Below are positions 1 to 64,000 of a stretch of 64,000 nt of DNA, piece by piece. Each line of letters begins with the position of its first letter. The stretch's first letter is position 1. Made by a program: the position numbers and the translations under genes. Source of the stretch: an uncultured Tateyamaria sp. (GTDB taxonomy: Bacteria; Pseudomonadota; Alphaproteobacteria; Rhodobacterales; Rhodobacteraceae); NCBI GenBank assembly GCA_947501275.1, contig CANMVD010000001.1, forward strand, positions 620,001 to 684,000, in the 5' to 3' direction. Under the pieces are notes generated by a model, which saw nothing but the letters and a program-made list of their open reading frames with translations, had not been told where the DNA came from and ran no database searches.

Positions 1-198
1 CGTGTTAAACTGCTTGGGGTTCACAAAGATCGTAACGATCACGCGGTCCGCCTGTTCCTTAGCCCGCGCCACAAGGCTCAAATGCCCGTCATGTAATGCC
101 CCCATCGTTGGGACTACGCCAATTATCTCTGCTGCGCGCTGCCAACCGCGTGTCATGGCTCTCAGCTCTGACAGGGTCCGAACGATAGGCGCCGTCAT
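1..198 (-). CDS. panC: Pantothenate synthetase, N-terminal part (cut by window edge)
   Basis: Minus-strand frame of 66 codons that starts at 198 and runs off the window. The product begins [15 protein letters not shown] and contains the PanC signature [15 protein letters not shown] followed by [10 protein letters not shown], the ATP/pantoate-binding start of pantothenate synthetase. The enzyme joins pantoate and beta-alanine using ATP in the last step of pantothenate synthesis. Its start overlaps the panB stop by four bases (ATGA type), so the two are translationally coupled and form a panBC operon. Only the first 66 residues are visible. Confidence 0.9.
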
Positions 199-1028
199 GG
201 CCTGGCCACCGGCGCCGTGTCGCCAAACACGTGCTCAGGACCGGGAAACCGGCGTGCGCGCACGTCCTCGGCATAGGCGGCAATCGCCGCTTCCCCATCG
301 GCACCCAGCGCCGCGTAACGTTTTACAAACTTGGCCTTGAAGGCTGTAAACAGGCCCAACATATCGTCCACGACAAGGATTTGCCCGTCACACCCGGACG
401 AAGCTCCGATCCCGATGGTCGGGATGTCGATGGCCCCCGTGATCTCATCCGCCAGCGCCTCCGGCACCTTTTCCAACACAACCGAAAACGCACCGGCATC
501 AGCCACAGCTTGGGCATCAGCAATCAAGGCCGTGCCCGCCGCGCCGCGGCCTTGTACTTTGTAACCCCCCAGCGTGTTGATCGACTGAGGTGTCAGGCCA
601 ATATGCGCCATCACGGGAATGCCACGTGCCACAAGGAACGCGATAGTGTCCGCCATGGCCACTCCGCCCTCCAGTTTGACAGCCCCCGCGCCCGTTTCCG
701 ACATCAGGCGGGCCGCATTGCGAAAGGCATGTGCCGGACCCTCCTCGTATGATCCAAACGGCATGTCGATCACCATCATCGCAGTGCTTAATCCCCGCGC
801 CACAGCCTGCCCATGCAGCACCATCATCTCCATCGTGACACCAAGGGTCGAGGGCAACCCATGCAGCACCATCCCGACAGAATCGCCCACAAGGACAAAG
901 TCGCAGTGGGCGTCCATCATTTGCGCCATAGGCGTGGTGTAGGCTGTCAGGCTGACAATAGGCGTATCGCCCTTCATCGCCCGGATATCATCGGGCATGG
1001 GGGCGGATTTGCGGGCGGTGGCGCTCAT
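195..1028 (-). CDS. panB: 3-methyl-2-oxobutanoate hydroxymethyltransferase
   Basis: 277 residues starting [11 protein letters not shown], close to the usual PanB length. It makes ketopantoate from alpha-ketoisovalerate and methylene-tetrahydrofolate, the first committed step to pantothenate/CoA. PanB motifs are evident: [14 protein letters not shown], the metal-binding segment [12 protein letters not shown], and VKLEGG. The frame stays open upstream to 1280, but the ATG at 1028 is preferred because the alignable enzyme begins there and the upstream extension would run into the neighbouring transporter gene. It is divergent from the binding-protein gene at 1176. Confidence 0.95.
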
Positions 1029-1175
1029 GTGGTGGCCTTTCGCGTCTGATCTTTGCGCCGCGCCATAGCAGTCAAACGGCGCGCGTTCCACTACCCAAAC
1101 CAAACCCAAGGGTTGCACGACGCTACGTTTGCGACAAAGCTGTCGGGAAATCCGCACCGATGGAGAGACCGAGCC
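1029..1175. other. Divergent intergenic region between panB and the binding-protein gene
   Basis: 147 bp separating two divergent start codons, so it must hold the promoters of panBC (leftward) and of the ABC binding protein (rightward). No operator or convincing -35/-10 pair could be picked out by eye. Confidence 0.4.
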
Positions 1176-2648
1176 ATGCTCAAGCACCTGACCACAACCG
1201 CTGCCATTTTCGCGCTCAGCGCCACGACCCTGTGGGCCAAAAGCGATATCACCGTCGCCATGCAGCTGGAACCGCCGCATCTTGATCCGACATCCGCGGC
1301 GGCTGGCGCCATCGACTCGGTTCTTTATTCAAATGTGTTCGAAGGGTTGACGCGTTTCATGGGCGATGGATCGGTTGTGCCCGGCCTCGCGGCAAGTTGG
1401 GAGATCTCGGATGACGGGCTGGCCTACACCTTCACCCTGCGCGACGGTGTGACCTTTCATGACGGCACCACTATGGACGCTGAAGATGTGAAATTCACCT
1501 TCGACCGTATTTTGGCCGAAGACAGTACCAACGCGCAAAAGGCACTCTATGCCGCGATCTCCTCTGTGGATGTGATCGACGCCAAGACTGTCAAACTGAC
1601 CCTGTCCGAACCCAACGGGAACATGCTGTTCAACCTTGCATGGGGCGATGCGGTGATCGTCGCGCCCGAAAGCATCGAGAACATCAAACAGACACCCATC
1701 GGCACCGGCCCCTTCAAATTCGACGAATGGCGCCAAGGCGATAGCATTCAGATCAGCCAATATGATGGTTATTGGGGCGACACCCCGGCGCTTACCGCCG
1801 CGACGTTCAAATTTATCTCCGACCCCACCGCAGCATTCGCTGCCATGATGGCCGAAGACGTAGACGTGTTCACCGGCTTCCCCGCCCCCGAGAACCTGCC
1901 GCAATTCGAAGCAGACCCACGGTTCCAGGTGCTTGTCGGCTCGACCGAAGGTGAGACGATCCTGTCGACCAACAACAAACAACCGCCCTTTGATGATGTC
2001 CGTGTGCGTCAGGCCCTCGCCCACGCCATCGACCGCCAGGCGATCGTGGACGGCGCGATGTTCGGCTACGGCACCCCCATCGGGACACACTTTGCGCCAC
2101 ACAATCCCGCCTATGTGGATCTGAAAGCCGGCTCTGCCTTTGATCCTGACAAAGCCCGTGCGTTGCTGGCCGAGGCGGGCATGGCTGACGGGTTTGAAAC
2201 CACGCTGCACCTGCCGCCCCCTTCGTATGCGCGCCGGGGTGGTGAGATCATCGCCGCGCAACTCGCCGAGGTCGGCATCAAGGCCGAAATCATCAATGTC
2301 GAATGGGCGCAGTGGTTGGAAACCGTGTTCCGGGGCAAGAACTTTGGCTTGACCATCGTCAGTCATACTGAGCCAATGGATATCGGGATCTACGCCAATC
2401 CTGACTACTACTTCCAATATGACAACGCCGAATTCCAAGAGCTGATTGCGACGTTGAATGCCACCACCGACCCCGAGACGCGCACCGATATGATGGCCAA
2501 AGCACAGGAAATCATCGCAAGCGACGCGGTCAACGGCTACCTATTCCAACTGGCGCAACTGTCGGTCGCCAAGGCGGGCGTTCAAGGTCTCTGGACCAAC
2601 GCCCCAACCCAAGCCACAGACCTTACTGGCGTCAGCTGGGCAGAGTAG
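1176..2648 (+). CDS. Peptide-type ABC transporter substrate-binding protein (family 5, DppA/OppA-like)
   Basis: 490 residues from the ATG at 1176. A typical signal peptide ([21 protein letters not shown]) precedes the mature start near [12 protein letters not shown], so the product is periplasmic. The family-5 pattern is clear: [39 protein letters not shown], then [16 protein letters not shown] near the middle. Such proteins bind oligopeptides, nickel or other small solutes; the ligand here cannot be read from sequence. It lies 2.9 kb upstream of matching permease genes (5544 onward) and is probably the binding component of that transporter, although two inverted genes and a TetR gene intervene. 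An open frame extends upstream to 1053 but lacks a signal-peptide start. Confidence 0.88.
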
Positions 2649-2656
2649 TCGCGCAT

Positions 2657-2703
2657 CTCTGTTCCTGAAAAATCCTCCCCGAAGGGCTGATCAGCGGCCC
2701 TTC
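2657..2703. repeat. Dispersed CTCTGTTCC/AAAAATCC element (copy A) with adjacent hairpin
   Basis: Directly after the binding-protein stop the sequence reads CTCTGTTCC, two bases, AAAAATCC and a C-rich run (2657-2680). An inverted repeat GAAGGGC/GCCCTTC follows (2681-2687 with 2697-2703). The same block recurs at 13032 and, inverted, at 16270-16288, always at a gene end. It probably marks a transcription-unit boundary or terminator; the hairpin has no clear T-run on the plus strand. Confidence 0.55.
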
Positions 2704-2721
2704 CCCAACGCCGGAGATGGC

Positions 2722-3117
2722 ATGCAGATCTTCCCCGCAGGCACCCGCCCTACGGCGCGGGCCAATCCCGACTACTTCACAGGTACCGTTTGGCAGGACC
2801 CGATCATCTCCAGCCAAAGCCCCGCGCGCCTGAATGCCCTGACCGTGCATTTCGAACCGGGCGCGCGCACCGCGTGGCACACGCATCCGCTGGGGCAAAC
2901 CCTGCACGTGACCGCTGGCGCGGGCCGCATCGCACTGCGGGGCGAGGCGCCACAAACCATCACCGCAGGTGATACCGTCTGGATTCCGCCAGATGTCGAA
3001 CATTGGCATGGCGCGGGGCCTGACACCGGCATGACGCATATTGCGATGCAAGAGGTTCACGACGGGTCCGCCGCGACATGGCTCGAACATGTGACTGACG
3101 CGGACTATGCGGGCTGA
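2722..3117 (+). CDS. Small cupin-domain protein
   Basis: 131 residues with one cupin fold. Motif 1 is visible as VHFEPGARTAWHTHPLGQTLHVTAGAG (metal-ligand histidines H-T-H) and motif 2 as GDTVWIPPDVEHWHGAGP. Similar small cupins occur next to carboxymuconolactone-decarboxylase-like or oxidoreductase genes, but the reaction cannot be named. A GCCGGAGA ribosome-binding stretch precedes the ATG. Its last 13 bases overlap the end of the convergent deacetylase-like gene. It may belong functionally with the transporter/catabolic region. Confidence 0.8.
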   Translation: MQIFPAGTRPTARANPDYFTGTVWQDPIISSQSPARLNALTVHFEPGARTAWHTHPLGQTLHVTAGAGRIALRGEAPQTITAGDTVWIPPDVEHWHGAGPDTGMTHIAMQEVHDGSAATWLEHVTDADYAG

Positions 3118-4208
3118 ACCTGCCTGACACGCGCGCGCAGCTCTTCGCGGATTGAACCATGCCGTGGCACATCCGCAAGGGTGGTGAACCAATGATCCGG
3201 CGGATTGCGGCCCCGGCTGTTGCCGTCAAAACGCAAGGCCCGCAACACCGCCTCTGCCTCCGGCTCCAACCGTTCCGGCACGTCAAATCCGTTCATCGCG
3301 CCCCACACACTTGTCCATAACCGCCCCACGGACCACGGGTTGTACCCGCCTCCGCCAAGCACCAGAAAACGCGGCGCGCCCAGGCCCATGAGACCCAGAA
3401 CAATCGCCACATGCGCTTGATTGGACAGGGACAGATGGGCCTGCGGGTCTTCCTCCACCGCATCCGCCCCGCATTGCAGTACAATCGCGTCGACACCAAA
3501 GGCCGCCACGCGCGGCAGGATCACCTCGTCCCGGATCAGCGCCATCTCATCATCATTGAGACCCTTTGGTACAGGGACATTCACCAGACTGTCCGTCGCG
3601 CCTAAATTCCCCGTGCGTGGCCACAGTCCTTCCTCATGGACCGAGATCATCAGGACATCCGGATCATCACCAAACGCAACTTCAACACCGTCCGGGTGGT
3701 GGGCATCAATGTCGATATATGCCACGCGTGCAGCTCCATTGCGGCGCAGGGACAAGATCGCGAGCACGGGATCATTCAAGTAACAAAAGCCGCCCGCCCG
3801 GTCGGGCATCCCGTGATGTGTGCCCCCCGCCGGGTGGTACACGATGCCGCCGACCGCCAGCAACTCGCCTGCAAGCAGTGACCCACCCGCAGCCGTCGCG
3901 GGGCGGCGATACATTTCGGGGAAGACGGGGTTGTTGGGCGTGCCCAGATGATGGCGGGCCCGGACAGCCTCACTGACCTCTTGCGCCGCTTCTGCTGCAT
4001 GCAGGGCGGCGACATAGTCCGGGGTGTGCCAGATGTGCAGAGCCTGCGGTTTGACACGGGGGCTTGGGACATAAATGTCCGGTGGCAACCACCCCATAGC
4101 CCGCGACAAGTCCATTACCGTCGACACACGTGGCACCCGCAGTGGATGCCAGCGACCATATGAAGAACCGCGATAGATCTCGGAGCCGATGAACAAGGGA
4201 CGGGTCAT
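3105..4208 (-). CDS. Histone deacetylase family / acetylpolyamine amidohydrolase-like protein
   Basis: 367 residues from MTRPLFIGSEIYRGSSYGRWHP. It belongs to the arginase/deacetylase fold: GGTHHGMPDRAGGFCYLNDP carries the catalytic histidine pair, and VAYIDIDAHHPDGVEVAF carries the Asp-x-His zinc ligands. The glycine-rich LVLGGGGYNP near the C-terminus is also typical. Bacterial members deacetylate acetylpolyamines, acetoin-related substrates or other amides. Two upstream in-frame ATGs exist (to 4229); the one at 4208 gives the conserved N-terminus. It is convergent with, and overlaps by 13 bp, the cupin gene, and is co-oriented with the quinone reductase gene 39 bp upstream. Confidence 0.88.
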   Translation of the reverse strand: MTRPLFIGSEIYRGSSYGRWHPLRVPRVSTVMDLSRAMGWLPPDIYVPSPRVKPQALHIWHTPDYVAALHAAEAAQEVSEAVRARHHLGTPNNPVFPEMYRRPATAAGGSLLAGELLAVGGIVYHPAGGTHHGMPDRAGGFCYLNDPVLAILSLRRNGAARVAYIDIDAHHPDGVEVAFGDDPDVLMISVHEEGLWPRTGNLGATDSLVNVPVPKGLNDDEMALIRDEVILPRVAAFGVDAIVLQCGADAVEEDPQAHLSLSNQAHVAIVLGLMGLGAPRFLVLGGGGYNPWSVGRLWTSVWGAMNGFDVPERLEPEAEAVLRALRFDGNSRGRNPPDHWFTTLADVPRHGSIREELRARVRQVQPA

Positions 4209-4247
4209 GGGGCGGAACATAACCCCCATGACGCCAGATGCGAGGGT

Positions 4248-4826
4248 TTAAGCCGCCGCAGCCCCCATCGCTTCGGCCTTGTCCAGCCAGCGGGCAATCT
4301 TGCTCGGGGCGGCCAGCTTGACAGAACCCAACTGCACAATCTTGCGCGGCTTGACTCCAATGAATTTCATCACCTGATTGCGGATCACCCGACGCCCCGG
4401 GCTGTGATACAAGAGCGTATCCAATAGAGGTGGCGTGTCCGACGTTATGATCGCATCGCCCGTTCGCCCCTTGAGAAGTTGATCCCAACCCATGCCCCGC
4501 GCGTGGTACTTGTAGGCAAATCCCGACAGCAAGGCCGCATCCAGCACGGCCTTGGCTTTGCTCGGCATCGCGCCCCACCAATAGGGATGCACGATCATGA
4601 TGTGATTGGCCCATGTGACGTTGTCCTGCCACTGCGCCAGATCAGGCGCTTCCGCCCGGCCCCGCGCCAACCCGCTCAAGTCGTCGCCCAGTTCCATTTC
4701 GCTCAGCGCCATCGTGCGCACTTCGGCCCCTTTGGCGGCTGCCCCTTTAGCGTAACGATCTGCGAGGGCAGCATTGAGCGACCCGGCCTTGGGGTGCGCC
4801 ACCCAGATGAAAATACGTTTGGTCAT
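4248..4826 (-). CDS. NAD(P)H-dependent FMN quinone reductase (flavodoxin fold, MdaB/KefF-like)
   Basis: 192 residues starting MTKRIFIWVAHPKAGSLNAALAD, the flavodoxin-like phosphate-binding start. IMIVHPYWWGAMPSKAKAVLDAALLSGFAYKY is the characteristic quinone-reductase segment. The enzyme probably performs two-electron reduction of quinones or other electrophiles in the cytosol. It is divergent from the TetR gene at 4899 across a 72 bp region with three inverted repeats, so it is very likely the direct target of that repressor and responds to a quinone-like or electrophilic inducer. ATG 4826 is chosen over 4871 because the extension would consume the operators. Confidence 0.88.
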   Translation of the reverse strand: MTKRIFIWVAHPKAGSLNAALADRYAKGAAAKGAEVRTMALSEMELGDDLSGLARGRAEAPDLAQWQDNVTWANHIMIVHPYWWGAMPSKAKAVLDAALLSGFAYKYHARGMGWDQLLKGRTGDAIITSDTPPLLDTLLYHSPGRRVIRNQVMKFIGVKPRKIVQLGSVKLAAPSKIARWLDKAEAMGAAAA

Positions 4827-4849
4827 CTCATTTCCTTTCCAACTCTTAC

Positions 4850-4905
4850 TTGACACAGTGTCAATTGACATGGTGTCAAGTAAGAGCTACTTTACATCAT
4901 GTCAA
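4850..4905. promoter_or_regulatory. Triple inverted-repeat operator, probably for the TetR regulator
   Basis: Three 15-bp repeats of form TTGACA-N3-TGTCAA lie in the divergent promoter: 4850-4864 (perfect, TTGACACAGTGTCAA), 4865-4879 (TTGACATGGTGTCAA, immediately adjacent), and 4891-4905 (TTTACATCATGTCAA, one half-site mismatch). The third overlaps the TetR start codon at 4899. This layout suits autoregulation of the TetR gene and repression of the quinone reductase gene. The assignment to this TetR protein is inferred from position. Confidence 0.75.
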
Positions 4906-5531
4906 GCACTCTTCTCGATACCCCGACCAAAATTTTGCAAGCCGCGCTGACCCTGCTGGAAACACCGCAGTCCAAGCTGCCAACAATGTCCGACATCGCG
5001 CGGGCCACAGGGGTCAGTCGTCAGGCCGTCTATCTGCATTTTCCCAGCCGCACAGAGCTGCTTATCGCTGCCACACGGCTGCAAGATCGCCAGAACAACG
5101 TGGATGCCGCCCTGTCCGCCAGTCGTCACGCCGCCACAGGGGCCGAACGCCTGGACGCTTTTGTAACCGCATGGGGGAACTACATTCCCAAAATCTATGG
5201 CGTGGCGCGGGCTATAATGGCAGCATCCGCCACCGACCCGGAAGCCAAAGTGGCCTGGGACACGCGGATGGCAGACATGCGCGAAGGGTGCGCAGCGGCC
5301 ATCGCGGCATTGGCCAAGGATGGCACCCTGCCCCAAGGCACGGACACTGAACAGGCAACCGATCTGCTCTGGACCCTGCTGTCGGTGCGCAATTGGGAAA
5401 ACCTGACGCAAGGCTGCGGGTGGGATCAAGACTGCTACATAACCACAATCCGCGGCCTTGCGCGTGCGACGCTGGCAGGCCAACCCGAGGCTCTGACACA
5501 GCTACTTGCCTGCACACCGGACGCCCCCTAA
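4899..5531 (+). CDS. TetR/AcrR family transcriptional regulator
   Basis: 210 residues. The N-terminal helix-turn-helix is clear: ILQAALTLLE, then MSDIARATGVSRQAVYLHFPSRTELLIAA (about residues 28-56). The C-terminal ligand domain is not specifically recognisable. It is divergent from the quinone reductase gene, with operator-like repeats between them, one across its own start codon. It ends only 12 bp before the first permease gene, so it may be co-transcribed with the transporter and catabolic genes and also control them. Confidence 0.9.
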   Translation: MSSTLLDTPTKILQAALTLLETPQSKLPTMSDIARATGVSRQAVYLHFPSRTELLIAATRLQDRQNNVDAALSASRHAATGAERLDAFVTAWGNYIPKIYGVARAIMAASATDPEAKVAWDTRMADMREGCAAAIAALAKDGTLPQGTDTEQATDLLWTLLSVRNWENLTQGCGWDQDCYITTIRGLARATLAGQPEALTQLLACTPDAP

Positions 5532-5543
5532 CCTCAGCCGGAT

Positions 5544-6491
5544 ATGCTGCGCTACACTCTCAAACGACTTGCGTCCCTGCTGATCAGTCTTGCCATCGCA
5601 TCGCTGGTCATCTTTGCCGTGATCGAAGTGGCGCCAGGCGACCCGGCGGCCTTTATGCTCGGGCTGAACGCGCAAGAGGACACGCTGGCCGCGCTGCGCG
5701 CGGAACTCGGCCTCGATCAATCCAAACTGCAACGCTATCTGGCTTGGGTCAGCGGCATGGTGCAGGGCGATTTCGGCACGTCTTACCAGTATCGCACGCC
5801 TGTGTCCGAGATGATCGCGGATCGTTTGTGGGTCTCCCTGCCGCTTGCGCTTTATGCGCTCGCGCTCTCCACACTCATCGCCTTTCCCGCCGGGATCTAC
5901 GCCGCCTCCCGGCGTGGAAAGACCGGGGATGTCGCCGTCATGAGCGCCACACAATTGGGCGTCGCAATCCCGAATTTCTGGTTTGCGATGATGCTGGTGT
6001 TGGTCTTTGCCATCAACTTGCGCTGGTTCGGCGCAGGTGGATTCGCAGGCTGGGACAAGGGTTTCTGGGCGGCCCTAAAATCCCTTACGCTACCCGCCAT
6101 TGCCCTTGCCCTCCCCCAAGCCGCCATCCTCGCCCGGGTCATGCGATCTGCCCTTCTGGACGTGCTTGGAGAGGATTTCATGCGCACTGCCCGGGCCAAA
6201 GGCCTTTCCCGCGCGCAAGCCCTGCGCCGCCACGGATTGCGCAACGCTTTGATCCCGGTGCTGACCATCCTCGGCCTGCAATTCTCGTTCCTGCTGGCCG
6301 GCGGGATAATCATTGAACAAGTCTTTTACCTGCCCGGCCTCGGGCGGTTGATTTTCCAGTCCATCTCGGCGCGTGATCTGATTGTTGTCGAAAGCGTGAC
6401 GATGCTGCTGGTTTTTGCTGTGATCGTTGTGAATTTCACTGTTGATTTGGCCTATGCCATTGTCGACCCAAGGTTAAGGCAGCGGCAATGA
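5544..6491 (+). CDS. Peptide-type ABC transporter permease (DppB-like)
   Basis: 315 residues, inner membrane, with hydrophobic segments throughout beginning MLRYTLKRLASLLISLAIASLVIFAV. The family-typical GDPA near residue 33 and the EAA-type loop EDFMRTARAKGLSRAQALRRHGLRNALIPVL are present, the latter contacting the ATPase. It forms the transmembrane channel with the next gene, overlapped by four bases (ATGA). The best-fitting solute-binding partner is the family-5 protein at 1176-2648. Confidence 0.92.
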   Translation: MLRYTLKRLASLLISLAIASLVIFAVIEVAPGDPAAFMLGLNAQEDTLAALRAELGLDQSKLQRYLAWVSGMVQGDFGTSYQYRTPVSEMIADRLWVSLPLALYALALSTLIAFPAGIYAASRRGKTGDVAVMSATQLGVAIPNFWFAMMLVLVFAINLRWFGAGGFAGWDKGFWAALKSLTLPAIALALPQAAILARVMRSALLDVLGEDFMRTARAKGLSRAQALRRHGLRNALIPVLTILGLQFSFLLAGGIIIEQVFYLPGLGRLIFQSISARDLIVVESVTMLLVFAVIVVNFTVDLAYAIVDPRLRQRQ

Positions 6492-7303
6492 GTCGGGCGT
6501 TGGCTCTTGGTGGATGCCTCACTGTCTTGGTCGCCTGCGCGGCGCTGATGTCATTCATCTGGACACCGTTCGATCACGCCGCGCTCAACATCCCGGCCAA
6601 ATTGCAAACGCCCAACGGCACACATTGGTTTGGCACCGATCACTTTGGGCGCGACATATTTTCGATGATTATGGTCGGCGCACGCACTTCCATCGCCGTG
6701 GCGTTTGTGGCAGTAGGCATCGGCGTCACCCTCGGCGTGCCCCTCGGGCTCTGGGCAGCCGCCCGCCAAGGCGGCTGGGTGGACGAGGTGATCATGCGCG
6801 GCAACGACCTCATCTTTGCGTTCCCCTCGCTGGTTATTGCGATCCTGATCACTGCCGTCTTTGGCGCCGGGGCCGTTAACGCCATTATCGCTATCGGCAT
6901 CTTCAATGTCCCAGTCTTTGCCCGTGTCACACGGGGCGGCGCGCTGCCGATTTGGGCGCGTGAATTCATTCTGGCGGCCCGCGTTGCTGGCAAAGGGGCC
7001 ACACGCATCAGCATCGAGCATGTACTCCCCAACATCGCCAACCTGTTGATAGTGCAGGCAACAATTCAATTCAGTCTCGGGATATTGGCCGAGGCCGCCC
7101 TCAGTTATGTTGGTCTCGGTGCGCAGCCCCCTACACCCAGCTGGGGCCGCATGCTGGCAGACGCACAAACGCTGGTCAGCATCGCACCGCACATGGCCTT
7201 GGTGCCGGGCTGCGCGATTATTCTCACGGTTTTGGGGCTCAATTTGCTGGGCGACGGGCTGCGGGACCGCCTTGATCCCAAACTGCAGGCAGCCCGGACA
7301 TGA
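6488..7303 (+). CDS. Peptide-type ABC transporter permease (DppC-like)
   Basis: 271 residues, inner membrane. NGTHWFGTDHFGRDIFSMIMVGARTSIAVA is the DppC/OppC hallmark after the first transmembrane helix. An EAA loop (REFILAARVAGKGATRISIEHVLPNI) and ALSYVGLGAQPPTPSWGRML near the C-terminus follow. The start overlaps the DppB-like gene by 4 bp and its end overlaps the ATPase gene by 4 bp, a coupled transporter operon. Confidence 0.92.
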   Translation: MSRALALGGCLTVLVACAALMSFIWTPFDHAALNIPAKLQTPNGTHWFGTDHFGRDIFSMIMVGARTSIAVAFVAVGIGVTLGVPLGLWAAARQGGWVDEVIMRGNDLIFAFPSLVIAILITAVFGAGAVNAIIAIGIFNVPVFARVTRGGALPIWAREFILAARVAGKGATRISIEHVLPNIANLLIVQATIQFSLGILAEAALSYVGLGAQPPTPSWGRMLADAQTLVSIAPHMALVPGCAIILTVLGLNLLGDGLRDRLDPKLQAART

Positions 7304-8892
7304 GCCTGCTGTCCATCCAATCCCTGTCTCTCAACATCAGTGGTGCGCCCATTCTGGACGACGTGTCGCTGGATCTTGAGGCGGGAGAGATAGTCGCCAT
7401 CACTGGCGAAAGCGGGTCGGGCAAGTCGATGACCGCGTTCTCGATCATGCAGCTTTTGCCCGACGAGGCCGAGTTGTGCGGCGCGGTCCATGTCTCCGGC
7501 CAAGACGTCACGCAACTGCCCGAGGCAACGTTGTGCACCCTGCGTGGCAACGCAATCAGCATGGTGTTTCAGGAACCCATGACCGCCCTGAACCCGGTCC
7601 AGACCATCGGCGCACAGGTGGCAGAAACCGTACACCTGCACCGCCCCGACCTAAACGCCAAAACAGAGTCCGTGCGTGCCTTGACCCGCGTCGGATTGCC
7701 CCCTGATCAGGTGTCGCACAACAAGTATCCGCATCAACTGTCCGGCGGGCAACGCCAACGGGTTGTGATCGCAATAGCCATCGCCTGCGGACCCGCGTTG
7801 CTCATTGCAGATGAGCCTACAACCGCGCTGGACGTCACGACCCAAGCGCAAATTCTCGACCTGTTGCGCCAGCTTGTGCGCGAGAATGGGATGGGGTTGT
7901 TGATGATCACACACGATCTGGCTGTCGTTGCTGAAATGGCCGACCGCATCATTGTGATGAATCGCGGGCAGGTGGTTGAGGCAGGCCAGACCGCACCACT
8001 GCTCGCCGCGCCCCAACACCCCTATACCCGCGCGCTTTTGACCGCCTCATCCCATAACGTCACCCTGCCTGAAACAGGTACAAATGGCCCCTTGCTGCAG
8101 GTCAACGGGGTCGTGCGCGACTATGTTTTACCGCGTACAAAACTGTTTCAAACCCCCGGCCATTTTCGCGCTGTGGATCACGTGAGTTTTGACATCGCTC
8201 GGGGCGAGCGTGTGGGCCTTGTCGGGGAAAGCGGATGTGGCAAGTCCACGCTTACCCGCGCCATTCTGGGATTAGAGCCGATCCAGGGCGGTCAGATCAC
8301 CTTGGGCGGACAGCCCGTGATAGGTGGACTTAACATTCGACAACGTATGCAGGTTGTCTTCCAAGACCCCTATGGCAGTTTCAACCCGCGCCACCGCGTG
8401 GCACGCCTGATCACCGAACCGTTTCACCTCTCCGACACGCCACAATCCGAGCGGGACGCGCGAGTTGGCGAAACCCTGACTGCCGTGGGCCTGTCCCCCG
8501 AAGACGCCGGCAAGTATCCGCATCAATTCTCAGGTGGACAACGCCAGCGGCTAGCCATCGCCCGTGCTCTGATCACGCGCCCTGAACTGGTGATTTTTGA
8601 TGAGGCCGTCAGCGCCCTTGATGTGTCAGTGCGCGCGCAAATCCTTGATCTGATTGCGGATCTTTGCGCACAGTACCATCTGACTTACCTGTTCATCTCG
8701 CATGACCTCAACGTCGTACGCACTGTAACAGATCGCGTTTTGGTTATGCAAAGCGGACGGATTGTCGAAGCCGGACAAACCGCGCAGGTCCTGTCCAGCC
8801 CACAGCACCCCTATACCCAAAAGCTGCTCGACGCCGCCCCCGTACTGCCCCCGCCCCAAGGAGAGATCGATGCCCAACGCCCTTTGGTTTAA
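7300..8892 (+). CDS. ABC transporter double ATPase (DppD-DppF fusion)
   Basis: 530 residues with two complete nucleotide-binding domains in tandem. Domain 1 has Walker A GESGSGKS (residues 36-43), signature LSGGQRQR and Walker [13 protein letters not shown]. Domain 2 has Walker A GESGCGKS (about 308-315), signature FSGGQRQR and [12 protein letters not shown]. Separate DppD and DppF subunits are usual; the single-chain form seen here is a common variant. It powers uptake through the two permeases just upstream. Its 3' end overlaps the aldehyde dehydrogenase gene by 23 bp, tying transport to metabolism. Confidence 0.93.
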
Positions 8893-10312
8893 TCCTGCAG
8901 AACTACTGATCGGGGGCGCGTGGCGCGGTACAGTGGATACGCTGGAATTGATCAATCCGTCCGACGGGTCGCACCTGGCCGATATCGCGCGCGGCACTGC
9001 CCGCGACATCGACGCCGCCGTCACCGCAGCCCACACAGCCCGCGCAGGTGCATGGGGCACAATGACTGCTGCCGAACGGGGTCGTTTGTTATCCGAGATC
9101 GGACGCCGCGTGCTTGACCGCATCGATGACCTTGCCCGACTTGAGGCGCTTGACGTCGGCAAACCACTGACCCAGGCCCGCGCAGATGTCGTTGCGCTCG
9201 CCCGATACATGGAATTCTACGGTGGCGCAGCGGACAAGGTCATGGGCGATACGATCCCCTATCTGGATGGCTACACCGTCTACACATTGCGTGAACCCCA
9301 CGGCGTCACAGGCCACATCGTGCCATGGAATTACCCGATGCAAATCATCGGGCGCTCGGTCGGTGCGGCACTTACCATGGGCAACGCCTGCGTGCTGAAA
9401 CCAGCGGAAGAGGCCTGCCTGACCGCCCTCGCCTTCGCGCGCATCTGCCAAGAGGCAGGATTGCCCGACGGCGCGCTGAACGTGGTGCCGGGGCTGGGGG
9501 CTGAAGCAGGTGCTGCGCTGGCCAGCCATCCCAATATCCAACACATCAGCTTTACTGGATCGGTCACCACAGGCGCGCTGGTGCAACAGGCCGCCGGGGC
9601 CAACGTGGTGCCGGTGACCCTCGAACTTGGCGGCAAATCCCCGCAATTGGTGTTCGACGACGCGGATATCGAAGCGGCATTACCCTTCCTCGTAAATGCA
9701 GGCATCCAGAACGCTGGGCAGACTTGCTCAGCCTCTTCCCGAATTCTTGTTCAGAGGGGTGCCTATGATGATGTACGCATCCGTATGGAAGAGGCTTACT
9801 CAGAGCTGCTCGTTGCCCCCGCGCTCGACGACAAGTCGGTTGGCCCACTAATCTCGGACCGTCAAAAATCAATCGTCGACAGCTATATCGCACAAGGCGC
9901 AGACCTGACCATTGCTGCGCAAGGCAGGCTGGACAACACACCCGAAACCGGAGCGTATGTGCGCCCAACCCTATTCGCTGACGTCCCACCGGACCATACT
10001 CTTGCCCGCGAGGAAATTTTTGGCCCTGTCCAAGTTCTGATCCCCTTCGACACAGAAGCGCAAGCCATCGAGATCGCCAACAGCACCGACTACGGCCTTG
10101 TCGCCAGCATCTGGACAGAAAAAGGGGCCAGGCAAATGCGGCTGGCCAAGGCGCTACGGGCGGGCCAGATCTTTATCAACAACTACGGGGCCGGGGGCGG
10201 AGTTGAACTGCCCTTTGGCGGCATGGGCAAATCCGGTCATGGCCGCGAAAAAGGGTTCGAGGCGCTTTATGGCTTTTCCAGCCTGAAAACCGTTGCGGCC
10301 CGGCACGGCTAA
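8870..10312 (+). CDS. NAD(P)-dependent aldehyde dehydrogenase
   Basis: 480 residues from the ATG at 8870, preceded by a strong AAGGAGAG site inside the ATPase gene. The ALDH superfamily fold is intact: VPWNYPMQ (Asn 154 region), FTGS cofactor loop, LELGGKSP with general base E252, and GQTCSAS with catalytic C286. It oxidises an unidentified aldehyde. It begins the catabolic run directly behind the transporter, so the aldehyde is probably an intermediate of the imported compound. Upstream codons to 8762 are an open extension and are not used here. Confidence 0.92.
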   Translation: MPNALWFNPAELLIGGAWRGTVDTLELINPSDGSHLADIARGTARDIDAAVTAAHTARAGAWGTMTAAERGRLLSEIGRRVLDRIDDLARLEALDVGKPLTQARADVVALARYMEFYGGAADKVMGDTIPYLDGYTVYTLREPHGVTGHIVPWNYPMQIIGRSVGAALTMGNACVLKPAEEACLTALAFARICQEAGLPDGALNVVPGLGAEAGAALASHPNIQHISFTGSVTTGALVQQAAGANVVPVTLELGGKSPQLVFDDADIEAALPFLVNAGIQNAGQTCSASSRILVQRGAYDDVRIRMEEAYSELLVAPALDDKSVGPLISDRQKSIVDSYIAQGADLTIAAQGRLDNTPETGAYVRPTLFADVPPDHTLAREEIFGPVQVLIPFDTEAQAIEIANSTDYGLVASIWTEKGARQMRLAKALRAGQIFINNYGAGGGVELPFGGMGKSGHGREKGFEALYGFSSLKTVAARHG

Positions 10313-10352
10313 GCGCAACCTACAGCCCGAGGGAGCAGGGGAGGCACACAAG

Positions 10353-11078
10353 ATGACATTCGACAACCGATTCAAGAACCGCCATGCGGTTGTGACAGGC
10401 GGCGCGGCAGGACTGGGCGCAGGGATCGCCTTGCGTATTGCCGCCGAGGGCGGCACGGTCGAAGTGTGGGACATTGACGGCCAAGCCCTTGATCATATCG
10501 ACATTGTCAACATCACCACCCGCCAGATCGACGTCACGGACGCAGATTCCGTGGCCTGGGCCATGACCGAGGCAAAACCGGATATCCTTGTCTGCTCGGC
10601 CGGGATCACCGGGCCCAATACTGTCACATGGGACTACCCCATCGACGACTGGCTGAAAGTGCACGACCTGAACCTCAACGCGATCTTCTATTGCTGTCGC
10701 GCCGCTGCCCCGATCATGGCCGAAAAGGGCTGGGGGCGGATCGTCAACATCGCGTCAATTGCAGGGAAAGAGGGCAACCCAAACGCCCCAGCCTATTCCG
10801 CCTCCAAGGCAGGTGTGATCGGCCTAACCAAATCGCTGGGCAAGGAACTGGCAACTTCGGGCGTGACGTGCAACGCCATCGCCCCCGCCGCCGTGCGCAC
10901 CGCCATCTTTGATCAGATGACACAGGAACATATCGACTTCATGCAGTCCAAAATCCCCATGGGCCGCTTTGGCACCGTGGATGAAATCGCCGCCATGGCC
11001 TGCTGGCTGGCATCGGACGAAGGCAGCTTTGCCACCGGTGCCTGCTTTGACCAGTCCGGTGGGCGGGCCACCTACTGA
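10353..11078 (+). CDS. Short-chain dehydrogenase/reductase (first)
   Basis: 241 residues, classical SDR. The glycine-rich cofactor motif is TGGAAGLG (15-22), with catalytic S135 (VNIASIAG) and Y148-x3-K152 (YSASK). The usual NAG triplet appears as SAG (82-84). The substrate is unknown. ATG 10353 follows a GGGAG-rich leader. Its stop shares a base with the start of the next gene (TGATG), so it is coupled to the alpha/beta hydrolase. Confidence 0.88.
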   Translation: MTFDNRFKNRHAVVTGGAAGLGAGIALRIAAEGGTVEVWDIDGQALDHIDIVNITTRQIDVTDADSVAWAMTEAKPDILVCSAGITGPNTVTWDYPIDDWLKVHDLNLNAIFYCCRAAAPIMAEKGWGRIVNIASIAGKEGNPNAPAYSASKAGVIGLTKSLGKELATSGVTCNAIAPAAVRTAIFDQMTQEHIDFMQSKIPMGRFGTVDEIAAMACWLASDEGSFATGACFDQSGGRATY

Positions 11079-11935
11079 TGCGGATCAAGGTCAATGGCGT
11101 CCGGTTGTTTGTCGACATCGAAGGGGCGGGGCTGGAACCCGACGGCCCCTTCATGCGCCAGAAACCGACGCTCTTGGCGATCCATGGTGGCCCCGGCGCG
11201 GATCATTCGATCTACAAACCGTTCCTGTCCCAATTCACCGACCTGGCGCAGGTGGTCTATGTGGATCTGCGCGGCAATGGGCGGTCCGATGATGGCGACC
11301 CAAGCATTTGGACGCTGGCTCAATGGGGCGATGACATCAAAGCGCTGTGCGACACGCTGGGCATCCACAAACCGATCATCTATGGCGCATCCTTTGGCGG
11401 TGTCGTGGCGCAATCCTATGCCACACGGCACCCCGAGCATCCCGGCGGTTTGATCCTCGCCAGCACCACAGCGCGAACGGATTTCGATCAGATCTATGCT
11501 GCGTTCACCCGGATCGCAGGTGATACCGCCGGGCGCATTGCGCAGGCCTATTGGTCTGATCCCACCCCGGAACGACGCAAAGATTTTTTTGACGTCTGCC
11601 TGCCATACTACTCTGTCACGGTCCCCGATCCGCATATGATGCAGCGAATGATCGTCAAGAACCCCGTGGCCATGCACTATAACGGCCCCTCAAACGAACA
11701 AGGGCAGTTCGACTTCCACGCCGCACTTGCCGATGTCAAATGCCCTACGCTGGTCATGGGGGGCGACCGCGATCCGATCATGCCGCACCCGTTCGGAGAG
11801 GAACTGGCCGACGCGATGCCAAACGCCGAATATCACCTCATCGACAACGCCGCGCATATGCTGGCGGCGGACAAACCCGCCACAGTGCTGCATCTGATGC
11901 GCGAGTTCATAAAAGGAGTGCCCCATGCAACTTGA
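11078..11935 (+). CDS. Alpha/beta hydrolase, proline-iminopeptidase-like
   Basis: 285 residues. HGGPG (36-40) forms the oxyanion-hole motif typical of proline iminopeptidase-like hydrolases; the nucleophile S105 lies in GASFGG; D and H of the triad are expected in GGDRDPIMP and DNAAHML near the C-terminus. It probably hydrolyses an amide or ester bond in the cytosol. It is coupled to the preceding SDR by overlap and overlaps the next SDR by 11 bp. Confidence 0.88.
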   Translation: MRIKVNGVRLFVDIEGAGLEPDGPFMRQKPTLLAIHGGPGADHSIYKPFLSQFTDLAQVVYVDLRGNGRSDDGDPSIWTLAQWGDDIKALCDTLGIHKPIIYGASFGGVVAQSYATRHPEHPGGLILASTTARTDFDQIYAAFTRIAGDTAGRIAQAYWSDPTPERRKDFFDVCLPYYSVTVPDPHMMQRMIVKNPVAMHYNGPSNEQGQFDFHAALADVKCPTLVMGGDRDPIMPHPFGEELADAMPNAEYHLIDNAAHMLAADKPATVLHLMREFIKGVPHAT

Positions 11936-12665
11936 CGGTAAAACGGCCCTCGTCACCGGTGCCGCTTCGGGCTTCGGAGAGGGCATTGCACGGGCGTTCG
12001 CCGCTGCAGGGGCGCGCGTCATGGTCGCTGACATCAATGGCGACGGAGCCGACACTGTGGCAAAAGACATCGGCAGGCATTCATGCCAAGTCGACGTAGC
12101 AAACGGCAGATCCGTTCAGAACATGGCCGAAGCAACCATAGCCGCCTTTGGTCACCTCGATATTCTCGTCAACAACGCAGGCATCACGCATTTGCCGCAA
12201 GCGATGGAGTACGTGAGCGAGGAGGACTTTGACCGAGTCCTGAACGTCAACGCCAAATCGGTCTACCTCACAGCCCGCAGCCTCGTGCCACATTTTAAAG
12301 AACGCAAAACCGGGGCGATCCTCAATGTCGCCTCAACCGCTGGGGTGTCGCCACGGCCGAACCTCAACTGGTACAACGCCTCCAAGGGCTGGATGATCAC
12401 CGCAACCAAAGCCATGGCGGTTGAACTGGCACCCCATGGGGTGAGGGTCAATGCGCTGAACCCGGTGGCAGGAGAAACACCCCTGCTCAAGTCTTTCATG
12501 GGAGAGGATACACCCGAAGTTAGGGCCAAGTTTCTGTCCACCATCCCCTTGGGCCGCTTCTCAACCCCGCAAGACATGGGTGCGGCGGCAACCTTTCTGT
12601 GTTCGGATGCAGCCTCTATGATCACGGGTGTCGCCATGGAAGTCGACGGAGGACGCTGCATATGA
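11925..12665 (+). CDS. Short-chain dehydrogenase/reductase (second)
   Basis: 246 residues starting MQLDGKTALVTGAASGFGEG. Cofactor motif TGAASGFG (11-18), NNAG (83-86), catalytic S137, Y150 and K154 are all present, so an active NAD(P)-dependent oxidoreductase is expected. An AAAAGGAG site sits just before the ATG inside the hydrolase gene. Its end overlaps the cupin gene (ATGA). Two different SDRs in one operon suggest successive alcohol/ketone conversions. Confidence 0.9.
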   Translation: MQLDGKTALVTGAASGFGEGIARAFAAAGARVMVADINGDGADTVAKDIGRHSCQVDVANGRSVQNMAEATIAAFGHLDILVNNAGITHLPQAMEYVSEEDFDRVLNVNAKSVYLTARSLVPHFKERKTGAILNVASTAGVSPRPNLNWYNASKGWMITATKAMAVELAPHGVRVNALNPVAGETPLLKSFMGEDTPEVRAKFLSTIPLGRFSTPQDMGAAATFLCSDAASMITGVAMEVDGGRCI

Positions 12666-13012
12666 AACCCATCAATCTCGCAGAAAAGCTGGACCAATTC
12701 AGCTCACACTGGGATCCTCATGTCGTGGCCGATTATAACGACAACGAAGTCATGGTTGTTAAATTCCAAGGCGAATTCCCGTTCCATTTGCACGAAGACA
12801 CTGACGATTTCTTCCTCGTGCTGGAGGGCGAGATGGTCATGGACATCGAAGACCGCAGCCACCCCGTCAAAGCAGGCGAGATGTTCGTTGTACCCAAAGG
12901 GATCACTCACCGCCCCCGCGCCGATCACGAATGCAAGGTACTGCTAATCGAACCCAAAGGCGAACCAAACACGGGCGACCCCGCCACCGCCGCCCCGAAA
13001 CCCCGCATCTGA
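12662..13012 (+). CDS. Cupin-domain protein
   Basis: 116 residues. One cupin barrel: FPFHLHEDTDDFFLVLEGEMVMDIE holds the H-x-H...E metal ligands and GEMFVVPKGITHRPRAD the second motif with the terminal histidine. It could be a small isomerase, a dioxygenase-like enzyme or a stabilising accessory; no reaction can be assigned. It overlaps the preceding SDR by four bases and ends the first block of the catabolic run. Confidence 0.85.
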   Translation: MKPINLAEKLDQFSSHWDPHVVADYNDNEVMVVKFQGEFPFHLHEDTDDFFLVLEGEMVMDIEDRSHPVKAGEMFVVPKGITHRPRADHECKVLLIEPKGEPNTGDPATAAPKPRI

Positions 13013-13031
13013 ACCACGCCGCGCGCCCCTT

Positions 13032-13060
13032 CTCTGTTCCCAAAAAATCCCCGCCGGAGA
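13032..13060. repeat. Dispersed CTCTGTTCC/AAAAATCC element (copy B)
   Basis: Between the cupin stop and the next start the DNA reads CTCTGTTCCC, AAAAAATCCCC, then GCCGGAGA, which also serves as the ribosome-binding site of the following gene. It matches copy A at 2657 and the inverted copy C at 16270-16288. It may be a weak terminator or RNA-processing boundary splitting the catabolic run into two units. Confidence 0.5.
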
Positions 13061-13070
13061 TAAAAATCTA

Positions 13071-14075
13071 ATGACGCCTGGCCCGCAAAACGCACTCACA
13101 GACATTTCAGGCCTCAAGGTCGGCAACGCTCAGGATGACGCGCTCAAATCGGGGGTGACGGTTGTGGTCGGGGACCAACCCTTCACGGCTTCTGTCGCTG
13201 TCCAAGGCGGTGCACCGGGCACCCGTGAAACCGACCTGCTGGCCCCGGACAAATCCGTCGCACAAGTGGACGCGCTCGTGCTGTCGGGCGGATCCGCCTA
13301 CGGGCTCGACGCGTGCAGCGGAGTGGTCGCGGGACTGCGCGCACAAGGACGCGGATACCAAGTGGGCAAGGCCATCATCCCTCTCGTTCCCGGCGCAATC
13401 ATCTTCGATCTGCTCTCGGGCGGCGATCACGACTGGGACGACACGCCCTACCCCAAACTGGGACGGCAAGCGTATGAAAACGCGTCCACCCAGACCCCCA
13501 TCGGCACCGTTGGCGCAGGCACAGGGGCGATGACGGCAATGATGAAAGGCGGGCTTGGCACCGCGTCATTGGTCCTCGACAATGGCATAACGGTCGCCGC
13601 CCTTGTTGCCGCCAACCCCATGGGCAGCGTCACCACACCGGGGGACAGGCATTTCTGGGCCGCCCCTTACGAGATCGACGACGAATTTGGCGGGCATGGA
13701 CCGGACACCGCCAGTGGTTTGGGGCGCAGCCTCACCAGCCGCAAGGTGACCGCCATGATGGAGCGGGTCAACACCACCATCGCGATCATCGCGACGGATG
13801 CCACACTGGACAAAGCGCAATGTCAGCGCGTCGCCACAGCCGCCCATGACGGGATCGCCCGGGCCTGCGTACCGGCACACAGCCCGGCGGACGGCGACCT
13901 TGTCTTTGCGCTCAGCACCTCCGCCAAACCTTTGACCCGGCCAGAGGACCTTGCCGTGATAGGCCACGCCGCTGCCCTGTGCCTCACCCGCGCCATCGCG
14001 CGGGGCGTCTATGCCGCGACACCAGCGCCAAACGACCTTTTGCCAACATGGGGACAGCTCAATGCCGAAACTTGA
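13071..14075 (+). CDS. P1 (S58, DmpA/BapA-like) family aminopeptidase
   Basis: 334 residues, the usual size of the self-processing Ntn-type P1 peptidases. VDALVLSGGSAYGLDACSGVV and GGLGTASLVLDNG are family hallmarks. The expected self-cleavage site is N234-T235 in NTTIAIIATDATLDKAQ, giving threonine as nucleophile instead of the serine of DmpA/BapA; this placement is inferred from the family pattern. Members release D- or beta-amino acids or cleave small amides. Next to a peptide-type importer it may trim an imported amide or beta-peptide. Confidence 0.85.
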   Translation: MTPGPQNALTDISGLKVGNAQDDALKSGVTVVVGDQPFTASVAVQGGAPGTRETDLLAPDKSVAQVDALVLSGGSAYGLDACSGVVAGLRAQGRGYQVGKAIIPLVPGAIIFDLLSGGDHDWDDTPYPKLGRQAYENASTQTPIGTVGAGTGAMTAMMKGGLGTASLVLDNGITVAALVAANPMGSVTTPGDRHFWAAPYEIDDEFGGHGPDTASGLGRSLTSRKVTAMMERVNTTIAIIATDATLDKAQCQRVATAAHDGIARACVPAHSPADGDLVFALSTSAKPLTRPEDLAVIGHAAALCLTRAIARGVYAATPAPNDLLPTWGQLNAET

Positions 14076-14853
14076 ACGCCCTGACCTCAGCCTGCACTAC
14101 GAAATCACTGGTGACGGTCCGCCATTACTTATGCTGGCCGGTTTCATGTCGGACCACGCCAGTTGGACGCCACTCATCCCGCTGCTGCGAGATCACTTCA
14201 CCTGCATCACACCCGACAACCGCACCACGGGGCAAACCACACCGTGGGACGCGCCAGTTTCTATCGACTTGATGTGCAAGGACGCGCTCGCACTGATGGA
14301 CCACCTTAGGTACGACCGCTACCATGTCATCGGGCACTCCATGGGCGGAATTATCGCGCTGCATATGGCGCAAGAGGTGCCGCAACGAATGGCGTCGGCA
14401 CATGTCGCAGCCTCGGCCCCCGTACGTCTGCCACGCAACACCGCGCTTTTTGCCAATATGATCGCGATCCGGCGGTCAAACGCACCCCCTGACACATGGC
14501 TGCGGGCACTGTTCCCGTGGCTGTTCAACCCGCTGGTCTATCACGATCCCGCCGCGCTGGACCAAGCCGTGGCAGACAGCCTCGCCTACCCGCATGCACA
14601 GACGGCAGACGCGATGGAACACCAACTCACCGCCCTGCGCGGCTTTGACGGGACAGATCTGGCCAAACCGACCTGCCCGACCCAAGTGTTGATCGGCGCG
14701 CTTGATCTGATTGTGCCACCTGATCACATTCTTGCGGTTCTGAACCACCTGCCCCACCATATCCTTGAAGGGGCGGGCCATTCGATCCATTGGGATGCGC
14801 CGGAAAGTGTGGCCGAACTGCTGATGAAATTTGCCACCAAACATCCGATCTGA
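14062..14853 (+). CDS. Alpha/beta hydrolase
   Basis: 263 residues from MPKLERPDLSLHYEITGDGPPLLMLAG. The nucleophile S93 is in GHSMGG; D and H of the triad are probably in LIGALDLIVPPDH and EGAGHSIHWD. It resembles esterase/dehalogenase/3-oxoadipate-enol-lactonase-type hydrolases; substrate unknown. It overlaps the peptidase gene by 14 bp and is followed 10 bp later by the TPR gene, so the last three genes of the run form one unit. Confidence 0.86.
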   Translation: MPKLERPDLSLHYEITGDGPPLLMLAGFMSDHASWTPLIPLLRDHFTCITPDNRTTGQTTPWDAPVSIDLMCKDALALMDHLRYDRYHVIGHSMGGIIALHMAQEVPQRMASAHVAASAPVRLPRNTALFANMIAIRRSNAPPDTWLRALFPWLFNPLVYHDPAALDQAVADSLAYPHAQTADAMEHQLTALRGFDGTDLAKPTCPTQVLIGALDLIVPPDHILAVLNHLPHHILEGAGHSIHWDAPESVAELLMKFATKHPI

Positions 14854-14863
14854 GGGACCAGAA

Positions 14864-16219
14864 ATGCACGACCGCTACGGCCTGCCCATCACCTGTGACA
14901 CCGACGCAACGGCCCAAGGTATCGACGATTTCATCCACGGGTTCATCAGCTTTCAGACCAAGGCAGCCAATGTTTTGAAAGCAGCCAAAGGCGACCCCTC
15001 CAACGGCTTGGCCAATGCCTATGCCGCGATCCTATACATGTTGCTTGAGGCTCCGGTGGCCCCGAAACTGGCAGCACCCTTCCTCGAAAACGCCGAAACC
15101 GCAACTGAGCTGACAGACCGTGAAAAGGCCGCCGTAGAAGCTGCCCGATTGTTCGTCGATGGCGACATCCCCAAGCTGATCGCGCTGTGCGAAGCCACAG
15201 TTGCGGCTTATCCCCGCGACATGGTCATGCTGAAGCTCGGGCAGTACCACACATTCAACGTCGGCGACTTCCCGGCCATGCTGCGCATTGCGCAAAAAGC
15301 GCAGCCGGGCGCGGCAGACATTGCTTATGCCCATGGAATGCTCGCCTTTGGATTCGAGGAATGCCACTTACTGGATGAGGCCGAAGCCGCCGCGCGCCAC
15401 GCCCTGACTCTTGAGGCATCCGAACCTTGGGCGCATCACGCACTGGCCCACATCTATCTGACGCGCGGACAGGTGGCCGAGGGCACCGAATTTCTGGAAT
15501 CCGTGGCGCATCACTGGGGCGAACTCAACAGCTTTATGCATTCGCACAACTGGTGGCATCTGGCGCTGTTCTACATCTCTTCGGGGCGGATCGACGACTT
15601 GCTGGCGGCCTACGACGCCCATGTCTGGGGTCTAAGCAAAGACTATTCCCAAGATCAGGTCGGCGCTGTGTCGCTGCTCGCCCGGATGGAATTTGCAGGG
15701 GTCAATGTCGGGGATCGCTGGAACGATGTGGCCGATCACGTGGCAAAACGGGGCGCGGACACCGTCAGCCCATTCCTGACGTTGCAATATCTCTATGCAC
15801 TAGGACGCACCGGACGGCCTGAGGCGGAAACGCTGTTGGCTGCAATCGAAGAGCGCGCCGAAGACGAGAGCCGCCACGACTGGCAGGTTTGGCGCGATGT
15901 GGCGCTTTGGGCCGCACATGGGATCGCCGCCCATGCAGCAGAAGATTACGATGACACGATCCGCTTTCTAGGCAAAGCCCTGCCACGTCTGGCCGAAGGC
16001 GGGGGCAGTCACGCGCAACGCGATCTGTTTGAACAAATCCACCTCGACGCCCTGATCCGGGGCGGGCGCACCTCGCAGGCGCAACAGGTGCTGGAGATGC
16101 GACGCACTTTTGACCCGGATGGGGTGCCCCTGAACATGATGCTGGCCGAAGTTTATGACCAATCCGGTCTGCCGGAACAGGCAGAGGTCGCACGGAACCG
16201 TGTTGTTTCTTCTGACTAA
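14864..16219 (+). CDS. Tetratricopeptide-repeat protein, TTC38-like
   Basis: 451 residues, no signal peptide or membrane segment. Helical repeats run through the chain, for example AAARHALTLEASEPWAHHALAHIYLTRG, and the block FMHSHNWWHLALFYISSGR is characteristic of the TTC38 family of TPR-like proteins. Biochemical function is unknown. ATG 14864 lies just after GAGGGACC. It is last in the catabolic run and is followed by a strong hairpin at 16230. Association with hydrolases and oxidoreductases suggests a role tied to the same pathway, but this is inference. Confidence 0.82.
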   Translation: MHDRYGLPITCDTDATAQGIDDFIHGFISFQTKAANVLKAAKGDPSNGLANAYAAILYMLLEAPVAPKLAAPFLENAETATELTDREKAAVEAARLFVDGDIPKLIALCEATVAAYPRDMVMLKLGQYHTFNVGDFPAMLRIAQKAQPGAADIAYAHGMLAFGFEECHLLDEAEAAARHALTLEASEPWAHHALAHIYLTRGQVAEGTEFLESVAHHWGELNSFMHSHNWWHLALFYISSGRIDDLLAAYDAHVWGLSKDYSQDQVGAVSLLARMEFAGVNVGDRWNDVADHVAKRGADTVSPFLTLQYLYALGRTGRPEAETLLAAIEERAEDESRHDWQVWRDVALWAAHGIAAHAAEDYDDTIRFLGKALPRLAEGGGSHAQRDLFEQIHLDALIRGGRTSQAQQVLEMRRTFDPDGVPLNMMLAEVYDQSGLPEQAEVARNRVVSSD

Positions 16220-16227
16220 AAATACCA

Positions 16228-16288
16228 CCGCCGGAGGCTCCTGAACGATCTGGCGGGAGCCTCCGGCAGGGGATTTTTGGAACAGAGA
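16228..16288. terminator. Bidirectional terminator between the TPR gene and dxs, with inverted repeat copy C
   Basis: Perfect 12-bp arms GCCGGAGGCTCC (16230-16241) and GGAGCCTCCGGC (16256-16267) flank a 14-nt loop. On the plus strand GGGGATTTTTGG follows; on the minus strand the matching T-run is opposite AAAAAT at 16218-16223. It therefore serves both convergent genes. The distal part (16270-16288) is the inverse of the CTCTGTTCC/AAAAATCC element at 2657 and 13032, and 16228-16243 is repeated identically at 48941-48956. Confidence 0.8.
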
Positions 16289-16292
16289 AGCT

Positions 16293-18212
16293 CTATTCGC
16301 CTGCTATCAAATCCACGACGTTGGTGGCTGTCTGACCCAAGGCAGCTTGCACGGTTTCCACGATACCATCTGCCGTCAGGCCCGCCTCTGCGTACATGTC
16401 TTCGGGGCTGGCTTGATCTATGAAATGGTCGGGCAGGTGCATAGAGCGGACTTTCAGACCGCGATCCAGCAACCCTTCGGCCGCCATGGCCTGCAACACC
16501 ATCGCGCCAAATCCGCCCATCGCGCCCTGTTCAACCGTCACCAGCACAGCGTGGCGCGCAGCAAGGTCGCGGATCATTGCCATATCCAGAGGTTTGGCAA
16601 ACCGCGCATCCGCGATTGTCACAGAGGTTCCTTCGGCCTCAAGTCGTGCCGCCGCGCGTTCGCATTCGTCAAGGTTGGAACCAAGGCTCAGCAACGCCAC
16701 ATCTGTCCCATCCTGGATCATACGACCCCTGCCAATCTCGAGCACATCACCGGTGTCCGGCATCTCGACCCCGCGCCCGTTGCCGCGCGGATAGCGGAAC
16801 GCGATGGGCCCGCTGTCATGGGCGGCAGCTGTGGCGACCATATGCACCAGTTCCGCCTCATCCGAGGCCGCCATGACCACCATGCCCGGCAGTGCCGCGA
16901 GGTATCCAATGTCAAAGGCCCCCGCATGGGTCGCGCCATCAGCCCCAACCAGCCCAGCACGATCAAGAGCAAAGCGCACAGGCAAACCCTGCAAGGCCAC
17001 GTCATGTACCACTTGGTCATAACCCCGTTGCAGGAAGGTCGAGTAAATGGCGCAGAAAGGTTTCAGCCCGCTTGCCGCCATCCCTGCGGCGAATGTCACC
17101 GCGTGCTGCTCCGCAATCCCAACGTCAAAGACGCGACCCGGAAAACGGTCCTGCATTTTGTCGACACCTGTTCCTGACGGCATCGCAGCAGTCACGGCCA
17201 CGATGGCGGGGTCCTCGCTTGCCAGATCTGTCAGGGTTGCGCCAAAGACCGACGTGTAGCTGGGCGCATTACTTTTGCCCTTGGACTGCTCGCCTGTGGC
17301 CACATCGAACTTGGACACACCGTGGTACTTGTCAGCAGAGCCTTCGGCAGGGGCATACCCCTTGCCCTTCACCGTACAGGCATGGATCAGCACAGGGCCC
17401 GTGGCCCGTGTTCGGGCAGCCCGCAGGGTGTTCAGCACCTGCTCCATGTCGTGGCCATCTATCGGGCCGATATAGTCAAACCCAAGCTCTTCAAAAAACG
17501 TGCCCTTGTTTTCGACACCAGTCACCAATTCGCGGGCGCGGCGGGCGCCGTCTCGCATCGGCTTGGGCATCGCAGCTTCCATGCCCTCGGCAATCGCCTG
17601 CAAGGGCGCAAAAGGTGAGTTGCGGCTGAGATTGGACAAATAAGTGCTCATCGCGCCGGTGGGCGGGGCAATCGACATCTCGTTGTCGTTCAGGATCACA
17701 AACAGGCGACGCCCCTCGTGGCCTGCGTTGTTGAGCGCTTCGTAAGCCATGCCCGCGCTGATGGACCCATCGCCAATCACGGCAACAGCGTCACCCGTCG
17801 GCATGCCCATGTCGCGACCAACCGTGAAACCCAATGCTGCAGAAATCGAAGTCGAGGAATGCGCCGCGCCAAACGGGTCATATTGGCTTTCAGAGCGCTT
17901 GGTGAAACCACTCAAACCACCCTTCTGGCGCAAAGTGCCCATACGGGACCGCCGCCCTGTCAGGATCTTGTGGGGATAACACTGGTGGCCCACGTCCCAG
18001 ATCACCTTATCGCGCGGGGTGTCAAAGACGGCGTGAATGCCAACCGTCAGTTCAACCACCCCAAGGGATGACCCAAGATGGCCGCCCGTACGACTGACGG
18101 CGTCAATCACATCCGTGCGCAACTCATCCGCAAGCGTCTTAAGATCCGTGTTTGACAGCTGCTTGAGATCCTGAGGGCCCGCCACGCGGTCCAGCAAAGG
18201 GGTCTTTGTCAT
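16293..18212 (-). CDS. dxs: 1-deoxy-D-xylulose-5-phosphate synthase
   Basis: 639 residues from [19 protein letters not shown], normal Dxs length. It condenses pyruvate and glyceraldehyde-3-phosphate with thiamine diphosphate, the entry step of the non-mevalonate isoprenoid pathway. [33 protein letters not shown] and the ThDP motif [20 protein letters not shown] are present. ATG 18212 is preferred to 18221 because an AAGGA site lies eight bases upstream. It ends the puf superoperon, matching precursor supply for carotenoid and phytol chains to photosystem synthesis. Confidence 0.96.
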
Positions 18213-18517
18213 TGCGCACATCCTTTCTCATTCAGCCCCTCTGCCTTGCCAACAGAGATCACGGGGCAAAGAGGCGCCGTATCCGTCAGGGACAGATACG
18301 ACGCCAGTTCCTGTAGCCAACAGGAAGGGAACCGGGATCTTGCGACCCCGTGCCCGGATCAAGGAAGCCAATGATCCGTGCCTGGCGTCACGGGGCAGGT
18401 TGGATCGCACGCGCCCCATGTCATCTTGGGTGGCCATGGCGAACGACACGTTCACCTTTCGGGCCTGAGATCAGCCGAGTGTTTACAGGGTGGACGCGGC
18501 GCCCGCCCCACTCGGCC
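18213..18517. other. pufC-dxs spacer (305 bp) with repeats and a possible short ORF
   Basis: On the minus strand a frame of 75 codons (18455 to 18228, GTG start; or 69 codons from the ATG at 18437) ends 15 bp before dxs. Its product (MATQDDMGRVRSNLPRD...) matches nothing I recognise and has no obvious domain. The spacer also carries inverted repeats such as CGTATC/GATACG (18281-18303) and three CACGGGGCA-like blocks in both orientations, so a structured dxs leader is an alternative reading. No PpsR-type operator is seen here. Confidence 0.35.
18474..18516 (-). terminator. Hairpin directly after pufC
   Basis: Arms GCCGAGT (18474-18480) and ACTCGGC (18510-18516) enclose a GC-rich loop and begin two bases beyond the pufC stop (TAA, 18518-18520). 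No T-run follows, so it is more likely an mRNA-stabilising or attenuating structure between puf and dxs than a full terminator. Confidence 0.5.
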
Positions 18518-19639
18518 TTATTCGTAAACCGGGGCCTCCGTTGTGGCGAGTTCCGGCCAATCTGCGATCACGTTCAACCCCTGCATCGGGCGCTGATAGC
18601 CCTTGTGGCAGGTCCGGCACGCCGCCTTGGGCGCATCCGCATAAATCGGGCCCAAACGCTCGGCAGGATAGGTATCCTTGAGGGGCATCAGGTATTCCTG
18701 ATTGGTCTCGATCACCATTTGTCGGCCGAGCTGGGCAATGCCCCACTGCGGTGTATATTCAGCCGCCTCGTAAAAGGCGCGACTGTTGTGACAGAACACA
18801 CAGTTCACCCCGAGCGAGTTGGAGAAATAGTTCATCAGCGAGAACGTCATTTCCGTTTTCTGGATCGTATGGATGTCATCCGTCAGACCCGGCACTCCGG
18901 CGACGCGGCTTTCCAGATCGTGAACATTCACGTAGCTGTCGTAGTCCGTCAGATAGACCTCAAGCGCCGATGACGGCAGCGATGTGGATGTCGACATGGC
19001 CGTTGCCCGGTTTTGCACCGCCGCCCAACCGGCCACGTTTTCATTCACAGGGGTGACGTTGAACCAGATGTCACTGGGCACGTTCTGACCGCGGTGACAG
19101 GTATAGCAATTGACACCCACTTCGGCGACCGCATTGACGTGCGCATCCCAGTTCTCGTTGATGTTCTGTGTCATCTGAATCATGCGACGGCTGACGACTT
19201 TGGTATATAGATCGTCGGACCCGTATTCCTCGATGTCCACATCGCCGTGGCAATAGGCACACCCTTCTTCTGGGGCGACCCACTGCGTCATGGCCAGCAT
19301 CACCCGGTTAAAGTTATCGTCCGTCAGCTCTCCCAACACCTGAACATTTTCGTAGATGTCCTTGGCCAGCTCTTCGCCACCCTCGGGAACGTACGGTTCT
19401 TCGGTGTAGTAATCTTCGATGGTGGGATCAGCCTTCACGCGCTTGATGTCGTATTCAGGCACCGACATGCCCGTGCCGCGCGGGCCGGTCTGCATGCTGG
19501 CGGTCTGGGCCGGGTTGCCCCAGGTCACGACCAAGGCGGCGGCAAAGATTGCGCTGCCAAGGGCACCCACAAGGATCGCCGGACCAAAGATGTTGGTCGG
19601 GTTGTCCTTGTTCCATTTATCAAACCACTTGGGAAACAT
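18518..19639 (-). CDS. pufC: Photosynthetic reaction centre tetraheme cytochrome c subunit
   Basis: 373 residues from MFPKWFDKWNKDNPTN. One N-terminal membrane anchor (about 17-40) is followed by a periplasmic domain with four CxxCH haem sites: 127-131 (CAYCH), 178-182 (CYTCH), 280-284 (CVFCH), 341-345 (CRTCH). It re-reduces the photo-oxidised special pair, receiving electrons from soluble cytochrome c2. No lipobox Cys is seen near the anchor, so it is held by the uncleaved helix. It starts two bases beyond the pufM stop. Its presence in place of pufX is typical of Roseobacter-clade clusters. Confidence 0.97.
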   Translation of the reverse strand: MFPKWFDKWNKDNPTNIFGPAILVGALGSAIFAAALVVTWGNPAQTASMQTGPRGTGMSVPEYDIKRVKADPTIEDYYTEEPYVPEGGEELAKDIYENVQVLGELTDDNFNRVMLAMTQWVAPEEGCAYCHGDVDIEEYGSDDLYTKVVSRRMIQMTQNINENWDAHVNAVAEVGVNCYTCHRGQNVPSDIWFNVTPVNENVAGWAAVQNRATAMSTSTSLPSSALEVYLTDYDSYVNVHDLESRVAGVPGLTDDIHTIQKTEMTFSLMNYFSNSLGVNCVFCHNSRAFYEAAEYTPQWGIAQLGRQMVIETNQEYLMPLKDTYPAERLGPIYADAPKAACRTCHKGYQRPMQGLNVIADWPELATTEAPVYE

Positions 19640-19640
19640 A

Positions 19641-20633
19641 TCAGTTCTCCTTCCCAATGAAGGCTTCATAAGAGCCGTAATCTTCGTAGCCAAAGGCACC
19701 GTCATACATGGGGGCAAAGTTGTGCTCTTGCGCCCAGATGAACCAGTTGTCGACAACCGTGCCGGTCAACAGGATCCCGATGCCACCTGTGATCGGGGTC
19801 AGGACTGCGAACCACCACGCCCAACGGTGGATGCCTTCCATCGTCGCGTTGAAGCCCATGGTCCAGCGCCAGAACAGGGCAGCCCGTTCGGTGGCTGTGC
19901 CACGATCATAGATCTGCTCCAACTCGCGGTCGCCGCCATAGCGGGTGACCGCCAGGATGGTTGCGCCGTGCATACAGAACAACAGGACAGAGCCATACAG
20001 GAACACAATCGAAAGACAGTGGAACGGGTTGTAATACAGGTTGCCGTAGCGGATTGAGAATGCCGTCGTCCAGTCAAGGTGCGGGAAGATGCCGTAGGGC
20101 ACAGCCTCGGACCACGATCCCATCAGAATGGGACGGAACAGACCCAAAACAAGAAACAACCACACCGCCGAGGCAAAGGCCCAGAACACGTGTTTGCCCA
20201 TCTTGTGGTTCGCCGCCAGCAGGTAGCTGCGCAACAGCCATGTCATCACGGACACCAGCAAGAAGAACGAGGCGATGATGTACCAGCCCCCTTCATCCAG
20301 CGGCGGGATTCTGAGCCCGTATTCAGGGCTCGGCGGCTCAAGCGCCAGCCAGAACAACTGGCGCAGCAATTCGGGAACAGAATAACCAACCTGTGACAGC
20401 ATGGAGATCCCCACCATCACGAACCAGATCAGACCCGCAGCCAGCGACACCATGCCGGTCCAACCCAGATACAAGGGACCAATCTGCGCGTTGCCAAACA
20501 GACCTGCCAGCTTGGAGAACCACGGCGCGCCGATGCGCTCCTGCAGCAGTTCTCCGTTGTCATCCATGCCCCATTCCGGGGTGCCTTGCACCTGAACTTG
20601 GGTGAAGATGTTTTGATATTCGATCTTGATCAT
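19641..20633 (-). CDS. pufM: Reaction centre M subunit
   Basis: 330 residues from [17 protein letters not shown]. The five-helix membrane core carries the expected chlorophyll-binding and iron-ligand histidines (for example [24 protein letters not shown] and [12 protein letters not shown]). It binds the special pair, bacteriopheophytin, QA and iron together with PufL. The open frame continues upstream to 20681, but ATG 20633 gives the conserved N-terminus and lies five bases past the pufL stop. Confidence 0.98.
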
Positions 20634-20637
20634 GATC

Positions 20638-21501
20638 TCAGCCCCCAAACCCGGATTGATAGACAGGCAGCGGGTCTGCACCCCAGATTGGCAGGTTCAG
20701 CCACCAGTTCCACCACTCAGGCCAACCCGCCGTCCAGACGGGCCCAGAGATGATGATGCAAACAGCGCTGAAGAACACCGCATTGATGGCCAGTAGGAAC
20801 CCGAGGCGATGAATGCCCAAGGTCCCGATGGAGTAGCCGATGAAGTCACGAAAGAACGTGTCCTCGTGATCCGGGGTCAACGCTTCGGACCCTTCCTCTG
20901 GGTTAGCGGCCGACAGAATCAAGGCGCCGTGCAGGGCGAGTGCCAAAGTAGTGGTAAAGAACAACGTCACCGCCAGCATGTGGGCCGGATTGTAGTGGAA
21001 GTGCAGGTACGCATAGCCGGTGTTGGACACCCAATCGAGGTGGCTGAAGATTCCGTACGGGAACCCATGGCCCCACGCGCCCATCAGAAGCGGGCGAAAT
21101 ATAACCAACGTGACGTAGGCCAGAATGGCGAAGCTGAAGCCGATGGGCACGTGATACCCCATGCCCAGCTTGCGGCAAATCTCGACCTCGCGCAGGGCCC
21201 AGCTGATGAAAGCACCGGTCGCGCAGAAGGTGATGATCTGCCACAGGCCCCCTTCAAGCAGGGGCGCCATGCCAAGACCATAACTCAGGTCAGGCGGCGC
21301 GATGTTGATCAGCCATGGATTGAAAGTACCTTGTTGTGAGGCCCCCCAAAAAATCAGGACTGTGCCCAGCAGGGCAAAAAAGGCCGTCGTGACGCCGAAA
21401 AAGCCGACGTAGAAGGGGCCGACCCAAAAGTCGAACAGATCGCCGCCGATCAGCGTCCCGCCTCGGACGCGATATTTACGCTCAAAGGATAGCAAAGCCA
21501 T
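20638..21501 (-). CDS. pufL: Reaction centre L subunit
   Basis: 287 residues starting [39 protein letters not shown], the canonical PufL N-terminus. Five membrane helices include the ligand segments [27 protein letters not shown] and [20 protein letters not shown]. With PufM it forms the type II reaction centre that moves electrons from the special pair to quinone QB. A GGAG site precedes the ATG, which lies after the pufA-pufL stem-loop. Confidence 0.98.
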
Positions 21502-21571
21502 CGCTCTAATCTCCGCATTTGGCGGCGCGGGCCATCAGGCACGTCAGCCGTCTTGAAAGGATAGGTTTGCC

Positions 21572-21606
21572 GCGGGCGGTCAGGGGACAGGGCCCCGTCC
21601 GCCCGC
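21572..21606 (-). other. Stem-loop in the pufA-pufL intercistronic region
   Basis: Perfect arms GCGGGCGG (21572-21579) and CCGCCCGC (21599-21606) with a further GGGG/CCCC pairing inside the loop, located between pufA and pufL. In Rhodobacter, structures at this position slow 3'-to-5' decay so that the upstream pufBA message outlives pufLM; the same role is inferred here from position and structure. Confidence 0.72.
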
Positions 21607-21634
21607 AGCGATAGCGTGGTCGGATCAAACGGTC

Positions 21635-21799
21635 CTACTCGGCCTTGGCGGCCGCGATTTCGAACCAGTTGAAGCCTTCTGCACCAGTGCTCAGCAGGAC
21701 GAGGTGAATCATCGCTGCCAGCAGGAACAGAAATACGCCTTGTGCAACAAACACTCGGCGGGGATCAAAGATGAGCCAGATCTTGTAGAACTTTGCCAT
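21635..21799 (-). CDS. pufA: Light-harvesting 1 alpha chain
   Basis: 54 residues: starts [21 protein letters not shown], with a single membrane helix ending in [11 protein letters not shown], where H32 is the bacteriochlorophyll ligand. Cytoplasmic WLIFDPRRV is the standard LH1-alpha motif. Together with PufB it forms the LH1 ring around the reaction centre. It starts 14 bp after the pufB stop and is followed by the stem-loop before pufL. Confidence 0.97.
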
Positions 21800-21813
21800 T
21801 TGCTAATCCCTCC

Positions 21814-21960
21814 TCAGAACCACGGACGCCAGATGAACACTGCCAAGTGAGCGATCACGGCAACGGCTGTGAAAAGCCAGAGCCCGCTCATATAGACAGC
21901 GTGCAGCTCTTGCGCCTGCTCGTCTGTGAGACCTGTGAAAGACAGGTTGTTATCAGCCAT
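21814..21960 (-). CDS. pufB: Light-harvesting 1 beta chain
   Basis: 48 residues: [20 protein letters not shown], then a membrane helix with [12 protein letters not shown] at the end; H38 is the bacteriochlorophyll ligand. The size and motif are those of LH1-beta. A CCGGAGGAAT site precedes the ATG. No pucBA (LH2) genes are visible in this window. Confidence 0.97.
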
Positions 21961-21995
21961 AATTATTCCTCCGGAACGTTATGCTGACGCCGCGC

Positions 21996-22120
21996 ACCCC
22001 GCGGCGGGGTCCTTTGGGGTCTCCCCCTCCGGGCTCTGTCCACCTGTTGACAGGCGGCCAGTCTCTCCATCTCAGCAGGCGCACACTCACTGAGAAATAC
22101 TTCAAACCCGCGTCGCGGGT
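21996..22120 (-). other. Hairpins in the pufQ-pufB intercistronic region
   Basis: Two short GC-rich palindromes lie between pufQ and pufB: ACCCCGC/GCGGGGT (21996-22010) and ACCCGCG/CGCGGGT (22106-22120). The second follows the pufQ stop by about 10 bp and is followed on the minus strand by TTTGAAGTATTT. They may separate low-level pufQ message from abundant pufBA message, as RNA processing does in Rhodobacter; this is inference. Confidence 0.5.
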
Positions 22121-22130
22121 CTGACCAAGA

Positions 22131-22358
22131 TCAGGCGTTGAAAATCATCGGTGTGATGATCCGCGCTTGGGTCCAGGCCCGGGCCATCGGGCCCTTGTCT
22201 GTGAACGAACGCGATTTGATCGCGGCCAGCGCCCATGTCAGGCAGGCCAGCGGTAGCGTCGCCACAAAGATAATTGCGAAATAGACCATAAATTCAGTCT
22301 TCAGGCCGCTGCGCTTTTTCGGCGCCTCGGACACCATGTTGGACGTCATGTCAGTCAT
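22131..22358 (-). CDS. pufQ: PufQ, bacteriochlorophyll-protein assembly factor
   Basis: 75 residues with one hydrophobic helix in the middle (EFMVYFAIIFVATLPLACLTWALAAI). The pattern of short charged N-terminus, this helix and a following KSRSF... segment matches PufQ, which in Rhodobacter promotes bacteriochlorophyll formation, possibly as a pigment carrier. It starts one base before the bchZ stop codon and heads the puf genes. Sequence is poorly conserved in this family, so identity leans partly on position. Confidence 0.88.
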   Translation of the reverse strand: MTDMTSNMVSEAPKKRSGLKTEFMVYFAIIFVATLPLACLTWALAAIKSRSFTDKGPMARAWTQARIITPMIFNA

Positions 22359-23846
22359 TTATGTTCCTCCCTCGGAAACAGGGTCTGACAACCCGGCCAG
22401 AGCCGGATCAAGTGCACGCACAGTCTCGATCACAACCCGGTCCGCTCCTGCGTCGAGGGCTGCTTGCTCAGCCGCATCGCGCAAGGTTTTTGCCGCGGAA
22501 ATTCGGGTCAGGATGGGGTGTTGCTCAACAATACGGTCAAGCATGGCCTGCGCGTCTTCATCCCAGGGGAAGTCGCGGCGCAGGGTTGTCGGGGTCGCCT
22601 CGGCGGCATCCATATCGGTGGCCAAGGGCAGAATGTGGAACAGGGCGTCGAACAGACCGTTGCAGACCTCTTGGATCAGGTAGGTCGCACCGGCATAACC
22701 CATCATCGGCGTACCTGTATGACGGCGGATGGCCGCCCCGGGGAACGAGGCGGGAATGAACGCAGGGGATGGGCCATGACCGCCCTTGAGTTCGGCCAGA
22801 TACATCTTTTCGTTTATCGATCCAAACACGACAAGCGGGCGCTTTTGACCCATCCACGCGCGGACCTCTTCGTTGTTGGTCTTCTTGCCGGCCACCCGCG
22901 CGACAGCAAAGGCGCAAGGCAGGCCCATGTCGTCCTCAAGGAACAACCGGATCCCACGCGCGTAGGTCTCGTTTGCGACAACAGCAAAGGACGCAGTGGC
23001 AAAGAAATCCTGTGTGACGGACCGCCAAAGGTCCCATACGGGTTTGAGAGTCGAGTGTTTCTCGGTCTCGATAAAAGGTTCGGGGTCGAGGCCCACCAAA
23101 CTCCCCAGTGCGCGCAGGAATTTGGTGGTACTCTCGACCCCTATCGGGGCTTGTAGATACGGCTTGGCAAGAAGCTCGCACAACCCGCGCCCGAACTCGC
23201 GGTACATGCAGATGTTCACATCCGCATTCACCAGATTTCGCATGTCGGCCACATGGGCGCCCAATGGCATCACCATGTTGACCTCGCAGCCGATCCCTTC
23301 GACCAATCTGCGGATCTCGGCCAGATCGGATGGCATATTGAACGTGCCATACATCGGACCAAGGATGTTAACGCGAGGACGCGCACCTTCCTCGCGTTTC
23401 TTTTCGGGCGGCATGCGCCCTTTCGTCATGCCAAACTCGGTGAAGATCCAAGTCATGGCACGATCCGCCGCTTCCCACTGATCTTCATCAATGGTGCGTG
23501 GCAGAAATCTCTGAATGTTGGTGCCCATTGGCGTAACACCGCCACCGATCATCTCGGCAATCGATCCGGTCACAACAACTGCGGGCAAAGCCGGGTCTAA
23601 CGTGCCCCAGGCGCGTTTCATCGCACCCTCGGTGCCGTCACGGCCCAGTTCTTCTTCACCCAAACCCGTGGTTACAATCGGCAACTCATGCGGGGGCAAG
23701 GCATCGGTGTAGTGCAGAACAGACGTCACCGGCAGGTTCTCGCAACCCACAGGTCCGTCGATCACGCATTGCAGACCTTTGACAGCACAGAACGCATAGA
23801 CAGCGCCCCAGTATCCGCCCGCCCGGTCATGATCCATAATCAGCAT
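22359..23846 (-). CDS. bchZ: Chlorophyllide a reductase subunit BchZ
   Basis: 495 residues from [26 protein letters not shown], with [31 protein letters not shown], the conserved cluster-ligand region of this nitrogenase-like subunit. BchY and BchZ form the catalytic component that reduces ring B of chlorin to bacteriochlorin using electrons from BchX. ATG 23846 matches the family N-terminus; the open frame continues upstream only through a palindromic repeat and is not credible as protein. Confidence 0.96.
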
Positions 23847-23856
23847 GGGGCACCAC

Positions 23857-23913
23857 CCATGATGGGCAACATTGCCCATCCTACGTAGGATGGGCACTCG
23901 CTGCCCATCATGG
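23857..23913. repeat. Compound palindromic repeat between bchY and bchZ
   Basis: Two tandem hairpins share the arms GATGGGCA/TGCCCATC: 23861-23880 (4-nt loop) and 23889-23909 (5-nt loop), joined by the palindrome CTACGTAG (23881-23888). The centre 23873-23896 is also a perfect 24-bp palindrome, and the ends 23857-23868 and 23902-23913 pair as a 12-bp inverted repeat. It fills most of the only wide gap between the otherwise overlapping bchX-bchY-bchZ genes. It looks like a REP/MITE-type inserted repeat or a designed RNA structure. Confidence 0.8.
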
Positions 23914-23937
23914 CTCCGTATGCGATTCCGCCCTGCA

Positions 23938-25509
23938 TCAGATCATCTCCGCCGCTTTGGCGGCCTTGGCTTGCCGTTCAAGTTTCTTCTGGTTCTGAGC
24001 GCGGAAATCCGGACGCAGATTGGGCGCGCCTTCCCACACACCGGCCGTGTCGCCCGTACCCACGCCTTCAAAGAAGGCTTTCATGTTGTCCATGCGGTCC
24101 TTGTTGGCGATGGCGGCGTTGATCACCTCGGCCAGAGACCCGGCACCAGCCACCCCCATGAGGGGACGGGCCGAAATCAGATTGGTAAAGTAAAGACCCG
24201 GAATCCCAAGCTCTTTCGCCTTCTGCACCACCGGCGTTGTGCCCACGGCAAGGTCCGGCTGCACCGCTTCCATCGCCGCACAATCATCTTCCAACGAGGC
24301 GCGAAATTTGACTTTGACACCCTTGGCCTCAAGCCATGCCTGATCCTCAGCGTTCCAAGGCGTGCGGGGGCAGGCGGTGCCCACATAAGGCACATGCGCG
24401 CCGCTTTCGATCAGTAAACGCGCAACCAGCAGTTCGGAGCCTTCATAGCCACTCAACGTGATTGTGCCGTTGATCTGGGTCGCGTTCAGGGCGGCATCAA
24501 TGCCCGGCAGCACAACATTCTGCGCTGCCGCAATGTCATCCGCCGAAACGCCGTGCACATCGCCAATGGCTTTCAGCCACGACATGGTGCCGTCACGACC
24601 CACAGGGGCGGAACCCACAACAGGGCGACCCGCCGCTTCGAACTCCCGTACAGCTGCGGTGTAGAACGGATGGATCGCGGCCACGACAGAACTGTCGAGG
24701 GCTGCATAAAGCTCACGCCACTCGCGGCACGGCACGACAGGCCCCGCCGCTAGTCCCAAAGGCGCAAGCATCTGACCGATCATCATGGGATCGGCCGGGA
24801 ACATCTCACCCAGCAGGGCCACTGTCGGACGGTCCGATTTGCCACCCACAGGGGCAGCCACGGGTCCGGCCTCAATCTCTTCGCGCGCGTATTTCAGCAT
24901 CGCACCGGCCAGCACATCCTTGGCCTCGGCGTGGGTCGGAATACCAAAACCGGGCACATCAATGCCGACGATCCGCACGCCGTTGATTTCATTGGGCAAA
25001 AGCCGCAAAGGCACGCCAGACGCAGTTGGCACACACAGGTTGGTCACAACCACTGCGTCGTATTTTTCAGGGTCCGCAAGGTCATGCACGCTCTCGCGGA
25101 TGTCCTCAAACAGCTTGCCCGTCACCAGCGTCTCGGAATTGAACGGCACATAGCCCACCGACCGCCGCGCCCCGTAGAAATGGGACACAAATGTCAGGCC
25201 ATAAACGCAACAGGCCGAACCCGACAACACTGTCGCCACACGGCGCATCCGCAAACCCACACGCAAGGACCCAAAAGCAGGGCACATGGACTGTGGTTTG
25301 TCGTGGGGACCTTGGGGATAGTCAGCCGCAAACTGATCCAGCATCTCGGAGTTGCCAGCCATGCGGGCGGCCTTTTCCATCTCGGAACCGGAATGGCAGC
25401 CCAGACCGTCCACAGGCGCACCAGACACGTCAGGCATCTCTGCCTCGCGCGGGTGGCCCTTGGTCACCTCAACGGTGTCCGCGTCGTCATATGTGACTTT
25501 GGGACTCAC
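23938..25509 (-). CDS. bchY: Chlorophyllide a reductase subunit BchY
   Basis: 523 residues with a GTG start at 25509. The cysteine-containing N-terminal half ([49 protein letters not shown]) and [19 protein letters not shown] are BchY hallmarks. It pairs with BchZ in chlorophyllide reductase. The GTG overlaps the stop of a small upstream ORF by three bases (GTGA), showing coupling. The first 50 or so residues are hydrophilic and variable. Confidence 0.96.
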
Positions 25510-25718
25510 GTGCGCTCGTCCATGTTCATATTCTGGCGCAAAGCCAGAACATCACGCTTCATGCGCGCTTGAGCTTCACTCAGGGATTCCAGATCTGCAC
25601 GGGCACGCGCCACAGTCTCTTTCGTGATCCGGGCCCGCTCAAACGTCTTGGCAGCACGGCGCATTGTTGCATCAGCCAGTTCTTCGATCTCCAGGATGGC
25701 GGGGATGTCATGCATCAT
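25506..25718 (-). CDS. Small alpha-helical protein embedded between bchX and bchY
   Basis: 70 residues ([22 protein letters not shown]...), rich in Ala, Arg and Glu, predicted as one or two amphipathic helices with coiled-coil character; no Cys, membrane segment or known domain. The ATG at 25718 has a GGAGG site nine bases upstream, overlaps the bchX stop, and the gene's own stop overlaps the bchY GTG (GTGA). Such precise fit between two genes supports real translation. I do not recognise a homologue. It could be an assembly or stability factor for chlorophyllide reductase, or merely a translational bridge to bchY. Confidence 0.62.
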   Translation of the reverse strand: MMHDIPAILEIEELADATMRRAAKTFERARITKETVARARADLESLSEAQARMKRDVLALRQNMNMDERT

Positions 25719-26709
25719 CGTACACGACCTCCAGGCTTTCCTTGGGTGCCGCGTTCTTGCCGCGCATGTCCATGTCAGTGGCAGGCTCCAGAACGACGTT
25801 CCCGCCTGTCTCAGAGGCATCAAACAGGCCCAACAGACCATCCTGATCCAACGGCGTTGGACGCACCGGCGGAGCCACAGCAACATTTTCACCAAGGGCG
25901 GCAAACAGGCTGCCCCACTGGCTTTGGTCCGTACCAACGATCTGATAATTCGCGGATTTCTTGCGCAGGTCATCATCCTGAGGGATGGCCGCAAGGATCG
26001 GAATATCGACAGCTTCGGCAAAAGCCGCAGCCTCGCCTGTGCCATCGTCCTTGTTGATGACAAGACCGGCCACGCCAACATTGCCGCCCAGCTTGCGGAA
26101 GTATTCCACCGCCGAACACACGTTGTTGGCCACATACAGCGACTGCAAGTCGTTTGAAGCGACCAAGATCACCTTTTGCGCCATGTCGCGGGCAATGGGC
26201 AGACCAAAGCCGCCGCAGACAACGTCGCCAAGGAAATCGAGCAGGACATAGTCAAAGTCCCAATCGTGAAAGCCCAGCTTTTCCAGCAGCTCAAAGCCAT
26301 GAATGATGCCGCGACCGCCACAGCCGCGACCAACCTCGGGTCCACCCAGTTCCATCGCGAACACACCGCCGCGCTTGAAACAGACGTCGCCGATCTGCAC
26401 CTCTTCGCCCGCCAGTTTCTTGCGCGTCGAGGTTTCGATGATGGTGGGGCACGCCTTGCCGCCAAACAGCAGACTGGTGGTGTCGGATTTGGGATCGCAC
26501 CCGATCAGAAGAACGCGTTTACCTTGTTCCGCCATCATGTGGCTGAGATTGGCGAGCGTAAAGGATTTGCCGATACCGCCCTTGCCATAGATCGCAATGA
26601 TCTGGGTGTCTTTGGTTGCTTCCGTCGGGATCACGTCGGCCAGATCTTGTCCCGCTTCGTCACGCAGACGTTGATCGAAATCCTTGAGGTTTGGCACTTC
26701 GTCTTTCAC
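25708..26709 (-). CDS. bchX: Chlorophyllide a reductase iron protein BchX
   Basis: 333 residues, GTG start. The nitrogenase-iron-protein fold is clear: P-loop GKGGIGKS (42-49), GCDPKSDTT, and two cluster cysteines in [13 protein letters not shown] and [14 protein letters not shown]. It passes ATP-driven electrons to BchYZ. The start overlaps the bchC stop by four bases (GTGA). ADP-ribosylation-type CGGRG context and N-terminal 35-residue extension are usual for BchX. Confidence 0.97.
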
Positions 26710-27647
26710 GACATACGCTCCCAGTCCAAAATCATTTTCAGGCAGGCCCCATCGGTAAAGGCCTGTTCGTAAGCAGCGCGCGCATCAGCGGCGGGCCGAG
26801 TGTGGGTGATCAGACCGTCAAGGCTGAGGGCAGCGCCCTCAACCAGACCGCGGGTGGCGGCCAGGTCTTCGCGGGTCCATTCAGCGGCCACGCGGAACCG
26901 GGCCTCTTTCATGAAGGCCGGTGGAAAGGCAAAAGACAGCGGTTCGGAGTAGAACCCGGCCAGCACGATCTCGCCACCCTTGGCGATGCGGCCCACAAGA
27001 TCGTTCAGCAACGCGCCCTGACCGGAGGCGTCATAGATTGACGTGTAGTCGCGGCGTTTGTCGGCGTCCGGGTCAATGACCTCGTAACCCATAGCACCGT
27101 CGCGGCGGGCCGGATCAATTTCCCAAACTGTCGGGGCAGGCGCGCCTGCAGTAATTGTCAGACGGGCCAGAAGCCGCCCCAAAACACCGTGACCAATGAT
27201 CAAATCAGGCACGGCCTTGTTCATGCCCGCCATCGCGTGGCGTGCCGTCGCAGCCAAGGCCAGCAACGCACCCTCGGGTCCGTGGCCAGCATCGATTCGC
27301 GTTACGCGCTCGCTGTCTGTCACGATGCGGCGCGCCGCGCCCCCAAACAGGCCAAAGGCCCCTTCGTAGCAATTCGCACCCGGCACAAACACGCGGTCGC
27401 CCGTCTTGAACCCGGTCAATGTACCTGCTTCGACCACCTCGCCGACAGCTTCATAGCCGGGCACCAACGGGTAGCCCATACCGGGAAAGGGAGGCATTTC
27501 GCCCGACCAGAACAGCTTTTCCGTACCGGTCGAGATTCCGGAATGGGCTATTTCAACAACAAGATCCGCTGGCCCCGGCGCATTCAGCGTCAGAATGTCC
27601 ACATCCAGATCCTTGGGACCCTTCAAAAGGACGGCAGCAGTTTGCAC
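26706..27647 (-). CDS. bchC: 3-hydroxyethyl bacteriochlorophyllide a dehydrogenase
   Basis: 313 residues, GTG start with AAGGAG eight bases upstream. It is a zinc-alcohol-dehydrogenase-like protein ([35 protein letters not shown]) that oxidises the 3-hydroxyethyl group to acetyl on the way to bacteriochlorophyll a. A PpsR operator pair sits 77-120 bp upstream of the start, so a promoter for bchCXYZ and puf lies there in addition to read-through from crtEF. Confidence 0.95.
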
Positions 27648-27723
27648 GAGGCATCTCCTTGTTGGCGCCCGCCATCGTCCTGATCTCGACAGGCGAGACT
27701 CAGCTTGGCGGTTTTCTTGTTAG

Positions 27724-27767
27724 TGTCATTCTAGTTAGACATTTCAATGTGTCAATTAAATTGGACA
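27724..27767. promoter_or_regulatory. Tandem PpsR operators upstream of bchC
   Basis: Two perfect TGT-N12-ACA motifs: 27724-27741 (TGTCATTCTAGTTAGACA) and 27750-27767 (TGTCAATTAAATTGGACA), eight bases apart, the classical spacing for a PpsR/CrtJ tetramer. They lie between crtF and bchC and should repress bchC and downstream genes under oxygen or light. Confidence 0.9.
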
Positions 27768-27776
27768 CTTTTCCTG

Positions 27777-28892
27777 TCAGGATGGCTTGCGCGCTGTCAG
27801 AACACGCGTGACATAGGCTCTGGCCGGGGCCGGGCTGCGGATTTCTTCGAACCCTGCGGCCTTGACAAAGGCACCGATCTCCTCGGCGCTGCGGGCGCGG
27901 CCCGTTTGCATCGCCATCGTGTAGAACGCGAAATAGATATCGCCCGCCCGTTCAGGCCGCGCGCCCCCACCCATGGGTTCGGAAATGATCAACCTGCCAC
28001 CGGCTGGCAGGGCATCGTATGCTTTGGCCAGCAAGTCCTCGACCGTTGCGTCTGCATGGTCATACAACACCCGGATCAACGAAATGGCGTCCGCCCCGGT
28101 GGGCAGCGGTTCCTGGCGAAACGAACCGGCGATAATCTCAACCCGGTCCGCCTGCCCGGCTGCGGCAAAGCGTTCGGTGGCATCCGGGACAACGGGGGGC
28201 AAATCAAACAGCGTCATCTGCAAATCTGGCGACGAGCGGCCCGCAGCCTCAAGAAACGCGCCGGTGCCGCCTCCCACATCCAAAAGCCGTTCAATCCCAT
28301 TCAGGGACACCGCGCGCAACGTGTCTTCGGCCACCAGCCTTTGGGATTGCGCCATCAGATCCGAATAGATCGTCGCTTCGGCGTCGGGCACATCACCGCC
28401 GAAGACATAGGGCCAGAACTGGCTCAGCTCAGTCTTTTCCGGCCCGCGAAGCAGGGCAACCGGATCGCTGAGATCTGTATAAAATGCCTTGTGATGCCGG
28501 ATCATCGCTTCGAGGCCCGGTACGCCCATCAACGCAGCCCCCTTGCGCGCCAAGGCATAGCGGTCCCGTTTGCGCTTGAGGAGATTGAGAGCCGCTGCGG
28601 CTTGCAAAAGCACCTGCATCCGCGCCTCCGGCACATCGCAAGCGTGACCCAGTTGCGCGGCACTCAAGGGCCCACCCCTCAGGCGACGGAAAATGTCCAA
28701 TTCAACCAACGCCATCAACACTTGGCTTTGCACAAAGCCTTGCACGACTTCGAACAGCGCCGCTCCATCCGAGCGGGCGCGGGCACGTGTCAAAGGGAAC
28801 CGACTGGCCCAGCTCTGAAACCCGGGACGCGCGATCAGGCGATTCAACCAACCGCCCCGCCACCCCGGTAAATCATGGGCCTGCGTGTTCAT
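27777..28892 (-). CDS. crtF: Demethylspheroidene O-methyltransferase
   Basis: 371 residues. The C-terminal half is a SAM-dependent methyltransferase with LLDVGGGTGAFLEA as the cofactor loop; the N-terminal half is the dimerisation/helical domain usual in CrtF. It methylates the 1-hydroxy group of demethylspheroidene in spheroidene synthesis. It overlaps crtE by four bases and ends about 130 bp before bchC, with PpsR sites between. Confidence 0.95.
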   Translation of the reverse strand: MNTQAHDLPGWRGGWLNRLIARPGFQSWASRFPLTRARARSDGAALFEVVQGFVQSQVLMALVELDIFRRLRGGPLSAAQLGHACDVPEARMQVLLQAAAALNLLKRKRDRYALARKGAALMGVPGLEAMIRHHKAFYTDLSDPVALLRGPEKTELSQFWPYVFGGDVPDAEATIYSDLMAQSQRLVAEDTLRAVSLNGIERLLDVGGGTGAFLEAAGRSSPDLQMTLFDLPPVVPDATERFAAAGQADRVEIIAGSFRQEPLPTGADAISLIRVLYDHADATVEDLLAKAYDALPAGGRLIISEPMGGGARPERAGDIYFAFYTMAMQTGRARSAEEIGAFVKAAGFEEIRSPAPARAYVTRVLTARKPS

Positions 28893-29770
28893 TCGCCAGG
28901 CACCCGGGTCGGCGTCACAACAGGCGTCAGGCGCTCTGCATACATGCGCACCATCTCTGCCAATTGCGCTTCACCCGGACAGGATGGGATAGACGCGATG
29001 GCCCCGCCAAGGATGTCCTTGAGACGGCTGATCGCGCCCTGCACCCCCAGTTGCGCGACTGCATTGGGGCGGCCATGCAAGTCATCCTGACCCGCTGGCT
29101 TGCCAAGCGTATCCGCATCATAAAGCGCGTCACGAAGATCGTCCGCGACCTGAAACGCCTCTCCGATCCGGTCGCCCAGCTCGAACCACGGCTCGGCTTC
29201 TTGGCCCGCCGCGATGGCCCCCATCTGTGTTGCGGCGATAAACAACGCGCCTGTCTTGGCCTGATGGTAGGCGCTCAGATCGACTTCTGCTTCGCTTTCC
29301 CAACCCTGCCCGGCACAAATACCACCCGGCATGCCGGTGCGTTGTGCTAGCGTTATGATCAACTGGGCCACCCGATCAGGGGCCAGATGCGACTCGCGCG
29401 CGAGGATCTCAAAGGCCAGCACAATCAGGCTGTCACCTGTCAGCACGGCCAATGGTTCCGAGTAAGCCTTGTGCACCGACGCCTTCCCACGGCGCACATC
29501 TGCGTCGTCAAAACAGGGCAGGTCATCGTGGACAAGCGACGCGCAGTGGATCAACTCGAGCGCAGAAGCAGCCGCATCCGACAATCCGGGGCGATCGTCG
29601 CCGCAGGCCATGGCAACAGACATGCATATCGTCGGGCGAATGCGAGCGCCGCCAGGTGACGTGGCATAGTCCAGCGCACTGGCCAGGCGTGGTGGCGTTG
29701 ATCGCCCGTGCCCTTGCCCGACCGCAACTGACCTCGCAATGGCCGCTTCAATTCGCGTGCTCAGACCCAT
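28889..29770 (-). CDS. crtE: Geranylgeranyl diphosphate synthase
   Basis: 293 residues with both aspartate-rich prenyltransferase motifs: LVHDDLPCFDDADVRRG and VADDLRDAL. Product GGPP feeds carotenoids and the bacteriochlorophyll esterifying alcohol. It is the first gene of the leftward superoperon and is divergent from crtD, with a PpsR operator pair in the shared promoter. Confidence 0.96.
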   Translation of the reverse strand: MGLSTRIEAAIARSVAVGQGHGRSTPPRLASALDYATSPGGARIRPTICMSVAMACGDDRPGLSDAAASALELIHCASLVHDDLPCFDDADVRRGKASVHKAYSEPLAVLTGDSLIVLAFEILARESHLAPDRVAQLIITLAQRTGMPGGICAGQGWESEAEVDLSAYHQAKTGALFIAATQMGAIAAGQEAEPWFELGDRIGEAFQVADDLRDALYDADTLGKPAGQDDLHGRPNAVAQLGVQGAISRLKDILGGAIASIPSCPGEAQLAEMVRMYAERLTPVVTPTRVPGE

Positions 29771-29795
29771 TGCAACAGCTCCCTTTCATGGCAGA

Positions 29796-29837
29796 TGTCA
29801 GTTTTTTGAGACATCAAAGTGTAAATCATACTGGACA
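29796..29837. promoter_or_regulatory. Tandem PpsR operators between crtE and crtD
   Basis: Perfect TGT-N12-ACA at 29796-29813 (TGTCAGTTTTTTGAGACA) and 29820-29837 (TGTAAATCATACTGGACA), six bases apart, centred in the 96-bp divergent region. They should control both crtE (leftward) and crtD-crtC (rightward). Confidence 0.9.
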
Positions 29838-29866
29838 CATTGCTTTGGTGAGTCAACAATCGCGGT

Positions 29867-31423
29867 ATGCAAGTTGTTCCCACCCCACGCGCGCCGCGCG
29901 CCGTTGTTATCGGTGCAGGTATCGCAGGCCTTGCCTGTGCCGTTCGGCTGCGCGCTGCGGGTTATGGCGTGACCCTGTTCGAACGACATGCGCACCTGGG
30001 GGGCAAGATCCGGGCGCTTCCATCACTAGCGGGATCAATTGATGCGGGACCAACAGTTCTGACGATGCGCCATGTCTTTGACGACCTGTTTGCCCTGCTC
30101 GGCACACGGCTGGATGAGCACGTCACCTTGATCAAACAACAGGTTCTGGCGCGTCACTTCTGGCCAGATGGCAGCACACTCGACCTGTTTGCCGACCAAG
30201 ACCAAAGCATCGGCGCTGTACGCGCCTTTGCGGGCAACCGAGCAGCTCAGCAGTTTACCCGCTTTTGTACGCGCACGCGGCGCCTGTTCGCTACCTTCGA
30301 TCAGCCAATGATCCAAACGGCGGAACCGTCCGTCCCGCATCTGACAGCCACGGTGCTGCGCAACCCGCAGATGATACCGGCCATGGCGCCACTCTCAACG
30401 CTCAGGACGCTGCTGCGCGGTGCCTTTGACGATCCACGATTGCGCCAGTTGTTCGGACGATATGCAACATATGTGGGGGGGAGCCCAACCCATTCGCCGG
30501 CCCTGCTGTCGCTGATATGGCAGGCTGAGGCGCAAGGAGTTTGGGTTGTCGAAGGCGGCATGCACAAACTGGTCGATGCGTTGGAAACGCTTCTTATGGT
30601 CAACGGGGTGGACATACAGACCGAGGCCCACGTGAGCCGGATCGAAATGCAATCGGGTCGCGCTGTTGCGGTGCATCTGGAGGACAGCACACGGCTACCC
30701 TGCGATGTCGTAATCCATGCCGGTGATCCGCGCGCCTTGGCAACAGGCGCGTTTGGAGAATCCGTCTCTCACATTGCGCCGCAGACACGTGCTGCCAAAC
30801 GCAGCTTTTCGGCCCGCGTGCTTAGCTTTGCGGCGACGCCGACAGGTCCAGATCTCGCACACCACAACATCTTTTTCGACGCAGATGGGACCGGAGAGTT
30901 CAGAGACGTCATGGCCGGACGCGTCCCCAAGGCCCCATCGATTTATGTCTGCGCACTTGATCGTGGGTACAAAACAGCGCCGCCCGGTTTGGAGCGTTTC
31001 GAAATCATCACCAACGCGCCTGCAATTGCGGATGACGCGATAAACCAGAACACAGACCCCGAGGACCTAGATCCATGGATTCATCAGATCACGCGGCAGA
31101 TGGAGGCGTTCGGGCTGAGCTTCAGCCCGACACCGAATACGCAAACAGTGACGACGCCCCAAGCGTTCGCGCGGATGTTTCCGGCAAGCGGAGGAGCCCT
31201 GTACGGCCAAACACCACATGGGCTGACAGCCGCCCTGAAACGGCCCCGCGCCAGAACCGCAGTGACGAATCTGTATCTGGCCGGGGGCGGGACACATCCC
31301 GGCGCGGGTGTCCCGATGGCGACCCTCTCCGCGAAGCACGCGGTCGAGGCGATCTTGAACGACCAAACTTCAACGTCCACGTCGCACCCAACGGATACGC
31401 CTGGTGGTATGTCGACGGGCTAA
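29867..31423 (+). CDS. crtD: Hydroxyneurosporene/methoxyneurosporene desaturase
   Basis: 518 residues of the CrtI-type FAD amine-oxidase fold: AVVIGAGIAGLACAVRLRAAGYGVTLFERHAHLGGKI at the N-terminus and LYLAGGGTHPGAGVPMATLSAKHAVEAIL at the C-terminus. CrtD inserts the C-3,4 double bond in the spheroidene pathway. The last 20 or so residues (TSTSTSHPTDTPGGMSTG) are read out of phase across sequence that encodes conserved CrtC residues, so this tail is probably not functional. Confidence 0.95.
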   Translation: MQVVPTPRAPRAVVIGAGIAGLACAVRLRAAGYGVTLFERHAHLGGKIRALPSLAGSIDAGPTVLTMRHVFDDLFALLGTRLDEHVTLIKQQVLARHFWPDGSTLDLFADQDQSIGAVRAFAGNRAAQQFTRFCTRTRRLFATFDQPMIQTAEPSVPHLTATVLRNPQMIPAMAPLSTLRTLLRGAFDDPRLRQLFGRYATYVGGSPTHSPALLSLIWQAEAQGVWVVEGGMHKLVDALETLLMVNGVDIQTEAHVSRIEMQSGRAVAVHLEDSTRLPCDVVIHAGDPRALATGAFGESVSHIAPQTRAAKRSFSARVLSFAATPTGPDLAHHNIFFDADGTGEFRDVMAGRVPKAPSIYVCALDRGYKTAPPGLERFEIITNAPAIADDAINQNTDPEDLDPWIHQITRQMEAFGLSFSPTPNTQTVTTPQAFARMFPASGGALYGQTPHGLTAALKRPRARTAVTNLYLAGGGTHPGAGVPMATLSAKHAVEAILNDQTSTSTSHPTDTPGGMSTG

Positions 31424-31443
31424 GTGATTGCGGCACGCGCGCC

Positions 31444-32292
31444 GTGTCGGTGATCGGTTTCATCGGTTCCGTCTTTTCGCCATGGTATCGGTGGTCTGGA
31501 CGAAGGAACCCACAGAACCACGTATGCATCAATGTGGCCACCTATGGCCCTGGCGGGCGCTTTACCATGACGGACCGGGGGACATCGGCTTTGCGCCAGA
31601 CCGCCTCCCGGCTCGAGGTTGGCCCCTCCATGATGTGCTGGAAAGACGACCATCTTCTGATTGACATCAACGAAGTGTCGTCTCACCCGATGATCTCGCG
31701 CGTGCGGGGCCAGATCCGGGTCTATCCCTCTGCTGTCACGGCGGTTGAGTTGCCTTTGACCGAAGACGGCGCCCATGTCTGGCGCCCCTTTGCCCCACGT
31801 GCCCGGATCTCGGTCGATATCGACCGTAAGGGCTGGCAATGGCAGGGAGAGGGCTATTTCGACGCCAACTTCGGCACGCGGGCGCTTGAAGAAGACTTTA
31901 GCTATTGGACGTGGGGCCGCTTCCCGACTGGCAACGGGGCCACCTGTTTTTATGATGCAAGCCGGCTGGATGGATCGGAACTGGCGGCAGGATTCCAATT
32001 TGATGCTGACGGGTGTGCACGCGCCATTGATCTGCCGCCCAAGACCAAGATGCGCCGGTCACTTTGGGCCGTGCGGCGCGAAACCCGCGCCGATGCAGGT
32101 GCTACGGCGCGGCAAGTTCAGAACATGCTGGATGCACCGTTCTACAGTCGCTCCGCTGTCGAAACAGTGCTGAATGGCGAGCGGACCGTGGGCGTGCACG
32201 AGGCGTTGGATCTGGTTCGCTTCCGCTCTCCCCTGCTCAAGCCGATGCTCGCAGTACGGGTGCCGCGCCGTCCCAAGTGGGTGTTTGACTGA
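31444..32292 (+). CDS. crtC: Carotenoid 1,2-hydratase (hydroxyneurosporene synthase)
   Basis: 282 residues from GTG 31444 (a second GTG is at 31450), giving the known ~280-residue form starting near VIGFIGSVFSPWYRW. It hydrates the terminal double bond of neurosporene-type carotenoids. INVATYGPGGRFTMTDRG and GYFDANFGTRALEEDFSYWTWGRFP are strongly CrtC-like. The same frame is open upstream to an ATG at 31075 and encodes the CrtC-like GYAWWYVDGLSD before the GTG, yet no start codon occurs between 31078 and 31443. The true start is unresolved. Confidence 0.85.
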   Translation: MSVIGFIGSVFSPWYRWSGRRNPQNHVCINVATYGPGGRFTMTDRGTSALRQTASRLEVGPSMMCWKDDHLLIDINEVSSHPMISRVRGQIRVYPSAVTAVELPLTEDGAHVWRPFAPRARISVDIDRKGWQWQGEGYFDANFGTRALEEDFSYWTWGRFPTGNGATCFYDASRLDGSELAAGFQFDADGCARAIDLPPKTKMRRSLWAVRRETRADAGATARQVQNMLDAPFYSRSAVETVLNGERTVGVHEALDLVRFRSPLLKPMLAVRVPRRPKWVFD

Positions 32293-32295
32293 CAC

Positions 32296-32754
32296 TCAGG
32301 CGGCGTCCGGGTTCAACCGCCAGACAGAAGCATTCAGCGCGGCCGCAATGCTGACCCACACAAGGTAGGGTGCAAAAAGAGCACCCGCCAGCGCATCAAC
32401 CTGCCACAGCGCCAGCATCGCCGCGAATACCGTAAGCCACAGCACGCCGATAACAGCCATCCCGGCCTTGATTTTCTGAAGGCCGAAAAACACCGGTGTC
32501 CACAAACTGTTGAATGCAATCTGCATGGCCCACAGCGCCATGGCCAGCCCGTTGCCATCCGCAACCGCCACGCGCGCACCGGCCCCTGCCATACAAAGAT
32601 AGAGCACCATCCATGTCACCGGGAATACCCAGTTGGGGGGTGTCCAAGTCGGCTTTTTCAGCGCGTCGTACCAAGGTCCGGGGGGAAACAAGCCACCTGT
32701 GGCTGCGGCCCCAAGACAGGCGAGTAGGAAGATACAAAACAAAAGCCAGAACAT
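32296..32754 (-). CDS. tspO: TspO/CrtK membrane protein
   Basis: 152 residues, five membrane helices and the tryptophan-rich TspO pattern (PTWTPPNWVFPVTWMVLYLCMAGAGARV, FNSLWTPVFFGLQ). In Rhodobacter it is an outer-membrane sensor/transporter of tetrapyrroles that modulates photosynthesis gene expression with oxygen. Its stop lies three bases from the convergent crtC stop, leaving no room for a terminator. It follows crtB by five bases. Confidence 0.93.
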   Translation of the reverse strand: MFWLLFCIFLLACLGAAATGGLFPPGPWYDALKKPTWTPPNWVFPVTWMVLYLCMAGAGARVAVADGNGLAMALWAMQIAFNSLWTPVFFGLQKIKAGMAVIGVLWLTVFAAMLALWQVDALAGALFAPYLVWVSIAAALNASVWRLNPDAA

Positions 32755-32759
32755 CGTAG

Positions 32760-33797
32760 TTATGTCACCCTTACGCCACGCGTACCCATGGCACCGCGGT
32801 CCGATCTGCGTTTGGTTTCCAATGCGGCAAGAGCCTCAAAAAGGCTGTCGCTGCGAGGTGTCGGTTTGGCACCAACCGAAGCCGCGTCGACGAGAAACTG
32901 GACCTCGGGCAACGGCTTGGCAAAAAGCACCGCAGATTGCGGCATCACAAGGCTGGACCCTGTCATTGCCGTTGCCTGTCCAAGCCACCCGATTTTTTGC
33001 GCCTTTGTCGTGCGCGCGCGCGCCGTCAGGCTGTCATATCCCATCGTCGCCAACCGCCCACCGATCCCCGCATAGATAAACCGCGCAGCGTAGATCCCCG
33101 GACGGCATCCCAAGGGCAGTGCACTGATCCCGGCCTCCGCGCGATAGTAAAGCCGATTGGCCTCCATCACGAGGCGTTTGACCATGCCGTGAACGATGTC
33201 TGCCACCCTTGGATCGCTCAGAATTTGGTCTGGGGCGATGCCTGCTTCGTCCAACCACTCTTGCGGTAGGTAAAGCCGCCCCTCTTCGGCGTCCTCACCC
33301 ACGTCGCGGGCAATGTTTGTCAGTTGCATTGCAACGCCCAGATCACAGGCGCGGGCCAGGGCATCTGCGTCCCGTACACCCATAAGCACACACATCATAG
33401 CACCAACGGCAGCGGCGACACGGGCCGAGTAGTCCTTGACCCCGGACAACGTATCGTAGGTGCGCCCATCCGCGTCCCATGCCAGCCCTTCAAGAAGGGC
33501 GTCCGGCAGTGCCCGCGGCATGTCGAATTGTTGAACCACCGCGGCAAAAGCCCGATCCGGTGCCGCGTTCTTGGGCGTCCCGGCATAGACCAGATCAAGT
33601 CGGTCGCGCAGGCGCAAGACGGCCTCGACCTTCTCGGGCTTGAGGTCCACTTCGTCATCCGCCAAGCGGCAAAACGCATAAAGTGCAAGGGCCGGGTCGC
33701 GCACCTTTTTGGGCAGCAGTTTCGATGCGGCATGGAAGGAGAGCGACCCGTGGCGGATCGCTTCGGTGCAGGCAGCGAGGTCGGCAGGGTCCATCAT
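32760..33797 (-). CDS. crtB: Phytoene synthase
   Basis: 345 residues. The squalene/phytoene synthase motifs YAFCRLADDEVDL and LTNIARDVGEDAEEGRLYLP hold the two substrate-Mg aspartate sets. It condenses two GGPP to phytoene, the first committed carotenoid step. It overlaps crtI by four bases (ATGA), so crtI-crtB-tspO form one leftward operon. Confidence 0.96.
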   Translation of the reverse strand: MMDPADLAACTEAIRHGSLSFHAASKLLPKKVRDPALALYAFCRLADDEVDLKPEKVEAVLRLRDRLDLVYAGTPKNAAPDRAFAAVVQQFDMPRALPDALLEGLAWDADGRTYDTLSGVKDYSARVAAAVGAMMCVLMGVRDADALARACDLGVAMQLTNIARDVGEDAEEGRLYLPQEWLDEAGIAPDQILSDPRVADIVHGMVKRLVMEANRLYYRAEAGISALPLGCRPGIYAARFIYAGIGGRLATMGYDSLTARARTTKAQKIGWLGQATAMTGSSLVMPQSAVLFAKPLPEVQFLVDAASVGAKPTPRSDSLFEALAALETKRRSDRGAMGTRGVRVT

Positions 33798-35320
33798 TTC
33801 ACGGCATCCGGTACAAGTTGGCCCAGCACTTCGGCCGTTGAAATCACACCCGGGACGCCAGCCCCGGGATGGGTGCCCGCACCCGCGAGATAAAGACCTT
33901 CGGCCTCTTCACTGACATTGTGCGGACGGAACCATGCGGATTGGAGAATGCGTGGCTCTATCGAGAATCCCGAACCGTGCGGGCTCAGGTAACGGTCCCG
34001 GAAAGTCTCCGGGGTGAACACCTGCTCGGTTACGATCTTGTCGCCAAGTCCAGGCAGCAGTTGATCCTCAAGCACCTTGAGCATTTTTGCTTTGTAGGTG
34101 TCGGCCTCGGTTGTCCAATCCACGCCGCCATGACCCAGATGTGGGACAGGGCTGAGCACGTAAAACGTATCGTCCCCTTCGGGTGCAACACTGGGGTCTG
34201 TCACAGAGGGGCGATGAACATAAAGGCTCATGTCATCGGACAAGTACCCCTTGATAAAGATATCATGCAGCAGACCGGTGTAACGCGGGCTGTTCAGGAT
34301 GGTGTGGTGTCCAACATCCTGCCAATCCCCTGCCGTACCTTTGGTTCCGAAATACCACACGAACAGGCTCATCGAATACCGGGTCCGCTTGAGGCGTGCC
34401 GGGGTCCAGCGTTTTTTGGGCTTGTTGCGCAAAAGGCGGTCGTAAGTGTGTCCGGCATCCGCATTCGACACAACAACGTCTGCGCCCAGTTCGATCCCCG
34501 ATGAGAGGCGCACACCTTGCACACGTTTGTCGCGGACCACGATTTCGTCCACTTCGGTGTCCATCAGCAAAGCGCCGCCCTGATCCTCGATCACATTGGC
34601 CATCATGCGCGCCATGTGGGCCAGCCCGCCCATGGCGTAGTGCACCCCAAATTCCTTTTCGAGGTAGCTGACAAGGATATACATTGACGTCACGTGGCAC
34701 GGATCGCCGCCGATAAAGAGCGGATGAAAAGAGAATGCCATGCGCAGCTTTTCATTGCGGAACCGCTTGGCGGCATGGGCAAATACCGAACGGTCAGCGC
34801 GGAGCATTGCGAATGTCGGCAGCACCTGCACCAGATCCCATAGCTTGTGCATCGAACGACGGCCCAGATCCTCAAACCCGAACCAATAGCGTTTGGCACT
34901 GTCGCGCAGGAATTTATCAAAGCCCGCCACGTCGCGCGGCTCGATCTTGGCTACTTCGGCACGCATCGCTTTGGTGTCATGTTGAGCGGTGAACTTTGTT
35001 CCGTCCGGCCAGCGGATCTCGTAAAAGGGGTCAAGGTTTTTCAGGCTGACATCGTCGTCGAAATTTCGCCCGCACGCGGCCCAAAGCTCTCTGTACAATT
35101 GCGGCACGGTGACAATCGTCGGACCAAGGTCAAAACGGTGGCCATCCTGCCAAATCGCAGAGCCGCGCCCACCCGGTACATCGAGTTTGTCGATGACTGT
35201 CACCTTGTAGCCTTTGGCCCCCAGTCGCATCGCAGCAGCCAAGCCCCCGAGCCCCGCGCCGACCACAATGGCGCGATTCCCTGTCCGGGCCTCCGATTCT
35301 ATGGGGTCCAAGCGTGTCAT
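33794..35320 (-). CDS. crtI: Phytoene desaturase (neurosporene-forming)
   Basis: 508 residues: dinucleotide-binding start AIVVGAGLGGLAAAMRLGAKGYKVTVIDKLDVPGGRG and the C-terminal GLYLAGAGTHPGAGVPGVISTAEVLG. In this pathway CrtI carries out three desaturations of phytoene to neurosporene; the product specificity is inferred from the presence of crtC, crtD, crtF and crtA. Its start codon lies inside a perfect PpsR operator (35315-35332). Confidence 0.96.
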   Translation of the reverse strand: MTRLDPIESEARTGNRAIVVGAGLGGLAAAMRLGAKGYKVTVIDKLDVPGGRGSAIWQDGHRFDLGPTIVTVPQLYRELWAACGRNFDDDVSLKNLDPFYEIRWPDGTKFTAQHDTKAMRAEVAKIEPRDVAGFDKFLRDSAKRYWFGFEDLGRRSMHKLWDLVQVLPTFAMLRADRSVFAHAAKRFRNEKLRMAFSFHPLFIGGDPCHVTSMYILVSYLEKEFGVHYAMGGLAHMARMMANVIEDQGGALLMDTEVDEIVVRDKRVQGVRLSSGIELGADVVVSNADAGHTYDRLLRNKPKKRWTPARLKRTRYSMSLFVWYFGTKGTAGDWQDVGHHTILNSPRYTGLLHDIFIKGYLSDDMSLYVHRPSVTDPSVAPEGDDTFYVLSPVPHLGHGGVDWTTEADTYKAKMLKVLEDQLLPGLGDKIVTEQVFTPETFRDRYLSPHGSGFSIEPRILQSAWFRPHNVSEEAEGLYLAGAGTHPGAGVPGVISTAEVLGQLVPDAVK

Positions 35321-35357
35321 CTGACTTCGACAATATAACTGTCTAGTTTAGTTGACA
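35315..35357. promoter_or_regulatory. Tandem PpsR operators between crtI and crtA
   Basis: Perfect TGT-N12-ACA at 35315-35332 (TGTCATCTGACTTCGACA) and 35340-35357 (TGTCTAGTTTAGTTGACA), seven bases apart. The first covers the crtI start codon at 35318-35320. A separate perfect 14-bp palindrome GTGCCAATTGGCAC lies at 35387-35400, upstream of crtA, of unknown meaning. Confidence 0.88.
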
Positions 35358-35427
35358 ATTTGTTTTCCTAAAGTAGGCTGTATTGCGTGCCAATTGGCAC
35401 TCTTGTGCGCGAAAACAGTTCAATGAG

Positions 35428-36135
35428 ATGAGCCAGATAACCACAGTTTCCTTCTTCCGCTTTGCGCGGTGGCGCGACCGGGCATGGGCGCTCGCCATGA
35501 TGGGCGCGGCTCGTCTGGCCATGGCGCGCATCCCGGATCTTGGCTTTTGGAAACTGTGTGGTTCCGGCACCGGCGAAGGGTTCACACCCATCCCCAACAC
35601 CGCCGTCTACGCGATTCTGTGCACTTGGCCGGATGCAGACACGGCACGGGCTCGTTTGGCGACTTCATCCATTTTCAACCGCTACCGCGCCCGTGCTGAC
35701 GAAAGTTGGACAATTTTTCTGACACCGACATCTGCGCGTGGCGCTTGGAGCGGGCGACAGCCCTTTGACCCTGTCGCAGAGGCTGTGGACGGCCCTGTTG
35801 TCGCCCTGACCCGCGCCACGATCAAACCCGGCATTCTGCACCGATTCTGGGGGCGCGTACCGGACATCTCGCGCATGATCGGGTCAGACCCCAACGTTGT
35901 CTTCAAGATCGGGATTGGCGAAGTCCCCTGGCTTCATCAGGTAACATTTTCGATCTGGCCGGGCGCTGCCGAGATGGCTGCCTTTGCCCGCACCAACGGC
36001 CCTCATGCCGCCGCGATCAAGGCCGTTCGAGACGGGGCGTGGTTCCGGGAAGAGCTGTATGCCCGCTTTGCAATTCTGGAAGACAGCGGCACGTGGGGCG
36101 GCGTCAGCCCGTTGGCCCAGCTGGAGATGACATGA
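35428..36135 (+). CDS. crtA: Spheroidene monooxygenase
   Basis: 235 residues from [26 protein letters not shown]. CrtA inserts the keto group at C-2 of spheroidene in the presence of oxygen, giving spheroidenone, the main carotenoid of aerobically grown Roseobacter-clade phototrophs. The ATG at 35428 is chosen because the product then starts like known CrtA; an upstream TTG-led extension has no support. It overlaps bchI by four bases, starting the crtA-bchI-bchD-bchO operon. Confidence 0.94.
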
Positions 36136-37139
36136 CCAAACGGCCTTTCCCTTTTTCCGCCATCGTCGGTCAAGACGACATGAAGCGCGCAATGATCCTG
36201 ACGGCCATCGATCCCGGTATTGGCGGAGTTCTGGTCTTTGGCGATCGTGGTACGGGCAAGTCCACTGCCGTACGCGCATTGGCGGCATTGCTGCCACCGA
36301 TCACAGCCATTGTGGGCTGTCCGGTCAATGCCGAACAGCACGAAGATTGCCCTGACTGGGCAGAGAATGTGACCAGGAAAAAGCAAAAGTGCCCGACCCC
36401 CGTCATTGACCTGCCCCTGGGGGCAACAGAAGACCGCGTTGTGGGCGCTCTGGATATCGAGCGCGCCCTGACACGTGGCGAAAAGGCGTTTGAGCCGGGG
36501 CTTCTGGCGCGCGCAAACCGGGGATACCTGTATATCGACGAGGTAAACCTGCTCGAGGATCACATTGTTGATCTGCTGCTGGACGTCGCGCAATCCGGTG
36601 AAAACGTCGTCGAACGCGAAGGTCTGAGCATCCGTCACCCGGCCCGTTTCGTTTTGGTTGGGTCCGGCAATCCTGAAGAGGGCGAGTTGCGGCCCCAGTT
36701 GTTGGACAGGTTCGGTTTGTCGGTTGAAGTCCGCTCACCTCAGGATGTCGCTCAACGTATCGAAGTGATCAAACGCCGTGATGCGTTTGAAACGGACACA
36801 TCCGCATTCCTTGAAGTCTATGACAAACAAGACGCCAAGATACGACGCGCCATTCTTGCAGCGCGCAAAGCGTTACCCAATATTGAGACGCCAGACGCGA
36901 TCCTCGCAGATTGTGCTGAGCTGTGTATCGCGTTGGGGTCGGATGGTTTGCGCGGAGAGCTGACCTTATTGCGCACGGCCCGCGCACTGGCGGCATACGA
37001 AAAGGCCAAGGTCCTGACCCGTTCTCATCTCAGCAGGATCGCTCCAATCGCCCTCAGCCACCGTTTGCGCCGCGATCCATTGGACGAAGCGGGCAGTACA
37101 ACGCGCGTGACCAGAACGGTCGAGGCGGTACTGGCATGA
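36132..37139 (+). CDS. bchI: Magnesium chelatase ATPase subunit I
   Basis: 335 residues, AAA+ ATPase: Walker A GDRGTGKS (37-44), Walker [13 protein letters not shown], and sensor residues in [22 protein letters not shown]. Together with BchD it drives Mg2+ insertion into protoporphyrin IX by BchH. ATG 36132 is coupled to crtA (ATGA) and matches the conserved [14 protein letters not shown] start. Confidence 0.97.
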
Positions 37140-37145
37140 CCAGCG

Positions 37146-38786
37146 ATGAGCGCTGAAAGCTGGCAAAACGCAGCCCTCGCTTTGCGGCTGTTGGCGCTGG
37201 ATCCTCAGGGCCTTGGTGGTGCGGTCATCAAGATGCGCGCCAGCCCCGCCCGTGATGCAGTTCTGGCACAGTTCTCCTCAACCGAACGTGTCCGCAAGCT
37301 CCCCACCACGATCAGCGACGAGCAGTTGTTCGGTGGGCTGGATCTGGCGGCCACTCTGGCGGCGGGGCATGTCACCACCTCGTCTGGTTTTTTCGATACA
37401 AGCTGCATCGCGCTGATTCCCATGGCCGAGCGCTGTGATGAGTCGTTGGCGGCCAAGCTGTGCCACCTGACGGACGCAGGACAATCCGACGGTATTGTGG
37501 CGCTGGACGAAGGCATCGAACGGAATGAACGGGTGCCAGACAGTCTGGCCGATCGACTAGCTTTTCACATCGCGCCCGAAGGCCGCATGCCAGACAATTG
37601 GGCCACACCTGCGTCAAACAGCGATGGTGTATCTGTCAGTATTGCAGAGGCGCAGATACAACTCACCGTGCTTGCCGTCCGCTTTGGGATTTCGTCGCTG
37701 CGCGCCCCATTGCTGGCGCTAAATACTGCGCGCGTTCATGCCCGGCTTCACGGTCGCTCTGATTTGACCAGTGCCGATGTCGAAACCGCTGCGAAGTTGG
37801 TCTATCCACATCGCGCCACGCAAATGCCTGAGACGGATGACGACACAGCCCCCCCTCCGCCATCCGAATCCGATGACACGCCCTCCCCTCAGAATGAAGG
37901 AGAGGTCGAAAATCTGACGGATACGGATATGTTGGTTGATGCGGTCACGGCGCTGTTGCCGGACGGGGTGCTCAAGGGGCTGGCCGCAGCGGGGACAAAC
38001 CGACGTTCAAACGGGAATGGGGCCGGGCAAAAGCGGACATCGAACCGGCGCGGGCGGCCGTTGCCGTCGCGGCCGGGACGACTGGATGGAACATCACGCA
38101 TTGACCTGATTGCAACCCTACGCGCAGCCGCCCCGTGGCAACCCATGCGGCAGGCGCAACAACCTGAGCGCACTGGGCTTTTGATCAGACCATCTGACAT
38201 TCGATTGAAACGCTATGCGCAACACTCTGATCGCTTGCTGATCTTTTCCGTGGATGCGTCCGGCTCGGCGGCTGTGTCGCGGCTGGGTGAAGCCAAAGGC
38301 GCTATCGAATTGTTGCTGGCCGATGCGTATGCAAGCCGCGACCACGTGGCCCTGATCGCCTTTCGCGGAACGGAGGCGGAGCTTTTGTTGCCCCCCACGC
38401 GCTCACTGGTGCAAACCAAGCGCCGTTTGTCAGCGATGCCCGGCGGAGGTGGCACACCACTGGCGGCCGGGCTCCAAAGTGCAATGGAATTGGCCGAACA
38501 GTCCCAAGGGCGCGGCTTGAGCCCCACTATTGTGGTACTCACTGACGGGCGCGCCAACATTGCACTGGATGGTGCTGCTAATCGCACACAAGCCGCAGCT
38601 GACGCGCACACGGTTGCGCGTGCCATTCGCGTGCGGGGAACAAAGTCACTGGTTATCGATATGTCGAACCGACCACAACGCGCGCTTGAAGACCTTGGGC
38701 GGGCCATGGACGGGGCCTATATCGCGTTGCCACGGGCAGATGCGCAGCGGGTGACAGGTGCTGTGACTGCCGCGCTCGGCGGCTAA
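37146..38786 (+). CDS. bchD: Magnesium chelatase subunit D
   Basis: 546 residues in three parts: an AAA+-like N-terminal domain without a proper P-loop, an acidic/proline-rich linker (TDDDTAPPPPSESDDTPS, about 235-255), and a C-terminal von Willebrand A domain with the MIDAS start DASGSAA (about 370). It is the platform that couples the BchI ring to BchH. It starts six bases after the bchI stop. Confidence 0.96.
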   Translation: MSAESWQNAALALRLLALDPQGLGGAVIKMRASPARDAVLAQFSSTERVRKLPTTISDEQLFGGLDLAATLAAGHVTTSSGFFDTSCIALIPMAERCDESLAAKLCHLTDAGQSDGIVALDEGIERNERVPDSLADRLAFHIAPEGRMPDNWATPASNSDGVSVSIAEAQIQLTVLAVRFGISSLRAPLLALNTARVHARLHGRSDLTSADVETAAKLVYPHRATQMPETDDDTAPPPPSESDDTPSPQNEGEVENLTDTDMLVDAVTALLPDGVLKGLAAAGTNRRSNGNGAGQKRTSNRRGRPLPSRPGRLDGTSRIDLIATLRAAAPWQPMRQAQQPERTGLLIRPSDIRLKRYAQHSDRLLIFSVDASGSAAVSRLGEAKGAIELLLADAYASRDHVALIAFRGTEAELLLPPTRSLVQTKRRLSAMPGGGGTPLAAGLQSAMELAEQSQGRGLSPTIVVLTDGRANIALDGAANRTQAAADAHTVARAIRVRGTKSLVIDMSNRPQRALEDLGRAMDGAYIALPRADAQRVTGAVTAALGG

Positions 38787-38790
38787 CGCT

Positions 38791-39651
38791 ATGGAGTGGA
38801 GTGCCATTCAAACATGGCCCAACGCGGATCTGTCGCGTCGCATCAACGGCCCTGTACATCGCTGGCATGTGCAAGAAAGCGGGACCGGACCAACACTTTT
38901 GCTGCTGCACGGTGCCGGTGGGTCGACCCACAGTTACCGCAAAATGATCCCGGTTCTTGCCCGCAAATTCCGTGTCATTGCCTTGGACCTGCCCGGACAG
39001 GGATTTACGCAACTAGGGGCGCGACATCGCTGCGGCTTGGAGCCGATGGCAACGGATATCACAGCACTTTGTGATCAGGAGGGATGGCGGCCCGAAATCA
39101 TTGTCGGACACTCAGCCGGCTGTGCCGTGGCGCTGCAAATGGCAATGACGCGCCGCGATGATCCACCGCTGGTAATCGGCATCAACGCCGCATTGGGCGA
39201 ATTTCCCGGGCTCGCTGGTGTCGTCTTTCCCATCATGGCCAAGGCGTTGGCCGCTGTACCCTTTACCGCCAGCCTTTTTTCCGGGGCCTCATCCAACCCA
39301 GAGCGGATCAAGGCTTTGATCTCATCCACCGGGTCCGATTTGTCGCCTGAGGGGCTCGATCTTTATCGCCGTTTGGTTGCCGACAGGAACCATGTGAACG
39401 GCACGTTGTTGATGATGTCTCAGTGGCAGTTGCGGCCATTGCTCAAGGCATTACCCGACTATTCCGGCACTGTGCATTTTATCGTCGGCGAGAATGACAA
39501 TACGGTGCCGCCAAACGTTTCCCTGGAAGCGGCGCAAAAGATGCCGAATGCCGCGGTCTACAATATGGCGAGGCTGGGACATCTGGCGCATGAAGAAGAA
39601 CCGGAAGAAATTGCGGCACTTATCCAGCGACTGTTGACTGACGGGTCGTGA
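38791..39651 (+). CDS. bchO: Magnesium-chelatase-associated alpha/beta hydrolase BchO
   Basis: 286 residues, alpha/beta hydrolase: LLLLHGAGGSTHSYRKMIP and the nucleophile elbow GHSAGC, with a late H in RLGHLAHEEEP. BchO always accompanies bchID in purple bacteria; its reaction is not established. It follows bchD by four bases and is the last gene of the crtA operon. Confidence 0.93.
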   Translation: MEWSAIQTWPNADLSRRINGPVHRWHVQESGTGPTLLLLHGAGGSTHSYRKMIPVLARKFRVIALDLPGQGFTQLGARHRCGLEPMATDITALCDQEGWRPEIIVGHSAGCAVALQMAMTRRDDPPLVIGINAALGEFPGLAGVVFPIMAKALAAVPFTASLFSGASSNPERIKALISSTGSDLSPEGLDLYRRLVADRNHVNGTLLMMSQWQLRPLLKALPDYSGTVHFIVGENDNTVPPNVSLEAAQKMPNAAVYNMARLGHLAHEEEPEEIAALIQRLLTDGS

Positions 39652-39681
39652 CCATCTGCCAAGCACATCGCTAAATGAAAA

Positions 39682-39706
39682 ACGCCGCCCGAAATTCGAG
39701 CGGCGT
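39682..39706. terminator. Rho-independent terminator between bchO and cycA
   Basis: Arms ACGCCGC (39682-39688) and GCGGCGT (39700-39706) with an inner CGAA/TTCG stem. On the minus strand the hairpin is followed by TTTTTCATTT, a good terminator for the cytochrome gene; on the plus strand only CTTACTTT follows, weaker but usable for bchO. Confidence 0.82.
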
Positions 39707-39729
39707 CTTACTTTGGATTTCTGACGAAA

Positions 39730-40173
39730 TCAGGATTCTGGCAGAGGCGACAGCGTGGCGAGGTAAGCGTAGATATTCAGCGCGTCCTCTTCCTTGCGGA
39801 CCTTGTAGGTCATTTTGCTGCGGCCCTTGTCGCCTGTCACTTCACGCAAATAGCCAGTCGGATCCTGCGCGTATGCAACGAACACTTCTTCGGTGATCAC
39901 GAGATCTTCCATGCTGGCTGCCAACTGGTTGATGTCGGAATACTTGAAGCCGTCAATCATACCGAATTTGCCTCCTACGATGCCGTAGAGGTTCGGGCCG
40001 GTTTTGGCTTTTTTACCAGCAAGCGTCTCGCCTTCGTCATTGACGACGACGTGGCACGAGATGCATTGACGGAACGCTTTTTCACCTGCGGCAGCGTCGC
40101 CTGTGGCGTGGCCGTCGGCAAAGGCGGGGGCGGCAAGTGTGGCGGCCGCCATCAGTGTCAGGGTGCGGAACAT
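39730..40173 (-). CDS. cycA: Cytochrome c2
   Basis: 147 residues from MFRTLTLMAAATLAAPAFA, a Sec signal peptide cut near ADG. One haem site CISCH (37-41) and an axial Met near residue 121 (GRSKMTYKV); KTGPNLYGIVG is typical of class I cytochrome c2. This periplasmic protein carries electrons from the bc1 complex to PufC. Placement inside the photosynthesis cluster next to hemA links haem protein supply with the reaction centre. Confidence 0.9.
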   Translation of the reverse strand: MFRTLTLMAAATLAAPAFADGHATGDAAAGEKAFRQCISCHVVVNDEGETLAGKKAKTGPNLYGIVGGKFGMIDGFKYSDINQLAASMEDLVITEEVFVAYAQDPTGYLREVTGDKGRSKMTYKVRKEEDALNIYAYLATLSPLPES

Positions 40174-40222
40174 GGGTCTCTCCTTCCAAGTGCTCTTGGG
40201 CATAAACGTAGCCGGATGCCGA

Positions 40223-40248
40223 TCAAGTCAACAGTAACATTGACTTGA
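40223..40248. promoter_or_regulatory. Inverted repeat upstream of cycA
   Basis: Perfect 9-bp arms TCAAGTCAA (40223-40231) and TTGACTTGA (40240-40248) separated by eight bases, 50-75 bp upstream of the cytochrome start. It does not fit the PpsR (TGT-N12-ACA) or FnrL (TTGAT-N4-ATCAA) consensus. The TTGACT could also be the -35 element of the cycA promoter. It may instead act on transcripts ending hemA. Confidence 0.45.
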
Positions 40249-40294
40249 GGCCAGTTTCGGCGGGAAATGTGATGGGTTTTTCCCATCCAGGTGG

Positions 40295-41509
40295 TCAGGC
40301 CACCGCGTGCGAGATCGCGCACTGCTTCCACAAATCCTTGAGCGCATACACGAGATGCTCGATATCCTCGACGCTGTGCAGCGGCGACGGTGTAAAGCGC
40401 AGACGCTCGGTGCCTTTAGGCACGGTGGGGTAGTTGATCGGCTGCACATAGATGCCATAGCGCTGCATCAGATAGTCCGACAACATCCGGCATTTGACCG
40501 GATCCTTGATCATCACAGGAATGATGTGAGACGGGTTTTCGAGATGCGGGATGCCCTCTTGGTCCAGACGCTTGCGCAAATAGGCCACGCGCTCGCGCTG
40601 TAAAATGCGTTCCTGGTCCGACTGTTTGAGGTGGCGGATCGACGTTTGCGCCGCAGCTGCCACTGCGGGGGGCAACGCCGTGGTGAAGATAAACCCGGAC
40701 GAGAAGCTGCGGATGAAATCGCACATCGCCGCAGACCCGGTGATGTAGCCACCGACAACGCCATAGGCCTTGCCCAGTGTCCCTTCGATCAGGGTGATAC
40801 GATCGGCAAGCCCTTCGCGTTCCGAAATCCCGCCTCCGCGCGGGCCATAAAGGCCAACGGCGTGGACCTCATCCAGATACGTCATCGCACCATGCTTCTC
40901 CGCGACCTCGACAATTTCTTTCATCGGGCAGATATCTCCGTCCATCGAATAGACGGATTCAAAGGCGACAATCTTGGGCGCGTTTGCAGGCAGGGCCGCC
41001 AGTTTGCGATCCAGATCCTCGGGGTCGTTGTGTTTCCAGATGACCTTGTTGGCGCGGGAATGACGGATGCCTTCGATCATGGAGGCGTGGTTCAACTCAT
41101 CCGACAGAATGACCGCATCCGGCAAACGCGCGCCCAGCGTGCCCAACGCCGCCCAGTTCGATACGTAGCCCGAGGTAAAGAGCAGCGCCTGTTCCTTGCC
41201 GTGCAGATCGGCCAGTTCAGCCTCAAGCAGCTTATGGGCATGGTTCGTACCAGAGATGTTGCGCGTGCCACCCGCACCTGCGCCATACATGTCGACAGCA
41301 TCTTTCAACGCCTTGGTGACACTTTCGTGCTGGCCCATGCCAAGGTAGTCATTGGAACACCACACCGTCACTTCGTCAGGCGCATCTTCGTCGTGGCATT
41401 TCGCTTTGGGGAAAGCCCCTGACTTGCGCTCAAGCTCGGCAAAAATGCGATAGTTCCCCTCCTCTTTCAGTGCGTCGATCTGAGTTTGGAACAATACATC
41501 AAAGTCCAT
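40295..41509 (-). CDS. hemA: 5-aminolevulinate synthase
   Basis: 404 residues from [26 protein letters not shown]-dependent condensation of glycine and succinyl-CoA, the C4 route to tetrapyrroles in alphaproteobacteria. [33 protein letters not shown] and the PLP-lysine segment [15 protein letters not shown] are present. ATG 41509 lies 11 bases inside the end of puhE, so ALA synthesis is translationally tied to the photosynthesis operon. Confidence 0.97.
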
Positions 41510-42308
41510 GATGCCCCCCTGTGGTGGTCGTGTTTTCATTGGGTTTGGGCTGAGGCAGCATCCACCGCCAGAGCCGTTCGTCCGGGATCGGCAAAACCAT
41601 CACCCAGTGTTCAAGAGTTGCGAGCGCCGTCAGCGCAGTGAGCAGGGCAAAGCCTGTGATCTCCCCAGCTGTCTCGACGGCGAACAGGCGTTCCAGCCAG
41701 CATGCGGCGGCAAACGTGAGCGCCGTGACCGAAATCGGAAAGAGCCAGTTCATTCCGGCTGTGCGAAAATGGCTGGACAAGTGCGCCAGCGCTTCGGGCA
41801 GGAAATCGACATTGATCCGTGGCACGCCGAAAAACAGGTTCAGCTTGGCGGAGATGCGTGCCGCAAACAGGACGCCGAAGGTGTAAAAGGCAAACGGGTT
41901 CGGCGCAGCCCACAGCGTCAGGCCCAGCACGATAAGCGTCCCAGCCAACAGCATCTCGTGATAGGCAACGGTGCCCCATGCCCGGATAAAGCGTTCGAAC
42001 TCCGCCGTGCCTTTGGGCAGGGCCTTCGTGTTCGGGCCGGTGATCATGCCCGTTAGAAACGCCAGTTCGATCCACCCCCAGAGGGCAAGGGCAGACAAAA
42101 AGGCGACATATGTGCCCAGAATGTCGGTCTGGGTCATCGACCAGAACGCGCCATACCCGCCCAACGCGACCATGGGCAGTGCAAAAAGTGTTGTCTTGAG
42201 CCGCGCCGCAGGTCCGGCCCGATCTGCATATTTCACAGCCATCAGAATGGTCCCGGTCGAGAACCACCAGATGAACAGGGCGATAAAGGCGGCGATCCAG
42301 GGGGTCAT
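41499..42308 (-). CDS. puhE: PuhE, photosynthetic complex assembly membrane protein
   Basis: 269 residues with about seven membrane helices, starting [29 protein letters not shown]. This poorly characterised family, called PuhE, modulates bacteriochlorophyll production and reaction-centre assembly in Rhodobacter. Its place between acsF and hemA is conserved. The open frame extends upstream to 42461, but ATG 42308 gives the conserved hydrophobic start. The 112 bp between it and acsF show no recognised operator. Confidence 0.88.
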
Positions 42309-42420
42309 GCGATCCCCCCGGACACCAGGAACGGCACTGCGCCACACGAACGGGTGACGGGACACCGTGGTGGTGCTCCGTCCTTGCCCGCGTAGGCCCA
42401 TATGTGTACCGTTTTGTGCA

Positions 42421-43524
42421 TCAATACGCAGGCTCCATCCGCACGGAAGCAGGCGTTGCATGCTTTTTCACAGGGATCGTGATCAGCGACACAAAGGCGG
42501 CCACTGCCCGCACTTGGGCGACGACCTTCTTGAGGCCTTTAGCCTCTGCCATATCAGCGTTGGCCTTCTGCATCCTCTCAAGGCCACGCTGCCAGCGCGG
42601 ATGTTCGATGTCCAACGTGATGGGGAAGATCTGCTTGGTCAGGGCCGAGGTCTTGGTGAAAACCTCGTGCGCGTACCAGTCAGGATCAACCCCAAGCGCC
42701 TTGTGGAACGCAGGGCGCTGGTGATCGCGCACATACATGGTGGAATACACTGCCGTCAGGAAGAACTTGATCCAGTAGACGTTGATCCCGCTGGTCAGCT
42801 TGGGATCGGTTTTCATCAGCAGGGCAAACGCCTCGCCATGGGAAAACTCGTCATTGCACCACTCTTCGAACCATTTGAAAATTGGATGAAACCGGTGCTC
42901 TGGATGTTCCTGAAGATGCCGGAAGATGGTGATGTAGCGGGCATAGCCGATCTTTTCGGACAGGTAGGTTGCGTAATAGATGAACTTGGGGCGGAAGTAG
43001 GTGTACTTCTTTTTCTGGGTCAGGAACCCGAGGTTCACGGCAACCCCCGCCTCGCGCAGCGCATCGTTGATAAAGCCCGCATGCCGTGCTTCGTCCCGCG
43101 CCATCAGTTGGAACAGTTGCGTGATGTCCTCATTTGAACCACGGCGCTTCATCTCTTTGTAAAGCACACAGCCAGAGAATTCGGCGGTGCAGGAACTGAC
43201 GAGGAAATCGATGAATTCCTTTTTCAGCTCAGGCTCCATGCCCTCCCAATCGACGGTATCCCAGTCTTCGTTCTTCTTGAAGTGGCCTTTGTTGGGGTCG
43301 CTGACCATCTGGGCGATCAGGTTGTCCCAATCTTCGCGGACCGGGCTGACATCAATTGCGTCCAGCTCGTCAAAGTCCGTGGTGTAGAACCGGGGCGTGA
43401 GCAACGTGTTCTGCATCGCCAGTTCGGTGGCTGAATCGCTGTCGGTGACAGACTGGGCTTGCTGGACGGCAAGGGATTCCTCGGCATCCGTGATGTCGGA
43501 CGTGTGTTTGACAGGGGCGTTCAT
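42421..43524 (-). CDS. acsF: Aerobic Mg-protoporphyrin IX monomethyl ester cyclase
   Basis: 367 residues. Diiron carboxylate motifs are visible as ARDEARHAGF and EWCNDEFSHGEAF (two ExxH-type sites). It uses oxygen to form the isocyclic ring E. No anaerobic cyclase gene (bchE) is present in this window. The ATG overlaps the stop of bciE by four bases, in keeping with the need for both proteins. Confidence 0.96.
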   Translation of the reverse strand: MNAPVKHTSDITDAEESLAVQQAQSVTDSDSATELAMQNTLLTPRFYTTDFDELDAIDVSPVREDWDNLIAQMVSDPNKGHFKKNEDWDTVDWEGMEPELKKEFIDFLVSSCTAEFSGCVLYKEMKRRGSNEDITQLFQLMARDEARHAGFINDALREAGVAVNLGFLTQKKKYTYFRPKFIYYATYLSEKIGYARYITIFRHLQEHPEHRFHPIFKWFEEWCNDEFSHGEAFALLMKTDPKLTSGINVYWIKFFLTAVYSTMYVRDHQRPAFHKALGVDPDWYAHEVFTKTSALTKQIFPITLDIEHPRWQRGLERMQKANADMAEAKGLKKVVAQVRAVAAFVSLITIPVKKHATPASVRMEPAY

Positions 43525-43817
43525 AGCGTCACCTCCTCAGAGAACGAGAATTCGCAGAGTTCCATAACCTCGAAGTCACCGGTCAGCCGGGTCCAGAGAC
43601 GCTCCAGTGCGGACGCGCGGTAGATTACGGCCTCGCGCTCCTCAGATACGATCTCACCAAACGGCGCCATGATCTCGGGGCCTTGTACCTTCACCTCGTC
43701 CCCGGGGTGGATGACAGCGCCATTGTTGAACCGCACATGCGCGTGCAGGCTTTCGAACTTGTGGCTGATCTCGACCGTGCAGGGGGCACGTTCAATGTCT
43801 TTCGTAAGTAGTCCCAT
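43521..43817 (-). CDS. bciE: BciE, accessory protein of the oxygen-dependent cyclase
   Basis: 98 residues from MGLLTKDIERAPCTVEISHKFESLHAHVRFNNGAVIHPGDEVKVQGPEI... A small soluble protein located directly before acsF; in alphaproteobacteria the protein at this place (BciE) is required for AcsF activity. Identity is by size and synteny. The frame is open further upstream to 43976, overlapping puhC, but ATG 43817 follows a GGAGG site and gives the expected length. Confidence 0.8.
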   Translation of the reverse strand: MGLLTKDIERAPCTVEISHKFESLHAHVRFNNGAVIHPGDEVKVQGPEIMAPFGEIVSEEREAVIYRASALERLWTRLTGDFEVMELCEFSFSEEVTL

Positions 43818-43836
43818 GGTGGCTTCCTCCAGTGAC

Positions 43837-44319
43837 TCAGGGTTTTTCCAGCAACCTGGCGAAGGTGCGGAGATTGTCGGCGCCAAAGCCCATGAGCTCG
43901 GCTGACCAATTGGTTTCGGGGTCGAAAAGGGACAAACGGTTCCCTTCACGCAGGCGCAACAAAACGGGGGCATCAAGGTCTGCGCCTACTTTGCCCCGTT
44001 CTCGTTGCAGCACGCGATCTATGCCGGCGACAAAACCGCCTTTGTCTGCCGGAAAATCTGCCAGAACGGTGCCATTGGCATCCAGCACCCGCGCGGCCCC
44101 GGACGCGATGCCTGATATATGGATGGCGCGTTCAGAAATGACGGCAGTGTCCGCCGGAGTGCTTTCCAGCGGGCGATTGGTCAGGCGGGCAATCGTAACC
44201 AGCGACAGTATGACCAGCAGCAATACCAACACGGCGCGTACAAGGATGCGCGGCACCAGTTCTTCGGGTTGCGCGCGAATACGTGTGCTGGGCGAAATAG
44301 GTGAATGTGTATCTGTCAT
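43837..44319 (-). CDS. puhC: PuhC, photosynthetic complex assembly protein
   Basis: 160 residues with one N-terminal membrane helix (RILVRAVLVLLLVILSLVTIARL, about 24-46) and a periplasmic domain ending GFGADNLRTFARLLEKP. PuhC aids reorganisation of the LH1-reaction centre core in Rhodobacter. It lies four bases after puhB and 19 bases before bciE. Confidence 0.9.
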   Translation of the reverse strand: MTDTHSPISPSTRIRAQPEELVPRILVRAVLVLLLVILSLVTIARLTNRPLESTPADTAVISERAIHISGIASGAARVLDANGTVLADFPADKGGFVAGIDRVLQRERGKVGADLDAPVLLRLREGNRLSLFDPETNWSAELMGFGADNLRTFARLLEKP

Positions 44320-44323
44320 GCTC

Positions 44324-44956
44324 CTACTCCGCCGCGACTGCTTCGATCAGTGGTTTGCGCACAACTTGCGGCGTGCTCACACGTGCTTCGGCTGCTTCGG
44401 CAAGTATGGCGGCCACCTTGCTGGCTTCGGGCACACATCGCAGTGCGGGTTGCGTCTTACCAAAGCGCCAGGGCCGCGCGTGTGGCCAGATCACCAGATA
44501 GCTGAGCTTGGTCTCACCCATCGTATCAAGCGCGATTGTGCCTGTGCCGGATTTTCGGAGATCAAGGGCCGCATTGCCCAATTCACGGAACGGCAGGTTT
44601 AGCGTCAGCGTGAGGGCTGCGCCGATGCGCATCGCAACGCGCGCCGTTGTGATCGTGTACATCGTGTAGTGCGCCTGCACCCACGCAATGCCAAAGAGCA
44701 TCCCATAGACGACCATCCCAAGGGCAATCAGTGGCACAGTGGCCGCAATGGCCTGGCCCAGTGGCATCAGATCAACAACCGAAACGAACCGCCACAACGC
44801 CAGAACGGCAAAATATCCGGCAACCCAGTTGATGCTCAGAGCTTCGCGGGCCAGCGCCCATGCATTGGGCTTGCCTTGCCACAGGATTTCCTCGCCCTCG
44901 GGCAGAGCCTGTGGGAGACCCTCAACAGGTTCGATTTCGAAATCATCATGAGGCAT
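44324..44956 (-). CDS. puhB: PuhB, reaction-centre assembly protein
   Basis: 210 residues from MPHDDFEIEPVEGLPQALPEGEEILWQGKP, the PuhB start (a PH-like domain with LPEGEEILWQG and later YTITTARVAMRIG). Three hydrophobic helices follow. PuhB helps assemble the reaction centre as a dimer in the membrane. The next gene, puhC, starts five bases later. Confidence 0.92.
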   Translation of the reverse strand: MPHDDFEIEPVEGLPQALPEGEEILWQGKPNAWALAREALSINWVAGYFAVLALWRFVSVVDLMPLGQAIAATVPLIALGMVVYGMLFGIAWVQAHYTMYTITTARVAMRIGAALTLTLNLPFRELGNAALDLRKSGTGTIALDTMGETKLSYLVIWPHARPWRFGKTQPALRCVPEASKVAAILAEAAEARVSTPQVVRKPLIEAVAAE

Positions 44957-45027
44957 AGCGCACGTCCTTTTTGATGGGTTGGCGGGTGGCGGGGCGGACA
45001 ATCATGGCCGCCCCGCATGGGATCATG

Positions 45028-45798
45028 TCAGAGTTTGGGGTTCTGGCGCTTGGCATCGGCGTAAAGAAGGCCGCCACCGTAGTAGCCACAGATCTTGTCT
45101 TCCTCGAGCACGGTCACTTGTGTTGCGCTCGCATGGGCAGGTACGGAGCCGAAATGCTTGCCGTAGATCGACCGCACCATGACGTGGTCCGAATTGATCC
45201 GTGCCATGGTCAGTGGCACCAGACGGTTGCCCGTCCCCCATTTTGCGTCCAGCGTGTATTCCAGATAGCGCACCAGCTGCTCGGGCTCGTCCACCCACAT
45301 ATCGACGACACGGCCGACAATCTCATCATCCCCGGACATCACGGGCAACCCGCGTGGATCGCGACCTGCGGCGAACTTGAACGCCTCGTTGGACGACATC
45401 GGAATGATTTTGGGGTGCCCGTGACCGTCCAACTCGGGTGCATCACGGCGCGGGGCCCATGACGCAGGACCGACACCATCCAGCATCGGATCGCCGGTGG
45501 GCTCCAGCGGATAGCCATTGCCCGGCCCGACACGTTTCATTGCGATGTCGGCCCGTTCGGGCGCTTGACCGGAAGGAACAACAACCTGACCGCGCCCATG
45601 GGGCAGATCGAACGTCTTGTCCTTGGGCAGTGGCCACATGCTTGGGTTCGAAGACGCGTTGCCCTCGTCATCCTCAAGGGGATACCCCTCGCGCATATTT
45701 TCGCGCTGAATGTAGATGATCAGCAACGCAAAGAAGCCCCAAAAGAGCCACAGCGTCAGCGACGCCAGATCGAATTCGCCAAAGAATGTCCCAGTCAT
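45028..45798 (-). CDS. puhA: Reaction centre H subunit
   Basis: 256 residues: MTGTFFGEFDLASLTLWLFWGFFALLIIYIQRENMREGYPLE gives the single membrane helix, followed by the cytoplasmic domain with the conserved YPLEPTGDPMLDGVGPASWAPRRDAPELDGHG. It caps the QA/QB side and channels protons to QB. It follows lhaA by 25 bp. Confidence 0.98.
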   Translation of the reverse strand: MTGTFFGEFDLASLTLWLFWGFFALLIIYIQRENMREGYPLEDDEGNASSNPSMWPLPKDKTFDLPHGRGQVVVPSGQAPERADIAMKRVGPGNGYPLEPTGDPMLDGVGPASWAPRRDAPELDGHGHPKIIPMSSNEAFKFAAGRDPRGLPVMSGDDEIVGRVVDMWVDEPEQLVRYLEYTLDAKWGTGNRLVPLTMARINSDHVMVRSIYGKHFGSVPAHASATQVTVLEEDKICGYYGGGLLYADAKRQNPKL

Positions 45799-45823
45799 GT
45801 TGGTCTTCCTTTTCTGGACAAGG

Positions 45824-47244
45824 TCATGTCGGGAAATCCGCAAGGCCAAGGCGCTGCGGTTCCACGGGTTGGGTGAGGGGACCGGATTGGCGCACGAGCG
45901 GCCCCAGGATGACGAGAGTGACAAACAAAAGGCCAATCTCAGCATGATAAACAAATGAATATCCGGTGGCGGCGGTGTTGAGCGCTTCGCCCCATGCACC
46001 GGACGCGGCAATCGCGCCGATCCAGTCACGCAGCGCGCCGCCCATCGCGATGGCGGCTCCGGCGGCAGTCGCCTGCGCAGCACCCCATGCGCCCAGTGCC
46101 AGACCACGCCCGGCATTCCCGCGCGAGGGCATCGTCATGGCGGCTGTCAGGGTCGATACGGCAAACAGACCGCTGCCAAATCCGATCAACGCGGCCCCCG
46201 CATAGAACAATCCGTTTGCCTGCATAGGTGCCGAGAAGATCACCAGAGAGAATGCCCAGACACCGGCAAGGATGCCGCCACCGGCAAGACGGTAGGCATT
46301 GGAGCCCTGCGACAATCGTCGCCCGGCCCAGATAAAACCAGCCAGGGCGCCAACCGCCCAAAGGGCTGTCAAAAGCGTTGTGGCAGACACGGACAGCCCG
46401 AGGATCTCTCCGCCATAGGGCTCCAACAGAACGTCCTGCATGTTGAACGCCATCGTTCCCACAAAAACGCAGGCCAGCAGCCGCCCTGCCTGACCTCCAG
46501 AGGCGTAGTCATTCCACGCATCCCGAAACAGCGGGCGTGGTTCGGCGCGTTCGGCTTTGGACATGGGGCGCACGGCCTCTTGCTTCCACAGCGCAACAAG
46601 GTTGAGCGCCACACCGACAACGGCAGCGCCCTGCACAACACGGATCAGACGCAAATCGCTGTAGTTGCTCAGCAACCCCCCGATGATCAGCGCAGAGATA
46701 CCCATGCCCACAAGGAACATCACATACAGCAACGCCACCACGCGGGGGCGCGTTTCCTCGGTCGCCCGATCTGACGCCAAGGCCAAGCCCGCCGTCTGCG
46801 TCATATGCAGACCCAGACCCGTCATCAGGAACGCCAGTGCTGCCAGCACTTGACCGGCAAAAGGCACGTCGTGGTAGACATCGCCGCCCAGCACCAGCAG
46901 GGCAAACGGCATCACAGCCAGCCCGCCGAACTGCCAGAGTGAGCCGAACCAGATATAGGGCACGCGCTTCCAGCCAATTGACGATTTGTAAGTGTCCGAA
47001 CGGAACCCCAACAAGGCCCGGAAGGGAGCAATCAGAACTGGCAAGGCGATCATGAAGGCCACGATCATGGCCGGCACGCTCAACTCGACAATCATCACCC
47101 GGTTCAGCGTCCCGAGCAGCATGACGCTCGCCATGCCCACAGACACCTGAAACAGGGACAGACGCAGCAATTGCCCCATGGGCAAGTCATCCGACGCTGC
47201 ATCGGCAAAGGGCAAAGCCTTGATCGAGAGGGAGCGCAATCCGC

Positions 47245-47248
<4 letters not shown>
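45824..47248 (-). CDS. lhaA: LhaA, LH1 assembly protein (BCD/PucC-family MFS)
   Basis: 474 residues, twelve membrane helices. It belongs to the bacteriochlorophyll-delivery family of the MFS (LGTLNRVMIVELSVPAMIVAFMIALPVLIAPFRALLGFRSDTY). It assists LH1 assembly. The GTG start at 47248 overlaps the bchM stop (GTGA); no ATG lies near. Its end lies 25 bp before puhA. Confidence 0.92.
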
Positions 47249-48978
<1,730 letters not shown>

Positions 48979-51900
48979 TCATTCGGCTGCGATCCCTTCC
49001 AGTTTGTCTTCCAGGGCGTCCGCCGCGTCTTGCAGCGCAGCCAAGGTGTCAGCATCGGGCGCCCAGTAGTTCCTGTCGGACGCTTCCAGAAGTCGATTGG
49101 CCATGCGGCTGGAGGCAGTGGGATTCAGATCGGCGATGCGCTTGCGCATCTCCTCATCCAACACAAAGGTCTCCGAGATCCGCTGATAGACCCATTCGTC
49201 AACCTGCCCCGTTGTGGCGGACCAACCGACGGTATTGGTCACGTGCGCTTCGATCTGGCGGACCCCTTCCGCACCGTGCTTTAGCAGCCCCTCGAAGAAC
49301 TTGGGGTTCAGCGCGCGACTACGGGTTTCCAGCGCCACCTGATCTTTCAGCGTGCGCACCTTGGCCGCCCCACGCGTCTGATCTCCGATGTAAACAGCGG
49401 CATCTGTCCCGCGCGCGCGTTTCACCGCCCGAGCGATGCCACCCAGCGTGTCAAAGTAGTGATCGACAGATGTAACCCCAAGCTCAACCGACTCGAGGTT
49501 CTGATACGCAATCTCCACATCTGCCAGTGCCTTCTGCAGCAGAGCGGGATTGGCGGCTGATTTACCGTCCACACCGTAGGCAAAACTCTTGCGGTTCTCG
49601 TAGGCGTCGGCCAACTCGTCCTCTTCTCCAAAGGCGGAGCTGTCGACCAGCTGGTTCACATTTGACCCATAGGCCCCTTCTGCATTCGAAAAGACACGCA
49701 AGGCAGCCGTCGCCAAGTCTATACCCTGCGCCTCGGCATAGGTGAGTGCATGGGCGCGGATGTAGTTCTGTTCCAGCGGTTCATCCGCCTCGGCGCATTT
49801 CAATGCCGCCTCGGCCAGCAACCGCGTCTGCAATGGCAACAGATCGCGGAAAATACCTGACAGCGTCATGATCACATCAATGCGCGGGCGCCCCAATTCA
49901 GACAACGGAATCAGATCTGCCCCGGCCAGACGGCCAAAGCTGTCAAATCGCGGTGTGCAGCCCATGAGGGCAAGAGCCTGCGCAATTGGCACCCCGTCGG
50001 ACTTGATGTTGTCCGACCCCCAAAGCACCAAAGCGATGGAGCGCGGCAATGTCGGGTGCGTTTCAAGCAACAGCTCGGCCTGTTTCGCCCCGTCACGGCA
50101 TGCGAACGTGGTTGGCATGCGAAACGGATCAAAGGCATGGATGTTGCGACCTGTTGGCAAAATCTCGGTTGAGCGGATCAAATCCCCACCCGGCACAGGA
50201 CGGATGTAGCGCCCGTCAAGCGCCGTCATGATCGCACCCAATTCGGTTTCATCCTGCAACAGCCTGTCCACTCGGGCGCGGGCGTCGTCATCTGCATGGG
50301 GCATTAGATCAACATAGTCTGACCGGGCCTGATCACTCAGAGGTTGCCCAACAACGTGCAAGCCATCCGGGATCAGCGCGTCTTCGGTTTCCAGTAATCG
50401 CAGCCAGAGTGCATCAGCAGGCGTTCCGCCCATGTCCACAGCTTCGGCCTGCTCTGCGATCAGGTCCTCAATGTCCGACCGCGCTGGATCGTCTGTATTC
50501 ATTTCGCGCCAGCGGCTGAGGGAGTCCTTCAGTTCCGCCAGCCCCTTATACAAACCAGACTGGGCCAGTGGCGGTGTCAGGTGCGTGATTGTAACGGCAT
50601 TGGAACGACGCTTGGCCAGCGATGCTTCGGATGGGTTATTGGCGGCATACAGGTAGATATTCGGCAGTTCGCCAATCAAACGATCAGGCCAGTCTTTGGC
50701 GCCCATCCCGGATTGCTTGCCCGGCATGAATTCCAGCGCACCGTGCATCCCGAAATGCAGTAAAGCATCCGCTTGATACGTATCCCGCAGCCATTGGTAA
50801 AACGTCACAAATGCATGTGTCGGGGCAAAGCCTTTTTCAAACAGCAACCGCATCGGGTCGCCCTCGTACCCAAAGGCTGGCTGCACACCCACAAAGACGT
50901 TGCCAAAGTCCCGGCCCAGCACAAACACACCACGCCCATCCGACTGCACACGACCGGGCGCAGGACCCCACACACTTTCCACCTCGGCCAGATGTCTGGA
51001 CGTGCGCACAATCGTGTCGGCATCAACATGTGCAGCGACATTGGCCTCTTGACCATACTGCGCCGCATTGCCTTGCAGCACTTGGGCACGCAGTGCATCC
51101 ACATCCTGCGGGACGTCCACGCGATATCCGCGCGCTTTCATGGCGCACAGAGTGTTGAACAGGCTTTCGAACACGGAAAGATAAGCGGCTGTGCCGACGG
51201 CCCCGGCATTGGGCGGGAACCCGAACAAAACCACGGCCACTTTCTTGTCAGCATTCTGCTTGCGGCGCAAATGGCCCAGTCGCTGCGTCTTTTCAGCCAG
51301 CACCGCCGCGCGTTCAGGGCAGGCGACCATCGCCTTGGGCTCACCCGCCCGGCACATATGCGCGCAGCCAGAGCATCCTTCTGGCCCCAAACGTCCGCCA
51401 AATACGGTTGGGCAGGTGGCGCCGTCCAACTCGGGCAAAGCCACAAGCATTGTGGTCTCGATGGGCCCCAGCCCACCCGAGCTGTCCGCCCACTGGCCCA
51501 GCGTTTGAAACTCAAGCGCATGAGCGGCAAGATAAGGCACGTCGAGTTCGGCCAACACGTCAATTGCCGCAACATTGTCGTTATAGGCAGGGCCACCCAC
51601 AAGGCTGAAACCGGTCAGCGACACCAGCGCATCAATTTGCCCTTTGAAAAAGGTATCAATGGCCGGACGCGCGTCCAAACCACCGGCAAAGGCGGGTAAC
51701 ACCCGTATGCCACGCGCCTCAAGCGCGCGTATGACACCGTCGTAGTGCGCCGTATCACCCGCCAGAACGTATGAACGCAGCATGACCACGCCGACCGTCA
51801 TTTTAGCCCCGTCGGGTCCAGCAATGTCGGCCGCATCCGTTGTGATGCGCTGAGCAAGGTCCGGGTGGTACAGGCCAGTGTCCGGGTAGTCGATTGGCAA

Positions 51901-52525
51901 CGCCGCTTCGGGGGTGTTGGCCCAGTCCGCGCTCGAGGCATACCGGTTCAGCAAGAACTGAATCATGGCGCGCACGTTGTCGTCAGATCCGCCCAGCCAG
52001 TATTGCATCACAAGGAACCACGACCGCAAATCCTGCGCCTTGCCGGGAATGAATTTCAGGATCTTGGGCAAGCGGCGCAGCATCGCCATCTTCTTGGCGC
52101 CGCTTTCTGTTGACGGTTTCGACGACCCGCGCAGCCGATTCATCAATTTGCCCATGGTGCTGGGCGGCGCCGTCATATCAAGAGAACCCATACGGGTCAG
52201 ACGAACCACCTCCGCATCAGCGATGACACCAATCATCGCATCGCAGTGGTCGCGACGGTCCTGCAACGCGGGCAGAATGCGCGCAACATGCTCTTCGAGA
52301 AACAACAGGTTGGCGATGATAATATCGCCCTGACGCACGGCCTCTTCCGCCGCCTCAAACGCGCCCGGTGTCTCGCCCCATTCCGCGGCAGCGTGAATCT
52401 GCAAATCCAGGCCCGGGTAGTCTGCCGACAACGCCTCCATCGCCCGCCGCGCCGGACCGGCGGCGTGACTGTCCAACGTGATGATGACCACGCGGTAGCC
52501 GGGCAAACGCCCCGTTATGCCAGTG

Positions 52526-52536
<11 letters not shown>
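48979..52536 (-). CDS. bchH: Magnesium chelatase subunit H
   Basis: 1185 residues, the large porphyrin-binding subunit that places Mg2+ in protoporphyrin IX. The product from TTG 52536 reads [33 protein letters not shown], the normal BchH start; no ATG or GTG occurs at this place, and the frame upstream lies within bchB. Late motifs such as [20 protein letters not shown] are conserved. The start overlaps the bchB end by 11 bases. Confidence 0.95.
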
Positions 52537-55862
<3,326 letters not shown>

Positions 55863-55918
55863 GAAACTGCGCCTCTCCCTGGCTACATAACTCGAAAGTA
55901 CCGGGCAGAAGTAAAAAG

Positions 55919-55961
55919 TGTCAATTATAAGTTACACTTTGGATGTCAGTATTTGGATATT
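55919..55961. promoter_or_regulatory. PpsR operator pair upstream of bchF
   Basis: Perfect TGT-N12-ACA at 55919-55936 (TGTCAATTATAAGTTACA). Seven bases on, 55944-55961 begins TGTCAG but ends ATT in place of ACA, so it is a degenerate second half. Probably the main repressor site of the bchF-hemA superoperon. Confidence 0.85.
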
Positions 55962-56062
55962 CTTCAAAGCTCACATAAAGCGAACAAGCTTCATAACCTT
56001 ATATATTTAAAGGAATAAGCGCTGCAGCGCGCCCTAGCGTGGGAGTGATGACGCTTTATTGT

Positions 56063-56080
56063 TGTCAAATCGAGTTGACA
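56063..56080. promoter_or_regulatory. PpsR operator upstream of ppaA-ppsR
   Basis: Perfect TGT-N12-ACA (TGTCAAATCGAGTTGACA) about 95 bp upstream of ppaA, with no clear second copy next to it. Suggests that PpsR and its antagonist are self-regulated. Confidence 0.82.
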
Positions 56081-56172
56081 TGTTGCACGTCGCGGCGGAC
56101 AATTCCCCAATAGAACAACGACTCTGATCGCGCCAGAGTCGTCCACTGCGTATGTACCGTCCGAGGTAAGCC

Positions 56173-56955
56173 ATGGCGCATGACGACCCTTTTGGCACAG
56201 CCTTTCCCAATCGTGGGTCAGGAGACAACCTGGAGCCTTTGGCCTCGCAGGTGATTTCGCTATTGCGTGAACGTCAGACTGCAGGTCCTACGGGCGCTCG
56301 GCAGGTTGTTGTCGACTATCTCGTGCGCGCCATCACCGCCCCCAAAGGCTTTGACGTGATGCAGGTCATGGACGAATTGCGCGGCTACCGCCTGACTGTA
56401 GACGCGATCATCGATTTGTACATCCCTCAGGCAGCCGATTGTATTGGCGAGCTTTGGCAGACATCCGATCTTGATTTTGCATCCGTCACTGTAGGAGCCC
56501 TGCGCCTGCAATCCCTTCTGGGCGAGGCATCTTCTGAAACAACTCACCTGACCCATGCGGACAGCGATGCGCTTCATGCTTTGGTCGTTGTCCCCGAAGG
56601 CGAACAACACTTCCTGGGCGCTTCGGTCGTGGCGGCTCAACTGCGCCGTTTGGGGTGCGATGTGAGCCTGTCAATTTCCGAACGGACACAATTTATCACC
56701 AACCGCGTCATTTGTGATCAGCCGGACATGGTCTTGATGTCTTGTGCCAGGGGCTCTGCCCTTGATAGCATCGCCAAAACGGTTAAGAAGATCAAAAAAG
56801 CGGCTGATCCGATGCCTGTACTCGCCCTTGGTGGGGCTGTGCGCGGCGACCGGGACGGTATGAAAGACAAGACAGGCGTAGATCTGGTGACGAATACGGC
56901 GAAGGATGTGGTCAGCTTCTGTATGAAGCGGCACAAGGCGCTCAGCCGCGGATGA
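56173..56955 (+). CDS. ppaA: PpaA/AerR, cobalamin-binding anti-repressor
   Basis: 260 residues. The B12-binding fold is recognisable: ELWQTSDLDFASVTVGALRLQ precedes the cobalamin domain, whose lower-ligand histidine is probably H146 in PEGEQHFLGASVVAAQLRRLGCDVSLS. In Rhodobacter, PpaA/AerR binds PpsR/CrtJ and relieves repression in response to light and cobalamin. It overlaps ppsR by four bases, so regulator and antagonist are made together. Confidence 0.92.
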   Translation: MAHDDPFGTAFPNRGSGDNLEPLASQVISLLRERQTAGPTGARQVVVDYLVRAITAPKGFDVMQVMDELRGYRLTVDAIIDLYIPQAADCIGELWQTSDLDFASVTVGALRLQSLLGEASSETTHLTHADSDALHALVVVPEGEQHFLGASVVAAQLRRLGCDVSLSISERTQFITNRVICDQPDMVLMSCARGSALDSIAKTVKKIKKAADPMPVLALGGAVRGDRDGMKDKTGVDLVTNTAKDVVSFCMKRHKALSRG

Positions 56956-58373
56956 CCACAGGAGGCAGCAACTTCTGGACAAGCGGCTCTGTGCCGCTGA
57001 TTGAGCCCGAGTTTCTCAGCAGCATCATAGGCGCGGCGTCAGACATTGCTTTGGTGGTATCTGCCGAAGGATTGATCCTGTCCGTTGTCATCAACAGTCA
57101 GGACGACAGCTTTGGCAATCTCAATCACTGGGAAGGCCGCCCCGTCGTCGAGTTTCTGACCGAAGACAGTATCAACAAGTTCCAGCTTGCGCATTCCGCG
57201 TACCTCGATGGCGGCGTGCCGCGCAAATCGATTGAGTTGAACCATGCGGACAATGCCGTGTGGCAGTACCCTGTCCGCTATACGTTCCACCGTTTTGGCC
57301 ACGAAGATGCCGTTTTGCTTTTGGGTCGTGACTTGCGCCCCATCGCTGAAACGCAGCAGCAGCTTGTTCAGGCCCAGATCGCTCTGGAACAGGGTTACGA
57401 GGTCAAACGCGAATTTGACGCGCGCTACCGTGTTGTCATGGCAAATGTCGATGATGCAGTCGTGTTTGTCTCGGTCCAGACCGGTCGGGTCGAAGATGCC
57501 AATGACCGCGCCGCTGCCCTGCTTGGCCTGAAACCCGAAGCCTTGTCCGGGGCGACCTTCGCAACGCTTTTTTCAGATCGTTCCGGCAGTGAGTTGACCG
57601 AGAGTCTCATGAATTCGACTCTCTCGGATGATGCTGGTCCGGTGACAGTTCGGGTCACACGCACGCGCGAACGCCTTCTCTTGCATCCTGTCGTGTTCCG
57701 CGCCGCCGGGCAACGCGTGCTGATGTGCCGCTTGACCGGAGAAGACACCGGAACCGCCGCACCCGATGCCACAAGCAGTCATGCAGCTGCGTTGTTCAGA
57801 GGCACATCAGATGCCATCGTCTTCATGGATGGTCGCGGAACCGTTTTGTCCGTCAACGACGCCTTTCAGGATCTGATCGGAGCCGCACATCTGAGCGATG
57901 TCGTCGGAGGATCGTTGTCGGATTACCTGACCCGCGGCCAGATCGATCTTGGCGTATTGCTTGAGAATGCAGGACGTACCGGACAGGTGCGCCTATATGC
58001 CACCAAACTGGTCAATGATCTTGGCGCACGGGTCCCGGTTGAGGTCTCCGCCACGCGGCTGGAAAACAGTGAAGCCCCTGCCATCGCCCTTATCATGCGG
58101 GATGTCAGTCGCCTCGAAGGTGTGCGCAAGGCCGAAAGCGGCAGCAGCACCACCCTGCCCGACCCGGGGCGCAACGTCATGGAACTGGTTGGCTCCGCAT
58201 CGCTCAAGGATATTGTGGCCGAAACGACAGATGTCGTCGAAAAGATGTGCATCGAGACAGCCGTCAATCTGACACGCAACAACCGTGTCGCCGCTGCGGA
58301 GATGTTGGGGCTGTCGCGTCAGTCGCTTTATGTGAAGCTGCGCAAATACGGGCTGCTCAGCAAGGACGGATAG
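56952..58373 (+). CDS. ppsR: PpsR, photosynthesis gene repressor
   Basis: 473 residues: N-terminal PAS-like domain (about 20-130), a Q-linker with coiled coil (QQQLVQAQIALEQGYEVKREF), two further PAS domains (about 160-265 and 280-390) and a Fis-type helix-turn-helix at 425-470 (ETAVNLTRNNRVAAAEMLGLSRQSLYVKLRKYGLL). Only two cysteines occur, C259 and C433, matching the redox pair (C251/C424) of Rhodobacter sphaeroides PpsR. It binds TGT-N12-ACA sites found throughout this window. Confidence 0.97.
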   Translation: MTTGGSNFWTSGSVPLIEPEFLSSIIGAASDIALVVSAEGLILSVVINSQDDSFGNLNHWEGRPVVEFLTEDSINKFQLAHSAYLDGGVPRKSIELNHADNAVWQYPVRYTFHRFGHEDAVLLLGRDLRPIAETQQQLVQAQIALEQGYEVKREFDARYRVVMANVDDAVVFVSVQTGRVEDANDRAAALLGLKPEALSGATFATLFSDRSGSELTESLMNSTLSDDAGPVTVRVTRTRERLLLHPVVFRAAGQRVLMCRLTGEDTGTAAPDATSSHAAALFRGTSDAIVFMDGRGTVLSVNDAFQDLIGAAHLSDVVGGSLSDYLTRGQIDLGVLLENAGRTGQVRLYATKLVNDLGARVPVEVSATRLENSEAPAIALIMRDVSRLEGVRKAESGSSTTLPDPGRNVMELVGSASLKDIVAETTDVVEKMCIETAVNLTRNNRVAAAEMLGLSRQSLYVKLRKYGLLSKDG

Positions 58374-58418
58374 CTGGGCGCGCTGACACGCACACCTGAC
58401 ACTTGCGCCGACTCAATA

Positions 58419-58436
58419 TGTAAACCATAGTTGACA
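58419..58436. promoter_or_regulatory. PpsR operator touching the bchG start codon
   Basis: Perfect TGT-N12-ACA (TGTAAACCATAGTTGACA) ending three bases before the ATG of bchG at 58439, so it overlaps the ribosome-binding region. Single copy. Confidence 0.82.
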
Positions 58437-58438
58437 CT

Positions 58439-59338
58439 ATGGATGTCAGCACGTCCCTTCCCATGCGCCGGTTTCCTGAACCTGCCGCCGCTCTGCGTTT
58501 GATCAAGCCGATCACGTGGTTTCCTCCAATGTGGGCATATGTTTGCGGTCTGATCGCCTCTGGCGCTGCAGTGACCGGGCAATGGCATCTTGTTTTGCTT
58601 GGTGTTTTACTCGCTGGTCCGATCGTGTGCGGCATGTCACAAGCCGCCAACGACTGGTGCGACCGCCACGTGGACGCCATCAACGAACCAGACCGCCCCA
58701 TTCCTTCCGGTCGAATCCCGGGCCGGTGGGGACTGTGGATCGCCCTAGCCATGTCGGGTTTGTCCCTGTTTGTCGGTTGGCAACTTGGGCCGTGGGGGTT
58801 TGCGGCGACGGTAGTGGGCGTTTTGGCGGCTTGGGCCTATTCAGCAGAACCTGTTCGCCTGAAACGCTCAGGCTGGTGGGGGCCGGGCCTTGTCGGTCTC
58901 AGTTATGAAACCCTGCCGTGGATCACGGGCGCAGCCGTTCTCAGCGCAGGCGCGCCGCGCGCCGAGGTGCTGCTGGTGGCCTTGTTATACGGGGTTGGGG
59001 CGCATGGGATCATGACCCTCAATGACTTCAAGGCACTTGAGGGGGATCGCCAGATGGGCGTGAATTCTTTGCCTGTCACTCTTGGTCCACGCCGCGCGGC
59101 GCAGGTCGCTTGTTGGGTCATGGCCGTGCCACAGGCTGTCGTCATCGCGCTGCTGTTCCTATGGGACCGCCCAATGCACGCTGCTGGCGTGACCTTGGTG
59201 CTGTTGATCCAGTTCTGGGCCATGAAGGTGATGTTCCAAGATCCCAAAGCCAAGGCCCCTTGGTACAATGGCACAGGCGTGCTGCTTTATGTCTCCGGCA
59301 TGATGATTGCGGCCTCTGCCTTGCGGGGGCTGACATGA
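58439..59338 (+). CDS. bchG: Bacteriochlorophyll synthase
   Basis: 299 residues, UbiA-family membrane prenyltransferase, eight or nine helices. ANDWCDRHVDAINEPDRPIPSGRIPG is the diphosphate-Mg motif, and NDFKALEGDRQMGVNSLPV the second. It esterifies bacteriochlorophyllide with geranylgeranyl diphosphate. ATG 58439 is favoured by the family N-terminus; an internal ATG at 58463 would drop the operator conflict and is an alternative. Confidence 0.95.
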   Translation: MDVSTSLPMRRFPEPAAALRLIKPITWFPPMWAYVCGLIASGAAVTGQWHLVLLGVLLAGPIVCGMSQAANDWCDRHVDAINEPDRPIPSGRIPGRWGLWIALAMSGLSLFVGWQLGPWGFAATVVGVLAAWAYSAEPVRLKRSGWWGPGLVGLSYETLPWITGAAVLSAGAPRAEVLLVALLYGVGAHGIMTLNDFKALEGDRQMGVNSLPVTLGPRRAAQVACWVMAVPQAVVIALLFLWDRPMHAAGVTLVLLIQFWAMKVMFQDPKAKAPWYNGTGVLLYVSGMMIAASALRGLT

Positions 59339-60591
59339 CGGCAAGCTGGGGCCTTTTGGTGCGTCTGTGTCTGGTGAACGCTGCCATCGGTGGCCTCGCT
59401 GCCCTGCCTGTGAATCTGTTCAATCGCCTGATGACCGTGGACCTTGCGCTGCCTGCACTGCTGCCGGGATTGCTGGTCGCTCTGCACTACGGGGTGCAAC
59501 TGACGCGGCCCATGTGGGGCCATCGCTCGGATGTCAAAGGGGGGCGAACCCCATTCATCCTGATTGGGATTGCCGTGGTGGCTTTGGGTGTCCTTGGCGC
59601 AGCGTGGGGGATTGCCGTGGCCGAAACATCTGTCACTCAGGCGCTGGTGATATGGGTGGTGTCCTATGCCGCCATTGGGCTGGGCATTGGCGCAGCTGGT
59701 ACGTCGTTTCTGGCCTTGCTGGCCAGTGTCACCGGGCCACGCAAAGGGGCCGCGGCGACGCTCGCCTGGCTGTTGCTGATCGCGGGTGCAATCATCGCAT
59801 CTGTGGGCACAGGTATCGCGCTCAAACCTTACTCCGCAGACCGCCTGATCCTGATTGTTGCATCTGTCGGTGCGATTGCATTTATCCTCTGCCTCATCGC
59901 GACCTACCGCGTCGAGACCAAAGCAGGCTATGATGTTGAAACCGACGATACCCCACTCGGCGATGCGTTGCGGCGCACGTGGGCAGATCCCGTTGCGCGG
60001 CGCTTTACCGGGTTTGTGTTCCTGTCGATCATCGCGTTCTACTTGTCCGAGCTCATCTTTGAACCCTTTGCAGGCCATATCCACGGGCTAACACCCGCAG
60101 ACAGCACGAAGCTTTCGGGCGGCAAGGACGGCGCGGCGCTGGCAGGGATGATCGCCGCCGGACTTCTGTCGCAACTGCGTATCGGATCGCTGCGGTTTTG
60201 GGCTGTGGCCGGGTGCATTCTGTCAGCCGTCGGGCTCTTGGCGCTTGGCGCAGGGATGGCACTGGTGCCAAGCACTGTTGTGCTGGGCCTTGGCAACGGA
60301 TTGTTCGTCGTTGGCGCTGTCGGTTCCATGATGCAGCTGGCGGCAGCCCAAGCGCGCAGCACCGGCACGCGCATGGGTGTGTTCGGTGCAGCCCAGGCGA
60401 TTGCTGCCGGCCTTGCCGGACTGGTGGCGACCGGGCTGTTGGATCTGAGCCGTCTGATCCTGCCTGACGCAGCCGCCTATGGCGCAATTTTCACACTGGA
60501 GGCGGCACTGTTCTTGTGCGCCGCCATTGTCGCTGCGCGCGTGATGCGGGCTGACGATATGAATGATGCAACCTTGGTTCCCGGGGAGTGA
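59335..60591 (+). CDS. Bch2/PucC-family membrane protein (BCD-family MFS)
   Basis: 418 residues, twelve membrane helices, with the family motif PALLPGLLVALHYGVQLTRPMWGHRSDVKGGRTPFI. It is the member located between bchG and bchP in purple bacteria (orf428 / bch2), probably delivering newly made bacteriochlorophyll. It overlaps bchG by four bases. Confidence 0.9.
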   Translation: MTASWGLLVRLCLVNAAIGGLAALPVNLFNRLMTVDLALPALLPGLLVALHYGVQLTRPMWGHRSDVKGGRTPFILIGIAVVALGVLGAAWGIAVAETSVTQALVIWVVSYAAIGLGIGAAGTSFLALLASVTGPRKGAAATLAWLLLIAGAIIASVGTGIALKPYSADRLILIVASVGAIAFILCLIATYRVETKAGYDVETDDTPLGDALRRTWADPVARRFTGFVFLSIIAFYLSELIFEPFAGHIHGLTPADSTKLSGGKDGAALAGMIAAGLLSQLRIGSLRFWAVAGCILSAVGLLALGAGMALVPSTVVLGLGNGLFVVGAVGSMMQLAAAQARSTGTRMGVFGAAQAIAAGLAGLVATGLLDLSRLILPDAAAYGAIFTLEAALFLCAAIVAARVMRADDMNDATLVPGE

Positions 60592-60597
60592 GAGAAG

Positions 60598-61776
60598 ATG
60601 TTTGATGTCGTTGTCGTAGGCGGAGGGCCCTCTGGTGCCACCGCTGCCGAAGATCTGGTCCGCTCGGGCCACAGCGTTGCGTTGCTTGACCGCGAGGGCC
60701 GCATCAAACCGTGCGGAGGCGCCATTCCGCCCCGCCTGATGCAAGACTTTCATGTTGGCGAAGACCAACTGCTGACAAAGGTGACAACTGCCCGCATGAT
60801 TTCTCCCACGGGCAGACACGTCGATATCCCGATCGAAAACGGATATGTGGGTATGGTGGATCGCAAGGACTTTGATCCATTCCTGAGAGCGCGCGCGGCG
60901 GAAGCCGGGGCTGAGTATTTTACCGGCACGTTCGTGCGCATCGAGCGGCCAGAGGGCACGCCAGTTGTCATCTATCGCGACAAGGCCACCCAAGAGGAGC
61001 GCGCATTGCCTTGCAAGCTGGTCATCGGCGCAGATGGTGCAAAGTCCCGCGTTGGTCTGGCAGAGGTCAAGGACGCCGACAAAGTGCCGCTGGTCTTTGC
61101 CTATCACGAGATCATCAAGGCCCCGCCCAAAACGGACGTCTATGATCCAGTGCGCTGCGACGTGATCTATGACGGAGCAATCTCGCCGGACTTTTACGGC
61201 TGGGTGTTCCCGCACGGTGACAGCGCAAGCGTGGGCATGGGCTCCGAGCTGTCCTCTGTCAATCTCAAGGACGCCACCGCAGCCTTGCGCGCGGCCAGTG
61301 GTCTTGATCACTGTGAAACCTTGCGCAAAGAGGGCGCGCCGATCCCGCTGAAACCGTTGGACTGTTGGGACAATGGCAAAGATGTCGTGCTGGCCGGGGA
61401 CGCCGCCGGAGTGGTTGCGCCGTCTTCGGGTGAAGGCATTTACTATGCCATGGTCGGGGGCCGCGTGGCCGCCACGGCTTGCGCCGCGACCCTCGCGTCC
61501 GGTCGTGTCAAAGACCTGAAACTGGCCCGCAAATTGTTCATGCGCGAGCACAAGACGGTGTTCCGCGTTCTCGCCTCGATGCAGAACGCCTATTACCGCA
61601 GCGATGATCGGCGCGAACGGTTTGTGTCGCTCTGTCATGACATTGACGTGCAGCGCCTCACATTCGAAGCGTATATGAACAAAAAGCTGGTCAAGGCACG
61701 GCCCATGGCCCATGTCAAAATCGGCATCAAGAACCTGGCCCATCTCACCGGCCTCGTGAAGGCGAACCACGTATGA
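60598..61776 (+). CDS. bchP: Geranylgeranyl bacteriochlorophyll reductase
   Basis: 392 residues, FAD-binding: VVVVGGGPSGATAAEDLVRSGHSVALLDREGRIKPCGGAIPPRL and GDAAGVVAPSSGEGIYYAM. It reduces the geranylgeranyl tail to phytyl. A GGGGAGTGAGAG leader precedes the ATG. Overlaps idi by four bases. Confidence 0.97.
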   Translation: MFDVVVVGGGPSGATAAEDLVRSGHSVALLDREGRIKPCGGAIPPRLMQDFHVGEDQLLTKVTTARMISPTGRHVDIPIENGYVGMVDRKDFDPFLRARAAEAGAEYFTGTFVRIERPEGTPVVIYRDKATQEERALPCKLVIGADGAKSRVGLAEVKDADKVPLVFAYHEIIKAPPKTDVYDPVRCDVIYDGAISPDFYGWVFPHGDSASVGMGSELSSVNLKDATAALRAASGLDHCETLRKEGAPIPLKPLDCWDNGKDVVLAGDAAGVVAPSSGEGIYYAMVGGRVAATACAATLASGRVKDLKLARKLFMREHKTVFRVLASMQNAYYRSDDRRERFVSLCHDIDVQRLTFEAYMNKKLVKARPMAHVKIGIKNLAHLTGLVKANHV

Positions 61777-62315
61777 GCATCATGATCCCTGCATGGGTCG
61801 ATGGCGAGTTGACCCCTGTTGAAAAGCTTGAAGCGCACAAGCGCGGCCTGCGCCACAAGGCGGTGTCCGTATTTGTGGTGCGCGGCACCGAAGTGCTGCT
61901 GCAACAGCGGGCGATGGGCAAGTACCACACGCCCGGACTTTGGGCGAACACCTGCTGTACCCACCCCGATTGGGATGAGCCACCTTCGGTATGCGCCACA
62001 CGTCGACTGAACGAGGAACTCGGGATTACGGGCCTTGCGCTGGAACACCGCCACCATCTGGAATACCGCGCGGATGTCGGGGACGGGTTGATCGAACACG
62101 AAGTTGTCGATGTCTACCTGGGGCGCGCGTCCAATGCGATGCCACTTGCCCCCAACCCCGATGAAGTGATGGCGACGGAATGGGTGGATTACCATGACCT
62201 CAAGGCGATGGTCAGTCGCAATTCCGAGCGTTTCACCCCTTGGCTGAAAATCTACATGAGTGAACATGCAGACACGATTTTCGGTCCCGACCTTGCCATT
62301 GCGGCGCGGGTGTGA
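61773..62315 (+). CDS. idi: Isopentenyl-diphosphate delta-isomerase
   Basis: 180 residues, type I (Nudix fold): RRLNEELGI lies in the Nudix box region, and the catalytic cysteine is in ANTCCTHP with the catalytic Glu in DEVMATEWVD. It balances IPP and DMAPP for carotenoid and phytol synthesis. Closes the bchG-bch2-bchP-idi operon and overlaps the exporter gene by four bases. Confidence 0.95.
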   Translation: MSIMIPAWVDGELTPVEKLEAHKRGLRHKAVSVFVVRGTEVLLQQRAMGKYHTPGLWANTCCTHPDWDEPPSVCATRRLNEELGITGLALEHRHHLEYRADVGDGLIEHEVVDVYLGRASNAMPLAPNPDEVMATEWVDYHDLKAMVSRNSERFTPWLKIYMSEHADTIFGPDLAIAARV

Positions 62316-62941
62316 GCGCTGAGACCTATTTGCTTTATCTTGCGGCCGTGGCCGTCTTTTTTGCCACGCCACCGGATACCAGCCAGCTGCTGATCATTTC
62401 CAATGCGATGAAGCATGGGCTCAAGCGCAGTCTGTGGGTGATCGCCGGAGATCTCAGCGCAAACATATTGCAGATGACGGCTGCGGCTTTCGGCCTTGCA
62501 GCTTTGATCGCCACTTCGGCTGCGGCATTTGGATGGATCAAATGGCTGGGGGTCGCCTATCTGGTCTGGATCGGCTTTCAGATGATCCGGTCTTCGGATG
62601 CGCCACATCGCGGACAGGCAGCGACCAGTGCCACGCCCGGGCGTCTGTTCAGAATGGGTTTTGTAACATCCATGACCAACCCATTTGCCGTGGTGTTCTT
62701 TGCAGCTTTGTTCCCGCAGTTCATAACGCCAGATGTGGCCATCCTGCCCCAACTGCTGATCCTCGGGGCGACTTATTTGCTGGCGGACGGGCTGACACTG
62801 ATCGCTTGGGGGTGGGCGGCGGATGTGGTTATGGCCCGCATGGCGCGCTTGTCTTTTTCCACTATCAATCGGGTATGTGGTGGGCTGATGATCGGCGCAG
62901 CCGTTCTGTTGGGCCTCAAGGACATGACGCCGCAGCGGTGA
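62312..62941 (+). CDS. LysE/RhtB-family exporter
   Basis: 209 residues, GTG start overlapping the idi stop (GTGTGA). Six membrane helices with the LysE pattern: FFATPPDTSQLLIISNAMKHG near the N-terminus and FRMGFVTSMTNPFAVVFFAALFPQF. Probably exports an amino acid or related compound; substrate unknown. It may be transcribed with idi although its role in photosynthesis is unclear. Confidence 0.88.
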   Translation: MSAETYLLYLAAVAVFFATPPDTSQLLIISNAMKHGLKRSLWVIAGDLSANILQMTAAAFGLAALIATSAAAFGWIKWLGVAYLVWIGFQMIRSSDAPHRGQAATSATPGRLFRMGFVTSMTNPFAVVFFAALFPQFITPDVAILPQLLILGATYLLADGLTLIAWGWAADVVMARMARLSFSTINRVCGGLMIGAAVLLGLKDMTPQR

Positions 62942-63007
62942 CCCCAGCTTGATGCCTGCGCCCTTTCGACCTACATCACGGCGAAATTTTTGCAAAAAGG
63001 CACCGGA

Positions 63008-64000
63008 ATGGCAGACGACCAAGTCTACGACCTGTTTATCATCGGGGGCGGCATCAACGGTGCCGGGATTGCCCGTGATGCTGCAGGTCGTGGCCTGAGT
63101 GTGGCAATCGCCGAGGCTGGGGATCTGGGCGGCGCGACCTCTTCTGCCTCAACCAAATTGTTCCACGGCGGGCTTCGCTATCTGGAGTTCTTTGAATTTG
63201 GTCTGGTCAAGTCTGCACTGAAGGAACGCGAGACACTTCTTAGAGCCATGCCTCATATCAGCTGGCCGATGCGGTTTGTGCTGCCTTACGCCCCCGACAT
63301 GCGTTTTGACAGCGAAACGCCGACCTCTCGCTTGCTGGCCAGGATCATGCCCTGGATGAAGGGACGTCGCCCGGCATGGCTGATCCGACTTGGCCTGTTT
63401 CTTTATGACAACCTCGGTGGCCGCAAAATTCTACCGGGCACCGAAACACTCGATCTGACGAGCGCACCGGAGGGCGCAAGCCTCAAATCTCGTTTCAAAA
63501 AGGCATACGAATACAGCGATGCTTGGGTCGAGGATTCCCGACTGGTCATGTTGAATGCGCGCGATGCACAGGCCCGTGGTGCCTGCGTCATGACGCGTTG
63601 CCGTGTGAACGTGGCGGCACGTGACGGTGATACGTGGCGCATCGAGACAGATCGGGGGACCTTTCGCGCCAAGGCACTGGTCAATGCTGGCGGACCGTGG
63701 GTTGCCGACATTCTCACGGGCGTCATGCGCCAGAACGCACAACATAAAATCCGCCTCGTGCGCGGCAGTCACATTGTCACCAAAAAGCTCTACGACCATG
63801 ACAAGGCCTATTTCTTTCAAGGCACAGACGGGCGCATCATCTTTGCGATCCCCTATGAACAGGAATTCACTCTGATCGGGACGACGGATGCAGACCATCC
63901 CGACCCTGCCGAAAAGCCGCGCATCAGTGACACGGAGCGGGATTACTTGTGCGCCTTCGCCTCGGAGTATTTTGAACGACCCGTCACGGTCGATGATGTG
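63008..64000 (+). CDS. glpD: Glycerol-3-phosphate dehydrogenase, N-terminal part (cut by window edge)
   Basis: 331 codons present. The FAD-binding start DLFIIGGGINGAGIARDAAGRGLSVAIAEAGDLGGATSSASTKLFHGGLRYLE is the aerobic GlpD hallmark, and later AIPYEQEFTLIGTTDADH. It oxidises sn-glycerol-3-phosphate to dihydroxyacetone phosphate and passes electrons to quinone. No shared regulation with the photosynthesis genes is seen; the preceding 66 bp hold no clear operator. Confidence 0.94.
   Translation, partial: MADDQVYDLFIIGGGINGAGIARDAAGRGLSVAIAEAGDLGGATSSASTKLFHGGLRYLEFFEFGLVKSALKERETLLRAMPHISWPMRFVLPYAPDMRFDSETPTSRLLARIMPWMKGRRPAWLIRLGLFLYDNLGGRKILPGTETLDLTSAPEGASLKSRFKKAYEYSDAWVEDSRLVMLNARDAQARGACVMTRCRVNVAARDGDTWRIETDRGTFRAKALVNAGGPWVADILTGVMRQNAQHKIRLVRGSHIVTKKLYDHDKAYFFQGTDGRIIFAIPYEQEFTLIGTTDADHPDPAEKPRISDTERDYLCAFASEYFERPVTVDDV

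Follow-up and report, generated by a model that had tools for sequence, protein, structure and literature searches.

A small open reading frame between bchX and bchY of a Tateyamaria sp., which we call bridge ORF 1, is probably a translated bridge that couples the synthesis of BchX and BchY. It lies in the window, that is, the whole stretch of 64,000 nucleotides that was analyzed. Translation and coupling are what we infer; the anatomy, reading frame, openness, absence of stops, and codon and Shine–Dalgarno (SD) statistics from which we infer them were read directly from the DNA of the window and its relatives. The features of the window that are relevant to this proposal are as follows:

25708..26709, minus strand: bchX, encoding the chlorophyllide a reductase iron protein (TIGR02016, 434.7 bits)
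25728..25732, minus strand: GGAGG Shine–Dalgarno-like site of bridge ORF 1, within Leu-Glu-Val codons of bchX
25506..25718, minus strand: bridge ORF 1 (bchX-bchY), 70 aa, ATG at 25718-25716 and TGA at 25508-25506
23938..25509, minus strand: bchY, GTG start (TIGR02015, 735.1 bits)
23840..23938, minus strand: bridge ORF 2 (bchY-bchZ), 32 aa, TGATG entry at 23940-23936
22359..23846, minus strand: bchZ, with a likely ATG start at 23846
54079..54082, minus strand: direct 4-nt overlap of bchN and bchB, with no bridge in the window

The initial annotation described a 70-codon frame with a GGAGG site nine bases upstream, a start within the final bchX codons and a GTGA at the start of bchY, and all of these details were confirmed. 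The GGAGG at 25732-25728 precedes the ATG by nine bases, the overlap with bchX is 11 nt long (bchX ends at 25708), and the overlap with bchY is the 4-nt GTGA at 25506-25509. Its further view that both junctions resemble translational coupling holds for the anatomy of the overlaps, and coupling itself is our likely reading of them. Bridge ORF 2 is similarly placed, with its stop within the start of bchZ (ATGCTGA, 23846-23840, a 7-nt overlap), and the overlaps of both ORFs are of the few nucleotides typical of translationally coupled gene pairs. The longest bchZ ORF starts at a GTG at 23897, 51 nt upstream of the ATG at 23846, and the annotated bchZ start of R. litoralis is 91 nt from bchY, the same distance as the ATG at 23846 in the window, which is probably the true start. 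At the other end of the gene group, the start of bchX overlaps bchC by 4 nt (26706-26709).

In the mechanism that we propose, ribosomes finishing bchX, or entering at the SD in bchX, would translate bridge ORF 1 and then re-initiate on bchY at the GTGA. The synthesis of BchX and BchY would in this way stay coupled despite DNA inserted between the two genes, which in many relatives overlap directly. The bridge ORF would restore overlaps at both ends of the spacer, and junction DNA would, as a rule, be retained only as an in-frame ORF. Bridge ORF 1 would add one more link to a chain of coupled, overlapping genes. According to PMC10666635, termination–reinitiation coupling in reporter experiments is almost lost when genes are about 20 nt apart, short overlaps are enriched among genes for subunits of complexes, and the crossing by ribosomes of spacers between coupled genes is debated. 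The termination–reinitiation pairs in the available parts of PMC10666635 and PMC12548453 are like the junctions studied here in having NTGA or TGATG overlaps and in encoding subunits of one complex, and coupling there needs the overlap; they are direct pairs, whereas in the present case a spacer of at least 43 nt is occupied by an additional small ORF, which restores the overlap on either side. The nearest case that we found described is the axe-txe minigene (PMC8708949), a mini-ORF in an operon with an effect in cis on the next gene, as proposed here, and for which frame and distance matter. That minigene has two codons and a proposed action on mRNA stability, whereas bridge ORF 1 is as long as its spacer and overlaps both neighbors. 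In the literature that we searched, with few subscription journals among it, we found no account of such bridges or of any gene located between bchX and bchY; in the photosynthesis gene table of PMC6052148, bchX and bchY of D. shibae have consecutive locus tags.

The initial annotation also described the product as helical and unrecognized, and both points stood. The peptide of the window is predicted to be a single helix over residues 5–67 with a mean pLDDT of 93.3, and it had no match among Pfam or NCBIfam families up to E 10. A Foldseek search with the predicted helix gave no match up to E 10, a sequence search against solved structures gave nothing below E 0.16, and Rfam had no match within 22000-28000 of the window. 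Slot 1 peptides of relatives gave weak single Pfam matches only, the best at E 0.0076 and 0.013. (We refer to the bchX-bchY junction as slot 1, to bchY-bchZ as slot 2 and to bchN-bchB as slot 3.) The conservation of the peptide that a tblastn-type search was proposed to reveal did not appear: in single-sequence searches it had no match at E <=0.001 in the family, the 20 genomes of its own genus or the plasmids, including 393 other family genomes, fewer than half of which have bchY.

Because the search with the window peptide found only itself, the junctions were compared directly. Slot 1 loci were drawn from a genome scan (the best 80 of 237), the window's own genus, family genomes and plasmid records, bchY being present in 20 of 20 own-genus genomes and above the cut-off in 161 of 394 family genomes. 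The set held 249 loci, two without bchX, leaving 247 with both genes and 217 distinct junctions; the bchY start could be assigned in 186 of these, and the other 31 were excluded from the slot 1 counts. The spacer was shorter than 40 nt in 70 junctions, mostly direct overlaps, and at least 40 nt in 116. In 94 of these 116 spacers bchY was in the frame of bchX (p = 5.9e-26), so that the absence of conservation in related species, which the initial annotation had named as evidence against the frame, was not what was found. In 93 there is an ORF in the next frame that begins within the final bchX codons and whose overlap with bchY is exactly 4 nt (91) or 1 nt (2). These ORFs range from 23 to 90 codons. 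Related genomes are non-independent samples, and in a subset of about one junction per genus 47 of 59 spacers were exactly bridged (p = 3.7e-13). The same anatomy was judged by eye to be present in 11 of the 31 junctions with unassigned starts. The ORF has four previously annotated counterparts, all from plasmid records, that occupy slot 1 as hypothetical proteins and overlap both bchX and bchY: WP_158308178.1 (R. litoralis), WP_076630660.1 (T. omphalii), WP_169642524.1 (R. ponti) and WP_259993782.1 (Sulfitobacter sp. S190). Outside the family, none of the 25 junctions from the class had the exact slot 1 anatomy, and one of the loci there (L266) has a TTG ORF that might pass a loose rule.

Among the 106 spacers free of the repeat described below, 101 form an unbroken chain of overlapping frames, 90 by exact bridging, 7 by longer overlaps and 4 by tandem ORFs; the five unbridged are L036, L135, L190, L211 and L244. 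The apparent spacer of L190 codes for what is normally the end of bchX (...MRGKHAAPKKSLEVVYDEA), and its bchX therefore looks frameshifted or partly duplicated. At the four tandem loci (L056, L059, L220 and L235) a pair of small ORFs lies between bchX and bchY, and the upstream ORF of some of them ends in HDQA or DV, like bchX itself, a resemblance that would fit copying of the junction. Tateyamaria loci among the best 80 of 237 encode BchY proteins 86–93% identical to that of the window, which by this measure probably belongs with that genus. At L109 (genome G240), also of the window's genus, the identity is 79%, and its photosynthesis cluster may have another origin.

The SD sites within bchX also distinguish junctions with and without a bridge. 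Pairing of the window's site with the anti-SD has a predicted energy of -10.5 kcal/mol, and the median for sites within bchX codons was -10.5 kcal/mol with a bridge versus -4.3 kcal/mol without one (p = 6.8e-13). When 17 independent pairs were taken from the tree, the SD was stronger with the bridge in 9.9 pairs on average, the opposite in 0.9 and equal in 6.1 (median p 0.012, range 0.0002–0.18); with a narrower CTGGAGG label the same test gave a median p of 0.07. The pairing of the window's own bchY site is weak (-3.0). Over the set, the bchY sites have medians of -6.0 with and -5.9 without a bridge (p = 0.45), and since they are equally strong in both cases, coupling need not be the sole entry to bchY.

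The bchY-bchZ junctions follow the same rule more strictly. There were 111 distinct slot 2 junctions in the family, biased to near relatives, of which 35 were direct or nearly so and 76 had a spacer of at least 30 nt; 12 loci that had lacked one gene in the search were left out, as were two that were mis-anchored (L125 and L129). All 74 usable spacers, of 28 distinct lengths from 46 to 262 nt, were in one frame and open from the bchY stop to 1–13 nt inside bchZ. In 2748 codons of the bridge frame there was no stop, whereas the two other sense frames had 51 and 47 and the antisense frames 32–47. Detection of these bridges hinges on the start chosen for bchZ: with the start of the longest ORF they were seen in 0 of 83, and the conserved start revealed them. 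The annotation table of R. litoralis has no bchY-bchZ bridge. The GC content by codon position was nearly flat (0.643/0.601/0.622), and substitutions were even over the three positions (76/79/69 in 13 close pairs, some of which share a locus). In slot 2, then, the frame and its openness are maintained and the peptide is not; it looks like a by-product and evolves as if neutral. Outside the family 22 of 25 slot 2 junctions were direct, and of the three longer ones two were mis-anchored and one was bridged.

Slot 3 was tested because a bridge was found between bchN and bchB of Sulfitobacter sp. S190. The two genes overlap by 4 nt in 71 of the 101 distinct junctions, are otherwise adjacent in three and are separated by a spacer in 27 (43–112 nt, S190 included), every one of which is in frame and bridged, with entry at -4 or -1 and exit at +4; L306 (18398-21329) is one of these bridged loci. 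The bridge frame had no stop in 586 codons, versus 8 and 8 in the other frames, and the GC content by codon position was again nearly flat (0.636/0.597/0.666). The slot 3 peptide, too, is probably a by-product. Taken over the bchY-bchZ and bchN-bchB junctions of the family, 0 of 101 usable spacers are untranslatable, as though evolution had tested many times whether ribosomes can cross such spacers. As a base rate, two annotated records held 13 other co-directional spacers of 30–300 nt, among which there were no strict and two loose bridges; for this check the annotated hypothetical gene of R. litoralis was omitted and its slot was treated as a spacer.

The initial annotation suggested that the ORF may encode an accessory protein of chlorophyllide reductase. 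In its fullest form this would be a genuine, fast-evolving protein acting in the assembly, protection or regulation of BchX/BchYZ, with the overlaps reflecting operon packing. We regard it as possible, if on the doubtful side, and as unneeded to explain the junctions. A small gene among genes of nitrogenase-like reductases has parallels in anfG and vnfG, the small conserved subunit genes of nitrogenase operons. Those are conserved subunits, whereas bridge ORF 1 has no Pfam or NCBIfam match and lies between NifH-like and NifD-like genes. In favor of a protein, many slot 1 peptides show selection. Outside the overlaps, slot 1 ORFs have GC contents of 0.703/0.498/0.732 at the three codon positions, and GC3 exceeds GC2 in 91 of 93. 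In 17 close pairs from the three peptide groups described below, differences by codon position were 232/201/361 (68/60/131 in seven F3 pairs, 107/93/149 in five F4 pairs and 57/48/81 in five F1 pairs), the pairs having been aligned as proteins, which biases against changes at the first two positions; three repeat-spacer loci treated alike gave 26/35/30, with no excess at the third position. The dN/dS ratio, which had been put forward as a check on the frame, was computed between pairs of relatives, as these are too diverged from the window peptide itself. It was 0.08–0.43 in 12 of 24 non-repeat pairs, 0.50–0.73 in six and saturated in six, and was 0.82 and 0.95 in two repeat pairs. The check thus bore out selection in several pairs of relatives; for F4, where the values were 0.20, 0.50 and 0.60 and the other pairs were saturated, selection is less clear. 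The conserved core of F3 and the confident prediction of a single helix for the window peptide also fit a protein. Bridging in slot 1 is not strict, and a pure spacer would leave the codon-level selection there unexplained.

The relationships among the peptides speak against an accessory protein. Slot 1 peptides, which are hypervariable, were sorted manually and on the pattern of their starts into F1 (MFDLDxLxxxDxALxxL), F3 (conserved core ARPEQ[IL]xRLLxDI, with Cys-rich starts in some members) and F4, the helices of Roseobacter and Tateyamaria and the group nearest to the window peptide; 11 of 93 fit none. Comparisons of the three profiles found similarity only over the initial five or six residues, and these are largely set by bchX. 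In permissive single-linkage BLAST clustering within the slot, with the start trimmed, F1 and F3 fell in one cluster of 51, F4 fell in small clusters, and 23 peptides, including that of the window, were singletons. As F1 and F3 cluster together and F4 apart, there are at least two, and perhaps three or more, unrelated groups. Profile matches, several of them rows of the profiles themselves, were mostly directly 5' of bchY: 8 of 11 for F3 (of the remaining three, one was in a genome for which no bchY position was listed and two were weak), 16 of 24 for F1 (the others being seven weak matches and one that could not be placed) and, in the window's own genus, 10 of 11 for F4 (one weak). Against an F4 profile built without it, the window peptide scored a weak 15.2 bits (L224, of another group, scored 14.4); this score was reached by none of 2000 shuffles and, when the start was kept constant, by one of 3000, and some of it may come from a helix pattern in common.

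A FastTree tree of 217 rows requires 35 presence/absence changes of the slot 1 ORF, at least 17 of them forced by supported branches. Nor is the ORF present wherever the enzyme is: the 70 of 186 junctions under 40 nt include four Tateyamaria loci (L009, L010, L018 and L060) in which there is no ORF and an ATGA joins bchX directly to bchY. Some slot 1 occupants have just 23 aa, and slots 2 and 3 are bridged as well, the former without selection on its peptide and the latter with a nearly flat GC profile. We therefore prefer bridging as the explanation of the junctions. Slot 1 occupants may be bridges and, in some lineages, small proteins as well, many of them under purifying selection and possibly having gained a lineage-specific role.

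A serious, though in our opinion unlikely, alternative reason for translation of the spacers is the shielding of the RNA, in which ribosomes would protect it from Rho-dependent termination, RNases or the folding of G+C-rich repeats, and re-initiation would not be what is selected. A G+C-rich, hairpin-like repeat is indeed found in the spacers (GGGGC...GCCCC, followed by a CCCCGGAGTATTT-like part), and in the genome of the window a related 15-mer has nine copies when up to two mismatches are allowed, versus two for a reversed control. Among the 76 slot 2 spacers the repeat occurs in 26, each of which is in frame, as shielding would predict. In addition, the two-codon axe-txe mini-ORF raises txe expression, possibly via protection of the mRNA, according to PMC8708949. 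Shielding needs no overlap of stop and start, yet overlaps of 1–13 nt in 74 of 74 slot 2 and 4 nt in 27 of 27 slot 3 spacers were observed. Moreover, just 3 of the 10 repeat-bearing slot 1 spacers (L011, L012, L033, L035, L062, L066, L089, L157, L180 and L217) are in frame, versus 91 of 106 others. Four of the ten (L033, L035, L180 and L217) are unbridged; of the other six, three are exact, two overlap bchY by 11 nt and the ORF of L157 is off-frame.

That the bridges are chance open frames or annotation artefacts is very improbable, and is refuted for the set. A spacer of comparable size and composition has a probability of about one-third of being open by chance (0.37 for slot 1 and 0.35 for slot 2), yet the frame is kept in 94 of 116, 74 of 74 and 27 of 27 spacers and the slot 2 stops are all in the neighboring frames.

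A broader interpretation, plausible but still tentative, is that junctions between genes for coupled subunits act as both a filter and a nursery. DNA entering them, often a repeat, would as a rule survive only in the form of an in-frame bridge ORF, would for that reason be translated, and would repeatedly yield new small proteins. The dissimilar bchX-bchY groups would then be separate gene births, and the rule would apply at bchY-bchZ and bchN-bchB also. Bridged junctions offer a ready system for studies of translational coupling, of subunit balance in nitrogenase-like enzymes and of the birth of small genes, and they caution that a conserved small ORF need not imply a conserved protein.

During the comparison of slot 1 peptides, we noted that a number of those in F1 contain Cys-Pro stretches (CPF, CPV, CPH and similar), namely those of L133, L181, L193, L197, L212, L216, L221, L232, L237, L255 and L262. 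These stretches are reminiscent of heme-regulatory motifs.
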